Shown: piece by piece, positions 1 to 64,000 of the stretch
Layout: the number at the start of each line of letters is the position of its first letter
Numbering within the stretch: position 1 is the stretch's first letter
Assembly (NCBI GenBank): GCA_963924555.1
Contig: OZ004583.1
Coordinates: 5,985,501 to 6,049,500 of the forward strand
Length of the DNA: 64,000 bases
Reading direction: 5' to 3'
DNA from: Crambe crambe
Lineage: Eukaryota > Porifera > Demospongiae > Poecilosclerida > Crambeidae
Notes under the pieces: model-generated
What the model was told of the DNA's origin: nothing
What the model saw: the letters and a program-made list of their open reading frames with translations, nothing else
The model's database searches: none
Made by a program: the position numbers and the translations under genes

Positions 1-621
1 TCTTCCAATCCCTCCCTTGACATTTACGAACCTATTCCACCTGACCTGGTGGGCAAGATTCGGAGAGAGGACAATACTGGTCTCGAACTGAAGTCTGAGG
101 GCTTCAAGTGCATACTTGGAACTGCCAGATGTTTTAAAATGTGGCATGAACAGTTTCCAACAGCGCAACATCCTGTCACCATCTCCTTCAGCCCAGGCAT
201 CCCGAAACTCCATCACCAGGCTACCATAGTGGCAGAGCACGCGGGCATAGTTGTAGACAGTGTCATCAGTCACCGTCTCATCTTCACTGTTATCTTCGCC
301 ACTCACAAAAGCTGAGTCTACAAGAGTCATCCGTTCAACAACCTCCTCTGCTATTCCTTTGATAAACAAAAGCTGCTCTGCTGTGCCTGCCTTCTTCAAG
401 CCAGGTGGTACCTTGATGGTCTCATCAAGATTTGAAATCCCAAGAACCTCGCAAGCACAGACCAGCCAATGACCAATCACCACAGTGTTCAGGAAATCAA
501 CAGTGGCATCAACTTGCTTCTTTGGTTCCTTGCCAATAGTGACACGGTTTAGCCTGGTCTTAAAGAAGGCAAGTGTGCCATAATCACCAGATGACTTGCG
601 GTACAGACTCTTCCATGCAAC
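1..621 (-). CDS. DUF6589-type transposon-like protein, 3' exon (runs off left edge)
   Basis: Minus-strand exon open for 207 codons from a clear acceptor (TTACTAG then GTTGCATGG) to the edge of the window, with no stop. Readable motifs are VAWKSLYRKSSGDYGTLAF at the start, DFLNTVVIGHWLVCACEVLG in the middle, and LFMPHFKTSGSSKYALEALR then LSPNLAHQVRWNRFVN near the edge. I recognise these as the C-terminal half of a protein family common in cnidarian and sponge genomes, usually labelled DUF6589 or uncharacterised. I take it to be transposon-derived, but the biochemical role is unknown. It follows the exon at 674-1383 in phase 0, joining LLK to VAWK. The protein continues beyond position 1. Confidence 0.7.
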
Positions 622-673
622 CTAGTAAGATTGTTATTTTATATTATTTTATTATTATTAATATTGTATTTAC

Positions 674-1383
674 TTTCAGCAGGCACACAAGAGCATGCCA
701 ATCCTCAACCACTGGCTCCAATAGTTCCATACGTTCTCGTGGTGTATCCCCATCCATCAGATGCCTCTGTGCCCCAATCTGACGCTCAACTGTGAGATGG
801 TCCCCCCCACAAGCAACTACACGCCCATCGTGGTACCCTTCACCAAGGTAGCCCTGCATAGCACTCATGATATCGATCATGTCCGTATGTTTAGCTTCAT
901 TCTTCATTAGAACATCAAGCACAAACACTTCTGATTTTTTGGACATAACCTTGGAGTACTGATGCTGTTGGGCACAGCCTTAGCAAAAGGCACCAGTCCA
1001 GGAATGTAGTGCGTGAGGATGCGACTGACAAGAACTACCAGGTTCGTCTTCACACTCTGCACATCATCAGACGAAGGAAGGAAGAACTCTAAGGGGGTCT
1101 CATCAAGGGTTGATAGATGACCAATGTGAGGAAGCTCTGGAGCTGGTGTCCGGCTTAGACCAACCATAATGCTGAACATGTGGATCATCTTGCCTCCATG
1201 GTCAGAGCGATAGTCACAAACTTTCTGCTTTTTGTCAACATTGTCACCCCAGTACTTAACCACAGCCCCATCCTTGATCCACTTCTCCAATGGCACCATA
1301 TGCTTCTTGCTCAACTCATCAATCAGATGCAAGGTACTGGAGTAGCTAAGACAGATATTCAGGTGATTGAGTCGACTGTACAT
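674..1383 (-). pseudogene. DUF6589-type protein, central exon with 1-nt frameshift
   Basis: Exon bounded by an acceptor (CTAATATAG) and a donor (GAAA then GTAAAT). The first part reads RLNHLNICLSYSSTLHLIDE, then VVKYWGDNVDKKQKV and GKMIHMFSIMVGLSRTPAPE. The second part, in another frame, reads VVACGGDHLTVERQIGAQRH and LEPVVEDWHALVCLL. The two frames meet near 968-973, where GTGCCCAACAGCATC lacks one base needed to keep frame. The exon is 710 nt, one short of a multiple of three, while both neighbouring exons are in phase 0. This is either a decayed copy or a single-base assembly error. The WGDN and GGDHLTVER words are the family's conserved core. Confidence 0.7.
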
Positions 1384-1448
1384 CTATATTAGGTATATAA
1401 GCAAATTTTTTTATTACGTATAGAATTGTATCAAGGAACAATGGTAAC

Positions 1449-1931
1449 CTGTTTCTCACAGTGGCAGGAGTACATCAACATAGAAGCAAGTGACTGAAGT
1501 CCAGACATGTGACAGTTCCTCTCCTTCAACAGGACTGCAGCTGCAGTGCCAATCCCTGGATGATGTGCTGGGCCAACCTTCTTCTTATTTCTATGGTCAT
1601 TCCTCACAGCTATGGAAGTGAGAATCTTCAGTAATAGTGGGAACTTTGACTCAAGCTCATCTATCAACGTATTCCACTTGAAAATTTTAAGCTGATCCAC
1701 AGGGATGTGTCTGAAGTGAGAAACAGTGGATGTTTGGCATAGCACTGAACACTCTCTATTGATGGACTCTAAGAAGGATGTGAAAATAGCCTCTTTCACT
1801 GCCTCCATTGCCAAAACTGCACTGGCAATAGAAGGGGCATGTCCTTCAAGTAAAGCCATAGCAACTTTGCCTTCAGCATCACCAAGACTCTGAGAAAAGG
1901 ATGTTTCTTGTGATGGATTGTTAACTGTCAC
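1449..1931 (-). CDS. DUF6589-type protein, upstream exon
   Basis: A 161-codon exon flanked by acceptor ATAATACAG and donor CAG then GTTACC, both phase 0. It reads VTVNNPSQETSFSQSLGDAE at the start and contains ESKFPLLLKILTSIAVRNDH and GIGTAAAVLLKERNCHMSGL, ending LASMLMYSCHCEKQ. The PLLL...RNDHRNKKK...AAAVLLKERN pattern precedes the YWGDN block in the family, so exon order is right. It joins the next exon as CEKQ to MYSRLNHL. The exon itself is unbroken. The sequence upstream (1932-2275) is open, with a possible acceptor after a pyrimidine run near 2225, but I could not fit a phase-consistent exon there. Confidence 0.65.
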
Positions 1932-2352
1932 CTGTATTATAATGTGTGTATTCAAGTGGTGATGATGTCCTTTCTCTATGTAAGTTATTCTTACAATTAC
2001 GCTCTTCCTTGATGCCTGCATATTCTCACTACCACCTGTTGAAAAAGGTTATATAACCTTCTTTTTTTTTTTTGGTCTTTCAGCAACTTACATGAAAGTG
2101 TGCAAGAAGAAAGGGGCACTGGTGAAGACACTGTTGATTGAACCACCTCACAAAGAATGCCAACCGACTCTCCTGCTATAAGTGCAGTGTTTCCTCTAGG
2201 GTCAAATTCAATCAGGGTGGCAAAGCTAAGCAGGGGGAGGGTGCAGGAGGGGGGTGTGCGCGGGAGGGGAAGCAAAAATAGAAATGAATCTTTTGTTGTC
2301 TCAATTAGCTCATTTGAATAAGTTAGAAAATGTAATAATTATAACTGTAGGC

Positions 2353-2691
2353 CTAAAAAAAGCTAGTGGTTGTTGCCCTAAGATGATGCTCACGAACCTT
2401 GTCTCTGCGAAATAATTTGCAGGGGATCTCAATCCAAGATATCTTCTTGGTCACTTGATTATACTTATAACAGAGACTACAAAACATTGATGGACCATTT
2501 TTTTCTCTCATCATTTTCAAGAGTAACCATGGAAATTCATTTAGCCAGGCTGGATCAAATCCACTTTCCCTGTGCTTACCCTTTTTTGTCTGCAGTGGTG
2601 GACCAGAATCTGGGTCAGAACTGATATCTGAACTAGTAGTAGGCCTACTAGTGCTAGAAAAGAACTCTGTTATTTTCTTTCTCTTAGCCAT
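2353..2691 (-). CDS. TTF/hAT-type zinc-finger ORF, N-terminal fragment
   Basis: A 112-codon minus-strand ORF starting MAKRKKITEFFSSTSRP. It then has a Ser/Pro-rich linker, FDPAWLNEFPWLLL, MFCSLCYKYNQ and FRRDKVREHHL. The WL-EFPWL...MFC-LC...F---K--HH spacing is that of TTF-type zinc fingers found at the N-terminus of hAT-derived and ZMYM6/DUF4371-like proteins. A stop follows soon after the HH pair, so the dimerisation and transposase parts are missing or lie in another exon. It sits between the ZAD-like exon (2815-3150) and the DUF6589 exons on the same strand. It could be part of that gene or a nested fragment. Confidence 0.5.
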   Translation of the reverse strand: MAKRKKITEFFSSTSRPTTSSDISSDPDSGPPLQTKKGKHRESGFDPAWLNEFPWLLLKMMREKNGPSMFCSLCYKYNQVTKKISWIEIPCKLFRRDKVREHHLRATTTSFF

Positions 2692-2814
2692 TGATAGTTA
2701 TGGGCCACATGGACAGTTTGCTTAGTGTTAAGTGATTGTGGTATGTAACTTTATGTATGTGGTTAAAGTGGCGGCTACAGCTGTGCTAATTAGCCAGACT
2801 ACAAACCACAGTGA

Positions 2815-3150
2815 CTAATTCCTGGAACTACTATTGCCAAACAGGGCGGTAGTCACTTTGTACCTCTTCACGGGACCTCTGATCTTCTCCTGCTTGGACA
2901 GTGATGACTTGGCCAAGACTCTGAAAGCTGTGAGATCTGCAAGGGATTTTTCCAGGGACACAATTCGGTTCTTGCAATTGTCGCAAAAATATTGAGAGAG
3001 TCTATCATTGCAGTCAATTGAAACTTCCAACAGACTTGAAATCCTTGAACTCCACTTGTGTTGGATACCAGAAGAGCTGAACAAGTTAATTGATCTCTTG
3101 GTAGTTGTTTCAGTAGTACATAGTCTACAAACCCTCGTGGTGGAAGCCAT
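2815..3150 (-). CDS. ZAD-like zinc-binding N-terminal exon, probably of the DUF6589-type gene
   Basis: A 111-codon ORF starting MASTTRVCRLC. Cys8-x2-Cys11 and Cys55-x2-Cys58 (YFCDNC) bracket an alpha-rich segment (NLFSSSGIQHKWSSRISSLL), followed by a basic helix. The paired CxxC layout over about 50 residues resembles the zinc-finger-associated (ZAD) fold. The plus-strand protein at 60722 begins with the same layout (Cys12/15 and Cys48/51), which suggests this is the first coding exon of the gene that continues at 1931-1. A possible donor is GAAGAG then GTACAAAG, before the ORF's own stop. The role is probably DNA or protein binding, by inference. Confidence 0.5.
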   Translation of the reverse strand: MASTTRVCRLCTTETTTKRSINLFSSSGIQHKWSSRISSLLEVSIDCNDRLSQYFCDNCKNRIVSLEKSLADLTAFRVLAKSSLSKQEKIRGPVKRYKVTTALFGNSSSRN

Positions 3151-3239
3151 TGTTTATACATGTACGTACATACACGCGCGAGTGTTTTTTTATGAGTAAT
3201 GTCGTCGTGCGTATGTACACACTGATAAGCACATTATTA

Positions 3240-3560
3240 TATAGATAATAACTAGGGTATGTTCGTGTAACATATTCAATCGGCAAGCGAAGCAGTTGGT
3301 GAAAGTCATTTGTACTTTGACTTTTTGGGCTAAGATATTGCAGTGGTTGTGGCAGCTGCATACACAGGAGGCTGTATAATGCTTACCACAAGTACTTAGA
3401 AAGCCAAGTGCCTAAAATCCACTTAGCGCCTTATGGCAAAATGCTTTAGAAAGAAAAATAAGCTCTAGCTGTTCGTTTTAAGTGCACGTTTCATTTCTGG
3501 GGTCAAAGGTCAAACGAACGTATGCGCATCTGCACATTGTAGTAGGCTGGATAATCATTC
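3240..3560. repeat. Dispersed repeat, inverted copy at 48470-48765
   Basis: It contains ACTAGGGTATGTTCGTG, ATATTCAATCGGC and a block ending near GTCAAAGGTCAAACGAACG. The same blocks occur in reverse order and orientation at 48470-48765, and a short end piece is at 29046-29097. Two near-complete inverted copies 45 kb apart mark an interspersed element of roughly 300 bp. No coding capacity was seen. Confidence 0.7.
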
Positions 3561-3574
3561 ACAGTAAATTTTGT

Positions 3575-3686
3575 TAGGTCTAAGTGGGGGAACTAGAATT
3601 TCACTTTTGTATTAGTCTATAGGCAGTGCGCGCAGCTGTCCGAGTCATCCCTACATAGAGAGTGCTACCGCACTCTCTGACTAACA
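3575..3686 (-). mobile_element. Non-autonomous element end with terminal palindrome
   Basis: The end reads TCATCCCTACAT followed by the palindrome AGAGAGTGC-TACC-GCACTCTCT-GA. The inner flank (CTAAGTGGGGGAACTAG and onwards) matches, inverted, the repeats at 20851 and 43650. This is one of about ten copies of this end in the window. Confidence 0.7.
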
Positions 3687-3689
3687 CAG

Positions 3690-4735
3690 GCAGAAATGGC
3701 CAGTCTGCCAAAAGTGACTGGATTTGAAATTCTTGACCCTGTTAAAGTTTACAAGCCACATACAAAATGTACATGAAGCCTACATAACTTTTGAACCAAG
3801 ATAACTTTGGAACCAAATTGGCTTTGAATTAGATCTTGATACCATTCTGAAATTCATCTATATATTTATACACTTGTATGTACGTATGTCCATCACGGTT
3901 CAAAGGTTAATTGGTAACGCGCATGCGTGTCACTCGTGGCAATATGCAAATTCAAAGCAAGGAAGGAAGGGCGGATCAAGCTGCAGTGCAGCTCGTACGT
4001 CCAAGCACTCAAATTTCTAGCTATGGACTTGACTCAACAATGAATTTTGACACTCTAAGTGTCCAACATTACAAAGAGGTGAGGGGAGAAAGAAAGAAAT
4101 ACGGTAGCTACTGCGACTGCAGCATGCCTAGCCAGGCTGGCAAAGATAGAAACAAGCAAGGGGCTGGAGACTGCAGAAAGCCTAGGGCAACGAAGAATGC
4201 ATGACTGCAGCAAGCCTAGATACTCAGAAAACTGCATAGGAAAAGCCTCACTGAAGGAAGAAGAGAACAGCATAGGCTTAGCTAGAAGAAACCAGAAATT
4301 TCAAATGCAAAATAAGATTGCCACAGATTTTCTGTGGGTGCAGGCTAGTAATAATTATTATAATGCTTCAATTTGTTATCTGTGTGAAAGTGTACCTTTT
4401 ATAACAGTGTATTTTACAAAATCATACACCTGCTTTGAAGAAGATAAAAATATGTGTAGCTAGACCATGTTCTAATTATAAGAACAGTACTTGCTTCAAA
4501 CTTTTCGAAAAGTTTTCAGATTCATACCTTTAAGCCTAGTATAAACATTTTAATAAATTGAAGTTGATTAGTGTGTTGACCTGCTTTGAAACATTAGTTA
4601 GTGTGTCTATTTGCTTGTCCTTGAAAACAATTTTGACCAGGAGCAGTAGCTAATTTCTGAAGATGAGGACTACAGTCCACTGACTCAGGCCTGTCTGCCA
4701 AATGTTACTAAATGTACAATTTCAAGCAAGATGTT
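3690..4735. repeat. Decayed interspersed repeat, related copies at 43230-43640 and 45960-46260
   Basis: Shared words include CAGTCTGCCAAA, GTTTACAAGC...ATACAAAATGTACATGAAG, TTTGAAACATTAGTTAGTG and GTGTCTATTTGCTTGTCC. They recur at 7865-8060, 43230-43640 and 45960-46260 in similar order. No convincing gene is seen; the ORFs here are short and do not resemble proteins I know. Confidence 0.55.
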
Positions 4736-4736
4736 A

Positions 4737-5020
4737 TGAAAGGGAAAAAATTTATGCTAAATAAAAAGGCCATGTAGTGTTAGCCTGTACTTTTACCTGA
4801 AGCAGTTTCTGTGAACAAACATCAAAATTATGCTGCCTTCAATAATAATCCCTACATCACTGCCTCCCACCAAGCTACTTTAATTGTTCATGTCAGTGTA
4901 AAAGTTCTGCTTGGTTTAGGCAGTGATGTAGGGATTACTATTGAAGGCAGCATAATTTTGATGTATGTTCACAGAAACTGCTATAGCTAGGTAAAAGCCT
5001 TTTTTCCTTTCACTTGTTTG
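4737..5020. mobile_element. Foldback (MITE-like) element, family 1 copy a
   Basis: Long inverted repeat. The left arm holds TTATGCTAAATAAAAAGG, CTGTGAACAAACATC and AATAATCCCTACATCACTGC. The right arm returns GCAGTGATGTAGGGATTA and TGATGTATGTTCACAG, ending CCTTTCACTTGT. The loop is about 45 nt. A closer inverted-repeat copy is at 10940-11220. The right arm has lost part of its outer segment. Confidence 0.8.
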
Positions 5021-5062
5021 TTTACTTTTTATATGATCTCATTTTTTATTTAGAGAGGCTAG

Positions 5063-5580
5063 CTACCTAGCTAGACCTCGTATCCAGGCTCTAAAATTAT
5101 GCGGAGGCGTAGCTAGCTGGTTGGCATGTGCGTACATGCATGTGATCGTGACAGACGCTCGCACGTGACAAATGACGCCATTAATTTCAAAATGGCTGAC
5201 AGTATCGTTTGTAATGAAAAGTTGTTCGATACGACTGATTAATTTGGAGAAAACCTGTGTGAATAACGATGGTGAAAGCACATTCTGTGATTATAATTGC
5301 ACAAGTTGATATGATTATTGTCGTATGTGAAAGGATCATGGAGTTACAGCCGTCAAAGAAGAAGATGATGATGATTATGAACGAATCATAAAAATTTTAG
5401 ATTTAGACGGCAGCTGGTGCCAATTGTTGACGATGTTCTGGAGGAGTTTGAGCGGACATGTCATCATCTTCTGCATTGTTTTCCAGATGTAAGAAGTTTA
5501 GTTGAGCCTGTAGCAAGAATAGGAGATACAGAGTTTGTATTGTTCTAATGAGAGAAGCCATGCTAACACTACATAGAGAG
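5063..5580. repeat. Repeat flank duplicated at 11225-11730
   Basis: The run containing TTGATATGA, GGATCATGGAGTTACAGCC, AGATTTAGACGGCAGC, TTCTGCATTGTTTTCCAGATG and GTTGAGCCTGTAGCAAGAA appears again at 11225-11730 with small differences, each time immediately after a family 1 foldback. The foldback and this flank were therefore copied together. Both end at an AGAGAGTGCTACC palindrome. Confidence 0.75.
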
Positions 5581-5597
5581 TGCTACCACTCTCTAAT
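5572..5597. repeat. Terminal palindrome AGAGAGTGCTACC(G)CACTCTCT
   Basis: ACATAGAGAGTGCTACC then ACTCTCTAA marks the right end of the repeat block above. One base of the palindrome is missing compared with other copies. Confidence 0.65.
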
Positions 5598-5883
5598 AAG
5601 TTATTAGAGCTTGTTAAAGTTTACAAGCTACATACAAAATGTACATGAAGTCTTATTTTCAAACCAAATTGAGATCTTGATATTATTCTGATATTCATAT
5701 AATTACATGCTTCAAATATTCTACTGTATAGCCGGAAATATTGACGGGAATCATATATGATTTCAGCATTTAATTTGATGGAATCTGAAAGCGTGCAAAG
5801 TAAATAATGTGCGTGCGTCGTGCATGCCAGCTGTGTACAGCTAGCTAGCTTAGATTTAGCATGACCATGAGATCTCCAGTTGT

Positions 5884-5985
5884 GTGTGGAGCCATCATGT
5901 CTACAAAAGCATATGGACTCCAATTCTTGGGAGTGTAAGAAGAGAGACTGATGTTGACAGCGATCCTTATGCTATAAGACGGCTG
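5884..5985 (+). pseudogene. HIRAN-like protein fragment
   Basis: A short plus-strand reading frame gives HHVYKSIWTPILG, then RRETDVDSDPYAI. The HVYK-IWTP...R(E)---DPYA pattern resembles the short HIRAN-like domain of transposon-associated proteins in invertebrates, where it is proposed to bind DNA ends. Only the first strand-loop region is recognisable; the rest of this ORF (to 6114) does not continue the domain. A more decayed inverted relative lies at 6600-6710. Confidence 0.35.
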
Positions 5986-6725
5986 CAATTGTTGGACACA
6001 TCCCTCAAAGAATTTCAGCCACTTGTTCTCTCCTTCTTATTAGCAATGGATGGCTCATTCGTTGCACTATCACAAGTTCAAGGCGTGAGTGAAGTAGTAC
6101 CTTTAGAACAGTGAGTCACTTTATCAATGAGGGTTAATGGTATACTATTAACAGGCATGTAAAGGAGCATGCGCATGACTGGGAAGGTTGCACAGGCACA
6201 TGGTTGTGCAGTAGGGGTGATACTCAAGCAGTGGTCAGACTGAGAAGCAGAAGGCAAGCGTAAGATAGCAGAGCTGAAAAAATTCAGCCTAACAAGGCTT
6301 GGGTCTTATTAAGACCAAGTGCTGGGCACAGCATGGGTATTCACCCAACATGTCTCACCCAAGCTGAACTCATGCATGACCTAATATACCGTATAGCCAG
6401 AAATATTGATGGGAATTATAAGATTTCCTCATAAAAACACCAATGACAGTATTTAGTTTGACGGAATCCAAAAGCGTGCAAAATAAATAATGCATGTGCT
6501 GCTCATGTGTGCTGTGTACAACTAGATAGAACCCTGCAAACTGATAGACCTTTCCTGGGGTAAATTAGAGCAGTAGCACTTTGAACCTGCAAAGCCATCA
6601 CTGTAAAGAAAGACAGCATAAGGATTGCTCTTCTACACTCTAATTCTTCCCGAGTCCATACGCTTTCTTAGACATGATGGCCACTCACACAACTAGAGAA
6701 CTCCATGCTAAACGATGATAGCTAG

Positions 6726-6726
<1 letters not shown>

Positions 6727-6760
<34 letters not shown>
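6727..6760 (+). repeat. Poly-G tract of 34
   Basis: Thirty-four consecutive G on the plus strand, followed directly by AGCTTCCCCC. Such a run can form G-quadruplexes and is prone to length error in sequencing. Confidence 0.95.
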
Positions 6761-6761
<1 letters not shown>

Positions 6762-6769
6762 GCTTCCCC

Positions 6770-8680
6770 CCAAAAATTTCTATTGCTAATACCATTGTAC
6801 ATGTCCATTAACACCCCTGGACATGATGTGGCAATCACACACACACCTATGCCAGGGGAGTATAACTCCAGAGCTGTTTAGAGCAGCAATAAGCAAAATA
6901 TCCTAGCCATACAGTACCATGTCACTACCACACACACTAATTTTCGTGGGTGCTATGAACAACTTTGCTAATGCCTGTAATTCTCAGGAACTGTTGCTCA
7001 TTTTTTGCATGCAGCTTTCATAAGCCAAGGTGATCAACGTAACAGTTAGTTTTTTTTCTATATCTAGCCTAGAGTTTTCAAATCACAAAGTCAGGCATGA
7101 AATAAACAAAAAAATAATTCAGAAAAACTCAATATTATGTAAAATACAGATAAAAGGTGTCTGAGAGTCCCGATTCCAACCAGTGGTTCCTGAGATGTAT
7201 GAGGTAATCAAATTTTTATGGTTTAAGGTATTTTAGCCACACCATGCTCCACCACCTCTAATAACTAATACATAGTGTGTAGATTGATCCTATCTATAAA
7301 ATTATCAGTCTAGCTGCAGTATAAGTGCAGGACAACCTTTTCAAACTCTAGAAATAGAAGCACGGGCGTTGCTTTTGCAAGCATCCTTAAAGTCATTGTT
7401 TGTGCAAAACATCAAGTGGGCATGGTTTGATATCAAAAGGGGTGTGGTTATAAAAAGTGGGCGTGGCCAAAGCAAAAATTTCCCCGTGTGCAAGCACATG
7501 GCTAAATCCCCCCGTTTGGCTTTCTCTCCAGCAAGCACACGCCCTTATCAGGCAGGGCTGGATTCAGGACTGGATTCTCCTTCTTCAGTAGAATATACTT
7601 CAGCAAAGACATACAGTATGACAGCTGCATGTAGTGGTGTGCAATAAATGGCACGCAATATGTGCATGTGTGTGTATTGCGCGAACTTAATTAAACCATG
7701 CAACTTTTTGACGGTTTTATTTTTAGTGATATGATACTTAAACCACCAAAGTGTCAAATTAAAATCTACGTATACATTTCCGGCCACATCAGCTGCTAAG
7801 GGGGGATTGCAGCAAAGCACTCGAGCCCTGTGCCCAGCACAGGTGCACCCTCATCTGGATGTTTTGAAGGAGATCTAGACCATATTCTAAATTGAACAGT
7901 ACTTGTTTCATAACAAGTTACAACTTTTCAGATTCATACCACTGAGCCTGGTATCCAAGCAATAGAAATGCAAACATTTTCTCCCAATAAGTTAAAATTG
8001 AATCTTAGTGTGTTGACCTGCTTTGAAACATTAGTTAGTGTGTCTATTTGCTTGTCCTTTAATCAACACTCCATCAGCTGTGTGGGTAGCATGATGCTTT
8101 CTTGATTTTGAATCTGACAGTGCATCATGCTTACCTCAAAGACTGCTGCGATAAATTAAGGAAGGGTATGTAACTACTAATGAAGTAAGTCAGTAGACTT
8201 CCAACTGACATGAGAGTGTGGCAAAGCTAAGAAGCAACTGTCTATACAGTGGCATAGAAGACAATTTAGAGACTCCACAGGCTAAATTTTTGACCTTTTA
8301 TATTTAACCTGATTTTAGACATAAGTGTAAAATAAGAGAATGAAATTAAGCTCTCAAATCACCAAGCTGGACTGGCCCTTATAGGTATGTTTGCTAACTC
8401 ATTACCACATACACAATATTCACATACTTACAGATTCAAAATTCATAAAACTTTCTGTACATAATATGCACAGTAGCGTAGCCTACTGATTAACGACCAG
8501 AAGTTATTCCTCGCACCATAACTCCCTCACCGATGGTCGTCAAAGTCTCACACAACAACCATATTAAAGATAATTTCATCCTCTATAACGTCATATGAAT
8601 TATTTTTCTCACAATTGGATAGAAATTTTGCTATGCTGAATCTACTACGTCAAGTGTGAAATCATTTATCGACCACCATT
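6770..8680. other. No gene seen
   Basis: AT-rich sequence with short ORFs that resemble nothing I recognise. It contains a piece of the 3690-4735 repeat family at 7865-8060. It lies downstream of the last readable exon of gene B. Confidence 0.5.
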
Positions 8681-8689
8681 ACCTATTTT

Positions 8690-9300
8690 CGACCACCCGT
8701 TGAAAATCATAATATCAATCATCGTCTGTTCCATTCTTTCTTTCAGTTTTGCTCCACTACATGTTAGGGCCCTTAAAAAGATACTGTTATACTATTTTAT
8801 GCTATAAAATACACAAATTATATAAAAAATGAACGAAGTTTTTCAATCATAAACTGCTTCACGATTTAACGGTGGGATGGAACTGCTGCAGAAGCTCTCC
8901 TTTTCGCTGGATTCAGGTGATACTTGTCAGACACAGTCATCATTGGTATGTGTTACATATTCTACAGAATCCAGTCATAATCTATCCATACAGTCCTCAC
9001 TAAACAAGCACCAAATTCGACTCTAAGTCGATAGCTTTCTTAGTTTTTAGCGATCTTCCGGAGCCAATGGCGATGGGTAACGTGAGCTAGTAACTTACTT
9101 CATACTGCAGTCGATAAATACTTGCTGTTGAAATCCTGTTTTCTCTCTAGAGCTTGTAAGTTTTTCCCATATATTTTCAATGCAGCCATTTTCTTAGACT
9201 CTGTTCACGTTTGCTTACTACCGTAGACTTTCCGTGTACTAAGTAGTCGATAATTGGTGCTGTGACGGTCGATAATAGGTGCCGGTTTATAATTGGTAGC
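8690..9300. repeat. Dispersed repeat, direct copy at 11850-12430
   Basis: Shared words in the same order: TTTTCGACCAC, AATATCAATCATCGTCT, TTTGCTCCACTACATGT, CTGCAGAAGCTCTCCTTTT, CACTAAACAAGCACCAA, ACTACCGTAGACTTTCCG and AGTAGTCGATAAT. The two copies flank gene B exons 8 to 10, so an unequal exchange between them could delete or duplicate that block. Confidence 0.8.
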
Positions 9301-9384
9301 CTATGCTATGTGAAACATAATGAAACCATGCATGACTGTAATAGCAGCAACATTACCCCTTTAAGTTTCAATGCTAATAGGCAG

Positions 9385-9653
9385 TTATTGGTGTGTGTAA
9401 GTCTCACCTTTCACATACTTGGTGGTCACACCCTCAGCAAGTGCATGGTAACCTGCATACCTGAGTGCCCTGGCCAATTCCTCCCAATCAATAGCAGGGT
9501 TAAGACACACCATGATCTCAGCTAAGGCTTTCTTTGGTGTAGTACTCTCACTGGACTCGATTCTTTCTATTAGATGTAGATATCGTGCCACTTTCTCCCA
9601 ATCTTCCACTTCCTCCAACACCTTGTTTATTCTCTCAATGCTGAAGTTGGAAT
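9385..9653 (-). CDS. Gene B exon 10, Death-fold type III (second copy)
   Basis: Acceptor TCATTGACAG, then a phase 1 start: DSNFSIERINKVLEEVEDWE at the beginning and IDWEELARALRYAGYHALAE near the end. A donor (AAAG then GTGAGA) lies at 9408, but reading through gives a stop at 9385 after KGETYTHQ. Either the gene ends here or another exon follows that I cannot see. The DW-----YL start and DWEELARAL core match the exon at 12590-12841, so this is the second copy of that module member. With exons 1 to 9 it gives an uninterrupted frame of about 748 residues. Death folds pair with like folds in apoptosis and innate immune signalling. Confidence 0.75.
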
Positions 9654-9874
9654 CTGTCAATGATGAAATGAAGATGTACAGGTATAATTATTCCAACACG
9701 ATTACTCAAAAACTAAGTGACTATCCCATGCATTGTAGAATGAGAATTAGAATAGTATTGTGCACATAGCTACACATCATACACGAGTCAATAAATTTCC
9801 CCTACAGCATGTGCACACCTGTACTGATCATTCTGGCTATAGCTGTAATGGATCACTAAAAACAACTAACTCAC

Positions 9875-10168
9875 CTCTAGTACAATAATCACAAGCTTTA
9901 ATGGCTACGTCAACCTCTTTGACAGATTTATAAAATGCAGCTGTAGCAATTGCCTTCCAAGTAGGTTGATCTGGATGGCTACTGATGTAACACATGGCAG
10001 CTGCTTTCACTTGCTGCTCCTCACTGGGTATATCATACTCAATACGCTCCATTAGATAATAGAATGGTCCGTAGCCACTGGAATCATCTACACAGTACAT
10101 AATGTCCAATGGTGACTTCTTTGCACTCATCAGTACAGTCGTCAGGTTCTCAACTGTCATTGTGGGGT
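9875..10168 (-). CDS. Gene B exon 9, Death-fold type II (second copy)
   Basis: A 98-codon phase 1-1 exon between acceptor TTTCCTTGCAG and donor AGAG then GTGAGT. It starts DPTMTVENLTTVLMSAKKSP and contains EEQQVKAAAMCYISSHPDQP, then TWKAIATAAFY and VDVAIKACDYCTRG. The PTWKAIA helix fits the conserved Trp helix of Death domains. The segment before it is atypical and long, with Asp/Ser/Tyr-rich sequence. The exon is clearly paralogous to 13939-14214 (AAA--YI-SH...SWK). As a Death domain it is divergent; the assignment leans on its neighbours. Confidence 0.65.
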
Positions 10169-10641
10169 CTGCAAGGAAAACTTGATTACAGCTAGAACTG
10201 AATGGAAATAATGACCTATGACACAATAGCTACTTTAATCACTTAAAGGGAATTGTCTATGGAAGGGATAGTTTGTGTCATGAAACCATAGAGTTATTTT
10301 GGATTCCACTGTATCCCATATGAACCATACACTGCAATTTAGTTGCTATGGCATGTACACATGCTATTGAGATCTTACAATTAAAGCATGGAATTTGATA
10401 GAGGTTACAAAGTTGAATTCAAGTGATCCATGTATTATGCTGTTTGAGAATAAGTGTTCTAAAATCCGTAATCATAAAGCAAATTGTATTGCAGCCATAC
10501 AGCTAGCTGATGGGATGTACTAGTTGACAGAGTCAGTCAATAACCGTTACACTTAATACAGTTCAATTAGCTAGCACTATTAGAGTCTAAAGTTAGGAGA
10601 GGGATGTGTGTTATGGAATAAGGAGATTTCCCCTAAATTAC

Positions 10642-10830
10642 CTGCTGGCTCAGCAAAGTTTCTGATGCTGTCAGCATGCTTGCATTGATCCATTTCATCC
10701 ATTGTGCTTATGAGTTGTCTCCATGTAGTGATAGCTTCAGCAGTCAGGAGTTCTTCCAAAGAATAGTACTTCCTCAACAGAAGTTGTACATAAGTATATT
10801 TCTGCACATTCTCAACAGAGAAATCTGATC
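10642..10830 (-). CDS. Gene B exon 8, Death-fold type I (second copy, short)
   Basis: A 63-codon phase 1-1 exon between acceptor TTCTCTTTTAG and donor CAGCAG then GTAATT. It reads GSDFSVENVQKYTYVQLLLR at the start and TTWRQLISTMDEMDQCKHAD near the end, finishing IRNFAEPAG. The W-QLI--MDE...FAEP ending matches exon 16415-16666 (WRRLIWALDEID...FAEP). It is 21 codons shorter than that copy, having lost the loop between helices 2 and 4. The short form may not fold as a complete six-helix bundle. Confidence 0.65.
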
Positions 10831-10939
10831 CTAAAAGAGAATAATATTACTTAGTCGGGATTCTAAGCATGCAATGTACATATACAGGACCTAACTTTTT
10901 AAAACTCCAGGAATATAATTCTAAATGCTATTAATGCTA

Positions 10940-11220
10940 CTATTATGAAAGGAAAAAAATTTATGCTAAATAAAAAAGCCATGTAGGGATAGTCTGTACT
11001 TTAACAGTTTCTGTCAACATTATGGTGCCTTCAATAATAATCCCTACACCACTGCCTCCCACCAAGCTGCTTTAATTGTTTATGTATGTTCTGCTTGGTT
11101 TAGGCAGTGATGTAGGGATTATTTTTGAAGGCACCATAATGTTGACAGAAACTGTTAAAGTACAGACTAACCCTACATGGCTTTTTTATTTAGCATAATT
11201 TTTTTTCCTTTCATTTGTTT
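10940..11220. mobile_element. Foldback element, family 1 copy b
   Basis: Nearly perfect inverted repeat with arms of about 110 nt. The left arm holds GCCATGTAGGGATAGTCTG, AACAGTTTCTGTCAACATT and CAATAATCCCTACACCACTG. The right arm returns each in reverse, ending TCCTTTCATTTGT. TGTAGGGAT occurs near both the outer and the inner end of each arm. It sits in the intron between gene B exons 8 and 7. Confidence 0.85.
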
Positions 11221-11732
11221 GATTACTTTTTGTGAATATTGTAAAAATTAATAAATAGCTGGTTGGCACGCACGTACGTACACGTGATAGTGACAGACGC
11301 GCGTGCATGACAAATGATGTCATTTCAAAATGGCTAACATAGTTATAATGAAAAGTCGTTCGATAAGAGTCATTATTTTGAAGGGAAACTGTGGATATAA
11401 CAATGGTAAAAGCACATTGTGTGGTTATAACTGCACAAGTTGATATGAATTTCATTGTCGTATGTGAAAGGACCATGGAGTTACAGCCGTCAAAGAATAT
11501 TCATTGAATCTGATGATGAACGAATCATAAAAATTTTAGATTTAGGCAGCGGCTGGTGCCGATCATTGACGCTGTTCTGGAGGAGTTCGAGCAGTCATAT
11601 CATCATCTTCTGCATTGTTTTCCAGATGTAAGAAGTTTAGTTGAGCCTGTAGCAAGAATAGAAGAGATACAGAGAGTCTAGTTTGTATTGTTCTAATGAG
11701 AGAAGCCATGCCCATTCCGTACTAACCCTACA

Positions 11733-11765
11733 TAGAGAGTGCTACCGCACTCTCTGATTACAAGT
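11733..11765. repeat. Terminal palindrome copy beside a foldback terminus
   Basis: The palindrome AGAGAGTGC-TACC-GCACTCTCT is followed at once by ATTACAAGTGAGCGCC, which looks like the outer end of a foldback element. The two end types abut here. Confidence 0.7.
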
Positions 11766-11849
11766 GAGCGCCAAAAATTTCACAGCAATAATATTATAAC
11801 TAGGAGTGATAGGAATGCAGCTAAATTTTATGGCTATCCCTATTTCACA

Positions 11850-12430
11850 GACACCTATTTTCGACCACTCGCTGAAAATCATAATATCAATCATCGTCTA
11901 TTCCATTCTTTTCTTTCAGTTTTGCTCCACTACATGTCAGGGCCCTTAAAAAGATACTTTTATACTATTTTATACATCATCATGACAAATTACATTAAAA
12001 ATGAACGAAGCATTTCTACTTCATAATTTAACGATGGTATACAACTGCTGCAGAAGCTCTCCTTTTCGTTGGATTCAGATGATACTTTTTGGACATAGTC
12101 TTCATTGGTCTGTGTTTCATATTCCTATCCGTACAATCCTCACTAAACAAGCACCAACTTTGACTTTAAGTCGATAGCTTTCGTACCTTTTAAGTGATCA
12201 TCCAGAGCCATGGCGATGGGTAACATGAGCTAGTAACTTAATTACTTTCATACTGCAGTTGATAAATACGTGCTGTTGAAGTCCTGTTTGTTTTTCCCAT
12301 ATATTTTTTAATGCAGCCATTTTCTTAAACTCCGTTTACGTTTGTTTACTACCGTAGACTTTCCGTATACTAAGTAGTCGATAATAGGTGCTGCAACGGT
12401 CGATAATCGATGCTGGTCGATAATCGAGGA
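11850..12430. repeat. Dispersed repeat, direct copy of 8690-9300
   Basis: Same word order as 8690-9300 with point differences and small indels. It lies in the intron between gene B exons 8 and 7. Confidence 0.8.
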
Positions 12431-12589
12431 CTTACACTAAGTCAAAAGACAACTCAGAGTTTCTAAACTATAGTCAGCCACTCACATCAAGATCATTACA
12501 TTCCTGGATCCTATATGGATCATGTCAATACTACTAGAATTTCTTACATTGTTAGCTTACAAAATATCAACAAGAAATGTATCTCTCAC

Positions 12590-12841
12590 CATTAGGAAGG
12601 TACTTTGATGCCTGTTTAGCTGCAATCTCCTCCCCACAGTGAGACAGTGCTGTCACCACATTCCCCCAGGTCACATAGGGGCACACATGGACTAGGTGAT
12701 GAACGAGGGCTCCTTTCTGATCGTGAGCAGACTTGATCTGTGATATAGTATGGCCAACGATCCCCATGTACTTTGATATGGTCTCCCAGTCCTCCACCTC
12801 CTTCAATACCTCACTTAACAACTCAACAGTAAATGTTGGAT
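12590..12841 (-). CDS. Gene B exon 7, Death-fold type III (first copy)
   Basis: An 84-codon phase 1-1 exon between acceptor CTCTTAGCAG and donor AATG then GTGAGA. It starts DPTFTVELLSEVLKEVEDWE, contains ISKYMGIVGHTISQIKSA and TWGNVVTALSHCGEEIAAKQ, and ends ASKYLPNG. Helical spacing and the W--VV-AL---G motif agree with a Death domain. It pairs with exon 9385-9653 as type III of the duplicated three-exon module. Confidence 0.75.
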
Positions 12842-12922
12842 CTGCTAAGAGGAAAAAGTAGTCTCAAATGTATGTCTAGGAATAGTGATCACAACGTATG
12901 CCATACTCATCACTTCATTTAT

Positions 12923-13245
12923 ATGAGAGTAAAAACATTTCTTCTAAATGAAAGAGTGATGTAGGCTTGAGTACATGACTATAAAAAGTACGGAAACAAG
13001 GTGCTGGCTATGTACTGACCCTACATCACTGCATGGACCGCTCTGCTAACTGTCCATAAAATTGACATAAATCCTACATTGCTGCTGCCATACTATTCTT
13101 CTTGGCTACACCTTGGGGTTTATGTCAATTTTATGACAGTTAGCAGAGCAGGTCAGTACATAGCCAGCACCTTGTTTCCATACTTTTTATAGTCATGTAC
13201 TCAAGCCTACATCACTTAGAAGAAATATTTTTACTCTCACTTGTT
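12923..13245. mobile_element. Foldback element, family 2
   Basis: Inverted repeat with outer ends GAGAGTAAAAACATTTCTTC and GAAATATTTTTACTCTCACT. Internal matched words are GTGATGTAGGCTTGAGTAC, CAAGGTGCTGGCTATGTAC, AACTGTC-ATAAAATTGAC and their reverse. The loop is around 13065-13115. The arm sequence is unrelated to family 1, but the terminal layout is the same. It lies in the intron between gene B exons 7 and 6. Confidence 0.85.
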
Positions 13246-13339
13246 TGCACACTTTTTTCAAGGGGCATGGCTAAGGATGTCAAGAATGACCCTTTACCAA
13301 ATAATCATACCACGCCCACTGCAACTCAGCAAGATAGTT

Positions 13340-13740
13340 TTTTCTCAACTGAACAGTGTCTACGAAGCGTTCTAGCGCTCTAATGTTGTCTATGAAACGT
13401 CTACGTAGCATCTACGAAGTGTATAAACTAACTTTGTTGTCTACGAAGCGTTCGAGAATTTGAGTTGTCCACGAAGGCACTCGAATGGCAATTGACAGTT
13501 AGGACTTGAGCTGTACTTCAATTCTTACCTGAGGTGTAGAGCTTCAAGATGGTACCAAGAGATCGTTGAAGCAGTCGGGAGTTATGGCTGTCAAGCGTCC
13601 ATGAAGGCACTCAAACGGCAATTGACAGTTAGGACTTGAGCTTTACTTCAATTTGAACAATGCCATTCCTTAAATCAGGTGAAGAGCTTTATCATAGATA
13701 TAGGATGAAGCAGTCGGGAGTTATAGCTGTCAAGAAGAAG
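13340..13740. repeat. Short-motif and about 125-bp tandem repeats
   Basis: First come several variants of GTCTACGAAGCGTTC (13355-13460). Then a unit holding ACGAAGGCACTCGAA, GGCAATTGACAGTTAGGACT and GCAGTCGGGAGTTAT occurs twice (from about 13470 and 13595). It ends in GAAGAAGAAGATTATTATT. No coding reading frame is evident. Confidence 0.75.
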
Positions 13741-13787
13741 AAGATTATTATTATTATTATGAGCGTGGGCGTTTTGCGTGTCAAGCC

Positions 13788-13818
13788 TACATAGAGAGTG
13801 CTACCGCACTCTCTGATG
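13788..13818. repeat. Terminal palindrome copy
   Basis: CCTACATAGAGAGTGC then TACC then GCACTCTCTGATG. It ends the repeat cluster just downstream of gene B exon 6. Confidence 0.8.
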
Positions 13819-13938
13819 TATCATATAGCACTAAATTTTCATGATTTTGCAATAGAAATGTGAACCTCTAATTATTTTTCAATACCACCAAATATGTAAA
13901 AAATTTGAACCCAATATGGTAGCTTACTGTCCGCTGAC

Positions 13939-14214
13939 CTTTTGAGAAGTTAGTCATGGCACTCTCAACAGCCTTCATCTCTCCATTTACATAGAGCAGT
14001 AGGGATAATAACTTCCAAGAGGGACAACCATGACTGGTTATGTAAAGAGAGGCAGCAGCTCGTATCTTCTCCTCTCCACTTAGAAATAAGATGCGGAAAT
14101 AAACAAACCGAGAACAGCAACCAATAGAACACTTCTGTATCTCCAGCACTGATGACACATCTCCCTCTATCTGCATGAGTACTGCTGCTACATTCTCTAC
14201 ACCCAAGGTAGATT
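13939..14214 (-). CDS. Gene B exon 6, Death-fold type II (first copy)
   Basis: A 92-codon phase 1-1 exon between acceptor TTACTCCTGTAG and donor AAAAG then GTCAGC. It starts ESTLGVENVAAVLMQIEGDV, contains EEKIRAAASLYITSHGCPSW, and ends AVESAMTNFSKG. It aligns with exon 9875-10168 through the AAA--YI-SH and -SWK words, so it is type II of the duplicated module. A Cys-rich insert (CSIGCCSRF) is peculiar to this copy. A second possible donor lies 13 nt further (GGACA then GTAAGC). It would change the phase, so I prefer the first. Confidence 0.65.
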
Positions 14215-14279
14215 CTACAGGAGTAAACACAGCATATTGCATGACACGGATCATAAAGTACAACCATGCAGGTTAGGTG

Positions 14280-15820
14280 CTATTCAGATGGCTGCATGTA
14301 TGAATGAATCACACTCATCAAGACTTAGTAAAGTCTGCATGTGCTCATGCAGTCATCCTTGTATGTCTCATGCAAGCAATTCTCATAAGATAATGCATGG
14401 AGGCAAAGTATAGAGCTCATAAAGTTCATATTGTGTAACACTTTATTTTCAAGGAGCAAAACTGTGGATCTTAAAATATGAAAATGGAAATTAAACAAAG
14501 CAGGCCTTGGTGGATTCAGGATTTTCAGAAGGGAGGGAGCAGATAGATAAAGGTTCATGGTGAAATATCTGCGCGCTTGCGCGCGAGAAAGATTTTTTTA
14601 CCCGTAACCGCCTAACCACATCCTTTTTAGGGAAACGTGCGCCCACTTGATGCTTAGCCAGTCTGCAGCTAACCTGTCATGTACCACTGTCATTCTTATA
14701 AGTGGCCACACCAAAAAGGGGGGCATGTGCCTGAATTGCCTCCCTAGATCCACCACTGATCAAAGTACATAATCTGTTGCAGTCAAAGTACATAATCTAG
14801 CTAGATTTTGATATGATGCTGCAGTGATAAATTTTGGGGCCATCCCTACTTAACAGTTCTATTTATAAGAAATTTTTTATTTCCATTCTTTGCTATATTT
14901 AGCTATAGCTAGGACAATTCATTGAACACTTTCAGGGTATTTTACAATGAATTTATCTTTGTAGCCTATAGCTGAAGTTTTGTTGCCTTGAGGGAGGAGA
15001 GTACGAACACTTTGAAGGAGGGACTGCAGCATAAAAGCTTTATTGTAGAACACCGTCTGATCAGAATAAGTAGCTAAACATTTATATAATGGCTGCTGAG
15101 ATTTGGTTGTCTTGCTTGAGGGAGGAGAGTATGGAGGATGAGCATCTGCAGTGCAAATGAGCAGTACTATAGTGAAAAATGCTGAAGTGCTAACCCTCTG
15201 TGGATATTGAGCAGATAACTCATGAGGTATTTTATTTTGAATAATCTATAAAGCATTCAATACTGTTGAGCTAGCTAGTAGCAGTGTCTGTACTACAGAC
15301 TCCACATTCTCATTTTGAATTATCGCATGTAAAAATATACTGCTTGGAGAACTGCACAATATGATTAAGCATGCAGATAAAACAGGAGCAGCTAGCTAAT
15401 GCATAAAGCCATCGTAGACTTGTAACTAACAGCTATCCAAGAGATTTATGCTGTTGCTCTAAATCAACTCACCTTGTAGTGTATGAAGTAGGCAATGGTT
15501 GGCAGCACAGTGTGCATTATATGGAGTATAGGCTATATAGTACACAGAAATCTTACCTTTTTTCTGAAATAAAGCTTTTTTAGTTGAAACAAATAGACAA
15601 AGGCACGCCTGGAAGTAGTGCTAGAGCAGATCGCAACGATACCAATGTCATAGCTGCAGCCAGTAAGTCAGTACGCTGATCTTAAATTATTTATTATTAA
15701 TATTATTATGAATAAACTGAACAAAAAGTCAATTTTTGATATCGTTTTTTTCTTATGTTAGCGAATGAATTTTAGATTTTTGAACATTCTTCTCTCTACT
15801 GTGTAGGTGTAATGATTCAC
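14280..15820. other. Intronic sequence, no gene seen
   Basis: AT-rich intron sequence of gene B between exons 6 and 5. It holds a short palindrome (TGCGCGCTTGCGCGCG near 14570) and a twice-used word (TTGAGGGAGGAGAGTA at 14990 and 15118). I found no exon with supportable splice sites. Confidence 0.5.
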
Positions 15821-15825
15821 TGTAG

Positions 15826-15940
15826 CTTTCTGAGAACCTGTAGAGTAAGGGTTGAAGAGAAAGAAGAGTTTTAGTTTATACAATCCTATGACCTTTGACC
15901 TGCCATCCCTACTTAGAGAGTGCTAGCGCACTCTATGATA
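15826..15940 (+). mobile_element. Element end with terminal palindrome, twin at 40190-40290
   Basis: CTGAGAACCTG, GAGAAAGAAGAGTTTTAG, TATGACCTTTGACC and CCATCCCTACTTAGAGAGTG are followed by the palindrome's second arm. The same order occurs at 40190-40290. The palindrome here uses CTAG as its centre and has lost one base pair on the right arm. Confidence 0.7.
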
Positions 15941-16414
15941 GCCTACTGCATAAGGGGTAGAAGCCAAGATTTGTTAAAATACTAGATGGTCAACCTGCAA
16001 AAGTTGTATAGTGGAACTTCCAATAAAGGACCCTCCAAGAAAAGGACTACCTCCCAACAAGGGGGCCCCTTTTCCATCCGCATTAGGACATTTTTAACCT
16101 CCGAGAAGGGATAACCTCTCTGCTAAAGCAAAGTGGCTGATCCCAAAGTGTCCTTTACTCGGAGGTTCCACTGTAATGAAAATTGAGCTCCTCCATTATA
16201 AATTACTATGTAGTATCTATAGGTGGGCATTAATATAAGGGGCCATGATGGCAAAATAAAGTTATCTTGGCAATGGACTCTTCCAGATGCTTTAAACAAG
16301 GTTCAACTTTCTCAGGACTTCAAGCTAAAGTCAGGTCACACACATCAGGTTATACACAGAGAGACCTGAACTCTGGGCTATAATAATACCAGCTAACAAT
16401 ACAGATGATCATAC

Positions 16415-16666
16415 CTTGTGGTGGCTCAGCAAACCTTCGAATGTTATCAGCAATTCCTTCATAAAGATAATCTATTTCATCGAGAGCCCAAATAAGTCTC
16501 CTCCATGAAGGAGGTGCTCCCTTTCCTGCTAGCCAGGCTCTAAGAACTTCTTCACCACTAGATGCAGGAGCATCTTTCACTGCTAGCAATTCTTTCAATG
16601 ATGCTGCCTCTATCTCCAGTATTTGTGGGATGTACTTGGTGATGTTAGGTAGAGTCAACTGTGGGA
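16415..16666 (-). CDS. Gene B exon 5, Death-fold type I (first copy)
   Basis: An 84-codon phase 1-1 exon between acceptor CCCATGCAG and donor CCACAAG then GTATGA. It starts IPQLTLPNITKYIPQILEIE, contains VLRAWLAGKGAPPSWRRLIW and ALDEIDYLYEGIADNIRRFA, and ends EPPQG. The AWL-G---PSWRRL--ALDE stretch is a textbook Death-domain helix 4 to 5 region with its conserved Trp. This is the best-preserved Death domain of gene B and the first after the Pro-rich linker. Confidence 0.8.
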
Positions 16667-16739
16667 CTGCATGGGAACACAAAATAGTAGAACACATGAT
16701 CACTACATGTGCCAGTCAGAACATAATACCAGACAGTTC

Positions 16740-16870
16740 ATCATTGCAGTGCATACCATGGTTAGTACATCACTGCTCACTAAACATAGGGATAGTACAT
16801 TACTACACACTGTACTTCACTCCACACCATATAGGAATAGTACTTCAGGATTTTATGTGGGGGGAGGAAT
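16740..16870. repeat. Degenerate precursor copies of the 28-bp minisatellite
   Basis: Imperfect units such as ATAGGGATAGTACATTAC and CCACACCATATAGGAATAG lie about 500 bp from the main array and next to exon 5 of gene B. They may be the ancestral units. Confidence 0.7.
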
Positions 16871-17339
16871 TATAGGGAGGTTTGTGAGATTATAGGGGGG
16901 CAGGAAGTCTTGATGTCACTATTATTTTAGACCTTGGTTACATGTGATTTGTGTATGTAATATTAGCAAGTTTAACTTTGATGTGTGTACACTGAAAGTA
17001 TGTGCAACACATTTACATAGTTCTCTTGATACACACCCCTAAGGAAGATATGGGATCATAACTGCATGACAATGAGATGCTCAAGAACCTGAACACTTTA
17101 GCTAATATCTGTCTTCTATTGTTGTTGGAATAGAAAGACAGATCACAGATGAAGATAGAGAAAACTCATTTACTGAGAGAATAAATCTTGATTGGACTTA
17201 TTAATGAAAATAGCTAGTGATAGAACTAACAGATAATGATTTAGAATAAGATGTATGGATGTATGGAATAAAAGGAAGACTAGTTGTGTGATTTTACAAG
17301 GGGGAAGCTGAGGGGAGAAACCCTCTTGAAAGAAACCAA

Positions 17340-18910
17340 GATCACTACACACCATATAGGGATAGTACATCACTGCACACCATATAGGGATAGTACATCA
17401 CTGCACACCATATAGGGATAGTACATCACTACACACCATATAGGGATAGTACATCACTGCACACCATATAGGGATAGTACATCACTGCACACCATATAGG
17501 GATAGTACATCACTGCACACCATATAGGGATAGTACATCACTACACACCATATAGGGATAATACATCACTGCACACCATATAGGGATAGTACATCACTGC
17601 ACACCATATAGGGATAGTACATCACTGCACACCATATAGGGATAGTACATCACTACACACCATATAGGGATAATACATCACTGCACACCATATAGGGATA
17701 GTACATCACTGCACACCATATAGGGATAGTACATCACTGCACACCATATAGGGATAGTACATCACTGCACACCATATAGGGATAGTACATCACTGCACAC
17801 CATATAGGGATAGTACATCACTGCACACCATATAGGGATAGTACATCACTGCACACCATATAGGGATAATACATCACTGCACACCATATAGGGATAGTAC
17901 ATCACTACACACCATATAGGGATAATACATCACTGCACACCATATAGGGATAGTACATCACTACACACCATATAGGGATAATACATCACTGCACACCATA
18001 TAGGGATAGTACATCACTGCACACCATATAGGGATAGTACATCACTGCACACCATATAGGGATAGTACATCACTGCACACCATATAGGGATAGTACATCA
18101 CCACACACCATATAGGGATAGTACATCACCGCACACCATATAGGGATAGTACATCACCGCACACCATATAGGGATAGTACATCACCGCACACCATATAGG
18201 GATAGTACATCACTGCACACCATATAGGGATAGTACATCACTGCACACCATATAGGGATAGTACATCACTGCACACCATATAGGGATAGTACATCACTGC
18301 ACACCATATAGGGATAGTACATCACTGCACACCATATAGGGATAGTACATCACTGCACACCATATAGGGATAGTACATCACTGCACACCATATAGGGATA
18401 GTACATCACTGCACACCATATAGGGATAGTACATCACTGCACACCATATAGGGATAGTACATCACTGCACACCATATAGGGATAGTACATCACTGCACAC
18501 CATATAGGGATAGTACATCACTGCACACCATATAGGGATAGTACATCACTGCACACCATATAGGGATAGTACATCACTGCACACCATATAGGGATAGTAC
18601 ATCACTGCACACCATATAGGGATAGTACATCACTGCACACCATATAGGGATAGTACACCACTGCACACCATATAGGGATAGTACATCACTGCACACCATA
18701 TAGGGATAGTACATCACTACACACCATATAGGGATAGTACATCACTGCACACCATATAGGGATAGTACATCACTGCACACCATATAGGGATAGTACATCA
18801 CTGCACACCATATAGGGATAGTACATCACTACACACCATATAGGGATAGTACATCACCGCACACCATACAGGGATAGTACATCACTGCACACCATATAGG
18901 GATAGTACAC
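17340..18910. repeat. 28-bp minisatellite, about 56 units
   Basis: The unit is CACACCATATAGGGATAG followed by TACATCACTG, repeated head to tail with an exact 28-bp period across about 1570 bp. Variants are few and patterned: ACTACAC for ACTGCAC, GATAAT for GATAGT (usually the unit after ACTACAC), and a run of CACCGCAC near 18125-18185. The period and homogeneity exclude CRISPR, since no spacers are present. It lies in the intron between gene B exons 5 and 4. Confidence 0.95.
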
Positions 18911-19063
18911 TATATAGGGAGACTCTCAGCTCTTCCAATTATGAGCATTTCAGGTGACTCTTAAACAACAAAGCTTTATAACTTTTAGGGAAGTCATGAA
19001 CATAATTGGTAAAAGGTAACGATACTTCAAAAAAATTAAGTGATAATTTTATAAACCACTTAC

Positions 19064-19130
19064 TCTGATCAGGATGGACTGGTGTCACCACTTGGAACAC
19101 AGGAGGAGAAGGAGCAGGTGCTGATAAGAC
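19064..19130 (-). CDS. Gene B exon 4, Pro-rich linker
   Basis: A small exon of 67 nt, phase 0 in and phase 1 out, between acceptor TTATTTATAG and donor CAGA then GTAAGT. It reads VLSAPAPSPPVFQVVTPVHP then DQ. It continues the Pro-rich linker of exon 3 and returns the frame to phase 1 for the Death-fold exons. No fold is expected; it is a flexible spacer or an SH3/WW-type docking stretch. Confidence 0.6.
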
Positions 19131-19860
19131 CTATAAATAATTATAATCCTACGTATCATGAAACATCAATTTATAACTTTATAACTTAAAGCTTTTCCGT
19201 TACAACTTGATCTACTATGTATAAGGATCTCCTCCTCCCCCCTCCCACCAACCTCGTCCTGGATTGAAAATAGGGAACTAGGTTTCTTGGGTTTATGTTC
19301 TGTGTCTATTACTACTTCCAGTTATCTGGTGACCCTTGGGACTTGTCCTGGTTACAGGGGCGGCAAGTGACCCAAATTTCAGGGGTCCAGATTAGAGGGA
19401 TATAGCCAAAAACATTTGTAACATGAAATCAGGATCCAGTTATTAAGAGCATGAAAGTATACGTGCTAAGTCATGGCCAACACACTGTTTGGGACTTCAG
19501 AATGTTACCTTATCTACATTATTAACCACCATTGTCTCTTTGTAGTAGTGTATGCTCCAAGAACCTTTGCTACAGATAAACTTACAAAAGTCCAGGCGGG
19601 AGGGAGGGAGGTATAAAGTCATAACCACTTCCATATGTTACCCACTTCAATATAATTATGACACCAACTGCATACTGCAGACCACCTACGTATATGCTTG
19701 TGTGTGCTAGTAGAGTTCTGCTTATATTTGCTTGCACACTCCCAGTAATCAGATCATATTCATGATGGGGCCTGGTCTCAGTTTAGAGACCAGGTAGGTG
19801 TGGTTTGCACCTGATGCCTGTGGGCATTTAACTACTGGACATGAAGTCTATATAATAGTT

Positions 19861-20003
19861 AGACAACGAGACCAAGGTATCTACGGTCTATTTAGAAACC
19901 TGAGAGCCCTGGGCTGTAGCGTCCCGAGCGCAGCGAGGGCGCTACTAAGGGCCCGAAGGTTTCTAAACAGACCGTAGATCCCGTTGGTCGAGGTGTCTAA
20001 CTT
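19861..20003. mobile_element. GC-rich nested foldback, copy at 55363-55500
   Basis: Near-complete palindrome of about 140 nt. The outer stem is GACAACGAGACCAAGG...CGTTGGTCGAGGTGTC, the middle stem is TCTACGGTCTATTTAGAAAC with its reverse, and the inner stem is GTAGCGTCCCGAGCG with its reverse. The whole unit recurs inverted at 55363-55500 with compensating-looking changes. Confidence 0.8.
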
Positions 20004-20317
20004 ATTTAGACTATAGCCAATCGCTGGAGTTGTTTAACTTACCTCAACACGCACTTGGAAACAATAACCATGGTTTTTAAATGCAACAAACATGAATCAG
20101 AGCGCACCTAGAAACAATAACCGTGGCCACCGCGATGCGTTGCTAGAATTGGACCAATTGGAATGACCATCTTTACCGGATTTACCTAGGGCAAGTGAAT
20201 TCTAAGTGCTGTAAGGCGTGATTCTAAGTGCCATAAGGCGTGATTCTAAGTGAATAGAATTCACCAAATGGACCAATGAGATTCCTTGATTGTGACTAGC
20301 TATAGTCTTCCAGCACT

Positions 20318-20350
20318 GTGCCTCGGCACTTTGGTGCCGAGGCAAAAAGT
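20318..20350. repeat. Short palindrome TGCCTCGGCAC...GTGCCGAGGCA
   Basis: TGCCTCGGCAC-TTTG-GTGCCGAGGCA. Related half-sites are at 41783-41810 and 42413-42425, so it may be the end of another dispersed element. Confidence 0.6.
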
Positions 20351-20847
20351 TTAGTCACACACAGTCATAAGGTGGTCTGACATAATAATATAAATAACTA
20401 CCTCATTTCCATACACTGAGAAGCTTATCAATCCCACAGGTATGCAGTTGGTCAGATTGAAGTGGGTAGAACATGAAATCAGACTTTGCACATTAAAAGC
20501 CTATTATGCTATCCTCCAATGTTTTTCAAATCTCCCTGTTATGCTCCAGATTATGCTCCCACACTTCACATATCATACTTAATTTATAACACAATAACAA
20601 AATCACAATAAGAACAAAAAACATATTTTAAATTAGTGCCTCATTATATTGTAACATTGTTTCTATGGAATCCTCTAAAGGTCAAAGGTGCTTATTCAAC
20701 CAACAAGTTGGACATCAGTATCACTCACATCACTAGCTGATTTTCATGCAGAGAATTTTCTCATGCACAAAAAAACAACAAAAAAACAACAAAAACAAAC
20801 AAATATCATTCCAGCATTATGCTTAATGCTTCAGCATACCTATTATC

Positions 20848-21240
20848 AGAGAGTGCGGTAGCACTCTCTATGTAGGGATGACTCGGACGGCCGCGCGCGC
20901 CGCCTATAGACTAATACAAAAGTGAAATTCCAGTTCCCCCACTTAGACCTAACAAAAGCTACTGTGAATGATTATCCAGCCTACTAGAGCCTACTACAAT
21001 GTGCAGACCAAGTTTCAGGACCAGGGAGCTTACCGTTTCAGAAATACGGCAAGCAGGTAAATCGCTATATTCTTCTTCTTCTCTATTATTATTATTATTA
21101 TTATTATTCTTCTTCTTAGACAACCATATCTCTCGAACCACTCAAGCTACAGCCATGATTTCTGGACAAATCCACTCCAAATTCTACCAACTACGATCTT
21201 TTCTACTCGTTGATCCTCGAAAGAGTCGATGAAAAAGGAG
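20848..21240 (+). mobile_element. Repeat starting with terminal palindrome, copy at 43648-44032
   Basis: Starts TCAGAGAGTGCGGTAGCACT, then ATGTAGGGATGAC. Further in are CTTACCGTTTCAGAAATACG, a CTTCTTCTTCT plus (ATT)n microsatellite, and CCATATCTCTCGAACCACTC. The copy at 43648-44032 is nearly identical over its length. No protein is encoded. Confidence 0.85.
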
Positions 21241-21597
21241 ACACTATGGAGCACAGCACTCGACTAATTCAATTAGGAAGCCATCTTTTCTATAATACGC
21301 ATGCGCATGTATTTGAATATCCAATTATTCGAAATCATAATATTACTCAGCTGTCTCTAGCTAGCTAGCTAGCTAGCTGATGATAGACTACTGTATCGAT
21401 TCGGGGATTTAGATTCACCACGGTAGACTCTATTTCAGCATCTTCGACCTCCAAGTATGGCTCAACAACACAACACCTTGACTCGATAAATGATTGGGCT
21501 GGTATGCTATTGGAGAACTTCTTTCATCTGTCCCTGCATACACAGAAGAATGAACTCTAATCATAGCTAAAACCATAAAAGAGAGGAAAAAAGACCA

Positions 21598-21912
21598 GGA
21601 ACAAGTAAGGGAAAAAGCATTTCGTGAAATGAAAAAAAGATGTAGGGATGACCACTGCTCAAAAAAGTAAGGAAACAAGAAGGATGGAAATGGGATCAAT
21701 CTTTGTTCTGTATATCCAGCCAACAATCCCTACATATACGTCAGGTAACTTCAGATTATAGTGTAGTAATGTGTGTATATGTAGGGATTGTTGGCTGGAT
21801 ATACAGAACAAAGATTGATCCCATTTCCATCCTTCTTGTTTCCTTACTTTTTTGAGCAGTGGTCATCCCTACATCTTTTTTTCATTTCACGAAATGCTTT
21901 TTCCCTTATTAT
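21598..21912. mobile_element. Foldback element, family 3 copy a
   Basis: Arms of about 135 nt. They begin ACAAGTAAGGGAAAAAGC, then a small hairpin CATTTCGTGAAATG, then GATGTAGGGATGACCACTG. The inner arm carries TCTTTGTTCTGTATATCCAG and CCAACAATCCCTACATATAC, followed by a loop of about 35 nt and the full reverse. The right end is CATTTCACGAAATGC then TTTTTCCCTTA. Confidence 0.9.
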
Positions 21913-22492
21913 TATTATTATTCTTATTATTATTCTTCTTAGACAACCATATCTCTCGAACCACTCAAGCTACAGCTATGATTTCTGGATAAATCCACTC
22001 CAAATTCTACGAACTACGATCTTTTCTACCAAACTTCTATAGGATAAAATTGCTAGAAAAGCACTTGCACTCGTAGCTCTAGTCCCACAAAGTCTGTACC
22101 TCTCTTCCTCAGAAAATGTATTACGACAATAGGGCTAAATTTTCTATGGTTACAACGCAGATAGCATGCGCGAAATGTATTAGCTTAATGGGCGTGACGT
22201 CACATGACGTAGGCAGTTTCCAATCCTGTTCCGTGTCTACTATCTATGGTCCTAGGTATAGGTATAGCTATGTAGCTAGAATAATGATGATGATGATAGA
22301 CTACTGTATCGACTCGGGGATTTAGATTCAACAAGGTAGACTCTATTTCGGCATCTACCTCCACCTTGACTCGTTGATAATGATTGGGCTGGTATGCTAT
22401 TGGAGAACTATTCTTCTTTCATCTGTCCCTGCATACACATAGAAGAATGAACTCTATACATAGCTAAAACCATAAAAGAGAGGAAAAAAGAC

Positions 22493-22795
22493 CAGGAACA
22501 AGTAAGGGAAAAAGCATTTCGTGAAATGAAAAAAGATGTAGGGATGACCACTGCTCAAAAAAGTAAGGAAACAAGAAGGATGGAATCTTTGTTCTGTATA
22601 TCCAGCCAACAATCCCTACATATACGTACATTACTACACTATAATCTGAAGCTACCCGACGTATATGTAGGGATTGTTGGCTGGATATACAGAACAAAGA
22701 TTCCATCCTTCTTGTTTCCTTACTTTTTTGAGCAGTGGTCATCCCTACATCTTTTTTCATTTCACGAAATGCTTTTTCCCTTATGCTCAAGTTAT
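22493..22795. mobile_element. Foldback element, family 3 copy b
   Basis: The arms match 21598-21912 except for a missing GGGATCAAT segment, lost in both arms. Symmetric loss in both arms suggests that arms are corrected against each other or copied from one another. The surrounding 21.4-21.6 kb and 22.3-22.5 kb flanks are also duplicated. Confidence 0.9.
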
Positions 22796-22799
22796 GTCG

Positions 22800-23640
22800 A
22801 CATATTGTGCAAAGTTCTAGCTATAACTGCAGGATGTGGTTATAAAGGGTATCACCTTGTCCACAAGGTTGGTTTAAAGGGATCTGGTAGTGAGAGACCA
22901 GGTGGGTGTGGCTGGCGCCTATGAGCATAGATACTACTAGGGCAATGTACAACATTTGAGTAGCAGCGAGCAAGCGAGCAAGTATTCCTATAGGCTGTCT
23001 GATAGCTATTCATTTGTGTTTTCAACTCCTTAGAAGATTTTGATATGAGTTTATATGTAAGTGGCAAGCAGCTGCATACATGAAAAACTGTAATGCTTAC
23101 CTCAAAGCACCTAGTGCTTACAAGCTGCTTAGATAAGCCTCCCAGCCTACTGCTGTAGAAATGTTGAGCTGATAGTTCATTTGTGCTTTGCTGTTGAGTT
23201 ATGTGTAAGTGGCAGGCAGCTGCCATGCATAGAAAGCTAAGTACTTACCACAAAGCACTTATAGTCAAGTGGCTTAGGAGCATATTTTAGGGAAATGGGG
23301 ACAAAGCGGATAAAAGCACCAAATTTATTTTGGCAACTCCTTTGATAGTAAACTTCACTTTTGAGGTAGGAGCCACCCCTGTATGTGAATAGAACCCAGG
23401 ATTTTTACTGATGAAACATTTTTCATCCTTATAATACGATATCCGCAAAAATAAATATTTTCGCGACACATAATAAATCTATTGCGAAATTTAAAAACGC
23501 GAAAATATAATTTGCTACTCTGATCTTCTTTTGATAAAATTTCATGAAGGTGCAAATTCTGGTGAGTAATACCTGCATACTTAGCATGTGCTTGCCTATG
23601 CAAGTTTGTGCATGTGCCTAGCTGTAGTGTAGTGCATTAT
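22800..23640. other. Intergenic or intronic, repeat scraps
   Basis: Contains GAGACCAGGTGGGTGTGG (like 19785), GAGCAAGCGAGC words shared with 27965, and two related segments at 23040-23130 and 23200-23290 (TATGTAAGTGGCA-GCAGCTG). No supported gene is seen. Confidence 0.5.
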
Positions 23641-23693
23641 ATGGAGTGTTTATGAGCAGCTGTCACAGATTCTGTTTGGTGCTCACTACAGTG

Positions 23694-24553
23694 ATGGATT
23701 GGACACTGTGTATAGTCTGTCAGCAGAAATCTCATGAGATACTCAAGTGTCCCTTGAATGCAGAGGGTCCTGGAGACAAATCAGAACCTTACAGAACATT
23801 CCTGACAAACGTCAAACAATTCAAAGAACTAAATCAGCTGCCTGTACCACTCAAATTTGGACTAGACATAGATATGGATCAACTGGTAAGGAATCAAGCT
23901 AAGTGGCACAAATCTTGCCACTTGAAATTCAGTGCAAGCAAGCTGCAAAGAGCAATTAGGAAGAGAGAAAGAGACGAAATCACTGACAACAGTAGTGCTA
24001 CAGGCAAGAGGCGACGTTTACATCGCCAGCTTCTGGACAAGAGCAACTGTATATTCTGTGGAAAGCAAGATGGACATCTCCATGAGTTCAGGACTCTTGA
24101 TGCAGATGATAATGTAAGAAGAATGGCCAGAGATCTGCAAGATACAACATTACTGACCAGGATTGAGGGTGGTGACCTAACAGCACTAGAGGCGAAATAT
24201 CATCTCGCTTGCTTAGCTGGACTCAGAAATAGGCATCGCTATTTTCTCAGGCAAAGGCAGGGCTCCCAAGGCAATCCAGAAGAAGGTGAAACTGAAGTAA
24301 GAGCCTTTGTTGAACTGATAAATCATGTGGAAAATGCTGTGATCAGTGGTACTTTCTCTTTAAATTTTCATCATTGCGCCAAATGTATGAAAACCGCTTG
24401 CATGATCTTGGCATCAGTAAAAAGATCAACAAAGTTCGATTTAAAGAACGAGTTCTGGAATACTTTCCCAATGCCCAAGAGCAAAATGATGGAAAGAATG
24501 TGATATTTGTTTTTGAACAGGGAATGCAGAAAATGCTCAAGAGGTCTGCAGAA
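23694..24553 (+). pseudogene. Zinc-binding transposon-associated ORF with frameshift
   Basis: A plus-strand ORF starting MDWTLCIVCQQKSHEILKCP. It contains RNQAKWHKSCHLKFSASKLQ, then SNCIFCGKQDGHLHEFRTLD, VRRMARDLQDTTLL and KYHLACLAGLRNRHRYF. CxxC...HxxxC pairs suggest two zinc sites. I know this family only as uncharacterised proteins abundant in cnidarians and sponges. At about 24358-24365 the frame breaks. The downstream frame resumes as LRQMYENRLHDLGISKKINK and FVFEQGMQKMLKRSAE before a stop at 24553-24555, consistent with one lost T in TCTTTAAATTTTC. The family continues well past this point, so the copy is truncated as well. It lies in an intron of gene B, on the opposite strand. Confidence 0.65.
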
Positions 24554-24599
24554 TGAGACTCTAAGCATACATAGCATAAAATTAACCCAATTACTGGGA

Positions 24600-25190
24600 G
24601 TGTGCAAAGCAAATATAATATAAGCAGAACTTTACAAAAGTTTAGCATAATATATAGCAAAACTACTATTCCTACTTCGCTCCCAAGGAAGCCTAGGAGT
24701 GAAGAAGGAATAGTAGTTTTGTAATACTATTGCCGTGATTCTTGAGGGTACGGGTAAGGGGTTACTAGACTCACTTATTGCTGAAGGGGGAGTGAAGAGT
24801 AGGGATTTAAGTTGATATAATATGGGCACGTTTATTGAAATTAGGAGGGCTAGGAGTGATAGGAATGCAGCTACTTATTTAGAAGAAATTTTTTGCGCTC
24901 ACTTGTGAAAATACATGTACTTACACAAAGGCTCAGTCATGGACACCACGATGTATGGGACTTCAGAATGTTACATCTAAGCAATGCATAGAATTAACCA
25001 CCATTATCTGTCTTTAAGCAAATATAAGCTGAACTCTATCAAAGTTTAGCCACACAGTAAATTTTCCCACTTCCACATGGTCATACTGAGAAGCTTATCA
25101 ATCCCACAAGTATGCAGTTGGTCAGATTGAACATGAAATCAGGGCTATAGCTGCAGAGACCATATGGATGACCAATGAAGTGGGGCGTGT
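24600..25190. other. Intronic sequence with a short foldback
   Basis: AACTACTATTCCTACTTCGC and its near-reverse (GAAGGAATAGTAGTTTTG) form a small hairpin at 24659-24722. A lone foldback terminus (AGAAATTTTTTGCGCTCACT) is at 24882-24905. No gene is seen. Confidence 0.5.
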
Positions 25191-25197
25191 GACCTAC

Positions 25198-25313
25198 CTG
25201 AGGTGGGTGTGGTTGGTGTGAAGCATTAGGAGGACATGGAGGAGGAGGAGGTTGTAATGTAGGATAGAGTGTCGGAGGAAAACCAGAAGGAGTAAGAAGT
25301 CCTGGAGGAGGGT
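25198..25313 (-). CDS. Gene B exon 3, Pro-rich linker
   Basis: Exon of 116 nt, phase 1 in and phase 0 out, between acceptor TATCCTTCCAG and donor CCTCAG then GTAGGT. It reads DPPPGLLTPSGFPPTLYPTL, then QPPPPPCPPNASHQPHPPQ. It directly follows the 2A exon, so Gly-Asp-Pro-Pro begins the downstream product after its first Pro. It is low complexity and likely disordered, separating the skipped leader from the Death-fold exons. Confidence 0.65.
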
Positions 25314-25379
25314 CTGGAAGGATAAAGAGTAAACAAAAGAGGTTATTATTCATTTAATAAGGTGGCAGTACAACTTTTA

Positions 25380-26540
25380 TTGTTGACATAGTAATAGCTC
25401 CATAGAACAATCCCTATACTTTGTTTAGCTACATTTTGCTCAATCTTAGACCAGGCAAAGTTGATTCCTTGTTCCTCATCAGTCAATTTCAGTTCAATAT
25501 TTCTCACCAGATACTTTCTTAACATTCAGTGAGTGAGTGAGGGAGGTCACAAATTGAGCCAAATAAAAGGTGTATTTTGTGGGGGTGTGGCTCATTTAGT
25601 GAAGGAGGTGTCCAGAAATATATTTTGAAGCTTCAGTCGTTTAGTATGAGGTAGGTCTTCACTCGCATCAGTTTCAAAATCAGGAAATGATTATTGGTAA
25701 CTAGGTATGAACAGCAGAGACACAATCAGAGCAAACCGAAAGAATACGCTGACTATTTGCCTGACTAATGCACAAAACACTGCTACAGTGAGAGGTGCCG
25801 GTAAGCACTACTGGCAGCCCGCAACAATGACGTATGAGCAGAGATGCATATGGAACAAGGACACTTGAAATGAGGTCATCTGATGAGAAGTTTAAAAAGA
25901 AGTAAGACCAGAGAACAGTTTTTTTTCCCTAATGGTGACTAGATTCACATAGGTAGTTGTATAAAACATTATCCTCGCTTCATGAAGCTCGTGTTGCAAT
26001 GTTTAATCACAATCGAGAATTTAGTGAGACTACTAAAGCTGAGCTGTTCTTGATCAGAACACTAGCTTTCATTTCTAAATAATGAACACCTCACGGGCAG
26101 ATCATGAACTTGAGCATTACTTACCATTCAAAGTGTACAAGCCATCCATAGCTAATAGGTACCTAGACTAGCTTAGTTCTGACCTCTGAAAAAATGCTTT
26201 TTGTTGAGAACTTCAAGCATTCGAGAGTCATAATAACTAAGTTTTTTCACATGCGTGTGTTATGCTTAATAGTTACTTTGTAGAGCTGACTGTACTGAGG
26301 AAGCAGCTTTTTATCTGAGTGAATTAGATGCTAAAGCGATGTCACACTGCACAAAATGCTACACATTCAATCATGACATGGAACAAAGCTATAGTACGGC
26401 CCAATTATGAGAACAAGAAACCATGAAAAAGTGTGTGCTTCCGTGTTGAGTCATTCAGCCTCAAAAATTCTCCTGCATGATAAGAATTACACATAGCAAT
26501 GTTTTCTTGAAAATCCAACTTTATTTTATATTAGTCCTAT
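25380..26540. other. Intron 2 of gene B, no gene seen
   Basis: No exon with paired splice sites and no recognisable protein was found. The sequence carries short purine-rich and AT-rich stretches only. Confidence 0.5.
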
Positions 26541-26600
26541 GGAAGGTCATAGGTCATCCCTACATACGTAGAGAGTGCTATTGCGCTCTCTGATATCAGT
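26535..26600 (-). mobile_element. Element end with terminal palindrome, twin at 49108-49185
   Basis: ATTAGTCCTATGGA, GGTCATAGGTCATCCCTACA and AGAGAGTGCTATTGCGCTCT occur together, as they do inverted at 49108-49185. CGTA is inserted between the CCCTACA word and the palindrome. Confidence 0.75.
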
Positions 26601-26809
26601 ACATATACGTTTGCATAATGAGGGTGAAAAGTCATTATATCACTAGTGTGGGGGGCTTGCTTCACTCCCCCCAATAATAGTCGGTAAGTTATCATACCAT
26701 AATACAGATTCCATTCCACATTGATTATAATCATATAACTAGCTAAATGAGGTAGCAAAAAATTTAAAAAGTGCCCTTCTGGGCTCCTATACATGTACAT
26801 TAAACTCAC

Positions 26810-27130
26810 CAGGACCAGGGTTAGTTTCAACGTCACCAGCCAATATCAATAACAAGGAAGTCACCACCTGATGATCAGAATAATGAACAGTGCGGAAAAC
26901 TCTTCTCCTTCGATAACACTTCCAGTTATCTCTAAGAGGTAATATCACAGCGGAAACATTTCCATTTGTGATAGTGCAGCCATATCGGTGATTAGTACAC
27001 ATGGTACATGAGCAGTGTGGACCATTACGAAAGCGAGTCTTGGTCGTCCCTTCAGATTCAGTCACTGCAAGCTTCCACCACAATACTGTCAGCAAGTAGT
27101 TCAAATAAAGCACGTATCTCAGAAGTTCAC
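26810..27130 (-). CDS. Gene B exon 2: hydrophobic, Cys-rich segment ending in a 2A-like ribosome-skipping motif
   Basis: A 107-codon phase 1-1 exon between acceptor TTTTTTACACTGTGTAG and donor CCTG then GTGAGT. It starts GELLRYVLYLNYLLTVLWWK, a likely second membrane segment. It then has a Cys-rich stretch GPHCSCTMCTNH, a basic WKCYRRRR, HYSDHQVV, and ends LLLILAGDVETNPGP-G. DxExNPG/P is the full 2A consensus, with the hydrophobic helix that normally precedes it. At such sites the ribosome omits the Gly-Pro bond, so the leader (exons 1 and 2, 176 residues) should be released and the rest begin with Pro. 2A-like sequences are known in some metazoan non-LTR retrotransposons and in sea urchin NLR proteins. 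The paralogous exon at 52048-52365 conserves the motif exactly, along with WWKLA, the CSC/TNH cluster and YRRRR. Confidence 0.85.
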
Positions 27131-27662
27131 CTACACAGTGTAAAAAATGATCAATCAGACCCTCTGCTTTTCCACTTCTGTTTGTTCAAATTAATCTCCC
27201 ACAAGGAGGACTATGACCTTCTAGCCTCAGCCAAGTGTTTTGTGGTGCACATTACACCTTCCTATGTATGTAGCTGCCTGGTTGGAACTTCCAACAGCAA
27301 AATTTTAAGGGGTAGTGAAAATAAGTTGGAGTCTATCAACTCTAAAAGTAAAAGCTCACTTGCAGTCAAATATTGCACATGACCCTAGTATGATAAATAG
27401 CCTGCCTCCCTAGATAAACAACCATAATTATAACTGACCACCATGCTGGACACTCAGCTAAATAAACATAAATGAGTAGGTGGTGGTACTGTCCATTGCA
27501 GGTTGGAAGGTTTGGGGAATAGGTGGATACATTTTGTCCTATGGTTTACACAACTGCATGGATTGTATAGGACATGAAAGGATCAGGTTTCTTAGGTCCT
27601 TGTAAGCCACTACCTATTTCTCATTCCTTACTGACAACCATCCTGAAATCTACAGTATGTGG

Positions 27663-27830
27663 ACAGGAAGCAATGAATTTAATCACATTGGCCTATGTAG
27701 GTGGTCCATAGTAGACAGGAAGCAATGAATTTAATCACATTGGCCTATGTAGGTGGTCCATAGTAGACAGGAAGCAATGAATTTAATCACATTGGCCTAT
27801 GTAGGTGGTCCATAGTAGACAGGAAGAAAT
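27663..27830. repeat. 52-bp tandem repeat, three units and a partial
   Basis: ACAGGAAGCAATGAATTTAA recurs at 27663, 27715 and 27767, and partly at 27819, at an exact 52-bp period. The units are essentially identical, suggesting recent amplification. It lies in intron 1 of gene B. Confidence 0.9.
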
Positions 27831-28070
27831 GCCTCATCAGAATTCACTGACATGGGGGAGGTTTGCTCAGCCTTACATTCACCTCTAGCTTTATAGCATT
27901 ATTCTCGTGCAGTCGCATTAAAAAACTTAGAGCTAGATAAGAGTGAACTAAAAGTAATAATTTCAGCGAGCAAGCGAGCTGACTCTCAGGTCATGACTCA
28001 TTGAAATTGTAAATATATATATCAAGGTCTAGACTCCAAAATGCCCCAGGCATTAGTATATGTGTCTATA

Positions 28071-28218
28071 GCCCCGTTTACACGGGGGTTCTAACCCGGA
28101 TTCGCTTCGTGTGCGAATGGTACCAACCCGGATTCCAATCCGGGTAGCCCAACCCATATCAATTAAGTGGATTGGAATCCGGATTGAATCTCAACCCGGG
28201 TTAGGCGCGTGTGGCTTA
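28071..28218. mobile_element. Foldback element in intron 1 of gene B, copy at 57335-57500
   Basis: Words GTTTACACGGGGGTTCTAAC, AACCCGGATTCCAATCCGGG and TGGATTGGAATCCGGATTG form nested hairpins. The gene A copy at 57335-57500 is also in intron 1, soon after exon 1. The flanking word AATTTCAATGAGTCATGACC is present next to both, but inverted. Confidence 0.8.
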
Positions 28219-28513
28219 TGTGGTATGTGTCCATGTGTCGTGAATAGTGCCTTGATTGATTTCTACAGTCTTAGGGGGTAGGCTAGGTGATTGGATTGTA
28301 GGCACTAGGCTTTAGCTATCTATCTAAGTGCTTTGTGGAAAGCATTAGAGCTTTCATGTATGTAGCTGCCTGCCAATCAACAGCAAAATCTTCTCCTGGA
28401 GTTGAAGCACAAATGAATATCAGCTCAAAAAGCCTATAGGAATACTAGCTTGCTGGCTGTGACTCAAATGTTGCACATTGCCCTAGTCTTAAACACTAAA
28501 CCGTAATTCATAC

Positions 28514-28724
28514 CTGAATTCAATAAATGTTCCATCTTGAGAGCATACAAAAAGATGACTGCTATCAACAACCACCATAAGGTCAAAATGAAAGGAATGA
28601 ACCAGACATGGCGGGAAATGGCCGAGTAGCTTCTCTGTTTTGGCTTGTGGCCTTGGAAGCAGTAATACTGCCTCAGATACCGGACTCGTGATTTCCACAA
28701 GTCCACCAACTCAGTCCTGATCAT
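28514..28724 (-). CDS. Gene B exon 1: N-terminal membrane-anchor exon
   Basis: Coding starts at ATGATCAGG (28724), not at the TTG further upstream. The gene A copy has the same ATG, and an acceptor (TTTTTTGTCAG) precedes it in both, so a 5' untranslated exon is likely. The exon gives MIRTELVDLWKSRVRYLRQY, a basic linker (GHKPKQRSYSAISRH), a membrane span (VWFIPFILTLWWLLIAVIFL) and MEHLLNS. The donor is TTCAG then GTATGA, phase 1. The positive charge before the span predicts a cytosolic N-terminus. It is about 80 percent identical to the gene A exon 57921-58131 and exactly the same length (211 nt). There is no cleavable signal peptide. Confidence 0.8.
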
Positions 28725-28799
28725 CCTCCCACGATCTGACAAAAAATAAAAGCTTGGCTTGACGGAGGTTAGTAAATAATTTGCCTACCTGAATCTCGC

Positions 28800-30280
28800 A
28801 ACAAACAAACAAAAATGGACCCTTGAATTCTGACCTTTGACCCCACCTATGGGCGTGGCAGGAGTAAATGTCACATGGCTATCAGTCTATTACTATTATT
28901 AAAGTGTGTGCAGTCAATGTGAGCCTCCTCTGTGACAGGTCTGGTGTTAGTTTCAGATATGCTATCATAGTGACAGCCTAAGCTGTGTAATAGTTCAAAG
29001 TGGTCTGGTCTGTTGAAACATAGGTACTGTACATTATCTATGCTTTCATCAACTGCTTCGCTCGCCGATTGAATATGTTACACGAACATACCCTAGTACG
29101 CTACCAGAACGAGATGACATGTCTGCCGAGATGCCGAGTCTCGATCTCGTGGGGTGGGGTCTTATTTGAATCTGAGCATGCGCAAAAATGGCGGGAATTT
29201 AGAGCTGATTTCAGGGTAGATGGTCTTGAGATGTGCAATAAAAATTTAGCTAGAAATTGAATTATAGGTAACTGTCAGAGCCCAGTTTTAAAAGAGAAGG
29301 CTGTGAATGCCAGTCCCTTGTATACTGCAACTTTCTCCCCCAATTTTTTTATTTGGCAAGATAGCAAGCTGGTTACATTCCTTCATCCTTTATCCTTTTC
29401 AAAGCTGTAATATTAAATGATCGATTGTATATATATTTTCAGAGGATGAAGAATTATGTGGGTTTGTTTAAAGGTAGTATTTTAACTATGCCCATAGTAT
29501 AATAGCTGCACCTCCCATACTGTATGTAGCAGTGAGTAGTAAATCTTTTTCACTGTTATAGCTACATACGTACAGCATATATAGCTCTACACTATATACA
29601 CCTTTTGATCGGAACCATGCAGACTAGATTAGATTGTCTTCCATGTCTCATGACAGTCATGCCTTCGAACGTTGCAAATCAGTAATTTGAGTGCTATTTC
29701 TGTATACAAAAGACCCATTTATTTCTTCTCCTGTCCCCTTCCTTCCAGGAAAGGTCTAACTAACTACCAGTAAACTTACAGAGTGATGCTGCAGCATCCT
29801 GAGATTGAGGCAGATCGTATGAAGGTGTAGTGGATGTTCAGTAGCTAGGCAGGAATCATTCAATGTGTATAACTACTTACTCCACATGCTCCATACTAGA
29901 GAAAGGTCAACAAGCTACTCATTCAACAGGTTTCCTCGGCATTTCTTGTTTCATTTATATCAACAGGAATTGACTAGCTACATTCGGCAAGACTAGATCT
30001 TTGAGGGTGTGTACTTTTGTTTCTCAACTAGCTATGGGCATGCATGCGCCAATGGCAGGAGTTTAAAATATTTTTTCTATTTCAGTGATAACAATAGAGT
30101 ATATAGTTACTTTAAATTCTAAACTTTAGCTGCAGGTGGTTGATCAGCTCTGGGGAGGTCACACATCATGCTGTAACAAGAAAGGAATTATAATCTATTA
30201 TGACATCTGGGAAGCTTCCATAGGTTATGCTCATTGAGCATGGTTTGGTCAACAATTAAAGTGTTGTAGCTATGTAGTCT
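28800..30280. other. Region between genes A and B, no gene seen
   Basis: This should contain the promoter and 5' untranslated exon of gene B. I cannot place them with confidence. A fragment of the 3240-3560 repeat is at 29046-29097. Confidence 0.45.
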
Positions 30281-30285
30281 CTCAC

Positions 30286-30540
30286 CTTTCATATACTTGG
30301 TGGTCACATCCTCAGCAAGTGCATGGTAACCTGCATCACTGAGTGCCCTGGCATATCCATCCCAATCAAGAGCAGGGTTAAGGCACACCATGATCTCAGC
30401 CAGGGCCTGCTTAGGTGCAGTTCTCACTCGACTTGATTCTGTCTATTAGTGATTCAGGAAGAGAGAGAAATAGTGTAACTTATCCCAATCTTCCACTTCC
30501 TCTAACACCTTGCTTATTCTCTCAATGCTGAAGTTAGAAT
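30286..30540 (-). pseudogene. Decayed Death-fold exon (type III), probable relic 3' exon of gene A
   Basis: It retains the acceptor (TCATTGACAG) and donor (GAAAG then GTGAGA) of gene B exon 10 and aligns with it over the whole length. It starts DSNFSIERISKVLEEVEDWD and ends ALSDAGYHALAEDVTTKYMK. Between them are an insertion of about 11 nt and a loss of 2 nt, and the restored frame runs through TAA TAG in tandem. The exon is thus 9 nt longer than its functional relative but cannot encode a complete fold. Its place upstream of gene B and downstream of gene A suggests it was once the last exon of gene A. Confidence 0.75.
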
Positions 30541-31014
30541 CTGTCAATGATGAATATGAAGATTACTCTCATCCTCTCATCTATTCGTACATACAGGTTT
30601 AGTTTTAGTGAAGTGAGCACTGTATTAATAGTGGGGGAATATTATAGTATTTTGCACATAGCTACATGAGCTGCACTGCTATGTATGCCTATTGTAATGG
30701 ATCACTAACAACGCACGGTCAATCTAGCAGCCGACTCTTTACCTCCAAAAACCAGGCTTCTCTAGTATACTAGCATGAAATAACTTTTAAAACCAACGAC
30801 TTTAAAATCTCATTAATTTTCTAGCACTGAAGCAGTTTTCGTTCCAGTTACACTTCAAAATAGTCCTATCAACAACAACTTTACTCACTATTATACCATT
30901 TGGCCAAGCAAAGGAAGCTAGCTGGTTTTACATAAAATGTGCCATGTGTTATTTTCAAATTGAATCATGTTTGCCCCCGAGAAACAACTAATCTATTCGG
31001 CATGAGGAAAAAAC

Positions 31015-31210
31015 TTCAAAAAAAAAGAAGTAGGAACGAGCCAAAAAATTAAGCAGGTAGGGATAAGGAAGGAAGTGGGGTATGTCTTTGTTCTGTATAT
31101 CCAGCCAACATAATATGTATATATGTTACTGCACTATATCTGAAGCTATACCCATAGCTTATGGCTTAAGTATGTAGGGATTGTTGGCTGGATATACAGA
31201 ACAAAAGATT
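31015..31210. mobile_element. Degenerate foldback element, family 3
   Basis: TTTGTTCTGTATATCCAGCC and GTAGGGATTGTTGGCTGG, then ATATACAGAACAAA, keep the inner stem of 21598-21912. The outer arms are lost or decayed. Confidence 0.75.
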
Positions 31211-31599
31211 GACCTTGAGCAACTAAGTTACTGTTTCTCTGGTACTATCCAGTGTAATTCATAATGGCTGCTGTGAAAAAATGAGCAGCTATGATAAGCT
31301 AGCCTAAAAATTCAGATGAGTTCAATGTTCCATTTCCAAATGGAATCTCTTTCTTGCCTCCTCCCTGCATGATGTAACATTATAATCTTTTGTAACATTA
31401 TAATCTTTAGCTTGATAGCTAGGTAAACAGTTGGGGGGTGGGGCAGTGCAAAGAAGAATAAATTACTTTGTCTAGTATGCTTTCTTTTATCTTTTATACA
31501 AACATAGTATCTCTGTGGGTGAATGATACCTCCTTCAATCTACGTAGCTAGCTATGTATTGTTTTGAGTAGGTATGTATGTGGGTATAACTAGTAGTAG

Positions 31600-31600
31600 T

Positions 31601-31641
<41 letters not shown>
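31600..31641 (+). repeat. (TTG)n microsatellite
   Basis: About thirteen uninterrupted TTG units followed by TTTTGGGGGAGGGGG. Confidence 0.9.
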
Positions 31642-31642
<1 letters not shown>

Positions 31643-31771
31643 TGGGGGAGGGGGATCTTTACACCCTGGTTTTATAGTAGATGAATCAGGGGTAGCTAGC
31701 TAGCTATCTATTCTGGATGAGGACCAGTTATAATAGATTCTATATCTATAGGTAGTAAGAATTTTACGTAC

Positions 31772-31993
31772 TTTTCATTGTCTCTGATGAAGTAATGGAC
31801 AAATGGCTTTGGAAATCCACAGAAAGGCATCCATGCAGACTGGCTGTATGACCCCATATTCTCATAGAACACCCAGTCTTTTGATCCAGAGCCGATATCT
31901 CAGCAGACTCAATTTTACCAATCTTATCAGCTGCACATACAGAGCCCCACATATAAACAGTCTTGGACTTTTCATTTGTGGTTTCTTGACAAT
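31772..31993 (-). CDS. Gene A candidate exon, weakly RCC1-like
   Basis: A 74-codon phase 1-1 candidate exon between acceptor GACTCTAG and donor GAAAA then GTACGT. It reads NCQETTNEKSKTVYMWGSVC at the start, IGKIESAEISALDQ in the middle, then CSMRIWGHTASLHGCLSVDF. VYMWGS is reminiscent of RCC1-type blades as in RCBTB proteins, and the following spacing fits loosely. The similarity is weak and the acceptor choice was guided by phase (another AG lies 5 nt earlier). A decayed partial duplicate (GAAAGTACAAATGAAAGGTC then GGGGCTCTGTAG) lies just upstream on the same strand at about 32165-32240. Confidence 0.35.
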
Positions 31994-32299
31994 CTAGAGT
32001 CTGAACAAAACAAGTACTGGTAAGCAGAACCACATTCAAAGCCCTTGGATTTGTGATTTCTAGGAAATTACTTGAGCTATTTGTCATTACAGCTTATGCA
32101 TGGATGGATGGTAATGGAATTCATTTTTGCTGTTGTTGGATATGACCAAGAAAATCATTTACCTAACACTGTAATTTCTAGTGGCTATACTACAGAGCCC
32201 CATAGCTGGTTAGAGACCTTTCATTTGTACTTTCTTCACACAGCAACCCACAGAATTGGTCTTTAGTATACAATACAATAGCTAGTGGTGTTATGATAA

Positions 32300-33220
32300 T
32301 ACAGTAGCTATAGTTACCAGTAGTTAGCTGACAGCTTCTTCAGTACAAAGGATACAATATTGTGGATTTTGTATAGTTAATACACTTCAGTCTATGAAAT
32401 TTTTATCCCACAAACAATTTCCTGCTATACAGCAGATAACAGTTGTCTATGGGTCATTCCATGCCAAATCAACACGCAAAATGGACACCCATTCCAGATT
32501 TTGCCAAAAATTGGTGGACACATACCTTACCCTAAGTTATGACTTCACATGAAATTTTGGCCCCTGAAGTTATATGGTTATTGAGATACAAGCTTTTAAA
32601 GTTAAGCATAGGGGCACTTGTACAATTACAAACAATGACTTCTGTGTGTGGTATAATGGAGAAGAGAGGATGTCCTTGTATGGGTGAGGTCAATCTCCTG
32701 ATCAAGCCTGAGAGAATGGGCTGGCTTCAGTTTGGTGAACCTAGTTCTTGAAAATCTCCATCCATTGTAGACTTGTTTAGGCTTCCTGCCTCTGTTGAAT
32801 AAACTCTCCAGGTGAGTTGCATTCCTACCACTCCTAGCCCTCCTAATTTCAATAACCATGCCTATAATTATCACCCTACTTAAATCCCTGCTCTTCACAT
32901 CACCCCTTCAGCAACAAGTGAGTCAAGTGACCCCTTACCCGTATGCGCATAGTTCCAAAGCAATGCATATACAAAAGTCACATTAATTTTAATGAAGTAG
33001 CTATAGCAGTTGGTGGATTATTATTCTGAAGTTCAACTTTTGAAGCTTCAAGCAAAAAGGAAATTTGCATGAGGAAACTATTACTCGAAGAGGTTCATGA
33101 AGTCAGCTTCTTCATCACACTATAATGAAAACAAAGGAAAGTACATGTAGATGAATAGTTATATTTGAAAGAGGGTGTGATACTGTGGCCAAAGTAGAAA
33201 TTAAGAAGCCCCATAGTTAT
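32300..33220. other. No gene seen
   Basis: AT-rich intronic sequence of gene A. An inverted scrap matching 24740-24850 (CTAGGAGTGATAGGAATGC word) is near 32820-32850, so a small repeat is present. Confidence 0.45.
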
Positions 33221-33229
33221 TAAACTCAC

Positions 33230-33292
33230 TAGATTTTGATGTTCCACTATGGAAGAGCTCAGAAGAATCAGATGAAGTAGTACCCTGCAGTG
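33230..33292 (-). CDS. Gene A small Ser-rich linker exon
   Basis: 21-codon phase 1-1 exon between acceptor TGTTTTAG and donor TCTA then GTGAGT. It reads SLQGTTSSDSSELFHSGTSK then S. The nearer AG (ACTGCAG) gives an immediate stop, so the upstream acceptor is preferred. It follows a Death-domain exon. Confidence 0.5.
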
Positions 33293-33349
33293 CTAAAACA
33301 AGATACAGTATATAACAGCTGCTGTCATTAGGTAATAATTTACACTCAC

Positions 33350-33604
33350 ATTTTGATATTTTGTCAGCTGTTCCTTTCTGACCGATCTCGTCTAGAGCTT
33401 TTATCAAACTCTTCCAAGTGGGCTGACCGCTAGTTGCAAGGACATTGTCAGCTCCATTTAACCAGGCTTCCACTAATTCTTTACAGAGGTATTTCATCTT
33501 CTTGAGATTTGGCCAGTACAATCCAAGAGCTCCACCAAGATCCAGAAGTTGATTTTCAGTCAGGTCTCTCAAGCACATGGACACTTGATGGTGGTGAGTC
33601 ATAC
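33350..33604 (-). CDS. Gene A Death-domain exon (C-terminal)
   Basis: An 85-codon phase 1-1 exon between acceptor TCACCCTGCAG and donor AAAAT then GTGAGT. It starts GMTHHHQVSMCLRDLTENQL, contains LGLYWPNLKKMKYLCKELVE and AWLNGADNVLATSG, and ends PTWKSLIKALDEIGQKGTAD KISK. All six helices of a Death domain can be traced, with the conserved PTWKSL helix. It is the closest relative in the window of the exons at 48807-49070 and 50757-51020. It lies after the GTPase exon, so the product would have Death domains on both sides of the Roc-COR core. Confidence 0.75.
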
Positions 33605-33687
33605 CTGCAGGGTGAGTAGAGCAGTACAAAATATCTTGATAGCAGCTTTTCAATATAACTGCAGGCTATACAACTGGGGACACTTAC

Positions 33688-33750
33688 CCAGAGCAGTATT
33701 CAAAATTGATGGTTGAACTTCATGGATTGCTGAAACAGGCTCACTGCATT
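33688..33750 (-). CDS. Gene A small linker exon
   Basis: 21-codon phase 1-1 exon between acceptor CTCACCCTTTCAG and donor CTGG then GTAAGT. It reads KCSEPVSAIHEVQPSILNTA then L. It has no recognisable fold. Perfect phase and strong splice sites are the main evidence. Confidence 0.5.
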
Positions 33751-34286
33751 CTGAAAGGGTGAGAGTTCATAGCAGGCCAATTCAAGTTAATGATTTGCCT
33801 TTTTTTTTTTTTTGAAAGGGTTACCGTCACCTGATAAACAGTAACTTCCCTCCCCCTGTTACAGTAAGGATGAAAAAATTCCTATTGGAATTGAATGAGG
33901 TGTAACTATTATACCTATAACATGGATATTGGAAAAATAATACCCTCAAACAAACACCCAATAAATAATTAGTTTTTGAAAAGGATAAAGAGGAAAGAAA
34001 TATTTGGAATGTAGCTAGCTAACTAGATATCTTTTCCAAAAATAAAATAAAAATTTAAAAATTTTTTAAAAATCATTAACTACATACATACCATACAGCA
34101 TAGCCCTTCTGGATTAACAGCTAAAACCCTCCAAGAACTTTATGGGACTCAGCTATACTACAACCTTAATGATCTTAATAGACACATAATGTATAAATCT
34201 GACCCAAACTCCATCATACATGTGTTATCTTGAATTAAAGATATGGCTGTAGTTACTTCAATACTGTAGCTAACTTGGACACTTAC

Positions 34287-34337
34287 TCAGTTCAGTGTCA
34301 GTCTTAGATGCAACATATTCCTGACGTGAGTGTTGAG
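34287..34337 (-). CDS. Gene A small linker exon
   Basis: 17-codon phase 1-1 exon between acceptor TTATGTGCCACAG and donor CTGA then GTAAGT. It reads AQHSRQEYVASKTDTEL. It directly follows the Roc-COR exon after a 70-nt intron. Using a nearer AG would introduce a stop. Confidence 0.45.
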   Translation of the reverse strand, partial: LNTHVRNMLHLRLTLN

Positions 34338-34407
34338 CTGTGGCACATAACAATACAATAAGTCCAGAGTTCTATATGCATAGATGTGCAAAACTTGACA
34401 TGCTGAC

Positions 34408-36516
34408 CTTTCTTTGGTCTGAACCAGGATAAGCAATCCTCAGATAAAGCACAGCTCTTGTGCTCACTTTCACAGTACATGATGTAGTCATCATCCTCGT
34501 AGTCTGGATCTTGGACTTGGTGGGTAGAGGAACATGAATCACACTTGATACAAAAGTAATGTTGGGTCTTCAGACTGTCGTAGTGCAGATCTTTTATCGA
34601 AGACTTGATACTTTTATCGACTATGTTGCGAATATCATTGCATAGATGGCTGATATGAACACGACGAGACTCGCAACAAGATGGGTTCAAAACAATTTCT
34701 AGAAATGAAGATGAAAATTTCAGAGTTACTCTGTCTTTAAAGCGACCAACACTGAAGGATACTTGGTCCCTGAAAATGGAGTCAGGTAGAAGCTCCCACT
34801 TATTTTTGCTCTGGACTGTATTTGAAAGTAAAGTGTTTATTAAAACACCGAATATCCCCTTTGGGCAGTGATTACATTTGAACCCAATGTAGAGTGTGGG
34901 GATGCTAGAAACTGGTTCAAGTCTTTGAGATGCCTGGACATGGTTAAGGACACATGGGATGAAGTATCTGTCTTCTTCATTTTCCAATGAAGTGATTTGG
35001 GATATGATGCGGAGATGGACGAGTAATTTCAAGAATGAATTTGGATCGATGCCATCTTCTGCTGTTAACACTTGCTTGAAAATTGAGGCTGAAATGATTC
35101 CTCTATGCTTGAAATCTGAAAGTTCATGTTGATAAAGCGATTTAGAAGAAAATGTTTCCACAATGAGGTCTGTGACTTTATTGAAAAGAACTTGAGGTTC
35201 TCGTACAACGATATTATGCAAGCCTTTTACAGGAAAATACTTGATCCTTCCAATTCGGGTGTGAAGAAATCGCAATAGGTGCTTCACTTGGTCTTTACTG
35301 ATGCCATACTGAGCAGCTAGAGACACACATTCATCAAAGGAAACAATGCTCTTCTTCATATTTTCCAAATCAAGGCTGAACAGCAAGTAGCTGATAGGAT
35401 AGTCAATGGCAAACTCATCTCGACCAATTACTATTTCACTGACTCGTGATCGGATGCGTTCAAAGTCCTCTTCACTCTTGCTGTAATTATCAACAGTGAA
35501 CATCAACCTGTTGGATTGCTGATCTGCATACTGAACCAAGTGCTGGTATCCATGCTTACAAACTAAATTGATCAATTGTCGGTCAATCTCACTGATTTTC
35601 TCTTCAGCATTGGAACCAAGCAGATCCTTGTGTGTTCCTACTATGAAGACAAGAGGTTGGTGGGTCTTGACATCACTTTGGCCAGTTATATCCATGGCAT
35701 CGACACTAGCAAGACACTGCAGCAGAGCATCCTCTGTGCTGATGGAAGATACATACGAATTGATAACAGTTCTGTCTTTTTTTCGATATGATATCTTGAA
35801 CTTGCTGCAGAGATCTTGATCGATGCGAAAGAGGAAGAAGAATATGGATGGTCCAGATATCAGGAGAGGCAGCATCTCTTGGAACTCCACTTGACCACCA
35901 GTATCAGTCAAGTAAATCGAAAAGGAGTTCTTTAAATACTTTTGAACTCTGTCGTAGCCATATTTACTTATTATCGATGAAATATTATGAATAAGTTTTG
36001 GTGGAGGTAAGAGTTGTCTCCTGGAGAGATCAGCTTTATCACTTGTTAGCATTTCTAAAGTGACAGAGCCACTGGTTTGACATGGAGTCGTAAAATGCGA
36101 TACATGTGGAGATGTTACTGGTTGAAGTGGAACAGTGGATGGTGCAGGAAGAGGCACTGTTCTGGGTGTCATTGTTTTGGGTGTGATGGTTATGCTTTCC
36201 TTGTTCATTTGCCTCACAACAGACACCTCAAACTCGGCTTCGGACCACTCCCCAGCCTTTAGTAGAACTGTAACTGATGCATGTGTGGCAGAAGAATCTT
36301 CTATTCCAACGTCCACTATAATAACAGGCTCACAGACACCAGTGGAGGGAGAGAAGTCCTTTGGGACTTTGCGAACAAGCCGAGTGATTAACGAACTTTT
36401 TCCAGAACCAGGGGAGCCTAGAAAGACAGAATGGACTAATTTTCGTTCTATGTCTCCAGATTTGTTGATGGCTTCTTGTACCACATTAAGAAATTCCTTT
36501 TCATCTTGATCAGAAT
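34408..36516 (-). CDS. Gene A Roc-COR (ROCO family) GTPase exon
   Basis: A single 703-codon phase 1-1 exon between acceptor TGCTATACTTGTAG and donor AAAG then GTCAGC. Residues 30-45 carry the P-loop (VFLGSPGSGKSSL), 203-209 the Walker B/G3 (LTDTGGQ) and 295-298 the G4 motif (THKD). G4 is THKD rather than NKxD, as in other Roc domains of this type. Between switch regions lies a Pro/Thr-rich insert (residues 105-140). The COR-like region follows from about 380 to 560. After it come a Cys-bearing segment (FKCNHCPKGIFGVLINTLL) and a C-terminal Cys cluster (CIKCDSC). ROCO proteins are dimerisation-regulated GTPases; DAPK1 and LRRK2 are relatives. In marine invertebrates this type is often fused to Death domains. 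No frameshift or stop is present, so the exon looks functional. Confidence 0.9.
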
Positions 36517-36559
36517 CTACAAGTATAGCAAGAAACCATATCATTCATAATTATTGAGA

Positions 36560-37700
36560 AAAAACAACAACAAAGAAACAAAACAAAACAACAAACAAAA
36601 AACAAGAAGATGCATGTTAGAAAGCCATTCTCCAAATGCAGCGACAGCATGGAGAGATCATATTAGCTATGACACAGTGAGTCTACAGAATCTGATCTTT
36701 TTATTATCTTCTTCAAAGTTAAGGGGGGGGGGGGCCTATACCATTTTTAGGTGATCGGACATTTTGGTTCATAGCTCCTTCATACTACCCGCCATGACCT
36801 TGAAAATAGGCTCAAAAGAAAGCTTATTTCATACGCTTTCCAATGAGTATATTTTATACTACTATAGGACCCAACCATATAAGGTTACTGCTGATTAATC
36901 GATCAGCTCCCACTACATAGGCAGCAGGAGCCTAGATTAGTTGTGTGTGCTGGAATGTCGGCCGGCCTGGTGTATGCAGTAATAATTTTTATCGCTAGCT
37001 GATTAGTGATTGGGTAAAGTGGGGTTCCACTTGAACCCCTACTTGGCCCGACATGTCACACCAAGAGTTAGGCATCTCTCGGTGGATGAGAAAGTTGGGA
37101 GGAGGGAGGGGAGAAAAGAATATCTTTCCCTGATGGGTCTGGCTATCTAGCTGAGGCTGACTGCTGGATGACCACGTGTCGCTAGTATATAAACCATGGA
37201 GCATGCAGGATATCCTGCAGGTAGCCCCGCCTATCAATTAACTCCATTTGCTTAACTTTCATTTAAGTCAGACATGACCACGAAACAAGTTCACCACATA
37301 TTTGTGGTGGACCTTTGATATTCATTTTATAGGCCTAGCTGCAGTACATGAACTTTTGAACTGAAACCTTCCCAAAGAAAGAAAGAAAAAAAGTAAAACA
37401 TTCACGTGCTGTAGCTAGGCCCATGGAAGCTATAAAATGAATATCAAAGGTCCACCACCTGCTAGCAAACTTTTATCTGATGAATTATGTTCTTCAGGGT
37501 CAACAGTCTTTCTTCTTTTTTTCTGGTGACTTGATTTCAGGCTTCTTGATTGCAAGCAGCTTCTCCCACCTGAAAGTGTGCTGACATGGCAATTCTAATC
37601 CTCCTTGAGGGAGATCTTCAGAAGATAGTACAAGTAATTCGTCCCAGCCTTCGCAAAAAGAGCAAGCAGGCAGCTGAGATCCTTCTAGGCACATGGCCAA
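36560..37700. other. Intronic, no gene supported
   Basis: Contains a poly-G run (36722-36734) and a 66-codon minus ORF at 37500-37700 (EDLPQGGLELPCQHTFRWEK) ending in a Lys-rich tail. I do not recognise the ORF. Blocks CATTTTATAGGCC/AGCTATAAAATGAATATCAAAGGT form an inverted pair at 37310-37455. Confidence 0.4.
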
Positions 37701-37709
37701 CAGAGAGTA

Positions 37710-37965
37710 AGTATTCCTATAGCTTTTAGAGCTGATAGGCTCTAATTCATTTGTACTGAAAGACTAGATCACTATTTTCTTGCATGTGAATGACGTGGAT
37801 GATACTGGGAAAAAGTGTTCAATTCCTCTTTCTGCATGTGGACCCTGGACATACAAGCTGATCCACAGTCTTATAGAGGCACTGAGTGTGATAAGCTATC
37901 AAGCTAGTCAAGGAGCACTATGAACCCAAGTCATCAGCGTTTTTTTTTTTGTGGAGGGGGGTTGT
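37710..37965 (+). mobile_element. Ty3/gypsy gag remnant (fragment)
   Basis: Shares TTAGAGCTGATAGGCTCTAA, GACGTGGATGATACTGGG and CATGGACCCTGG-like words with 44205-44400. It ends in an EHYEPKSSA-like piece, the start of a gypsy Gag segment, just before a T tract. It has no intact ORF. Confidence 0.45.
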
Positions 37966-38278
37966 GTTTTTTTTTCTTGGTAGCTACAGGTTTAGTCCTG
38001 AAATTCAAACTGAAATATGGTAGCCAGTATGGTGGAGGTGCAGCTGCTCAACACTTTTCAAGGGAGCTCAAGTCAAGTCAACTGTTCATTAAAGGCTCCG
38101 ACATCCCGCCCACACACTTGGTTGCAGGTTGCTAGGGACCGATATCGAGACTACCAAAACTTGCAGAGATAAGCTACAAAGACCACAGTGGAGGACTTAT
38201 CTAAGGTTGCTGACCTCCCAAGAACTAGGAAAAATGGGGCAGTTACCGAGAGGCTAGCACCGTTTGAAGCTAAAATTA

Positions 38279-38541
38279 ACAAGTGAGTGCAAAAAATTTC
38301 TTCTAAATAAAAAGTTAAGTAGGGATAGCCTAAAATCTAACTGGGCTATATAATGTACTGCAGCCTCGTATGAAAACAATCCCTACTTTTACAACAGCCC
38401 ATAGCTAGCTATAGGCAGTGAATGTAAAAGTAGGGATTGTTTTCATACGAGGCTGCAGTACATTATATAGCCCAGTTAGATTTTAGGCTATCCCTACTTA
38501 ACTTTTTATTTAGAAGAAATTTTTTGCGCTCACTTGTTTCT
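38279..38541. mobile_element. Foldback element, family 4
   Basis: Near-perfect inverted repeat. The ends are AACAAGTGAGTGCAAAAAAT and its reverse (TTTTTTGCGCTCACTTGTT), then a small hairpin TTCTTCTAAATAAAAAG and TTAAGTAGGGATAGCC. The inner arm holds GCCTCGTATGAAAACAATCC then CTACTTTTAC. The loop (about 40 nt) contains TAGCTAGCTA. A shortened relative of the inner stem is at 52945-53050. Confidence 0.9.
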
Positions 38542-38959
38542 ATCCTTTTTTTTTTTTTTTAGTGTATGAAGTTGAAAGTAAGTTATGTACAGTAAAGAAT
38601 TGAGGGTGGACAGGAGGCTACAGTACAGTACTATAGTCTAAGTTTTGTCTATTTTTGTCTATTATTTAATATAAAACTTTACAGCAACAGCAATGTAAAT
38701 GACATGTGCATGGCATGGTAAAATGAGCTGATTACACTACAGCCAAGTACTGGCTATAATACTACTATAGGATGAGCATCTGTACTGGATGCAGCAAGGA
38801 GTATCAGGAAGATCATCAGATAAGAATAAATATATCCCACCTAATACATTTACTCCCATAGAGAAAAGTGCTCTTACTGTCATAAATTCCCTCCCTTAGG
38901 GTAAAGTGTGTTATGACTCATAAACGCACTGTTCCCCAGACTATGAATAACAACAGTTT

Positions 38960-39195
38960 TAGGTTTTCTCAAGCTGACTGTTGGAAGAAGATGATAATGA
39001 AGATAATTTATGAGATAATGATCAGATAACATTGTCATTAACTAGCTATTACTAAAGAGTATCTCTGTATTATGTTGGTAGTTTATAGCTGACTGTTGGA
39101 AGAAGATGATTATGAAGATAATGATCAGATAACATTGTCATTAACTATTACTAAAGAATCTATTTCTGTCTCTGGGTAGTTTATAGCTGATTGTT
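38960..39195. repeat. Imperfect direct repeat (about 110 bp)
   Basis: AGCTGACTGTTGGAAGAAGA, ATGATCAGATAACATTGTC and TTAACTA--TATTACTAAAGA occur at about 38970 and again at about 39090, with a third partial start near 39185. Confidence 0.7.
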
Positions 39196-39199
39196 GGAA

Positions 39200-40185
39200 A
39201 ATGAAGAAGTCATCTGGTGCTGGGTCACAAGGAAACTTCATTTTTTTTGCAATTTTCCCACAAGAAGAAATTATTTCTAAGGCCCATTGGTATTTGGCGT
39301 CATAATTACCTTCCGCTAGCTTTGCTGTCGCTAGCAAACAAAAAACGTGGGTGGAGGAACTCGTTAATAGCTGGGTGTGGTGGGCATGGGAGGAGCCTCG
39401 TAGTTTGTAGTCTTGCTTGAGAGCACGAGGCTAGAGTTGGCGTCTGAACAACGGCACATCACAGGACAGGGACAAGCCATGGCAGGAGTTTTCGTTTTGT
39501 TTCGTAACTAAGGGGTAGCTACGCTCTAGCTACAGACCGACCAATGAAATCGTGCGCCCTGGGGATATATAACAGTTAGTGCTGGTCACATGACTTGTGA
39601 CCAATCAGATTCTCTGAAAAGTGTACTTTAAATCTCATAAAGCACACTTTCATGTGCACTAAATATTTAGTGCACACTTGAGGAACTGTGCTGAAGGTAC
39701 ATAGGAGCCTAGTGGAAGATCCACTAGGACTATGACCTTCCAGCCTCAGTCCCTAGTGCTTACAGTAGATCAACTTCTTAATGTCTCCTTTTATAGACTT
39801 TAGCATTTCACTTTTTACATTGGGTTTCAAACAGGAAAACCTCAGGAATTTACCTCATTTATTTTTTTTGAATATCATTAAATTAGAGCATTCTTACTGA
39901 ACCAAAGTGTGTCAGAGCTTGCTAGGTACTAAGGCTAGGCTAGGGCTAGGCTAAGGCTAGGGTTCTGTAAGGACCAACTGGAATTTGATTGGTCATAAGT
40001 CATGTGATCAGCACTAAAATGTTTAGATCACTCTTTTCTAGCTCCATGTGTTTTAATGCATGGTGCATTAAAACACTTAGAGCTAGAAAAGAGTGAACTA
40101 AATATTACTTAGAACACGGTAGTCCTGGTGATTATGGCCAAATAAACAACCTTATCCTCGGGCGCACCGTGTTCTAACTTCTGAG
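39200..40185. other. Intronic, no gene seen
   Basis: Holds an inverted pair around TTAGTGCAC near 39650-39670 and CATGGTGCATTAAAACAC near 40055-40075, and GGCTAGGGCTAGGCTAAGGC short repeats at 39940-39965. No ORF resembles a known protein. Confidence 0.45.
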
Positions 40186-40189
40186 AATC

Positions 40190-40290
40190 TATATAGAAAG
40201 GGTAGAAGAGAAAGAAGAGTTTTTAGTTTATACAGTCTTATGACCTTTGACCCGCCATCCCTACTTAGAGAGTGCTAGCGCACTCTCTGC
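40190..40290 (+). mobile_element. Element end with terminal palindrome, twin of 15826-15940
   Basis: GAGAAAGAAGAGTTTTTAG, TATGACCTTTGACCCGCC and ATCCCTACTT precede AGAGAGTGC-TAGC-GCACTCTCT. The palindrome is intact here. Confidence 0.75.
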
Positions 40291-40959
40291 TTTTTTTGTG
40301 CTAAACTTACAATGTTGAAAATAGTTTCACATCCTTCCTTTGCATGCTTATAAGACTACGGATCGAATTGATACCTAGCTTCCTAGATACACAAATTTCT
40401 AGCTTTAGAATGAACTGCTGGAAGCGCTGATCACTTCAATTTCCTAATCCCATCCGTAGCTGTCTACCCCAGACCATGAGGACAACATGCCAAGTACGGA
40501 CTCTTCTGGATTTACGGGCATCTTCATAGTGTATTTTGACCATGGCTCTGTCTCCCTCGCATTTCTCTTCTGTTATAGTCACAGGATACAATTAGCCTCT
40601 TTTTTTGACCTTCTCAGCTCTAGGGAGCTTTCCTCTTTGTAGTTAACTTCTTTTCTTTGCCGCTTACAGCGCCTTAGAGCGATAGGAAGGTTGTTCTGAC
40701 CATCCGTGATACCACACCCACGCAATGATGTAAGCACCCGTCCCCCCTTGCAAAGAACGGTCCCCCCTGTGCATGCTTGCTCACTGCACTCATGGATCAT
40801 AAACCATGCTGCACTCAATTGAGTAGGCTCAGAAGAATCGAGGGTTTATTGTGATGGATACTAGTGGCCAGCTGGAGATAGAGAATATAGATCCAGAGCA
40901 GCAATTACTAGAAGATGCCTGCTCATATCTCTCCAACAAGCGGTATCCAGATCATGTGT

Positions 40960-41430
40960 CAACCTAGGAGCATCAGGCAAAAGGCAGAGAAAGCTAATAC
41001 ACATTCCCAGAAAGTAATAAGAATCGATGAACATATCAAGGTGAAAAATATATGGGCGACCGTTGGACATACTATGCTGCTTCTTGATGACAAGAAAAAT
41101 ATCCTACAAGGGGGGTGGTTGACTGATAATATTTTGTTTGCTGCTGAACAGCTACTTGTCAACAGTTCCCTACTATGTCAGGTTTTGCAAGACCCTTCCC
41201 TTCAGCAGAGTTTAATATTTGAAGTGCAGAAGAACAAAGAATTTATGCAATGCTTGAATATGGGAATTAAGGGTTACTGTGTCATCTGTTCGATGCAAGG
41301 CAGACATGTATGACAAATGTTGACGTCTACTCTGAAGAAGATATTGGCAGATCTGCTCCATACTGAAAACAGGAGTATTACAGTGGAGTATATGAACATG
41401 CAATGGAGAAGATCCCTCTGGACTCAGGTA
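40960..41430 (+). pseudogene. Decayed Ulp1-like protein segment
   Basis: One frame reads VGHTMLLLDDKKNILQGGWL and TDNILFAAEQLLVNSSL, with QVLQDPSLQQSL after it. The frame then breaks near 41290 and SITVEYMNMQW is recognisable near 41380-41400 in another frame. The pattern W-TD--I--AA--LL...LQ and (I)TV-YM--QW occurs in C48/Ulp1-like cysteine peptidases carried by marine invertebrate transposons. The catalytic His and Cys segments are not visible. It is a remnant, and the family call is tentative. Confidence 0.4.
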
Positions 41431-42544
41431 CGACTAAGCAGTGATGTGTGAACATTTGGTGAATGCATTCGAGACCAGCTTCTTGTCCCCATTTCCAACC
41501 AAGACTCTGAGGAGGATGAAGCCCACTATTAGACACAGTGAAGACTTCTCTGTTTTCTGTGTGTCGACTACCAGACGATGGCAGAAAGATGGTTGAGTGT
41601 AGCCAATGCAAAGAGTGATACAACACAGATTGCATTAGAGTACCTAAAACAGTGCTCAACAGCTGCAAGGAATGGAAATGTGGCCACTGCTGAGCATGCA
41701 AATGTACATTTTTTTGGTTTACATCCAGCTGTATTCACTGTACAGCTAGTACATTCATGATCAGCATTATCGTAATTTTTGCCTCGGCACCGAGGCGCAG
41801 TGCCGGGATCATCAATGGTACGTATGTCTAATAGTAGCACACCTGTGCGTTCATGTAACTTACACCCACGCAATCTAGATTGCACGTGTAGATAGGTCAA
41901 ACAACTAGCTGTTATTCAACTTATTCAAGCGTGAATGGACCAAGAGACAGGCTCAGACAGCGAGAAAGTGACGTACATAAACAACAGAGACGGCAGTCTA
42001 GGCGAATTCGTGATCAAGTGAACATTTCAACAAGGTAGTGTACATTGGCAGGATTAGCCAGGCTACAGGAAAGCCAAGAGCACCAGAGAACATCGACTAC
42101 ATGCCAGAAAGCAAAGAACAGTAACAGCAGAGACAGCAGTCTAATCATGAAGAAAGCTTAAGACAGGCTAGCTGGCAACAGGAAAGCTAAGAACACCGAG
42201 AGAGAGAAAGAACAGAGACACCACATGTTGTCAGATGATAGGAAAGGCAAGAACAATGAGATCAACTACAGGCCTTGCATGGAAGTGAATATTTGAAAAG
42301 CCAATCAGAGGGCACTGACTAACTCGAATTTCATTCGATGTTTTAATATATACATAAGCTTAGCTAGAATTGAATTTCAACAGTGTGCACTGTACTACCT
42401 CATATTCTACCAGTGCCGAGGCACAGGTCTTTTTGAAGACAAACTTGTTACTACTACAATGTCATGTATGCAATGTTCAAATAACCATCACAGTAGAACA
42501 CATTCATGATCAGCATCATAAATACTATGCAGTGTTGAAATATC

Positions 42545-42750
42545 CATCACAGTTGGGGAGACCATTTATTTCTGACACAGATGGTCCCCCTTTAGTAGGG
42601 GGACCATTTTTTTCAGGGGGGGACCGATCATGATGACATGGATGGTCCTGGGGGGATCATTCATGTTGCTACAAATGGTCCGGGGGGACTGTCCATGATA
42701 GAAATTTATGGTCCCCCGGACCATTTTGGGGGGGACCACTTTTTTTGTGA
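42545..42750. repeat. Degenerate GGTCCCCC / GGGGGACC repeat cluster
   Basis: At least eight GGTCC or GGACC words in 200 bp (GATGGTCCCCCTTTAG, GGGGGACCATTTTTTTC, AATGGTCCGGGGGGACTG, ATGGTCCCCCGGACCATT). They alternate in orientation, so many hairpins are possible. Spacing is irregular, about 25-40 nt. Confidence 0.8.
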
Positions 42751-42880
42751 CAGACCTTCGAGCTGTTGCCTATGATGACCTCGGGCTTCGCCCTCGGTCA
42801 CCATAATAGCGACAGCTCTCTGGTCCTAAAATAGTGAAACTCCTCGACTTCGTGCAATAACCTATACATACCCATAAGGG

Positions 42881-43030
42881 GTTATTGATGACAAGTATAA
42901 CGGGTTACCATTTGGAGTCTCATTGGCATACGCTATCTTTCAGTGTTTGATGGACACCACCTTATTGCGAGGACTGAATGGTGTCTCAGTATACCTTGAC
43001 ACTGTATTTATAACTACTGGTCCCACCCCA
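42881..43030 (+). pseudogene. Ty3/gypsy reverse transcriptase fragment
   Basis: Reads LPFGVSLAYAIFQCLMD and GLNGVSVYLDTVF, the RT fingers-palm segment ending at the YLDD box. The box is altered to YLDT, so the copy is dead. It shares CCCATAAGGGGTTATTGATG upstream with 44845-45035, so both come from one element family. Confidence 0.7.
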
Positions 43031-43084
43031 ATAGAGGAACCTAGTACTTGAGAAACTCCCCGAGCACATTCAGGTGTCGCCAGG

Positions 43085-43200
43085 ACTAGCATGCAGTTAT
43101 GGTTTGGTGGCCCTGTATGGACCTTGAAATCAAAGCAATGGTGAAGGAGCTATGCACTCAATGCCAGAATCCTGACAATCAACGCCAGCTGCACGACCAC
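43085..43200 (+). pseudogene. Ty3/gypsy integrase zinc-binding fragment
   Basis: Reads VWWPCMDLEIKAMVKELCTQ then CQNPDNQ, the second half of the H2C2 zinc-binding domain. It lies only about 80 bp after the RT fragment, so the RNase H part has been deleted. It then runs into the 3690-4735 type repeat. Confidence 0.6.
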
Positions 43201-43647
43201 TATACCCATGGGAATGGTCAACAAAACCATGGAGCTTGTTATCTGTGTGAAATTGTACCTTTTAGAACAGTGTATTTTACAAATCATACACCTGCTTTGA
43301 AGAAGATGTGTGTAGACCATGTTATGTTGCATAGTACTTGCTTCAAACTTTTAGAAACGTTTTCAGATTGCCTGGTATCCAAGCAGTAAAACTAATTAGT
43401 GTGTTAACTGCTTTGAAACAGTAGTTAGTGTGTCTATTTGCTTGTCCTTGAATTTGACTGCAGCAATAGCTAGTTTCTGCAATATTCCACTGACACAGGC
43501 AGAAATTGCCAGTCTACCAAATTGCAAATGTTACTAAATGTACAATTTCAAGCAAGATGTATGTTGTTAGAGCTTGTTAAAGTTTACAAGCTACATACAA
43601 AGTGTACATGAAGCCTAATTTTCAAACCATCTTGATATTATTCTGAC

Positions 43648-44032
43648 ATCAGAGAGTGCGGTAGCACTCTCTATGTAGGGATGACGCGGACGGCCGTGCG
43701 CGCCGCCTATAGACTAATACAAAAGTGAAATTCTAGTTCCCCCACTTAGACCTAACAAAAGCTACTGTGAATGATTATCCAGCCTACTACAGCCTACTAC
43801 AATGTGCAGACCAAGTTTCAGGACCAGGGAGCTTACCGTTTCAGAAATACGGCAAGCAGGTAAATCGCTGGATTCTTCTTCTTCTCTATTATTATTATTA
43901 TTATTATTCTTAGACAACCATATCTCTCGAACCACTCGAGCTACAGCTATGATTTCTGGATAAATCCACTCCAAATTCTACGAACTACGATCTTTTCTAC
44001 TCGTTGATCCTCGAAAGAGTCAATGAAATGCA
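43648..44032 (+). mobile_element. Repeat starting with terminal palindrome, copy of 20848-21240
   Basis: Starts TCAGAGAGTGCGGTAGCACT and contains GTAGGGATGACGCGG, the CTTCTTCTTCT-(ATT)n run (slightly shorter) and CCATATCTCTCGAACCACTC. It ends near AAAGAGTCAATGAAATGC. Confidence 0.85.
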
Positions 44033-44204
44033 TGCTGGGCAAGCACACCAGCCGGCCTGCGCCCGGCCCATCAAATTTGAAAAATGGCCGACCACCAAAT
44101 TAATCTCTTGCCATATTGAAGTGCTATACGGTAGTATACTTTACATTATAATTATAACTAGGGCAATGTGCAACATTTGACAGCAAGCAAGAGAGCAAGT
44201 ATTT

Positions 44205-44490
44205 CTATAGCTATTAGAGCTGATAGGCTCTAATTCATTTGTACTGAAAGACTAGATCACTATTTTCTTGCATGTGAATGACGTGGATGATACTGGGAAA
44301 AAGTGTTCAATTCTTTTTCCTGCATGGACCCTGGACATACAAGTGGCACCTGCTACACTGAATGTGACAAGCTATCAAGTTAGTCAAGAGCATTATGAGC
44401 CCAAGCCATCAGCGATAGAGAAGCAATTCCAGTTCTACACCTGGGTCCGAGAGCCTAGAGACACCATAGCAGCATCACAGAGGTTAGCAA
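44205..44490 (+). pseudogene. Ty3/gypsy gag remnant
   Basis: A 100-codon ORF covering this stretch reads SQEHYEPKPSAIEKQFQFYT then WVREPRDTIAAS. The (H)Y-P-PS-I---F-F--R-R-P-ETIA pattern is typical of gypsy Gag. It then loses similarity. Upstream words duplicate 37710-37860. Confidence 0.5.
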
Positions 44491-44844
44491 TGAAAGGAAA
44501 GCACCTGTCTTCATGCAACTCTAAAGTGACCATGATTTATGGACAAAGTCATAATCTAAGCAACAGTTAGCCTTCAAACTTTGGATTTTCCACTGTTAGA
44601 TAGCCCAAAGAATCCTCTTTTGATATACTGTAGACATGCTTGGATCTTTACTAACAAGTTGTTTAGAAGATGACACTTGATCACAAGATGTGATGTGCAA
44701 TTAATTCAGCATCATGTGCACATAATTTCACATTAGGTATACTCAGTTAATGACAGATCAAGTGCTTTACTTAATTGTCTCATGGCTATCTTCAATTACC
44801 TCTCGAAGAAGAGTCAGAGTCAAAGGAATTGGTTACAATCAATA

Positions 44845-45035
44845 CCCATAAGGGGTTATTGATGACAAGTATAACAGGTTACTATTTGGAGTCTCATTAG
44901 CACCCGCAATCTTTCAATGTTTGATGGACATCACCTTATTGCAGGGACTGAATGGTGTCTCAGTATACCTTGACAATATTCTTGTAACTGGTTCTACATC
45001 AGAGAACCATCAGGAAAATCTGGATACTGTCCTAG
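44845..45035 (+). pseudogene. Ty3/gypsy reverse transcriptase fragment, second copy
   Basis: Reads YNRLLFGVSLAPAIFQCLMD and ITLLQGLNGVSVYLDNILVT, then GSTSENHQENLDTVL. YLDD is YLDN. It is closer to the family consensus than the 42881 copy (PAIFQ rather than YAIFQ). Confidence 0.7.
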
Positions 45036-45345
45036 ACAGCTCCAGCGAGCACGTGTTGATAGCACGCATATGCGCATAATAATTCGGCATGTCAGGTATA
45101 ACATGTCGGAGCTCGCTAGCTAGCTAGCACTAGCGGCAGTTCTGGTGACCAAAAGCTTTATCTAATGATCTACTCAATTTCAAAGCTAGAAAATAGCATC
45201 TAGACACTATGTAAACTGGTTTCAAGATCCAATAGTTGAAGTGGCTCCTGCGAGAGGAATGACAGACAGACAGAAGGATAAACTGAGTACCGTAACCCTC
45301 TAGCACATGCATTAAAAAGAAAAAAGTACTAAGAATGAAGGTGAC

Positions 45346-45475
45346 GTGAAAGTCTTGCCATGGAGAAAGCAAGGTAGATCAGTTCTACTTGGAGAACATT
45401 TGTACCATAGAGTTCAGTTATATTTGAAGAAGGTTAGGGAGGAAGGAGGCCTAGGACTGCAATGGGAGCTGGGCA
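45346..45475 (+). pseudogene. Fragment related to the pogo-like transposase
   Basis: HRVQLYLKKVREEGGLGLQW matches VQLYLRKVREGGGIVSARI of the 46433 element. Only this DNA-binding-domain segment survives. Confidence 0.5.
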
Positions 45476-46432
45476 TGGAATTTTACAACAAAATCGAATT
45501 AGGAAGTAAGCCATCAATTTTTGGGCACACCTAATTTCGGACACGATTATCTCGAGAATGAGGAACAGTGACAAGCTGAATATTTGTAGTAGTAAAGATC
45601 AACCATTCAGTGAACTAATTATTAAGATATGAAAATGGGCAGCTGTCAATAATTCTCCTTGATACAGCAATCGCTAAAAGTGAGGTCAAAATAAAGTCCA
45701 AAAACAACAACATATTGGGCTCCAATTTAGCTAGACTTCGAGGTATATTATAAAGTTACTCCAGCAATATTCAGACCTTTTGATCACTATAGCCAGAGTT
45801 TCAGCTCCTGATTCATTGCACTGGCTGTTAGAAAACAGCTGCTAAAATCGGTCAATTTTTTTGGCTAAAATGTATTATGCCTATGGGGACACGTGGAGGA
45901 AGAAAGAAAATATTTCCCATAGGTGTAATACATGGAGCAAAAAAACTATTCAATTTCGACTGGGACAGTAGCTAGTTTCTGAAGATGAAGACAGTATTCC
46001 ACTGACTCAGGCAGAAACGACCAGTCTGCCAAATGTGACTGGATTTGAAAATGTTCACAAGCCAAATACATGAAGCATAACATTCGAACCAAGATAATTT
46101 TGGAATTAAATCGGCTTTGAATTAGATCTTGATACCATTCTGAAATTATGCTTCAATTTGCTATCTGTATGAAATTGTACCTCAGAACAGTGTATTTTAC
46201 AAAATCATACACCTCCTTTGAAGAAGATAATAATGTGTAGACCATGTTTAAATTACCGTAAATCTGGAAATATTTGTAGTATATTTATTTTCGTAGATGC
46301 CGTTGGCTACGAAAATTTAAAACACAAAAATTTAATTACAACCAAAATTATTAACAACTAAAATTTTAAATGCACGTGGCAAGTGGCGCCAGTTGAGTCG
46401 TAGCTTAAAGCACTTAATGCAAGTTAAGAATC

Positions 46433-47560
46433 ATGTCACTCTTGAAGTATTTCAAGCCTAGAGATGGGCTCCCTGACCCCAAAGGATCTTTATCCAATAT
46501 GGTGACGTAGAAAGCAATAGCAAGAGCCAATGAAGAAGTAGAAAGCGTTTTGGATCAAACTGTACCCATGAAGCGTGGCCCTTACAACAGGTAAGTCTAT
46601 AAATATAGCTAGCTAGTTGTAGGTGTAGAGAGTGTCTTTCTAGTTAGTTAGCTAATGTGCAATAACAACTACCGTGTACACTCATAAATGCAGAACTTCA
46701 TGCAGATATTGGGATGTATGCAGCCCATTTTGGGGAAGAATATGATGAAAAGGTTCAGCTCTACTTGAGAAAAGTAAGGGAAGGAGGAGGGATTGTTTCT
46801 GCCAGAATTGCCATTGCAGCTGCCAGAGAAATTCTTCTTACGTATGACAAATCCAAACTTATTCAAAATGGGGGGCATGTGGACCTCAGCAGGCAGTGGG
46901 CCTATTTGCTCCTACGACGAATGAACTTTGTGCAGCGAAAGGTTACTACTGCTAAAAGCAAAATGTCACCTACTAGTTTTGCTGAATTGAAGAAAGAATT
47001 TCTTAAAGATGTTGTCTCTACAGTTCGTATGGAAGAAATTCCCCCAGAATTAATTTTAAACTGGGATCAAACTGGGTTGAAAATTGTTCCAGCATCTTCC
47101 TGGTCAATGAATGAACAAGGTGCAAAATGAGTTGAGGTGGCTGGTTCTAATGATAAGCGTTTGATCACTGCTGTTTTATGCAGATCCATGGTGGGGGATT
47201 TCCTTCCAATTCAGGTAATATACAAAGGGAAATCAGCACGGTGTCATCCTCACTTTAATTTTCCAAAGAGTTGGCATATTACACACTCCCCTAAACATTG
47301 AGAGACAACACTGCAGTACATCGATTATATTATTGTCCCTTATGTTCAATCTATTCATGGAAACCTGGAGGATGACAAGCCAGCTCTTACTTTAATGGAT
47401 AATTTCAAAGGGCAAATAATGAGTAGGTCAACTCTGCACTTGAAGCACATGACATTCATGTGTGTCTTTTGCCACCCAATACGATAGATCGCCTCCAACC
47501 CAGTGTTTCCGCCCTGTTTGGCAATATATAGTAGTTCCAGGAATTAATCACTGTGAATGT
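46433..47560 (+). pseudogene. pogo/Tigger-like DDE transposase pseudogene
   Basis: Exon 1 (46433-46591) reads MSLLKYFKPRDGLPDPKGSL with an in-frame TAG, and splices at AACAG then GTAAGT. Exon 2 (from about 46691) gives VQLYLRKVREGGGIVSARI and the DDE_1 core: LILNWDQTGLKIVP (first Asp), ALTLMDNFKGQ (second Asp), and in a shifted frame PPNTIDRLQPSVSALF (third Asp). Stops interrupt it after NEQGAK (CGA to TGA type) and at SPKH. A frameshift lies near 47420. All three catalytic Asp positions can still be read, so it is a fairly recent relic. The family is the pogo branch of Tc1/mariner. Its inverted repeats were not found. Confidence 0.85.
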
Positions 47561-47729
47561 GCTGCTAGCTATATACATGGTAGGCTCTCACACAATCAGA
47601 GAATTTCTCTTTCTTTCCATAGGCACAAGCTAGCTAGTCGATTGATCAATTACTGCATGAGGCAGAGCCTGTTAAAATCAGAGCTGTACTCACTGGAATT
47701 ACCTATGGAAATTTGCAATTGAATTACGA

Positions 47730-48465
47730 TGATTCGTTTTTCATTTGGTTTTTATTATGTAATCATTTAGTATCAAGCAATTTACTATTTTGGAGTGCAC
47801 ATGGTGCTACAAAACCTACTATTGAAAACCTACCTTGTTAATTCTTGCTGCAGTTACTATGTATTGAATTACACCAGATATGTGTGATTGCTTTTACATC
47901 CATACACACACACTAAGTCTTGTAACTTTTAACAGCTATGGCCCAATTCTGTTGATGACCCTACGTATCAATCATTGAGAAGTCAAAGAAGAATAAAAAA
48001 CAGTAGACACAGTCCAAGGAAGGTGTGTAAATGATCAACATGTAGTCGTTGATTTTTGGCCCCCCTTCTACAATGAAGTGCTTCACATTCTACAACAGTC
48101 TAAATTTTCTTTGTTAAGATACACTTAATGTACATTTGATAACAGAAAAATTAGAGTATATTTTAGAAGTTATAGTTTTGTTGTATTTCATGGGTTTACT
48201 ATGAAAATTAAGTCCTGTGGAAATTTGCAATTAATTTACTACCCTATAACTTAATGATCATGGCACCAGGGCTTCATCATCGTCATGTGCTAAGTGGATC
48301 TTCTAGGAAAGGGCCCAACCTTTCGACGTATTACCTCTTACACAATAGACGATACATCCCTTTCAGGTGCGAAACAGAGTGTTGATAATCCTGATAATCT
48401 ACAGAGCATCCATTTTAGAGTGTCGTCTGTTAAAGTGTCATCATAGCTAGCGGGCATAGTTAAAA
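47730..48465. other. Intronic, no gene seen
   Basis: AT-rich sequence between the pogo relic and the 48470 repeat. No ORF or splice-bounded exon could be supported. Confidence 0.45.
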
Positions 48466-48469
48466 ATAC

Positions 48470-48765
48470 GCATGCGCACGTTTGTTTGACCTTTGACCCC
48501 ACAAATGAAACGTGCCCATTGCACTTAGAACAAATAGCTAGAGCTTGTTGCTTTCTACAGCATTTTGTTATACAGGCGCTAAGTGGATTGTAGGCGCATG
48601 GCTTTCTAAGTGCTTGTGGTAAACATTATACAGCCTCCTGTGTATGCAGCTGCCACAACCACTGCAATATCTTAGCCCAATGAGTCAAATGCAAAGTACA
48701 AATGACTTTCATCAACTGCTTCGCTCGCCGATTGAATATGTTACACGAACATACCCTAGTTAAAA
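48470..48765. repeat. Dispersed repeat, inverted copy of 3240-3560
   Basis: Starts near CGCATGCGCACGTTTG and ends ACGAACATACCCTAGTT. It abuts the duplicated intron of the Death-domain exon at 48807, replacing the intron's 3' part. Confidence 0.75.
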
Positions 48766-48806
48766 CAGATGATAGCAGTAGTATAACTCTTGAAATTAAA
48801 AATTAC

Positions 48807-49070
48807 CTTTCATTATTGCTCTAGCTACTCCTTTGTGACCAATAGTTCTGAGTGCCTTCATCAAGCTCTCCCATGTCGGTTTACCACTCCTTTTCATCAC
48901 ATTATCTTGCTGATTGAGCCAAGCCAAAACCAAACTATTGCAAAGTGACTTCATCTTCTCCATGGTGGTATAGTGAAGTCCCAGAACCCCACCCAGCCGT
49001 ATCAAGTCTTCTGTGTTCAAACTTCGCAAATATTCAGTGATTTTGAAATGATCGTCTACTGTTAGTTGCA
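48807..49070 (-). CDS. Gene A Death-domain exon (duplicate of 50757-51020)
   Basis: An 88-codon phase 1-1 exon between acceptor TTATTTATGCAG and donor GAAAG then GTAATT. It starts VQLTVDDHFKITEYLRSLNT, contains EDLIRLGGVLGLHYTTMEKM, and ends PTWESLMKALRTIGHKGVAR AIMKG. It is a canonical Death domain with the PTWESL helix. It differs from 50757-51020 at only a few codons, including TW here against TR there. It is followed by duplicated intron sequence for about 45 nt and then by a dispersed repeat, so the original splice partner has been lost. A long intron would be needed to reach the GTPase exon. Confidence 0.75.
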
Positions 49071-49107
49071 CTGCATAAATAATAAGAAATCTAATTATGA
49101 TATGAAA

Positions 49108-49185
49108 TTTATCAGAGAGCGCAGTAGCGCTCTCTATGTAGGGATGACCTATGACCCTCCATAGGACTAATACAAAATGAAGTTG
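49108..49185 (+). mobile_element. Element end with terminal palindrome
   Basis: TCAGAGAGCGCAGTAGCGCT then CTATGTAGGGATGACCTATG. The palindrome carries paired changes (GC to CG type on both arms) that preserve the stem. Inverted twin at 26535-26600. Confidence 0.75.
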
Positions 49186-50015
49186 GATTTTCTCAGAAAA
49201 CAGTAAGTTGTAGCTGCTATGACTGCTTATCCTGTCTTTTATGCACATTCTTATCATGCAGGAGAATTTTGGAGGCTGAAAGACTCAACATGGAAGAATA
49301 GTAAAAGCGCACTTTTTCATGATTTCTTATTTTCTTATTTTCTTGTTCTTAATCATCATCATAATGGCAGGATCTGGAGAAAAATTGGGCCACGCTTGGG
49401 CCATGTTCTATATATGAATCTGCTCCATTTTACTCGGACCAGGTCCACGTCCCATCGGTTTAGCCTCTAGTTCACTCAAAAAAAAGCCGCTATCTTAGTA
49501 CAGTAGACTATACGAAGAAGCCATTAAACATAACGCGCATGCGTAAACAACGAAGTTGCCATGACTCTCGATCACTCAAAGTTCTCAAACAAAACTCAAA
49601 AGCCATTTCTTCTGAGGTCATAACAAATAACTAATCAAAGGCTATCTGTACTAAGGACAGCGTTTAAATTTTAAATGGTAAGTAACGCTAGAGTTTCCCG
49701 TGAGGTGTGCATTATTTAGAAACGAAACCTGGCAGGCTGATAGAGCAGCTCAGCTGTATCTATTTAGAAGTGAAGGCTTTAGTCTCACTAAATTGTTTAC
49801 CAGGCTTGATTGTGATCCAACATTGCAACACAAGACTTAGTATAACTGGTATGTAATGAAAAAAAAAAAAAAAAAAGCTATAGATGTACAGCACTGACCA
49901 CCTCCTGAAAAAGAAATCACAAAGAATAATGGGCCTGGCATAACAAGTAGCCAGCTAGCTATAATGAGATGGATATAATGACCTGCAAAAAATAAATAAA
50001 TAAATAAAAAATGAA

Positions 50016-50302
50016 AGAAACAAGTAAAGAAAAAACATTTATTCAAATAAATGAAGGTGATGTAGGGATGACTATAGTAACTGGTCAAAAAAGAGATGAA
50101 ACAAGAACTGAATAGATGAGATTATGCAAGGATGAAGTCGAATCCGGGTGCAGTCACTAGGTGTGACGTGCCCACATTCGACTTCATCCTTGCATAATCT
50201 CATCTATTCAGTTCTTGTTTCATCTCTTTTTTGACCAGTTACTATAGTCATCCCTACATCACCTTCATTTATTTGAATAAATGTTTTTTCTTTACTTGTA
50301 TA
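50016..50302. mobile_element. Foldback element, family 5
   Basis: Ends AACAAGTAAAGAAAAAAC, then the small hairpin CATTTATTCAAATAAATG, then GTGATGTAGGGATGACTA. The arms are about 120 nt with ACTGGTCAAAAAAGAGATG and TGCAAGGATGAAGTCGAAT, and the loop is near 50138-50170. It sits 120 bp downstream of the Death-domain exon at 50421. Confidence 0.9.
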
Positions 50303-50420
50303 ATGATGTTTGGTACGTATCTCAGATTTAAAAACTGAGTCCACATTGAAGCTCGGAAGTTTGTTACTATCCCACCAAAATTAATAATTGAGGTAGAATC
50401 AATGTCAAAATTTAAAACAC

Positions 50421-50702
50421 CTTTTTGAGTGAAGTGTGGACAGTACTTTTCTCGTAGTTTCTCTGCAAGTATTAGTTTGTCCACACTGGAGTCCTCCAGA
50501 GCTGATACCAGTGACTCCCAGGAACAATCTGAAGTAGTTTCTAACCAAACATTGAGACACTTCTCCAAACGAACATTTTCATCACTACATTCAGATTCGA
50601 AGGACTTAAGATTGTTGTCATCAATACCCAATAGCCTGCCAATTGGGAACCACTTGTCACTCACATCAATCAGTTCATTGTAAAATTCCTCCAACTTCAA
50701 AT
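50421..50702 (-). CDS. Gene A Death-domain exon (divergent)
   Basis: A 94-codon phase 1-1 exon between acceptor TTTTAATTACCAG and donor AAAAG then GTGTTT. It starts DLKLEEFYNELIDVSDKWFP, contains IGRLLGIDDNNLKSFESECS and RLEKCLNVWLETTSDCSWES, and ends LREKYCPHFTQKG. The LGI---L--FE...CL--WL......SW-SLVSAL pattern is a clear Death domain. It is separated from the previous exon by an intron of only 54 nt. Confidence 0.8.
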
Positions 50703-50756
50703 CTGGTAATTAAAACAGATGATAGCAGTAGTATAACTCTTGAAATTAAAAATTAC

Positions 50757-51020
50757 CTTTCATTATTGCTCTAGCTACTCCTTCGTGACCAATTATTCTG
50801 AGTGCCTTTATCAAGCTCTCCCTTGTCGGTTTACCACTCCTTTTCATCACATTGTCCTGCTGATTGAGCCAAGCCAAAACCAAACTATTGCAAAGTGACT
50901 TCATCTTCTCCATGGTGGTATAGTGAAGTCCCAGAGCCCAACCCAGCCGTATCAAGTCTTCTGTGTTCAAACTTCGCAAATATTCAGTGATTTTGAAATG
51001 ATCGTCTACTGTTAGTTGCA
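50757..51020 (-). CDS. Gene A Death-domain exon (duplicate of 48807-49070)
   Basis: An 88-codon phase 1-1 exon with the same acceptor and donor words as 48807-49070. It starts VQLTVDDHFKITEYLRSLNT and ends RIIGHEGVARAIMKG. The conserved Trp of the PTW helix is Arg here (KPTRESLIKAL), which may weaken the fold. Because 48807-49070 keeps Trp, this copy may be the derived one. It lies first after the 2A exon in gene A, so it would begin the released cytosolic product (Pro-Gly/Val-Gln...). Confidence 0.75.
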
Positions 51021-51099
51021 CTGCATAAATAATAAGAAATCCAATCATGATATGAAACTTATATAATGATGTTTGGTACATAGCTCAGATTTAAAAACT

Positions 51100-52000
51100 G
51101 AGTCCACATTAATTCTAATTAAGAGGAAACACTAATTGAAGCTCTGAAGTTTATTACTTTCCTACCAAAATTAATCAGTTCATACAAGTGGAGTGAGAAA
51201 CTGAATAGCAAGCCACACATGTCCAGCAAGTTGCTCTTTCCTGCATCTAGTGGACTACTGGCTATACCCATAGTGCATATGCTCTAAACTGAGGGGAGTG
51301 ATCACACGAAATGCTACTATCATTTAACTATGCATTTAAACTTGCTTTGGTCACACCATGGAAGAATTGAACCTCCAAACTCTTTATGTGAGGAAGGAAG
51401 CTTGATACGTTTGGTAGTGTGTGGACAGATACATATGCATATGACAAGACATAACAGACAACAAACTGCATAGTAACACTCATGAATGTGCATGTGGTTA
51501 TGCAAACAAAAATTAATAAAACAGTTGTTGCGAATACACACAGGATCTATTTGTGCTCACCCATCCCCATGGTTCTGGAAGATTGCTCAAAAGTTACGAA
51601 AATGAATGGTAACTACTGCAGAAGCTCTCCTTTTTGTTGAATTCATTCAAATTGTTAATGCTGAAATCGAAGTGCTCTGATCGATATTGGCTGTATCATA
51701 CACACAACGATACACACACCCACTGAATAACCCTTGCACATGTGCTGAGGATTAATAAGTCATGGCATGAGAGTCAGCTTGATTGCTACGCTCATGCACC
51801 CATTGAAATAGCATTAAGAGTTTTAGTTGGTATATTATTACCACATAGGTGATATACAGTCTAGTACAATGCATATTATGACATACAGTAGCTATCAGGT
51901 TACAAAATCAGCCATGACCATCATCATCATGAATACCATTAACTACCATTTCCTGTGGGTATATTATTTGCCCACATGCTGTGTAACTGACACTTGATTC
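51100..52000. other. Intronic, no gene seen
   Basis: Intron between the 2A exon and the first Death-domain exon of gene A. It holds a scrap of the 8690-9300 repeat (CTACTGCAGAAGCTCTCC at 51612). There is no supported exon. Confidence 0.45.
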
Positions 52001-52047
52001 AAATACACTTGCTTGAATACACACTAAATCTAAAGTGATATACTCAC

Positions 52048-52365
52048 CAGGACCAGGATTAGTTTCAACATCACCACACAATAACAATTTTAATGGCGCC
52101 AACACTTGAAGGTCAGAATAGTGGATAGTGAAAAGTGATCTTCTTCTTCGATACCACTTCCAGTCATCATGAAGAGGTATGGAAGCATTGTTGTATGCAG
52201 TAGTGCAGCCATACTGAAGTTTGTGATTGGTGAACATGGGACACGAACAACAGGGGCCTTTATACGGGTGAGGTTTGAGTGTTGCTTCAGATTCAGTTAT
52301 GGCAAGCTTCCACCACAATAATACCAGCAGGAAGTTCAAAGCAAGCAAGTATCTTGTGATATCAC
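52048..52365 (-). CDS. Gene A exon 2: hydrophobic, Cys-rich segment ending in a 2A-like motif
   Basis: A 106-codon phase 1-1 exon between acceptor CCTCTTTTTATAG and donor CCTG then GTGAGT. It begins GDITRYLLALNFLLVLLWWK (likely membrane segment), then GPCCSCPMFTNH, WKWYRRRR and HYSDLQV, and ends LKLLLCGDVETNPGP-G. The 2A consensus DxExNPG/P is perfect. The exon stops one base after the last Pro codon, exactly as in gene B. Cys and aromatic positions are conserved between the paralogs while spacer residues differ. That pattern suggests selection on the protein. Exons 1 plus 2 would release a 175-residue leader, or one about 49 residues longer if the SRCR exon is included. Confidence 0.85.
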
Positions 52366-52699
52366 CTATAAAAAGAGGTTTTATATACATAAGTATTTCA
52401 ATTCTACTCAAAATAATAATAATGATAACATAGATAAAAATACAGTATAAAGTAATTATAACGTTTCTGATTTCACAGGCACTCTAAAGTTTTCCTCAAT
52501 ACTAACTTCTTGACTATGTACTAACTATAGATCATAAGCCATATCCTATTTCCAAGCCATTGCTCATAAAACACAAACAGTTTGATATAGGCATGCCATT
52601 TCTATGCATAGCTTACTATAATATTTCACGTGACAACCTCTGCATTTTTAGACGATCATAAAATCATGAGCTTGTTTTTGTTATTTATTCATGTTGGTT

Positions 52700-52870
52700 T
52701 ACTTGCTCCCAGGACAAATGTTAACTTCTCTGCTCTCACTGCTTGGCTCTCTTTCTGCTTTCTCACAACTGTTGACTTGCCTACTTGTGACTTTGTAGCT
52801 TCCGTTCTTGCTCTCTTTTGCTGCCTTTTCAAAGTCTTGAGGTACCCTCTTCATTTGGTTTTCTTGCCCC
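52700..52870 (-). other. Basic minus-strand open stretch, unrecognised
   Basis: The minus strand reads GYLKTLKRQQKRARTEATKS and VGKSTVVRKQKESQAVRAEK before a stop. A TGA interrupts upstream. Its very basic composition could be a protein scrap; no family is recognised. Confidence 0.25.
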
Positions 52871-52944
52871 CAGTATACTTTCTTAGATAATCGTTATTTG
52901 GCTACTATTAGTTACTTTCTCACCAACTAGCTGACTGAGTTATA

Positions 52945-53050
52945 AGTTTAGATGTACTACATCCTCGTATGAAAACAATCCCTACATTCACAGGATTGTT
53001 TTCATACGAGGCTGTAGTACATTATTCAGCCCAGACCAACCATACTTAAC
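52945..53050. mobile_element. Short foldback related to family 4
   Basis: GTACTACATCCTCGTATG and AAAACAATCCCTACATTC then GGATTGTTTTCATACGAGG, CTGTAGTAC. Only the inner stem of 38279-38541 remains, with a 9-nt loop. Confidence 0.8.
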
Positions 53051-53378
53051 CTTTTATCTTTTATGCTCTTATAATAACAATTGTAGAATGAAGATGAGAT
53101 ATAGCGACATACAATGTTAGATATTTGCTGAAAAATTGTTTCACTATTTAGATTTCAAGACTGTATGCAGGAAATGTTTAATAGCTAATGCTTATTTCAA
53201 GCATATTATTATTAGCTATAGAATTGTCCTCAATGTCACAAAATCATGATATTTTTTGTAGTACAGCAACAGTAAGTGCATAAACCAATAATTTACACGC
53301 ACTACAATATCAAAATATGGACATATACATTTCCACTTCTCAAGCATTTAGTTTTAGGTTGTTGCTACTTAGTATTAC

Positions 53379-53525
53379 CTGTAGATGACATTCCTAGTTG
53401 CTTGCAGACCACACTGGCATCAGTGTCACTCCACGTCTGGTCACACACAGTTCCATTAAGACACATCTCCACACGACCCTCAGTACCAGTTCCATTTACA
53501 AGTCTGAAATCACATTCTGTGCAAC
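53379..53525 (-). CDS. SRCR half-domain exon in intron 1 of gene A
   Basis: A 49-codon phase 1-1 exon between acceptor CATTATTTTAG and donor CTACAG then GTAATA. It reads [20 protein letters not shown] at the start and [20 protein letters not shown] at the end. This is the N-terminal half of a scavenger receptor Cys-rich domain (RLV-G---EGRVE-C...TVCD--W---DA-VVC-QLG). Two residues (WG) normally before TVCD are absent. The second half, with its Cys pairs, is not found nearby. Phase would allow in-frame inclusion between exons 1 and 2 of gene A, placing an SRCR piece between the two membrane segments. It may equally be an orphan or belong to another gene. Confidence 0.7.
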
Positions 53526-53699
53526 CTAAAATAATGTCATCAAAGTTTGATTGGGTAACTAACACAAGAATAATTTTGCACATATCAATTTCAAGCAACC
53601 ACCAAGAATGTACTTTTAATACTTCATATTTTACTAGCTCTAGTTATAGTTAAGTAATGCAACATCATAGCTACATTGCTACGTACCTGGTAGCTATAC

Positions 53700-55180
53700 A
53701 CACCAAAACAGGACATAATCGCTCACTTTCTTTACCAGCAAAGACTATAATAAGGTATAATGGCCATCTTTGTAGAGAGACTTCATTTAGGTGCTCGAAC
53801 ACCACCAAGATACAAAGCTATGCTAAGTAGCTATTTTTGGGAGGCATGCCAAAGCATATTATGATAGTGGAAAAGAACTCCAGGGATTCCAATTCCACTA
53901 TAATAATAATTATTGTGAGCTCTGATATGTTTCTATTACTCTTACACTACTCAACTAGTAGCTCAAGGGGCTGGTGGATGTACTCAAATCAATGAATTAA
54001 TATAGTATTATATATATTTTTTAATTTTGTTTGTTTATTTTTTCTATGCTTGGAAATTTTTTCAGCGATTTTTTTTTTAAAGACTTAGCTAGTTAATATA
54101 TATCTTTATTTTCATGTCCTTTTATCATGGTACGTATAATTGCTGATCTCCTAGCTACCATTTTTTATTATTTTTATTTTAGTCATGGTTTTTCATTCAC
54201 TATTTCGTTCGGAGCTAAAATCAAAAAATGTTATAACTATATTTACACATCCACCTTTTTCGGATTATAAATTACATTGTTATTTCCTTAAAGTTACTAT
54301 TATTAATGGCTACTAAATTATTTTAGCTAGTTCAAAGTTCAAACTGATATTATTCCTGCTTGAAACAAGATAATACCTTGAATGGTGAAGGCATTATTAG
54401 CCTATATAGTATCAATAGTGTGTCTGAAAACTTTCTTTGTAGCAGATAAATAATACCATGAAATCATAAGAAATCACTAAATTTGCATAAGGTAGTTTTT
54501 AACAATTTAGGGGATGTTCATTCAGTGTAATTATGGTTTGGTGAGCAAAACATTCAAAATCCATTTTAAAGGTAATTCTATATACCGACTTCATTCAATT
54601 ACATATCCCCTAGTTAGAGATCAAGCAATTCTCACCAGTGTTTAATAACATTTATCAGGTAATTCAGAATGGTAGGAAACAGTTGTTTACTATTATTGTT
54701 ATTATTATTCATAGGATGCTACACAAAGTCTCATTCCCATTCCTATACTCTGTATAAGAAAATGCAGATTTATAAGCAGAGCTATAATAGGCATGTAGTC
54801 AGGGGAGGTTCAGGGGATGGCCATAATTACATGTAATTGTAGTCCTAGCTAAGCACAAGAAAAAATATCACTGAGCAGGAAGCAAGATAAGAAAATTGCA
54901 ATGCTTTCATGATATTAAATTTTTGTTAACAAATTATAATAAATTGCACTGCATATTTTTGGACTTTATTTATTTCAAGGGCAATTGCATACCAAGTAGA
55001 AAAATAAGTTTGTTTGGAACTGGCTATGTACAACATTTTTTTTTTTGCTATCTACCTAGCCACCTTTTTTCGATTGTAATATTTCATTAATCATTATTTT
55101 ATTTTTATACCTTAAGGTTCTATTATTAATGGGTACCAAATTTAACTAATAATTAGAACATGGCTTGATTGATTCCTGCA
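53700..55180. other. Intron 1 of gene A, first part, no gene seen
   Basis: Very AT-rich. The block 54360-54900 (CCTTGAATGGT-AAGGCATT, AGAGATCAAGCAATTCTCA, AGGTAATTCAGAATGGTAGG) is repeated at 55560-56300 in the same order, so about 1.2 kb of this intron is duplicated. Confidence 0.6.
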
Positions 55181-55194
55181 ATCTGATTGGTCAG

Positions 55195-55300
55195 TTAGAG
55201 GTAGACCAGTTCACTTATTTACTGGGAGGTGTCTACATATAGACTTACCTCCTCTCAGGGCATAGGTAAGTCTACATATAGTCACCCCGTGCCGAGTATT
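55195..55300. repeat. Small inverted repeat
   Basis: GTCTACATATAGACTTACC and GGTAAGTCTACATATAG enclose a 17-nt loop near 55232-55285. Confidence 0.7.
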
Positions 55301-55362
55301 TGAAACTAGCTAGCTAGCTATAGCGCTAGGTTGTCAAGGGGTTATTGCCATGTTCTAAATTA

Positions 55363-55502
55363 GTTAGACACCTCGACCAACGGGATCTACCGTCTGTAGA
55401 AACCTTCAGGCCTCTAGTAGCGCCCTCGCTACGCTCGGGACGCTACAGCCCAGGGCCTTCGGGTTTCTACAGATGGTAGATCCCTCGGTCTCATTGTCTA
55501 TT
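55363..55502. mobile_element. GC-rich nested foldback, inverted copy of 19861-20003
   Basis: AGACACCTCGACCAACGGGA, TAGCGCCCTCGCTACGCTCG and CTACAGATGGTAGATCC. Outer, middle and inner stems all persist. It lies between the two copies of the duplicated intron block. Confidence 0.8.
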
Positions 55503-57330
55503 ATTTATTTTAGCTGAGTTCAAAGTTCAAAACTAATATTATTCGAACCTGCTTCAAATAAAAATAACACCTTGAATGGTTAAGGCATTGGTCTATATAG
55601 TATCTGAAAACTTTCTTTGTATAGCTGCTAACCTTGAAATCACAAAAATTGAAAAATCACTAAATTTTGTACCCATAGCTTTTACTGTTAGTTCAGTATA
55701 ATTATGTCTTGGTGAGCAAAGCATTCAAAAAGTATTTAAAGGAAATTCTATACCGACTTCTTTCAATGTGAATTATTGTACTTTACATATCTCCTAGTTA
55801 GAGATCAAGCAATTCTCATCAGTTTATCAGGTAATTCAGAATGGTAGGAAATAGCTATTATTGTTATTATTATTCATAGCATGCTACACAAAGTCTCATT
55901 CCTATTCCTATACTCTCTATAATAACTACTTTGAAAAATGCAGATTTTAAGCTCTGTTTTTTTTTTGTTGTTTTTTTTTAAACTCGGAATTCTTAGCTAC
56001 TTCGTAGTTGCAGATAATTATATTTGAACTATAGCTACTCTACAGCTAACTTTGATGTATAAGATATCTCCACTGCATTATAGCTAGCTACTACTGCTAG
56101 TGCAAAGAATTCCTTTATAATTGATTTTAAAGGTAAAGGAGCAAAGCATCCTTTTAACCAGGCTTTTGTAGGTGAGATTATAGTTGCTACGCCAAATGAA
56201 TTTTGATGGCAATAATTATATGTAATTGTAGTCCTAAACACAGGAACAATATATTACTGAGCAGGAAGCAAGGTAAGAAACTTGCTTTCATGACATTTTG
56301 TTATGGGCTAGGGGCTAGGGCATCAACTATTAAGGGAGGATGTACCACTATCCATATCTTCATTATATAACCCTCTATAAGCTTCTTTAGGTCTCAAAAG
56401 AGAGCTTTCTTTGAGAGCTTTACACCACCCCCATGGAAGATCAGTGGCTAAAAAAAAATTGTAAAATTACCATAGGCCTTTAATATTCTTATCATAGCTT
56501 CTATGGGTCTATAGCTGCGCACTTTGGGATTTCAAAGGGGGTATGGTTTCCAAAAAAACAAAAAACAAAAAAAAAATTTTTTTTAAATTTTGGGGGTGCA
56601 TCCTCCATTAAACTTCAATATATTTTGATTATTTCAAAGGCAACTGCATAACACAGAATAACTTTGCTCAGCACTGGCTATTTAAATCATTTGAACTGAC
56701 AGAAATTTTTTTGCATGTTGTTATAAGATTTAATACAGATCTAAAATTATTATGTCATTAGCTACTATGATTCTATCATCAATATTCAGAGTCCTTTATT
56801 AAAACATTTCGTAAGGTTCGCGTCATCATCACTGTTGCTGGCAGTTGATGTCAAGCTATGTATAGAGAAAAGAAAATGGCGCAACAGCAGCACAACTGAA
56901 CTGTTAGTTCTTCGAGCAATGGATGAGAAATAGAAGATGGCATATAATATTGTTGGCTCTAGTAAGTACTAAGATGGCAATAATGAAACTCCAGTGTGCT
57001 TGTAAGAGCTCACTTCCTTGGATTCATTCACAACTAGGATATGCTCATTATGGGTTGCATATAGCTTTTGTCATTATTAGCTACTAGCTAGGGCAATGTG
57101 CAACATTAATACTGACAGTGAGGGAGCAAGTATTCTTAAGGTAGGCAGCTGCATAATTATAATAAAAAAGCTGTAATGCTTACCAGAAAGTTAGCCTAGC
57201 ACCTACTATTATCCAAAAGGCTGTAGAAATTGATCAAGGCAATTACAATTGGAGCATGCAACTCTGCCCTACTATTGCATGATGCACACACATGACACTA
57301 TGTAAGCTTGGGGGATTTTGGATTGTAGAC
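55503..57330. other. Intron 1 of gene A, second part, no gene seen
   Basis: Second copy of the intron block described at 53700-55180, then AT-rich sequence with a long A/T hairpin near 56560-56600. No exon is supported. Confidence 0.5.
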
Positions 57331-57334
57331 CTAA

Positions 57335-57500
57335 GCCCTGTTTACATGGGGGTTCTAACCCGGATTCGACCCGGATTTGCTTCGCGTGTGAACGGTACCA
57401 ACCCGGATTCCAATCCGGGTATATAGCCCAACCCATATCAATTAGGTGGATTGGAATCCGGATTGAATCTCAACCCGGGTTGGGCGCACGTGTAAATACA
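57335..57500. mobile_element. Foldback element in intron 1 of gene A
   Basis: Copy of 28071-28218 with CATGGGGGTTCTAACCCGG, ATTCCAATCCGGGTATA and TGGATTGGAATCCGG. It lies about 420 nt after exon 1. The gene B copy lies about 300 nt after its exon 1, so the insertion may predate the gene duplication. Confidence 0.8.
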
Positions 57501-57920
57501 GCTCTAGATACATATATTTATATCTACAATTTCAATGAGTCATGACCTGAGAGTTCTGGCATTACGCTCACAATCAAAATCTTCGTGGTAAATCTTGATC
57601 TGGGAGCAAAATATACATGTATGCTAGAGGCACTTCTTGGTGCTCACTTGCTGAATAAATTTAAAATATCTACCTAGCCACCTTTTTTAGTCATTGTTTT
57701 CATTTTATAGCTATTAGCTAAGGGTGTAATTATTCACTGTACTGCACCAATGGACTGGACGCTGAACTGAACCACTTGACTGACCTTTATTTATTTTCTG
57801 TATGCTCATTCATGGTGAACAAAGCATTCAAAGTGTATTTGAAAGTAATTCTACCAACCTCATTCATGAAATAATTAGTAATTTTGCACCCATTATATAT
57901 AAATTATAATTAATTCTCAC

Positions 57921-58131
57921 CGTTGTTTAATAAATCCTGCATTTTGAGTTTGTATAAAAAGATGACAGTTATCAACAACCACCATGCAGTCAAAATGAAA
58001 GGGATGAACCAGACATGGCGGGAAAGGACAGGGTAGCCTCTCTGCTTTGGTCTATGGCCATTGAAGCAATAATATTGCCTCAGGTACTGGACCCGAGACT
58101 TCCACAACTGCACCAGTTCAGACCTGATCAT
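57921..58131 (-). CDS. Gene A exon 1: N-terminal membrane-anchor exon
   Basis: Coding starts at ATGATCAGG (58131), preceded by acceptor TCATTTTAG and GTGTGAGAGG leader. It gives MIRSELVQLWKSRVQYLRQY, a basic linker (GHRPKQRGYPVLSRH), a membrane span (VWFIPFILTAWWLLITVIFL) and KLKMQDLLNN. The donor is AACG then GTGAGA, phase 1. It is the same length as gene B exon 1 and about 80 percent identical, with changes mostly conservative. The cytosolic N-terminus is predicted from the charge before the span. It joins exon 2 as Gly-Asp-Ile-Thr. Confidence 0.8.
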
Positions 58132-58149
58132 CCTCTCACACCTAAAATG

Positions 58150-59490
58150 ATAAGCTCATCATTACCTTTTCAAACAGGAATCAATTATAGCTAGTTGATT
58201 TAAAGTAGCTAAGGACTGGCACACATGCTAGGTTACCCATTGTCCTCACCAAAAATAAATAATGAGATTGCTGAGGCAGTTAGCTATGCCGATAAATCTC
58301 ATGATTCTCATCCTACTTTTTAATATTGAAGGTAAATGCTCAGCCATTCAAAGTGGAAAGCCAAAAGCAATTATTTCTCTTCTTGCATCTGATTCACATG
58401 CAGTTACATGTAGTTAGTTATGAATTATTATTCATAGCATGCTATACATATTGATATATAATTCATAGCATGTTACACAAAGTCTGATTCCTATTCCTAT
58501 TATACTCTTAATGCAGACTGTTTTTATTGATACCTAGCTATTAAACAGAGGTACTCCTGTTATTCAGATGCTGCTGGGTATTTTCTACTGCTGATGCATA
58601 AAACAGCTAAGGAAATTTTCTAATAGCTAATGGTTACAAATCTAGTCCAGCCTTTTTATAAGCTGTATTAGCTACTACTGCTAGTATGAAGATTTCCTTT
58701 ATACATTGACCACAGGCTTCAAAGCATTCCTTTATTCATCAGGTACTAGCTAGCTATATAGTGTTGAGATCATATCTCCAGATTTACACAACCTGACCAT
58801 AATTAGCTATTAAAATTTTGCCAATGAAAATCTTGAGATATCAAACAGACCTCAATAAATTATGCTGGCATTTTTTAAAAACCATTATGGATCCACTGAA
58901 GGATTTTGAGCATTTTAGGTGTGTTGCAGCAGCATTTTTGGTGGAATTTGGATATCATTACACATTATAGCTAGCTAAACACGTAAACTTTGCAACATAA
59001 AGAGCATAGGAGACTGAGATAGCTAAGATATGAACATTTTAATCACTACTAAGTCACAGAGACTGTTCATCGCAAGTTTTACTAATTGAACTGTACAATA
59101 AGTGTGATAAACTTAAACTTTGTTCAAGTGATGTTGACATTTTGAAAGCTTTTCCTTTTCTCAGTGAAAACTTCCAACTTAGCTAGCTACCTTGCAAAAG
59201 TGGCTATATTGAAACTTCCATAATGCTCCAATAGATAACCTTTTTAAAACTAATTTTGTGCTGAAGTTTGGGCATTATAGGTAGAATCCAAAGCATTATG
59301 GGCAGTGTGCATGAGAATTAGGGAATAGTATTATGGGGAGAATTTGGAGTATAATTTATTGAGCCAGCTGCTTGACTGAGTGTGCTGACCGCTTAAGCGT
59401 CTGTAGTTACAACCTATATTATAGTTAGTGTAGTATTTAGTGAGGACATGAGAGGGGATACTATTGTGATCACTTCATACTATCATACGT
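58150..59490. other. Probable leader intron of gene A
   Basis: No coding exon is seen. It would be spliced out between the leader exon ending at 59493 and exon 1. Confidence 0.4.
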
Positions 59491-59492
59491 AC

Positions 59493-59720
59493 CTTTGCTT
59501 TGGAGATCGAGTGGGGCGAGCCCCGCCCTCCTAAAATGACCACAAGTACTGGCGCTACTTGAACTAGCTAGTTACGCCGAGTACTCTTAGAATAGAAACT
59601 ACTACTCTAGCACTAGTTTTGACACAATCTATCAGCAAACTGACTCCAACACTCAGCAAATCAAACTCATAAGAGAAAAAGCTCTCTCTTATTGCCGTGT
59701 AGTCTCGCGCGCCCGCCCCT
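59493..59720 (-). promoter_or_regulatory. Probable 5' leader exon and promoter side of gene A
   Basis: A strong donor (GCAAAG then GTACGTATG) on the minus strand follows a GC-rich stretch (GGCGGGGCTCGCCCCACTC), unlike the AT-rich surroundings. It has the right strand and distance to be the untranslated first exon of gene A. The 5' boundary is not visible, so the range given is approximate. Confidence 0.4.
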
Positions 59721-60479
59721 CCAAAATAAAATCGGAGGGTCTGGTGTCACGTAGTCTGGCATAGCACCGCCCACCGACTTGAGTAGTGGTCTGGTGACAT
59801 ACAATACAACGAGTTGTGCCGTTTAGCAGGAAAACTGCTAAATCAATGAATATCATTAAATGACGTTTAATGACGTAAAATTACGCAAACACTTGGCGCC
59901 TTTTCCTGTAAGTGTTCGCGCGCTAAAATTGTACCTGCCATCGCGCCATGCGTGCCAATTAAATTAAGAATAACTATGACAACTGTGATGTCACTGGCTG
60001 ATTATAATACCGCTTCTACGACACTTCCTGTTAGTAACGCGCGTGCGCATTAGAATCCGCCGGCACAACTCGTTGTCAGTCGTTACGCAACCAAACCGGA
60101 AGTCAATTGGGCCCCATTGAAATTTAATTTTACCGGAAATGTCAATTCTTGCCGTAGGTGCACAATGAATCAAAACAGCAGGTCTAGAAAACGTCTTCTC
60201 ATTTCGTTACCTGTGCATTCTTGGACTTGAAATTTGTTAGCGAGGACACACAACCTTCCTAGTACACTAATAACGCACTTAATCGCTTACAACTGCCAAA
60301 ATCCACTTGCACGGGCACCAAACATGCAACATACCTGTTTTGAAAGGATGCACTAACTAACGTGGTATAATATTTTCCGACACAGATCTAAAGCTTTACT
60401 TTCTCCAGCATCATTCTGACATCCCTAGCTTACAATGATCCAAGTATGGACTTGTGCACGCTCGGCAGCAATGTACTTA

Positions 60480-60721
60480 AGCGCGTGCAAAGTCCAGCTG
60501 CATTCACTGTGCAGCTGAAATTGGTTAAGGTAAGTGTGCTTGTGGTTTATACTTGTATGTGGTTGATAAGTAGGTGAACAATCCTATTACTTAGTATTTC
60601 AACCGCTGCTAAGTGTGGTAACAGATCAGAGAAGGAACAAACTAATATACATGGTAATATTTTATCATTAAAAAATGATAAATAAATTATCAGTGTACTA
60701 ATACATTATAGTTATAGTGCA
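60480..60721 (+). promoter_or_regulatory. Probable 5' leader exon end and short intron of gene C
   Basis: TTGGTTAAG then GTAAGTGTG is a strong plus-strand donor at about 60529. ACATTATAGTTATAG just before the ATG-bearing TGCAATGACAG is a plausible acceptor. The palindromic word CAGCTGCATTCACTGTGCAG lies just before the donor; a related word is at 41727. Confidence 0.35.
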
Positions 60722-63700
60722 ATGACAGAGCAGACCACCAGCCTCACAGAAGCTTGCTACCTCTGCCATGGAAAAGTCCATCTGAGCACACCATCCAAGT
60801 GGAAAAATGTAGAGGCTTACAGGTACATATCAAGCCTTGATGTCCCTGATGATGGAGTAATCTGTCAAACCTGCAGAAGGGATGTAACAAGGGTACTTAC
60901 AGATCCTAGCCATACACCTAGGTGGTTGCTAACAACCAGCCAAACAACCTGTTGCATCGACGAGTGCAAACAAGTAGTGTTTTCCTCATTACAAGGACAA
61001 ACGGAATCGGTACTTAGAGGTTTAGGATTAAAGAGTAAAGTTTCGCCCATCCCAATCCCTACACCACTCTGCAAACATCACTACCATATGGTATATAAAA
61101 AATTGCACCCCGTACAAAGACATTGTGTCACTTGTGGGACAGCACTCCGCAGAGATTCCAACCCCAAACTATGCCCCCAACCTAACCTAATACAACAACA
61201 TTTATTCCAACACACCAATTTTGAAGGCACCATAAAACAACAGGATAAAGTATGTTATACATGTTATCGTTCACACTTATTTATTATACAAGAAGAAAAA
61301 ACTATTAGCAAGGATAGTGATCTACACGGTATTATCATCAAATTATCAAGTAACGTACATAACACAGTGCACACAGTGGAAGAACTGGTAGAATCCTCAC
61401 TAAAAACCATTACTGTAGTTGTGGCAAAGGAACTACTTCAGGGGAATGCTCTCCTGCTTCCAGACATCCAGGACATGTTCTCCACTGCTGCTACGAAATT
61501 AGCACACCAACTACAGGAGGACATTGATATACCCAAACTTGTTTCACCACAACTTATCCTTAGCACTTTAACCACCAATTTACAGCACCACATGAAATAC
61601 ACATGCAAAGTTAAAAAGTTCGGCACACTTATATTTAGATCTGGCAGTGATTTATCTCAACCCCTATCTCAAGCACTATGGAAAGTACGAAAAGCACAAC
61701 AGGTCCCTGAAAATGAAATCAAGCATACCACCACCAGCACGAGTATTGAGCATACAGAGCACACCAGACGTGAATTACTCACAGAAATTAATCAAAGAGC
61801 ATGCTCACATATCAACTCATTTTTAATAAGTAACAAAAAACACAATTTTGAATTATCCGATACAACCATAAAAGAGCTCATTGCTGATATTGATCCCATA
61901 TTGTGGGAAGCCATCTGCCTTTTAACGACGAGTCCATGGGAGAAAAAAGATACAACAAAAGTTTCACCCAAGACCAAACATACTAAACTTATGAGGAGGT
62001 TCTGTATTTTCTGTTCTGTGATGTTTTGCATTAATGACAACTACACAATACCCCTGCATACCTTACTCACCTCCATCATAGATGGCCAGGGGGGATCAGC
62101 CACACTCATCAAGTTTCTGAACCAGCTTGGCGTATGTGCCTCAATGGACACACTGGCTAGGCACATTCAACAGAAGCACACAGATCGAGAGCAACTTAAG
62201 ATCAAGTGTCTAGATAGTGAGAGCTTCATTATCATATCAGCCGACAATATCGACTTCAAACACAGCTTTGCAAGAGTCAGTAAAGGCTCAAATAACAGCA
62301 GCTGGCATGGAACATCTATTCAGGTTGTTCAGCCTCTACCATCACTTGCACTGTCTATTGAACCAGCATTCAGTGATCATACCCTACTGAATACGGCTGC
62401 TGTGCATAGCAGTTGTTCCTCAGTTGCTCAACCTAGTTGTAACCATGACATCACTCACAGACTAGGTAGGAAAAGATTACCATCATATACTGCAGGACCA
62501 ACTGCTAAAAGGCAGCCAAAGCCTCGAACAGGCACCGAGTATAACTCACAATTGCGTGCTGAAAGTTCTAGCAACCAGCACCCCTTCTTCCATATGAGTG
62601 CCACTGCCCAAAAGGAAAGTCGACTTCTTTCACTCTCAGATTTTCTGCCTAACGATCAGGAGAAGTCTGCAGTGATGGAGCTGAAGAGTGAACTGCACAT
62701 GTATATGCTTCAGAAAGTAGCAGTTGCAGCCAAGCAACCAGACAAGAGAGTAATAAGTATACAGGATTACTTCTCATGCACCAGGGCCACACATACAGAA
62801 AAATCAAACTTTTTCTATCTTAATATTATGGATTGCAAGGCTGACAGCAAAGACACTCTAATGTCCATGCTCCATGACCTTTATGACGAGTTTATACACA
62901 CAGCTACGGGCAACAAATATCTGGTTGTTGAAGGGGATGCCAAAATTTATGAGTTGTTGCAGTCTCTAAAATTGGAGTACAGTGATGAGTTGGGCTGGTT
63001 GATCCCCTACCCAGGGGACTGGCATATGCTCATGAATTATCAGGTGGCTTTAATGAAGCCATACTTTGATGCCGGGCTGAAATCACTCGCTGAGGTAGCT
63101 GGCTACCCAGTGGCTGCTATCAAAGAATGTAGCCAATTCAAAAGAACCCATAACTTCATTCTGGAAGCCTGGGAGGCACTATACAGAGCAATGCTGCACT
63201 CATTTCTTGGTACTGCTCCATCTGCTTCCACACATGTGACATCAACAGTGGCTACTACTGAACCTCCTTCTGCAACTAGAGCTACCGAACCTCCATCTGC
63301 ATCTACCATGGCTACTGCATGTGCTGGACCACCATCTACATCTACTGTGGTTACTATAGCTACAGAACCTCCATCTACATCTACTATGCCTACTAGAGCT
63401 ATTGAACCTCCATCTGCATCTACTGTAGCTACCTCATGTGCCAGACCACCATCTACATCCACTGTGGCTACCACATGTACTGATTCTACAACATGTAACA
63501 CAAGTACATTGACAACAGCAGGATCACAAACAAGCCTCCTAAACAGGGTGATAGATATCCTCAATAACACCGAGTCAGCAAAGGAGGAAAACTTTAGGCA
63601 CAAAATAAATACTTCTCTAGTGACACTAGCCACCTTAGCAGAGGACAAAAAAGTAATGTTCTCTGAGTTTGAGAAGTACTTGCAAAGTATGGCTAACAAA

Positions 63701-64000
63701 GATAACACCTGGAAATTTTGGGTTCAGTTCGTCTTTGAGGATGCCATGGCTTATGTTGGCCTCTACTTAGCCATACGTAGTGGCAACTGGGCTTTGAGGA
63801 TGAACAGCATGAAGACCATGGCTCCTGTATTCACGGCATTTGATCACCCCACCTACCAAAAGGTGATTTCAAATCACACCCATGATCTACTGAATTTACC
63901 AGAAGAAGTGCTGCTTATGTTTACCCAAGGAGCCTTTGTAGCCAACATCAGTGGGAGGGAATGGCACTCTGTTGGGATTGACGAGGCCCATGAAATGTTA
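60722..64000 (+). CDS. DUF6589-type transposon-like protein (gene C), open at right edge
   Basis: Unbroken for 1093 codons from the first ATG after an in-frame TAA to the window edge. The N-terminus has paired CxxC motifs (Cys12/15 and Cys48/51, ZAD-like). More Cys/His follows (CIDECK, CKHHYH, RHCVTCGTALR, VCYTCYRSHL), so a second zinc site is likely. Residue about 410 has RRFCIFCSVMFC; about 515 has IIISADNIDFKHSFARVSKG, matching YWGDNVD of the 1-3150 gene. Then come GWLIPYPGDWHMLMNYQVAL, MKPYFDAGLKSLAEVAGY and KRTHNFILEAWEALYRA. A Thr/Ser/Pro repeat follows (about 835-920), and last EWHSVGIDEAHEML at the edge. The function is unknown; I infer a mobile-element origin. Unlike the left copy, it shows no break and may be active or domesticated. 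It is divergent from gene A. Confidence 0.75.
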   Translation, partial: MTEQTTSLTEACYLCHGKVHLSTPSKWKNVEAYRYISSLDVPDDGVICQTCRRDVTRVLTDPSHTPRWLLTTSQTTCCIDECKQVVFSSLQGQTESVLRGLGLKSKVSPIPIPTPLCKHHYHMVYKKLHPVQRHCVTCGTALRRDSNPKLCPQPNLIQQHLFQHTNFEGTIKQQDKVCYTCYRSHLFIIQEEKTISKDSDLHGIIIKLSSNVHNTVHTVEELVESSLKTITVVVAKELLQGNALLLPDIQDMFSTAATKLAHQLQEDIDIPKLVSPQLILSTLTTNLQHHMKYTCKVKKFGTLIFRSGSDLSQPLSQALWKVRKAQQVPENEIKHTTTSTSIEHTEHTRRELLTEINQRACSHINSFLISNKKHNFELSDTTIKELIADIDPILWEAICLLTTSPWEKKDTTKVSPKTKHTKLMRRFCIFCSVMFCINDNYTIPLHTLLTSIIDGQGGSATLIKFLNQLGVCASMDTLARHIQQKHTDREQLKIKCLDSESFIIISADNIDFKHSFARVSKGSNNSSWHGTSIQVVQPLPSLALSIEPAFSDHTLLNTAAVHSSCSSVAQPSCNHDITHRLGRKRLPSYTAGPTAKRQPKPRTGTEYNSQLRAESSSNQHPFFHMSATAQKESRLLSLSDFLPNDQEKSAVMELKSELHMYMLQKVAVAAKQPDKRVISIQDYFSCTRATHTEKSNFFYLNIMDCKADSKDTLMSMLHDLYDEFIHTATGNKYLVVEGDAKIYELLQSLKLEYSDELGWLIPYPGDWHMLMNYQVALMKPYFDAGLKSLAEVAGYPVAAIKECSQFKRTHNFILEAWEALYRAMLHSFLGTAPSASTHVTSTVATTEPPSATRATEPPSASTMATACAGPPSTSTVVTIATEPPSTSTMPTRAIEPPSASTVATSCARPPSTSTVATTCTDSTTCNTSTLTTAGSQTSLLNRVIDILNNTESAKEENFRHKINTSLVTLATLAEDKKVMFSEFEKYLQSMANKDNTWKFWVQFVFEDAMAYVGLYLAIRSGNWALRMNSMKTMAPVFTAFDHPTYQKVISNHTHDLLNLPEEVLLMFTQGAFVANISGREWHSVGIDEAHEML
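63225..63490 (+). repeat. In-frame 39-bp coding minisatellite in gene C
   Basis: Units of 13 codons built on (A/T)-E-PPS-x-ST-x-x-T: ATEPPSASTMAT, ACAGPPSTSTVVT, IATEPPSTSTMPT, RAIEPPSASTVAT, SCARPPSTSTVAT. Frame is kept throughout. It is a probably disordered spacer between two family-conserved blocks and may vary in length among individuals. Confidence 0.85.

Follow-up and report, generated by a model that had tools for sequence, protein, structure and literature searches.

The closest known system to the genes described here is that of the 2A signal sequences of sea urchin NLR proteins (SpNLR2A; Roulston et al. 2016), in which 85 of 241 NLRs carry a 2A sequence in or near the N terminus, and a 26-residue leader is found in 14 of 87 NCBI entries (PMC4981915). 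The urchin element that was assayed gave about 80% separation, by a qualitative estimate; protein left unseparated is routed into the exocytic pathway (PMC4981915). Among viral StopGo elements, the LLLLSG-like class offers two related motifs, of which motif 6 was assayed and found to be active; cellular genes are said to contain StopGo only rarely (PMC12846837). Membrane spans have been noted in sponge NLRs, which were suggested to be membrane-bound (PMC12909245), and N-terminal spans of sponge and anthozoan NLRs have been read as membrane anchoring (PMC12909245, PMC5094078); the main text of PMC12909245 contains neither the term "NPGP" nor the term "skipping." Nothing on sponge 2A leaders appeared among the listed results of searches of open-access papers on 2A with sponges, NLRs, or immunity, or on membrane-bound NLRs. 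A systematic survey of eukaryotic 2A sequences has reportedly been made by Rao et al. in 2025 and may already list sponge cases, so we do not claim sponge 2A leaders as a first report. Odon et al. are said to have described, in 2013, the 2A-like sequences of APE-type non-LTR retrotransposons, placed near the N terminus of a metazoan multi-copy ORF.

The window that we analyzed is a stretch of 64,000 nucleotides (G000:C5:5985501-6049500) from the genome of the demosponge Crambe crambe, which comprises 143 Mb in 119 contigs. It holds two related genes, A and B (Table 1), and we consider it likely that both are host genes of the Death-domain kind, with 5′ exons for a membrane-directed leader that ends in a working 2A/StopGo element. 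In gene B, the minus-strand segments 28724-28514 and 27130-26810 join in phase into an open frame of 532 nt, that is, 177 codons and one base, with 176 residues up to the Gly of NPG/P. The leader ends in LLLILAGDVETNPGP, followed one base later by a GTGAGT donor. The borders are ATG...CAG/GTATGA for exon 1 and GTGTAG/GTGAAC...CCTG/GTGAGT for exon 2, and both introns flanking exon 2 are in phase 1, which makes it a symmetric 1-1 exon. The preliminary description of this leader, with its exons joined in phase, basic N terminus, Cys cluster, RRRR, 2A motif, and donor, proved correct to the base. The core octapeptide, D(V/I)ExNPGP, is in frame, is preceded by the hexamer LLILAG, and by its sequence would lie at the N terminus of the protein after a hydrophobic stretch. 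It is, as had been proposed, a canonical 2A octapeptide, and its L-rich surroundings are those of a StopGo class with a related motif active in vitro (PMC12846837).

Table 1. Exons and motifs of genes A and B, numbered from the first nucleotide of the window.
Feature	Gene	Positions	Strand	Evidence
Leader exon 1	A	57921..58131	-	Second copy of the gene B leader family
Leader exon 2, ending KLLLCGDVETNPGP	A	52048..52365	-	62% identity to gene B exon 2; phase-1 donor
First exon after 2A: Death domain	A	50749..51022	-	~1.0 kb downstream; row of Death alignment A12
Second Death exon	A	50440..50709	-	Pfam Death 1.3e-5, over cut-off (ORF 50269-50709)
Roc-COR (ROCO) GTPase exon downstream of gene A	A (inferred)	34307..36544	-	COR-A 1.5e-10, over cut-off; Roc 0.002, below cut-off
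Leader exon 1	B	28514..28724	-	ATG, basic N terminus, first membrane span at 28551-28607
Leader exon 2	B	26810..27130	-	Weaker second span at 27060-27116, Cys cluster, RRRR, 2A motif
2A/StopGo core GDVETNPGP	B	26811..26837	-	Predicted separation before final Pro codon, 26811-26813
Proline-rich exon, proposed next after 2A	B	25159..25314	-	Relative after another 2A-leader type elsewhere on C5
Death-domain exon	B	16413..16664	-	ORF 16353-16715, E 6.7e-9, independent Death profile; phase-1 borders by eye
Exon with phase-1 borders	B	13934..14212	-	No Death-profile match; 30% to exon 10169-9870
Death-like exon	B	12585..12842	-	ORF 12570-12863, E 2.2e-5; Pfam Death 0.03, below cut-off
Marginal Death-like exon	B	10646..10829	-	ORF 10583-10846, E 0.03, partial; 43% to exon 16664-16413
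Exon with phase-1 borders	B	9870..10169	-	No Death-profile match; model with six helices, low confidence
Last recognized Death-like exon	B	9403..9648	-	ORF 9388-9687, E 1.8e-4; Pfam Death 5.9e-4, below cut-off

Hydropathy finds the one clear and one probable membrane span that had been suggested for this leader: a strong span at residues 40-58 (KD 2.46) and a weaker one at residues 76-94 (KD 1.19, with values of 1.81 and 1.93 in two relatives). A net charge of +4 stands ahead of the first span, and the topology predicted below is based on hydropathy and charge. Every one of the 20 exon-1 loci that were read keeps the exon-1 ATG, which in four of them sits three codons further in, and the sequence before it is not common to the sub-groups; we therefore take this ATG as the start. 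The reading of exon 1 as an internal exon spliced from a preceding gene, which a polypyrimidine-AG and the phase would permit in the C5 copies, was rejected. In gene B, the polypyrimidine-AG immediately precedes exon 1, and a 5′ UTR exon ahead of it is possible. About 0.4 kb upstream of exon 1, at 29094-29120 (-), we noticed by eye the start of a different 2A-leader type (MSSRSGSVL with matching upstream sequence, compare L088), as if a leader of one type had been inserted behind the promoter of another. This start is a possible alternative 5′ end for gene B, and together with the polypyrimidine-AG it means that the 5′ end may be more complex than drawn here. The intron between exons 1 and 2 also contains three near-identical direct repeats of ~60 bp (cttcctgtctactatggaccacc...) at 27650-27860 (-).

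The exact motif GDVExNPGP occurs at 167 sites in the genome, against 0.0016 expected (for the back-translated motif in 143 Mb at the base composition of the window) and 0 for the backward pattern, and a chance origin of the gene B motif is accordingly rejected. Its variable residue is Thr at 87 sites and Leu, Val, Ile, or Met at 54; with the Ser sites included, 166 of the 167 could be placed, and 64 of these belong to the gene B leader family. The arrangement in gene B, not recognized at first as a described system, is no isolated case but one of 167 motif sites, with the sea urchin NLRs as a close precedent. Elsewhere in this genome, six matches to a pattern that we take to be the silicatein-type active site, silicatein being a demosponge protein, lie in three divergent pairs within 12 kb (G000:C15:872855-884857; L095, L096), with 0 for the backward control; the two loci read carry QCGASYAFSAM... 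and GNCGASYAFATTG.... These matches speak for a demosponge.

The gene B leader family has a conserved exon structure. Exon 2 gave 98 genome matches at E<=10, of which 68 were used and 30, weak or partial, were dropped; for exon 1, 69 of 74 matches were used and five dropped on the same grounds. In 65 of the 69 exon-1 copies, exon 2 follows on the same strand within 15 kb, across introns of 79 bp to 12 kb. Of the 68 exon-2 copies, 63 retain the exact motif and five do not. At the 36 loci listed, a GT donor comes after the Pro codon; it varies somewhat (GTGAGT, GTCAGT, GTAAAT) and in one case is displaced by 3 bases. Purifying selection acts on the full length of exon 2, in which Cys and basic residues are conserved: pooled pN/pS is 0.24 for 34 intact rows, and among the 529 pairs whose silent change was sufficient the median is also 0.24. 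These pairs are not independent, since one locus is present twice (L029 and L074) and many copies are recent duplicates.

The gene B leader is one of eight leader types that have a common layout, namely, a hydrophobic stretch, an L-rich hexamer ending in [A/S/C]G, DVExNPGP, a phase-1 donor-like site, and usually a Death-domain exon. The hexamer (at least three bulky residues in four, then Ala, Ser, or Cys, then Gly, before the Asp) was found at 62 of the 63 distinct sites read. Most of these sites had been selected for similarity or for the motif, and LLILAG, the hexamer of the gene B family, accounts for 35 of the 63. As read from genomic sequence only, 61 of the 63 sites have their first donor-like sequence beyond the Pro codon in phase 1, within 15 bases at 52 and further away at nine. 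Ahead of the motif, the leaders differ. When ten leader sequences were compared with the 2A removed, clear kinship was seen only for F4 and F5 (1e-12) and for L069 and L070 (8e-6), with weaker matches for F8/L070 (0.007), F5/F6 (0.065), and F2/F7 (0.14); the eight types are thus unlike one another at E<0.001, a comparison with little power for the shortest leaders, which have ~30 residues before the motif. One type, F3, is present as nine copies of another hydrophobic leader on C1 (3.55-3.99 Mb; L059-L067) ending in LLLLSGDVELNPGP. Ig-like ORFs, instead of Death exons, lie within 1.5 kb after the F3 leaders, and 7 of 46 ORFs in a mixed set match Ig_3 (best 4.4e-8); F3 is possibly a 2A signal-anchor on Ig receptors.

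These observations bear on two rival explanations. The motif might be kept but be weak or inactive here, the genes encoding true membrane-anchored Death-domain receptors, as would agree with the spans that hydropathy finds in the leaders and with the published reading of N-terminal NLR spans as membrane anchors (PMC12909245, PMC5094078). We judge this unlikely because exact conservation of the octapeptide in 63 of 68 copies would be surprising for an inactive element, as would retention of the functional hexamer class at 62 of 63 sites across leaders that are otherwise unlike. Alternatively, selection could act on the separated leader itself, perhaps as a membrane peptide or a decoy, with the 2A coupling its dose to that of the body and the fused form being immaterial. 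Purifying selection across the whole of exon 2 is more than a bare 2A needs, and the conserved Cys and basic residues point the same way, but the other leader types are short and dissimilar, with hydrophobicity and the 2A as their common part. A specific leader function cannot therefore be general, and we regard this second reading as improbable.

Death exons lie downstream of the 2A sites with a marked direction. Within 1 kb on the same strand, a Death hit follows at least 35 of the 166 sites; among the matches listed, none lies upstream or on the other strand. At 10 kb, same-strand hits are found at least 40 times downstream and at least 21 times upstream, as expected in tandem arrays. A third Death query added at least 24 same-strand downstream exons within 2 kb, against one upstream and one on the opposite strand among the matches listed. 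All queries together place a same-strand Death exon in the 2 kb downstream of at least 60 of the 166 sites. By family, same-strand exons within 2 kb among the matches listed were found at 27/64 sites for F1, 26/27 for F2, 0/9 for F3, 0/10 for F4, 5/7 for F5, 2/6 for F6, 0/14 for F7, 0/16 for F8, and 0/13 for ungrouped sites. Reading of individual loci adds a Death-like exon right after the 2A in one F7 and one F8 locus (L093, L094) and in three of the 13 ungrouped sites (L069-L071). In the gene B family, by pattern and eye, a Death-like exon lies on the same strand within 1.5 kb in 17 of 29 loci (L010-L038), and Pfam Death is matched at E<=0.01 by 1 of the 46 ORFs of at least 70 aa within 1.5 kb after these 29 leaders. 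At L089, the next recognizable exon after the 2A is a Death domain ~0.4 kb downstream, with, as in gene A, a phase-1 donor after the 2A and then an open exon.

Pooling post-2A exons from seven leader types settled their Death identity. Ten such exons align with one Death signature, and the pooled profile matches death domains among solved structures, including those of THOC1 (3e-9), FADD (1e-6), RIPK1 (1e-6), PIDD, TNFRSF25, and Fas; alone, 8 of the 10 exons match Pfam Death at E<=1, the best at 1.1e-8. Single-family searches are weak: Pfam Death was reached by 6 of 9 members (best 0.015), profile comparisons were modest, and PDB profile searches with single families A4 and A5 found no death domain. 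The 2A leaders also precede ROCO/Death, NACHT, and Ig exons. From 103 NACHT hits of 232 candidates, a same-strand NACHT lies downstream within 30 kb of 7 of the 166 sites, three of them within 2 kb, and five lie upstream on the same strand. A same-strand NACHT match lies 0.7-1.7 kb downstream of the 2A sites at G000:C12:668132 and 673981 (+) and C16:2088616 (-). By sequence, these C12 and C16 loci are candidate NLR-type genes and appear closest to the sea urchin arrangement.

Within the window, gene A has a recognizable Death domain after the 2A, and the A12 profile, which includes its first post-2A exon, matches the death domains of FADD, RIPK1, and THOC1. The Roc and COR domains of the ROCO exon are in the same frame and order, and this exon would be part of the gene A transcript. 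It belongs to a region (G000:C5:5.77-6.37 Mb) in which Roc-COR exons and 2A leaders form a head-to-head array, on the minus strand below ~6.13 Mb and on the plus strand above ~6.17 Mb. An SRCR match (3.1e-8), by eye the ORF 53365-53643 (-), is found in the intron that separates the two leader exons of gene A and has the same orientation as the gene.

For gene B, the exon proposed to come first after the 2A is proline-rich rather than a Death-fold exon. Relatives of this exon (25314-25159) also follow another leader type, with 84% identity over 56 residues in L083 and 64% over 42 in L078, which means that unlike 2A leaders stand before one body. The six Death folds originally proposed were tested with a Death profile made without gene B sequence but with gene A sequence, for which the best reversed-sequence control scored 0.85. 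The proposal is supported for three exons (6.7e-9 to 1.8e-4), marginally for one (0.03), and not for the two near 14.0 kb and 9.9 kb, which do not match the independent Death profile. AlphaFold models of two gene B exons are of low confidence (pLDDT 61 and 59), and a PDB fold search with the first exon model returned nothing below E 3.3. No Roc-COR exon was found in the gene B part of the window; a same-strand one lies 3.6-5.3 kb beyond the window start. The junction of leader and body in gene B spans introns of 1.5 kb and more, with possible mobile-element ORFs between, and the proline-rich exon and Death-like body would be spliced to the leader across them. A 291-aa ORF without clear family in a gene B intron, at 23628-24503 (+), and the ORFs in 644-2697 (-), which comprise a DUF6589 ORF at 644-979 (1.4e-13) and a C17orf113-type zinc finger at 2353-2697 (below cut-off), are probably mobile elements. 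Between the gene A tail and the gene B leader, a further Death-like exon at 30281-30541 (-), 67% identical to the last Death-like exon of gene B, is probably the decayed tail of another gene, with what look by eye like in-frame stops.

In the working that we propose, the ribosome would make a leader with a basic N terminus, two spans, probably arranged as a hairpin whose ends are both cytosolic, and a Cys-rich basic stretch. This leader would be drawn to the membrane and released at NPG/P without a stop codon. The ribosome would then continue, and the second product, beginning with Pro, would be a Death-domain protein free in the cytosol; whenever the bond does form, that protein would remain tethered to the cytosolic face of the membrane. 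Three products would thus come from one mRNA: the leader as a membrane peptide of its own, the Death-domain protein in the cytosol, and, in smaller amount, the tethered fusion. The positive-inside rule would place both hairpin ends in the cytosol, so that the fused body is predicted to be tethered, not secreted. Since death domains signal by assembly, membrane tethering could shift the signaling threshold, and the genes may have an immune or cell-death role. The fixed ratio of leader to body first envisaged is not expected, because a fused fraction should remain, as with the urchin element and its separation of ~80% (PMC4981915). More speculatively, StopGo leaders might be a general, exon-shuffled control by which the Death repertoire reads the translation state: disturbed elongation or release factors would alter the unseparated, membrane-tethered share, which would lead to crowding and then to signaling. 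If this were true, infection, toxin, or stress would be triggers, but we consider it a long shot.

That the gene B leader is the N terminus of a non-LTR retrotransposon ORF or of another mobile element is extremely unlikely, even though metazoan non-LTR elements can carry 2A-like sequences (as PMC4981915 mentions), the leader is multi-copy, and one gene B family site, C8:6512974, has a reverse transcriptase hit 4.9 kb downstream on the same strand. Reverse transcriptase is matched by 0 of the 61 window ORFs of at least 90 aa, with no reverse transcriptase or endonuclease in cis, and by 0 of the 46 ORFs within 1.5 kb downstream of 29 gene B family members, and the combination named in advance, exon 2 as the N terminus of a retrotransposon ORF with reverse transcriptase in cis, was not found. 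Among the best 150 of 801 reverse transcriptase candidates, hits within 10 kb of the 166 2A sites (same strand, one downstream and one upstream; opposite strand, four downstream and one upstream) show no preference for side or strand. Besides, the leader is spliced from two exons, the intron between them measuring 79 bp to 12 kb, and no relative of it was found in a scan of viral contigs, so that a retrotransposon or viral origin is rejected. The original call of a host gene is borne out by these two ORF counts, the paired spliced exons, and the conserved phase-1 borders.

The likeness to the 2A sequences reported for APE-type non-LTR elements lies in a 2A near the N terminus of a metazoan, multi-copy ORF; in contrast, gene B has no reverse transcriptase or endonuclease match in cis, a spliced leader, and a Death-domain body. 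With viral LLLLSG-like StopGo, the sponge elements have in common the octapeptide (D)VExNPGP and an L-rich hexamer ending in Ala, Ser, or Cys plus Gly, but the viral elements separate polyproteins (PMC12846837), and the scan of viral contigs found no relative of the gene B leader. Like the putative membrane-bound NLRs of sponges and sea anemones, the genes have N-terminal spans before a Death/NACHT-type body, whereas here, with the published genes compared by description, a 2A motif stands between spans and body (PMC12909245, PMC5094078). Since this motif would separate the two, the body is predicted to be mostly free. This offers an alternative to membrane-bound sponge NLRs, in which the span of a gene model would mostly be left unattached by translation, and receptors with a membrane-bound look may be free in the cell.

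The resemblance is greatest to SpNLR2A, in which an N-terminal hydrophobic leader ending in DVExNPGP likewise precedes a Death-type receptor body, in a multi-gene family with a predicted dual location of the body (PMC4981915). The differences are equally clear. The gene B leader has 176 residues, two spans, and two exons, compared with 26 residues in the urchin; its fused body is predicted to lie on the cytosolic side, whereas the unseparated urchin product is exocytic; and several unlike leader types are present here, one of them before Ig exons (PMC4981915). The genes in the window are of Death/ROCO type, NACHT not being among the families matched by the 61 window ORFs, in contrast to the NACHT proteins of the urchin (PMC4981915). 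With 167 exact StopGo sites in one animal genome, several unlike leaders, and Death exons directly downstream of many, these genes link a demosponge to the sole described urchin case and suggest either an old animal device or its repeated invention.
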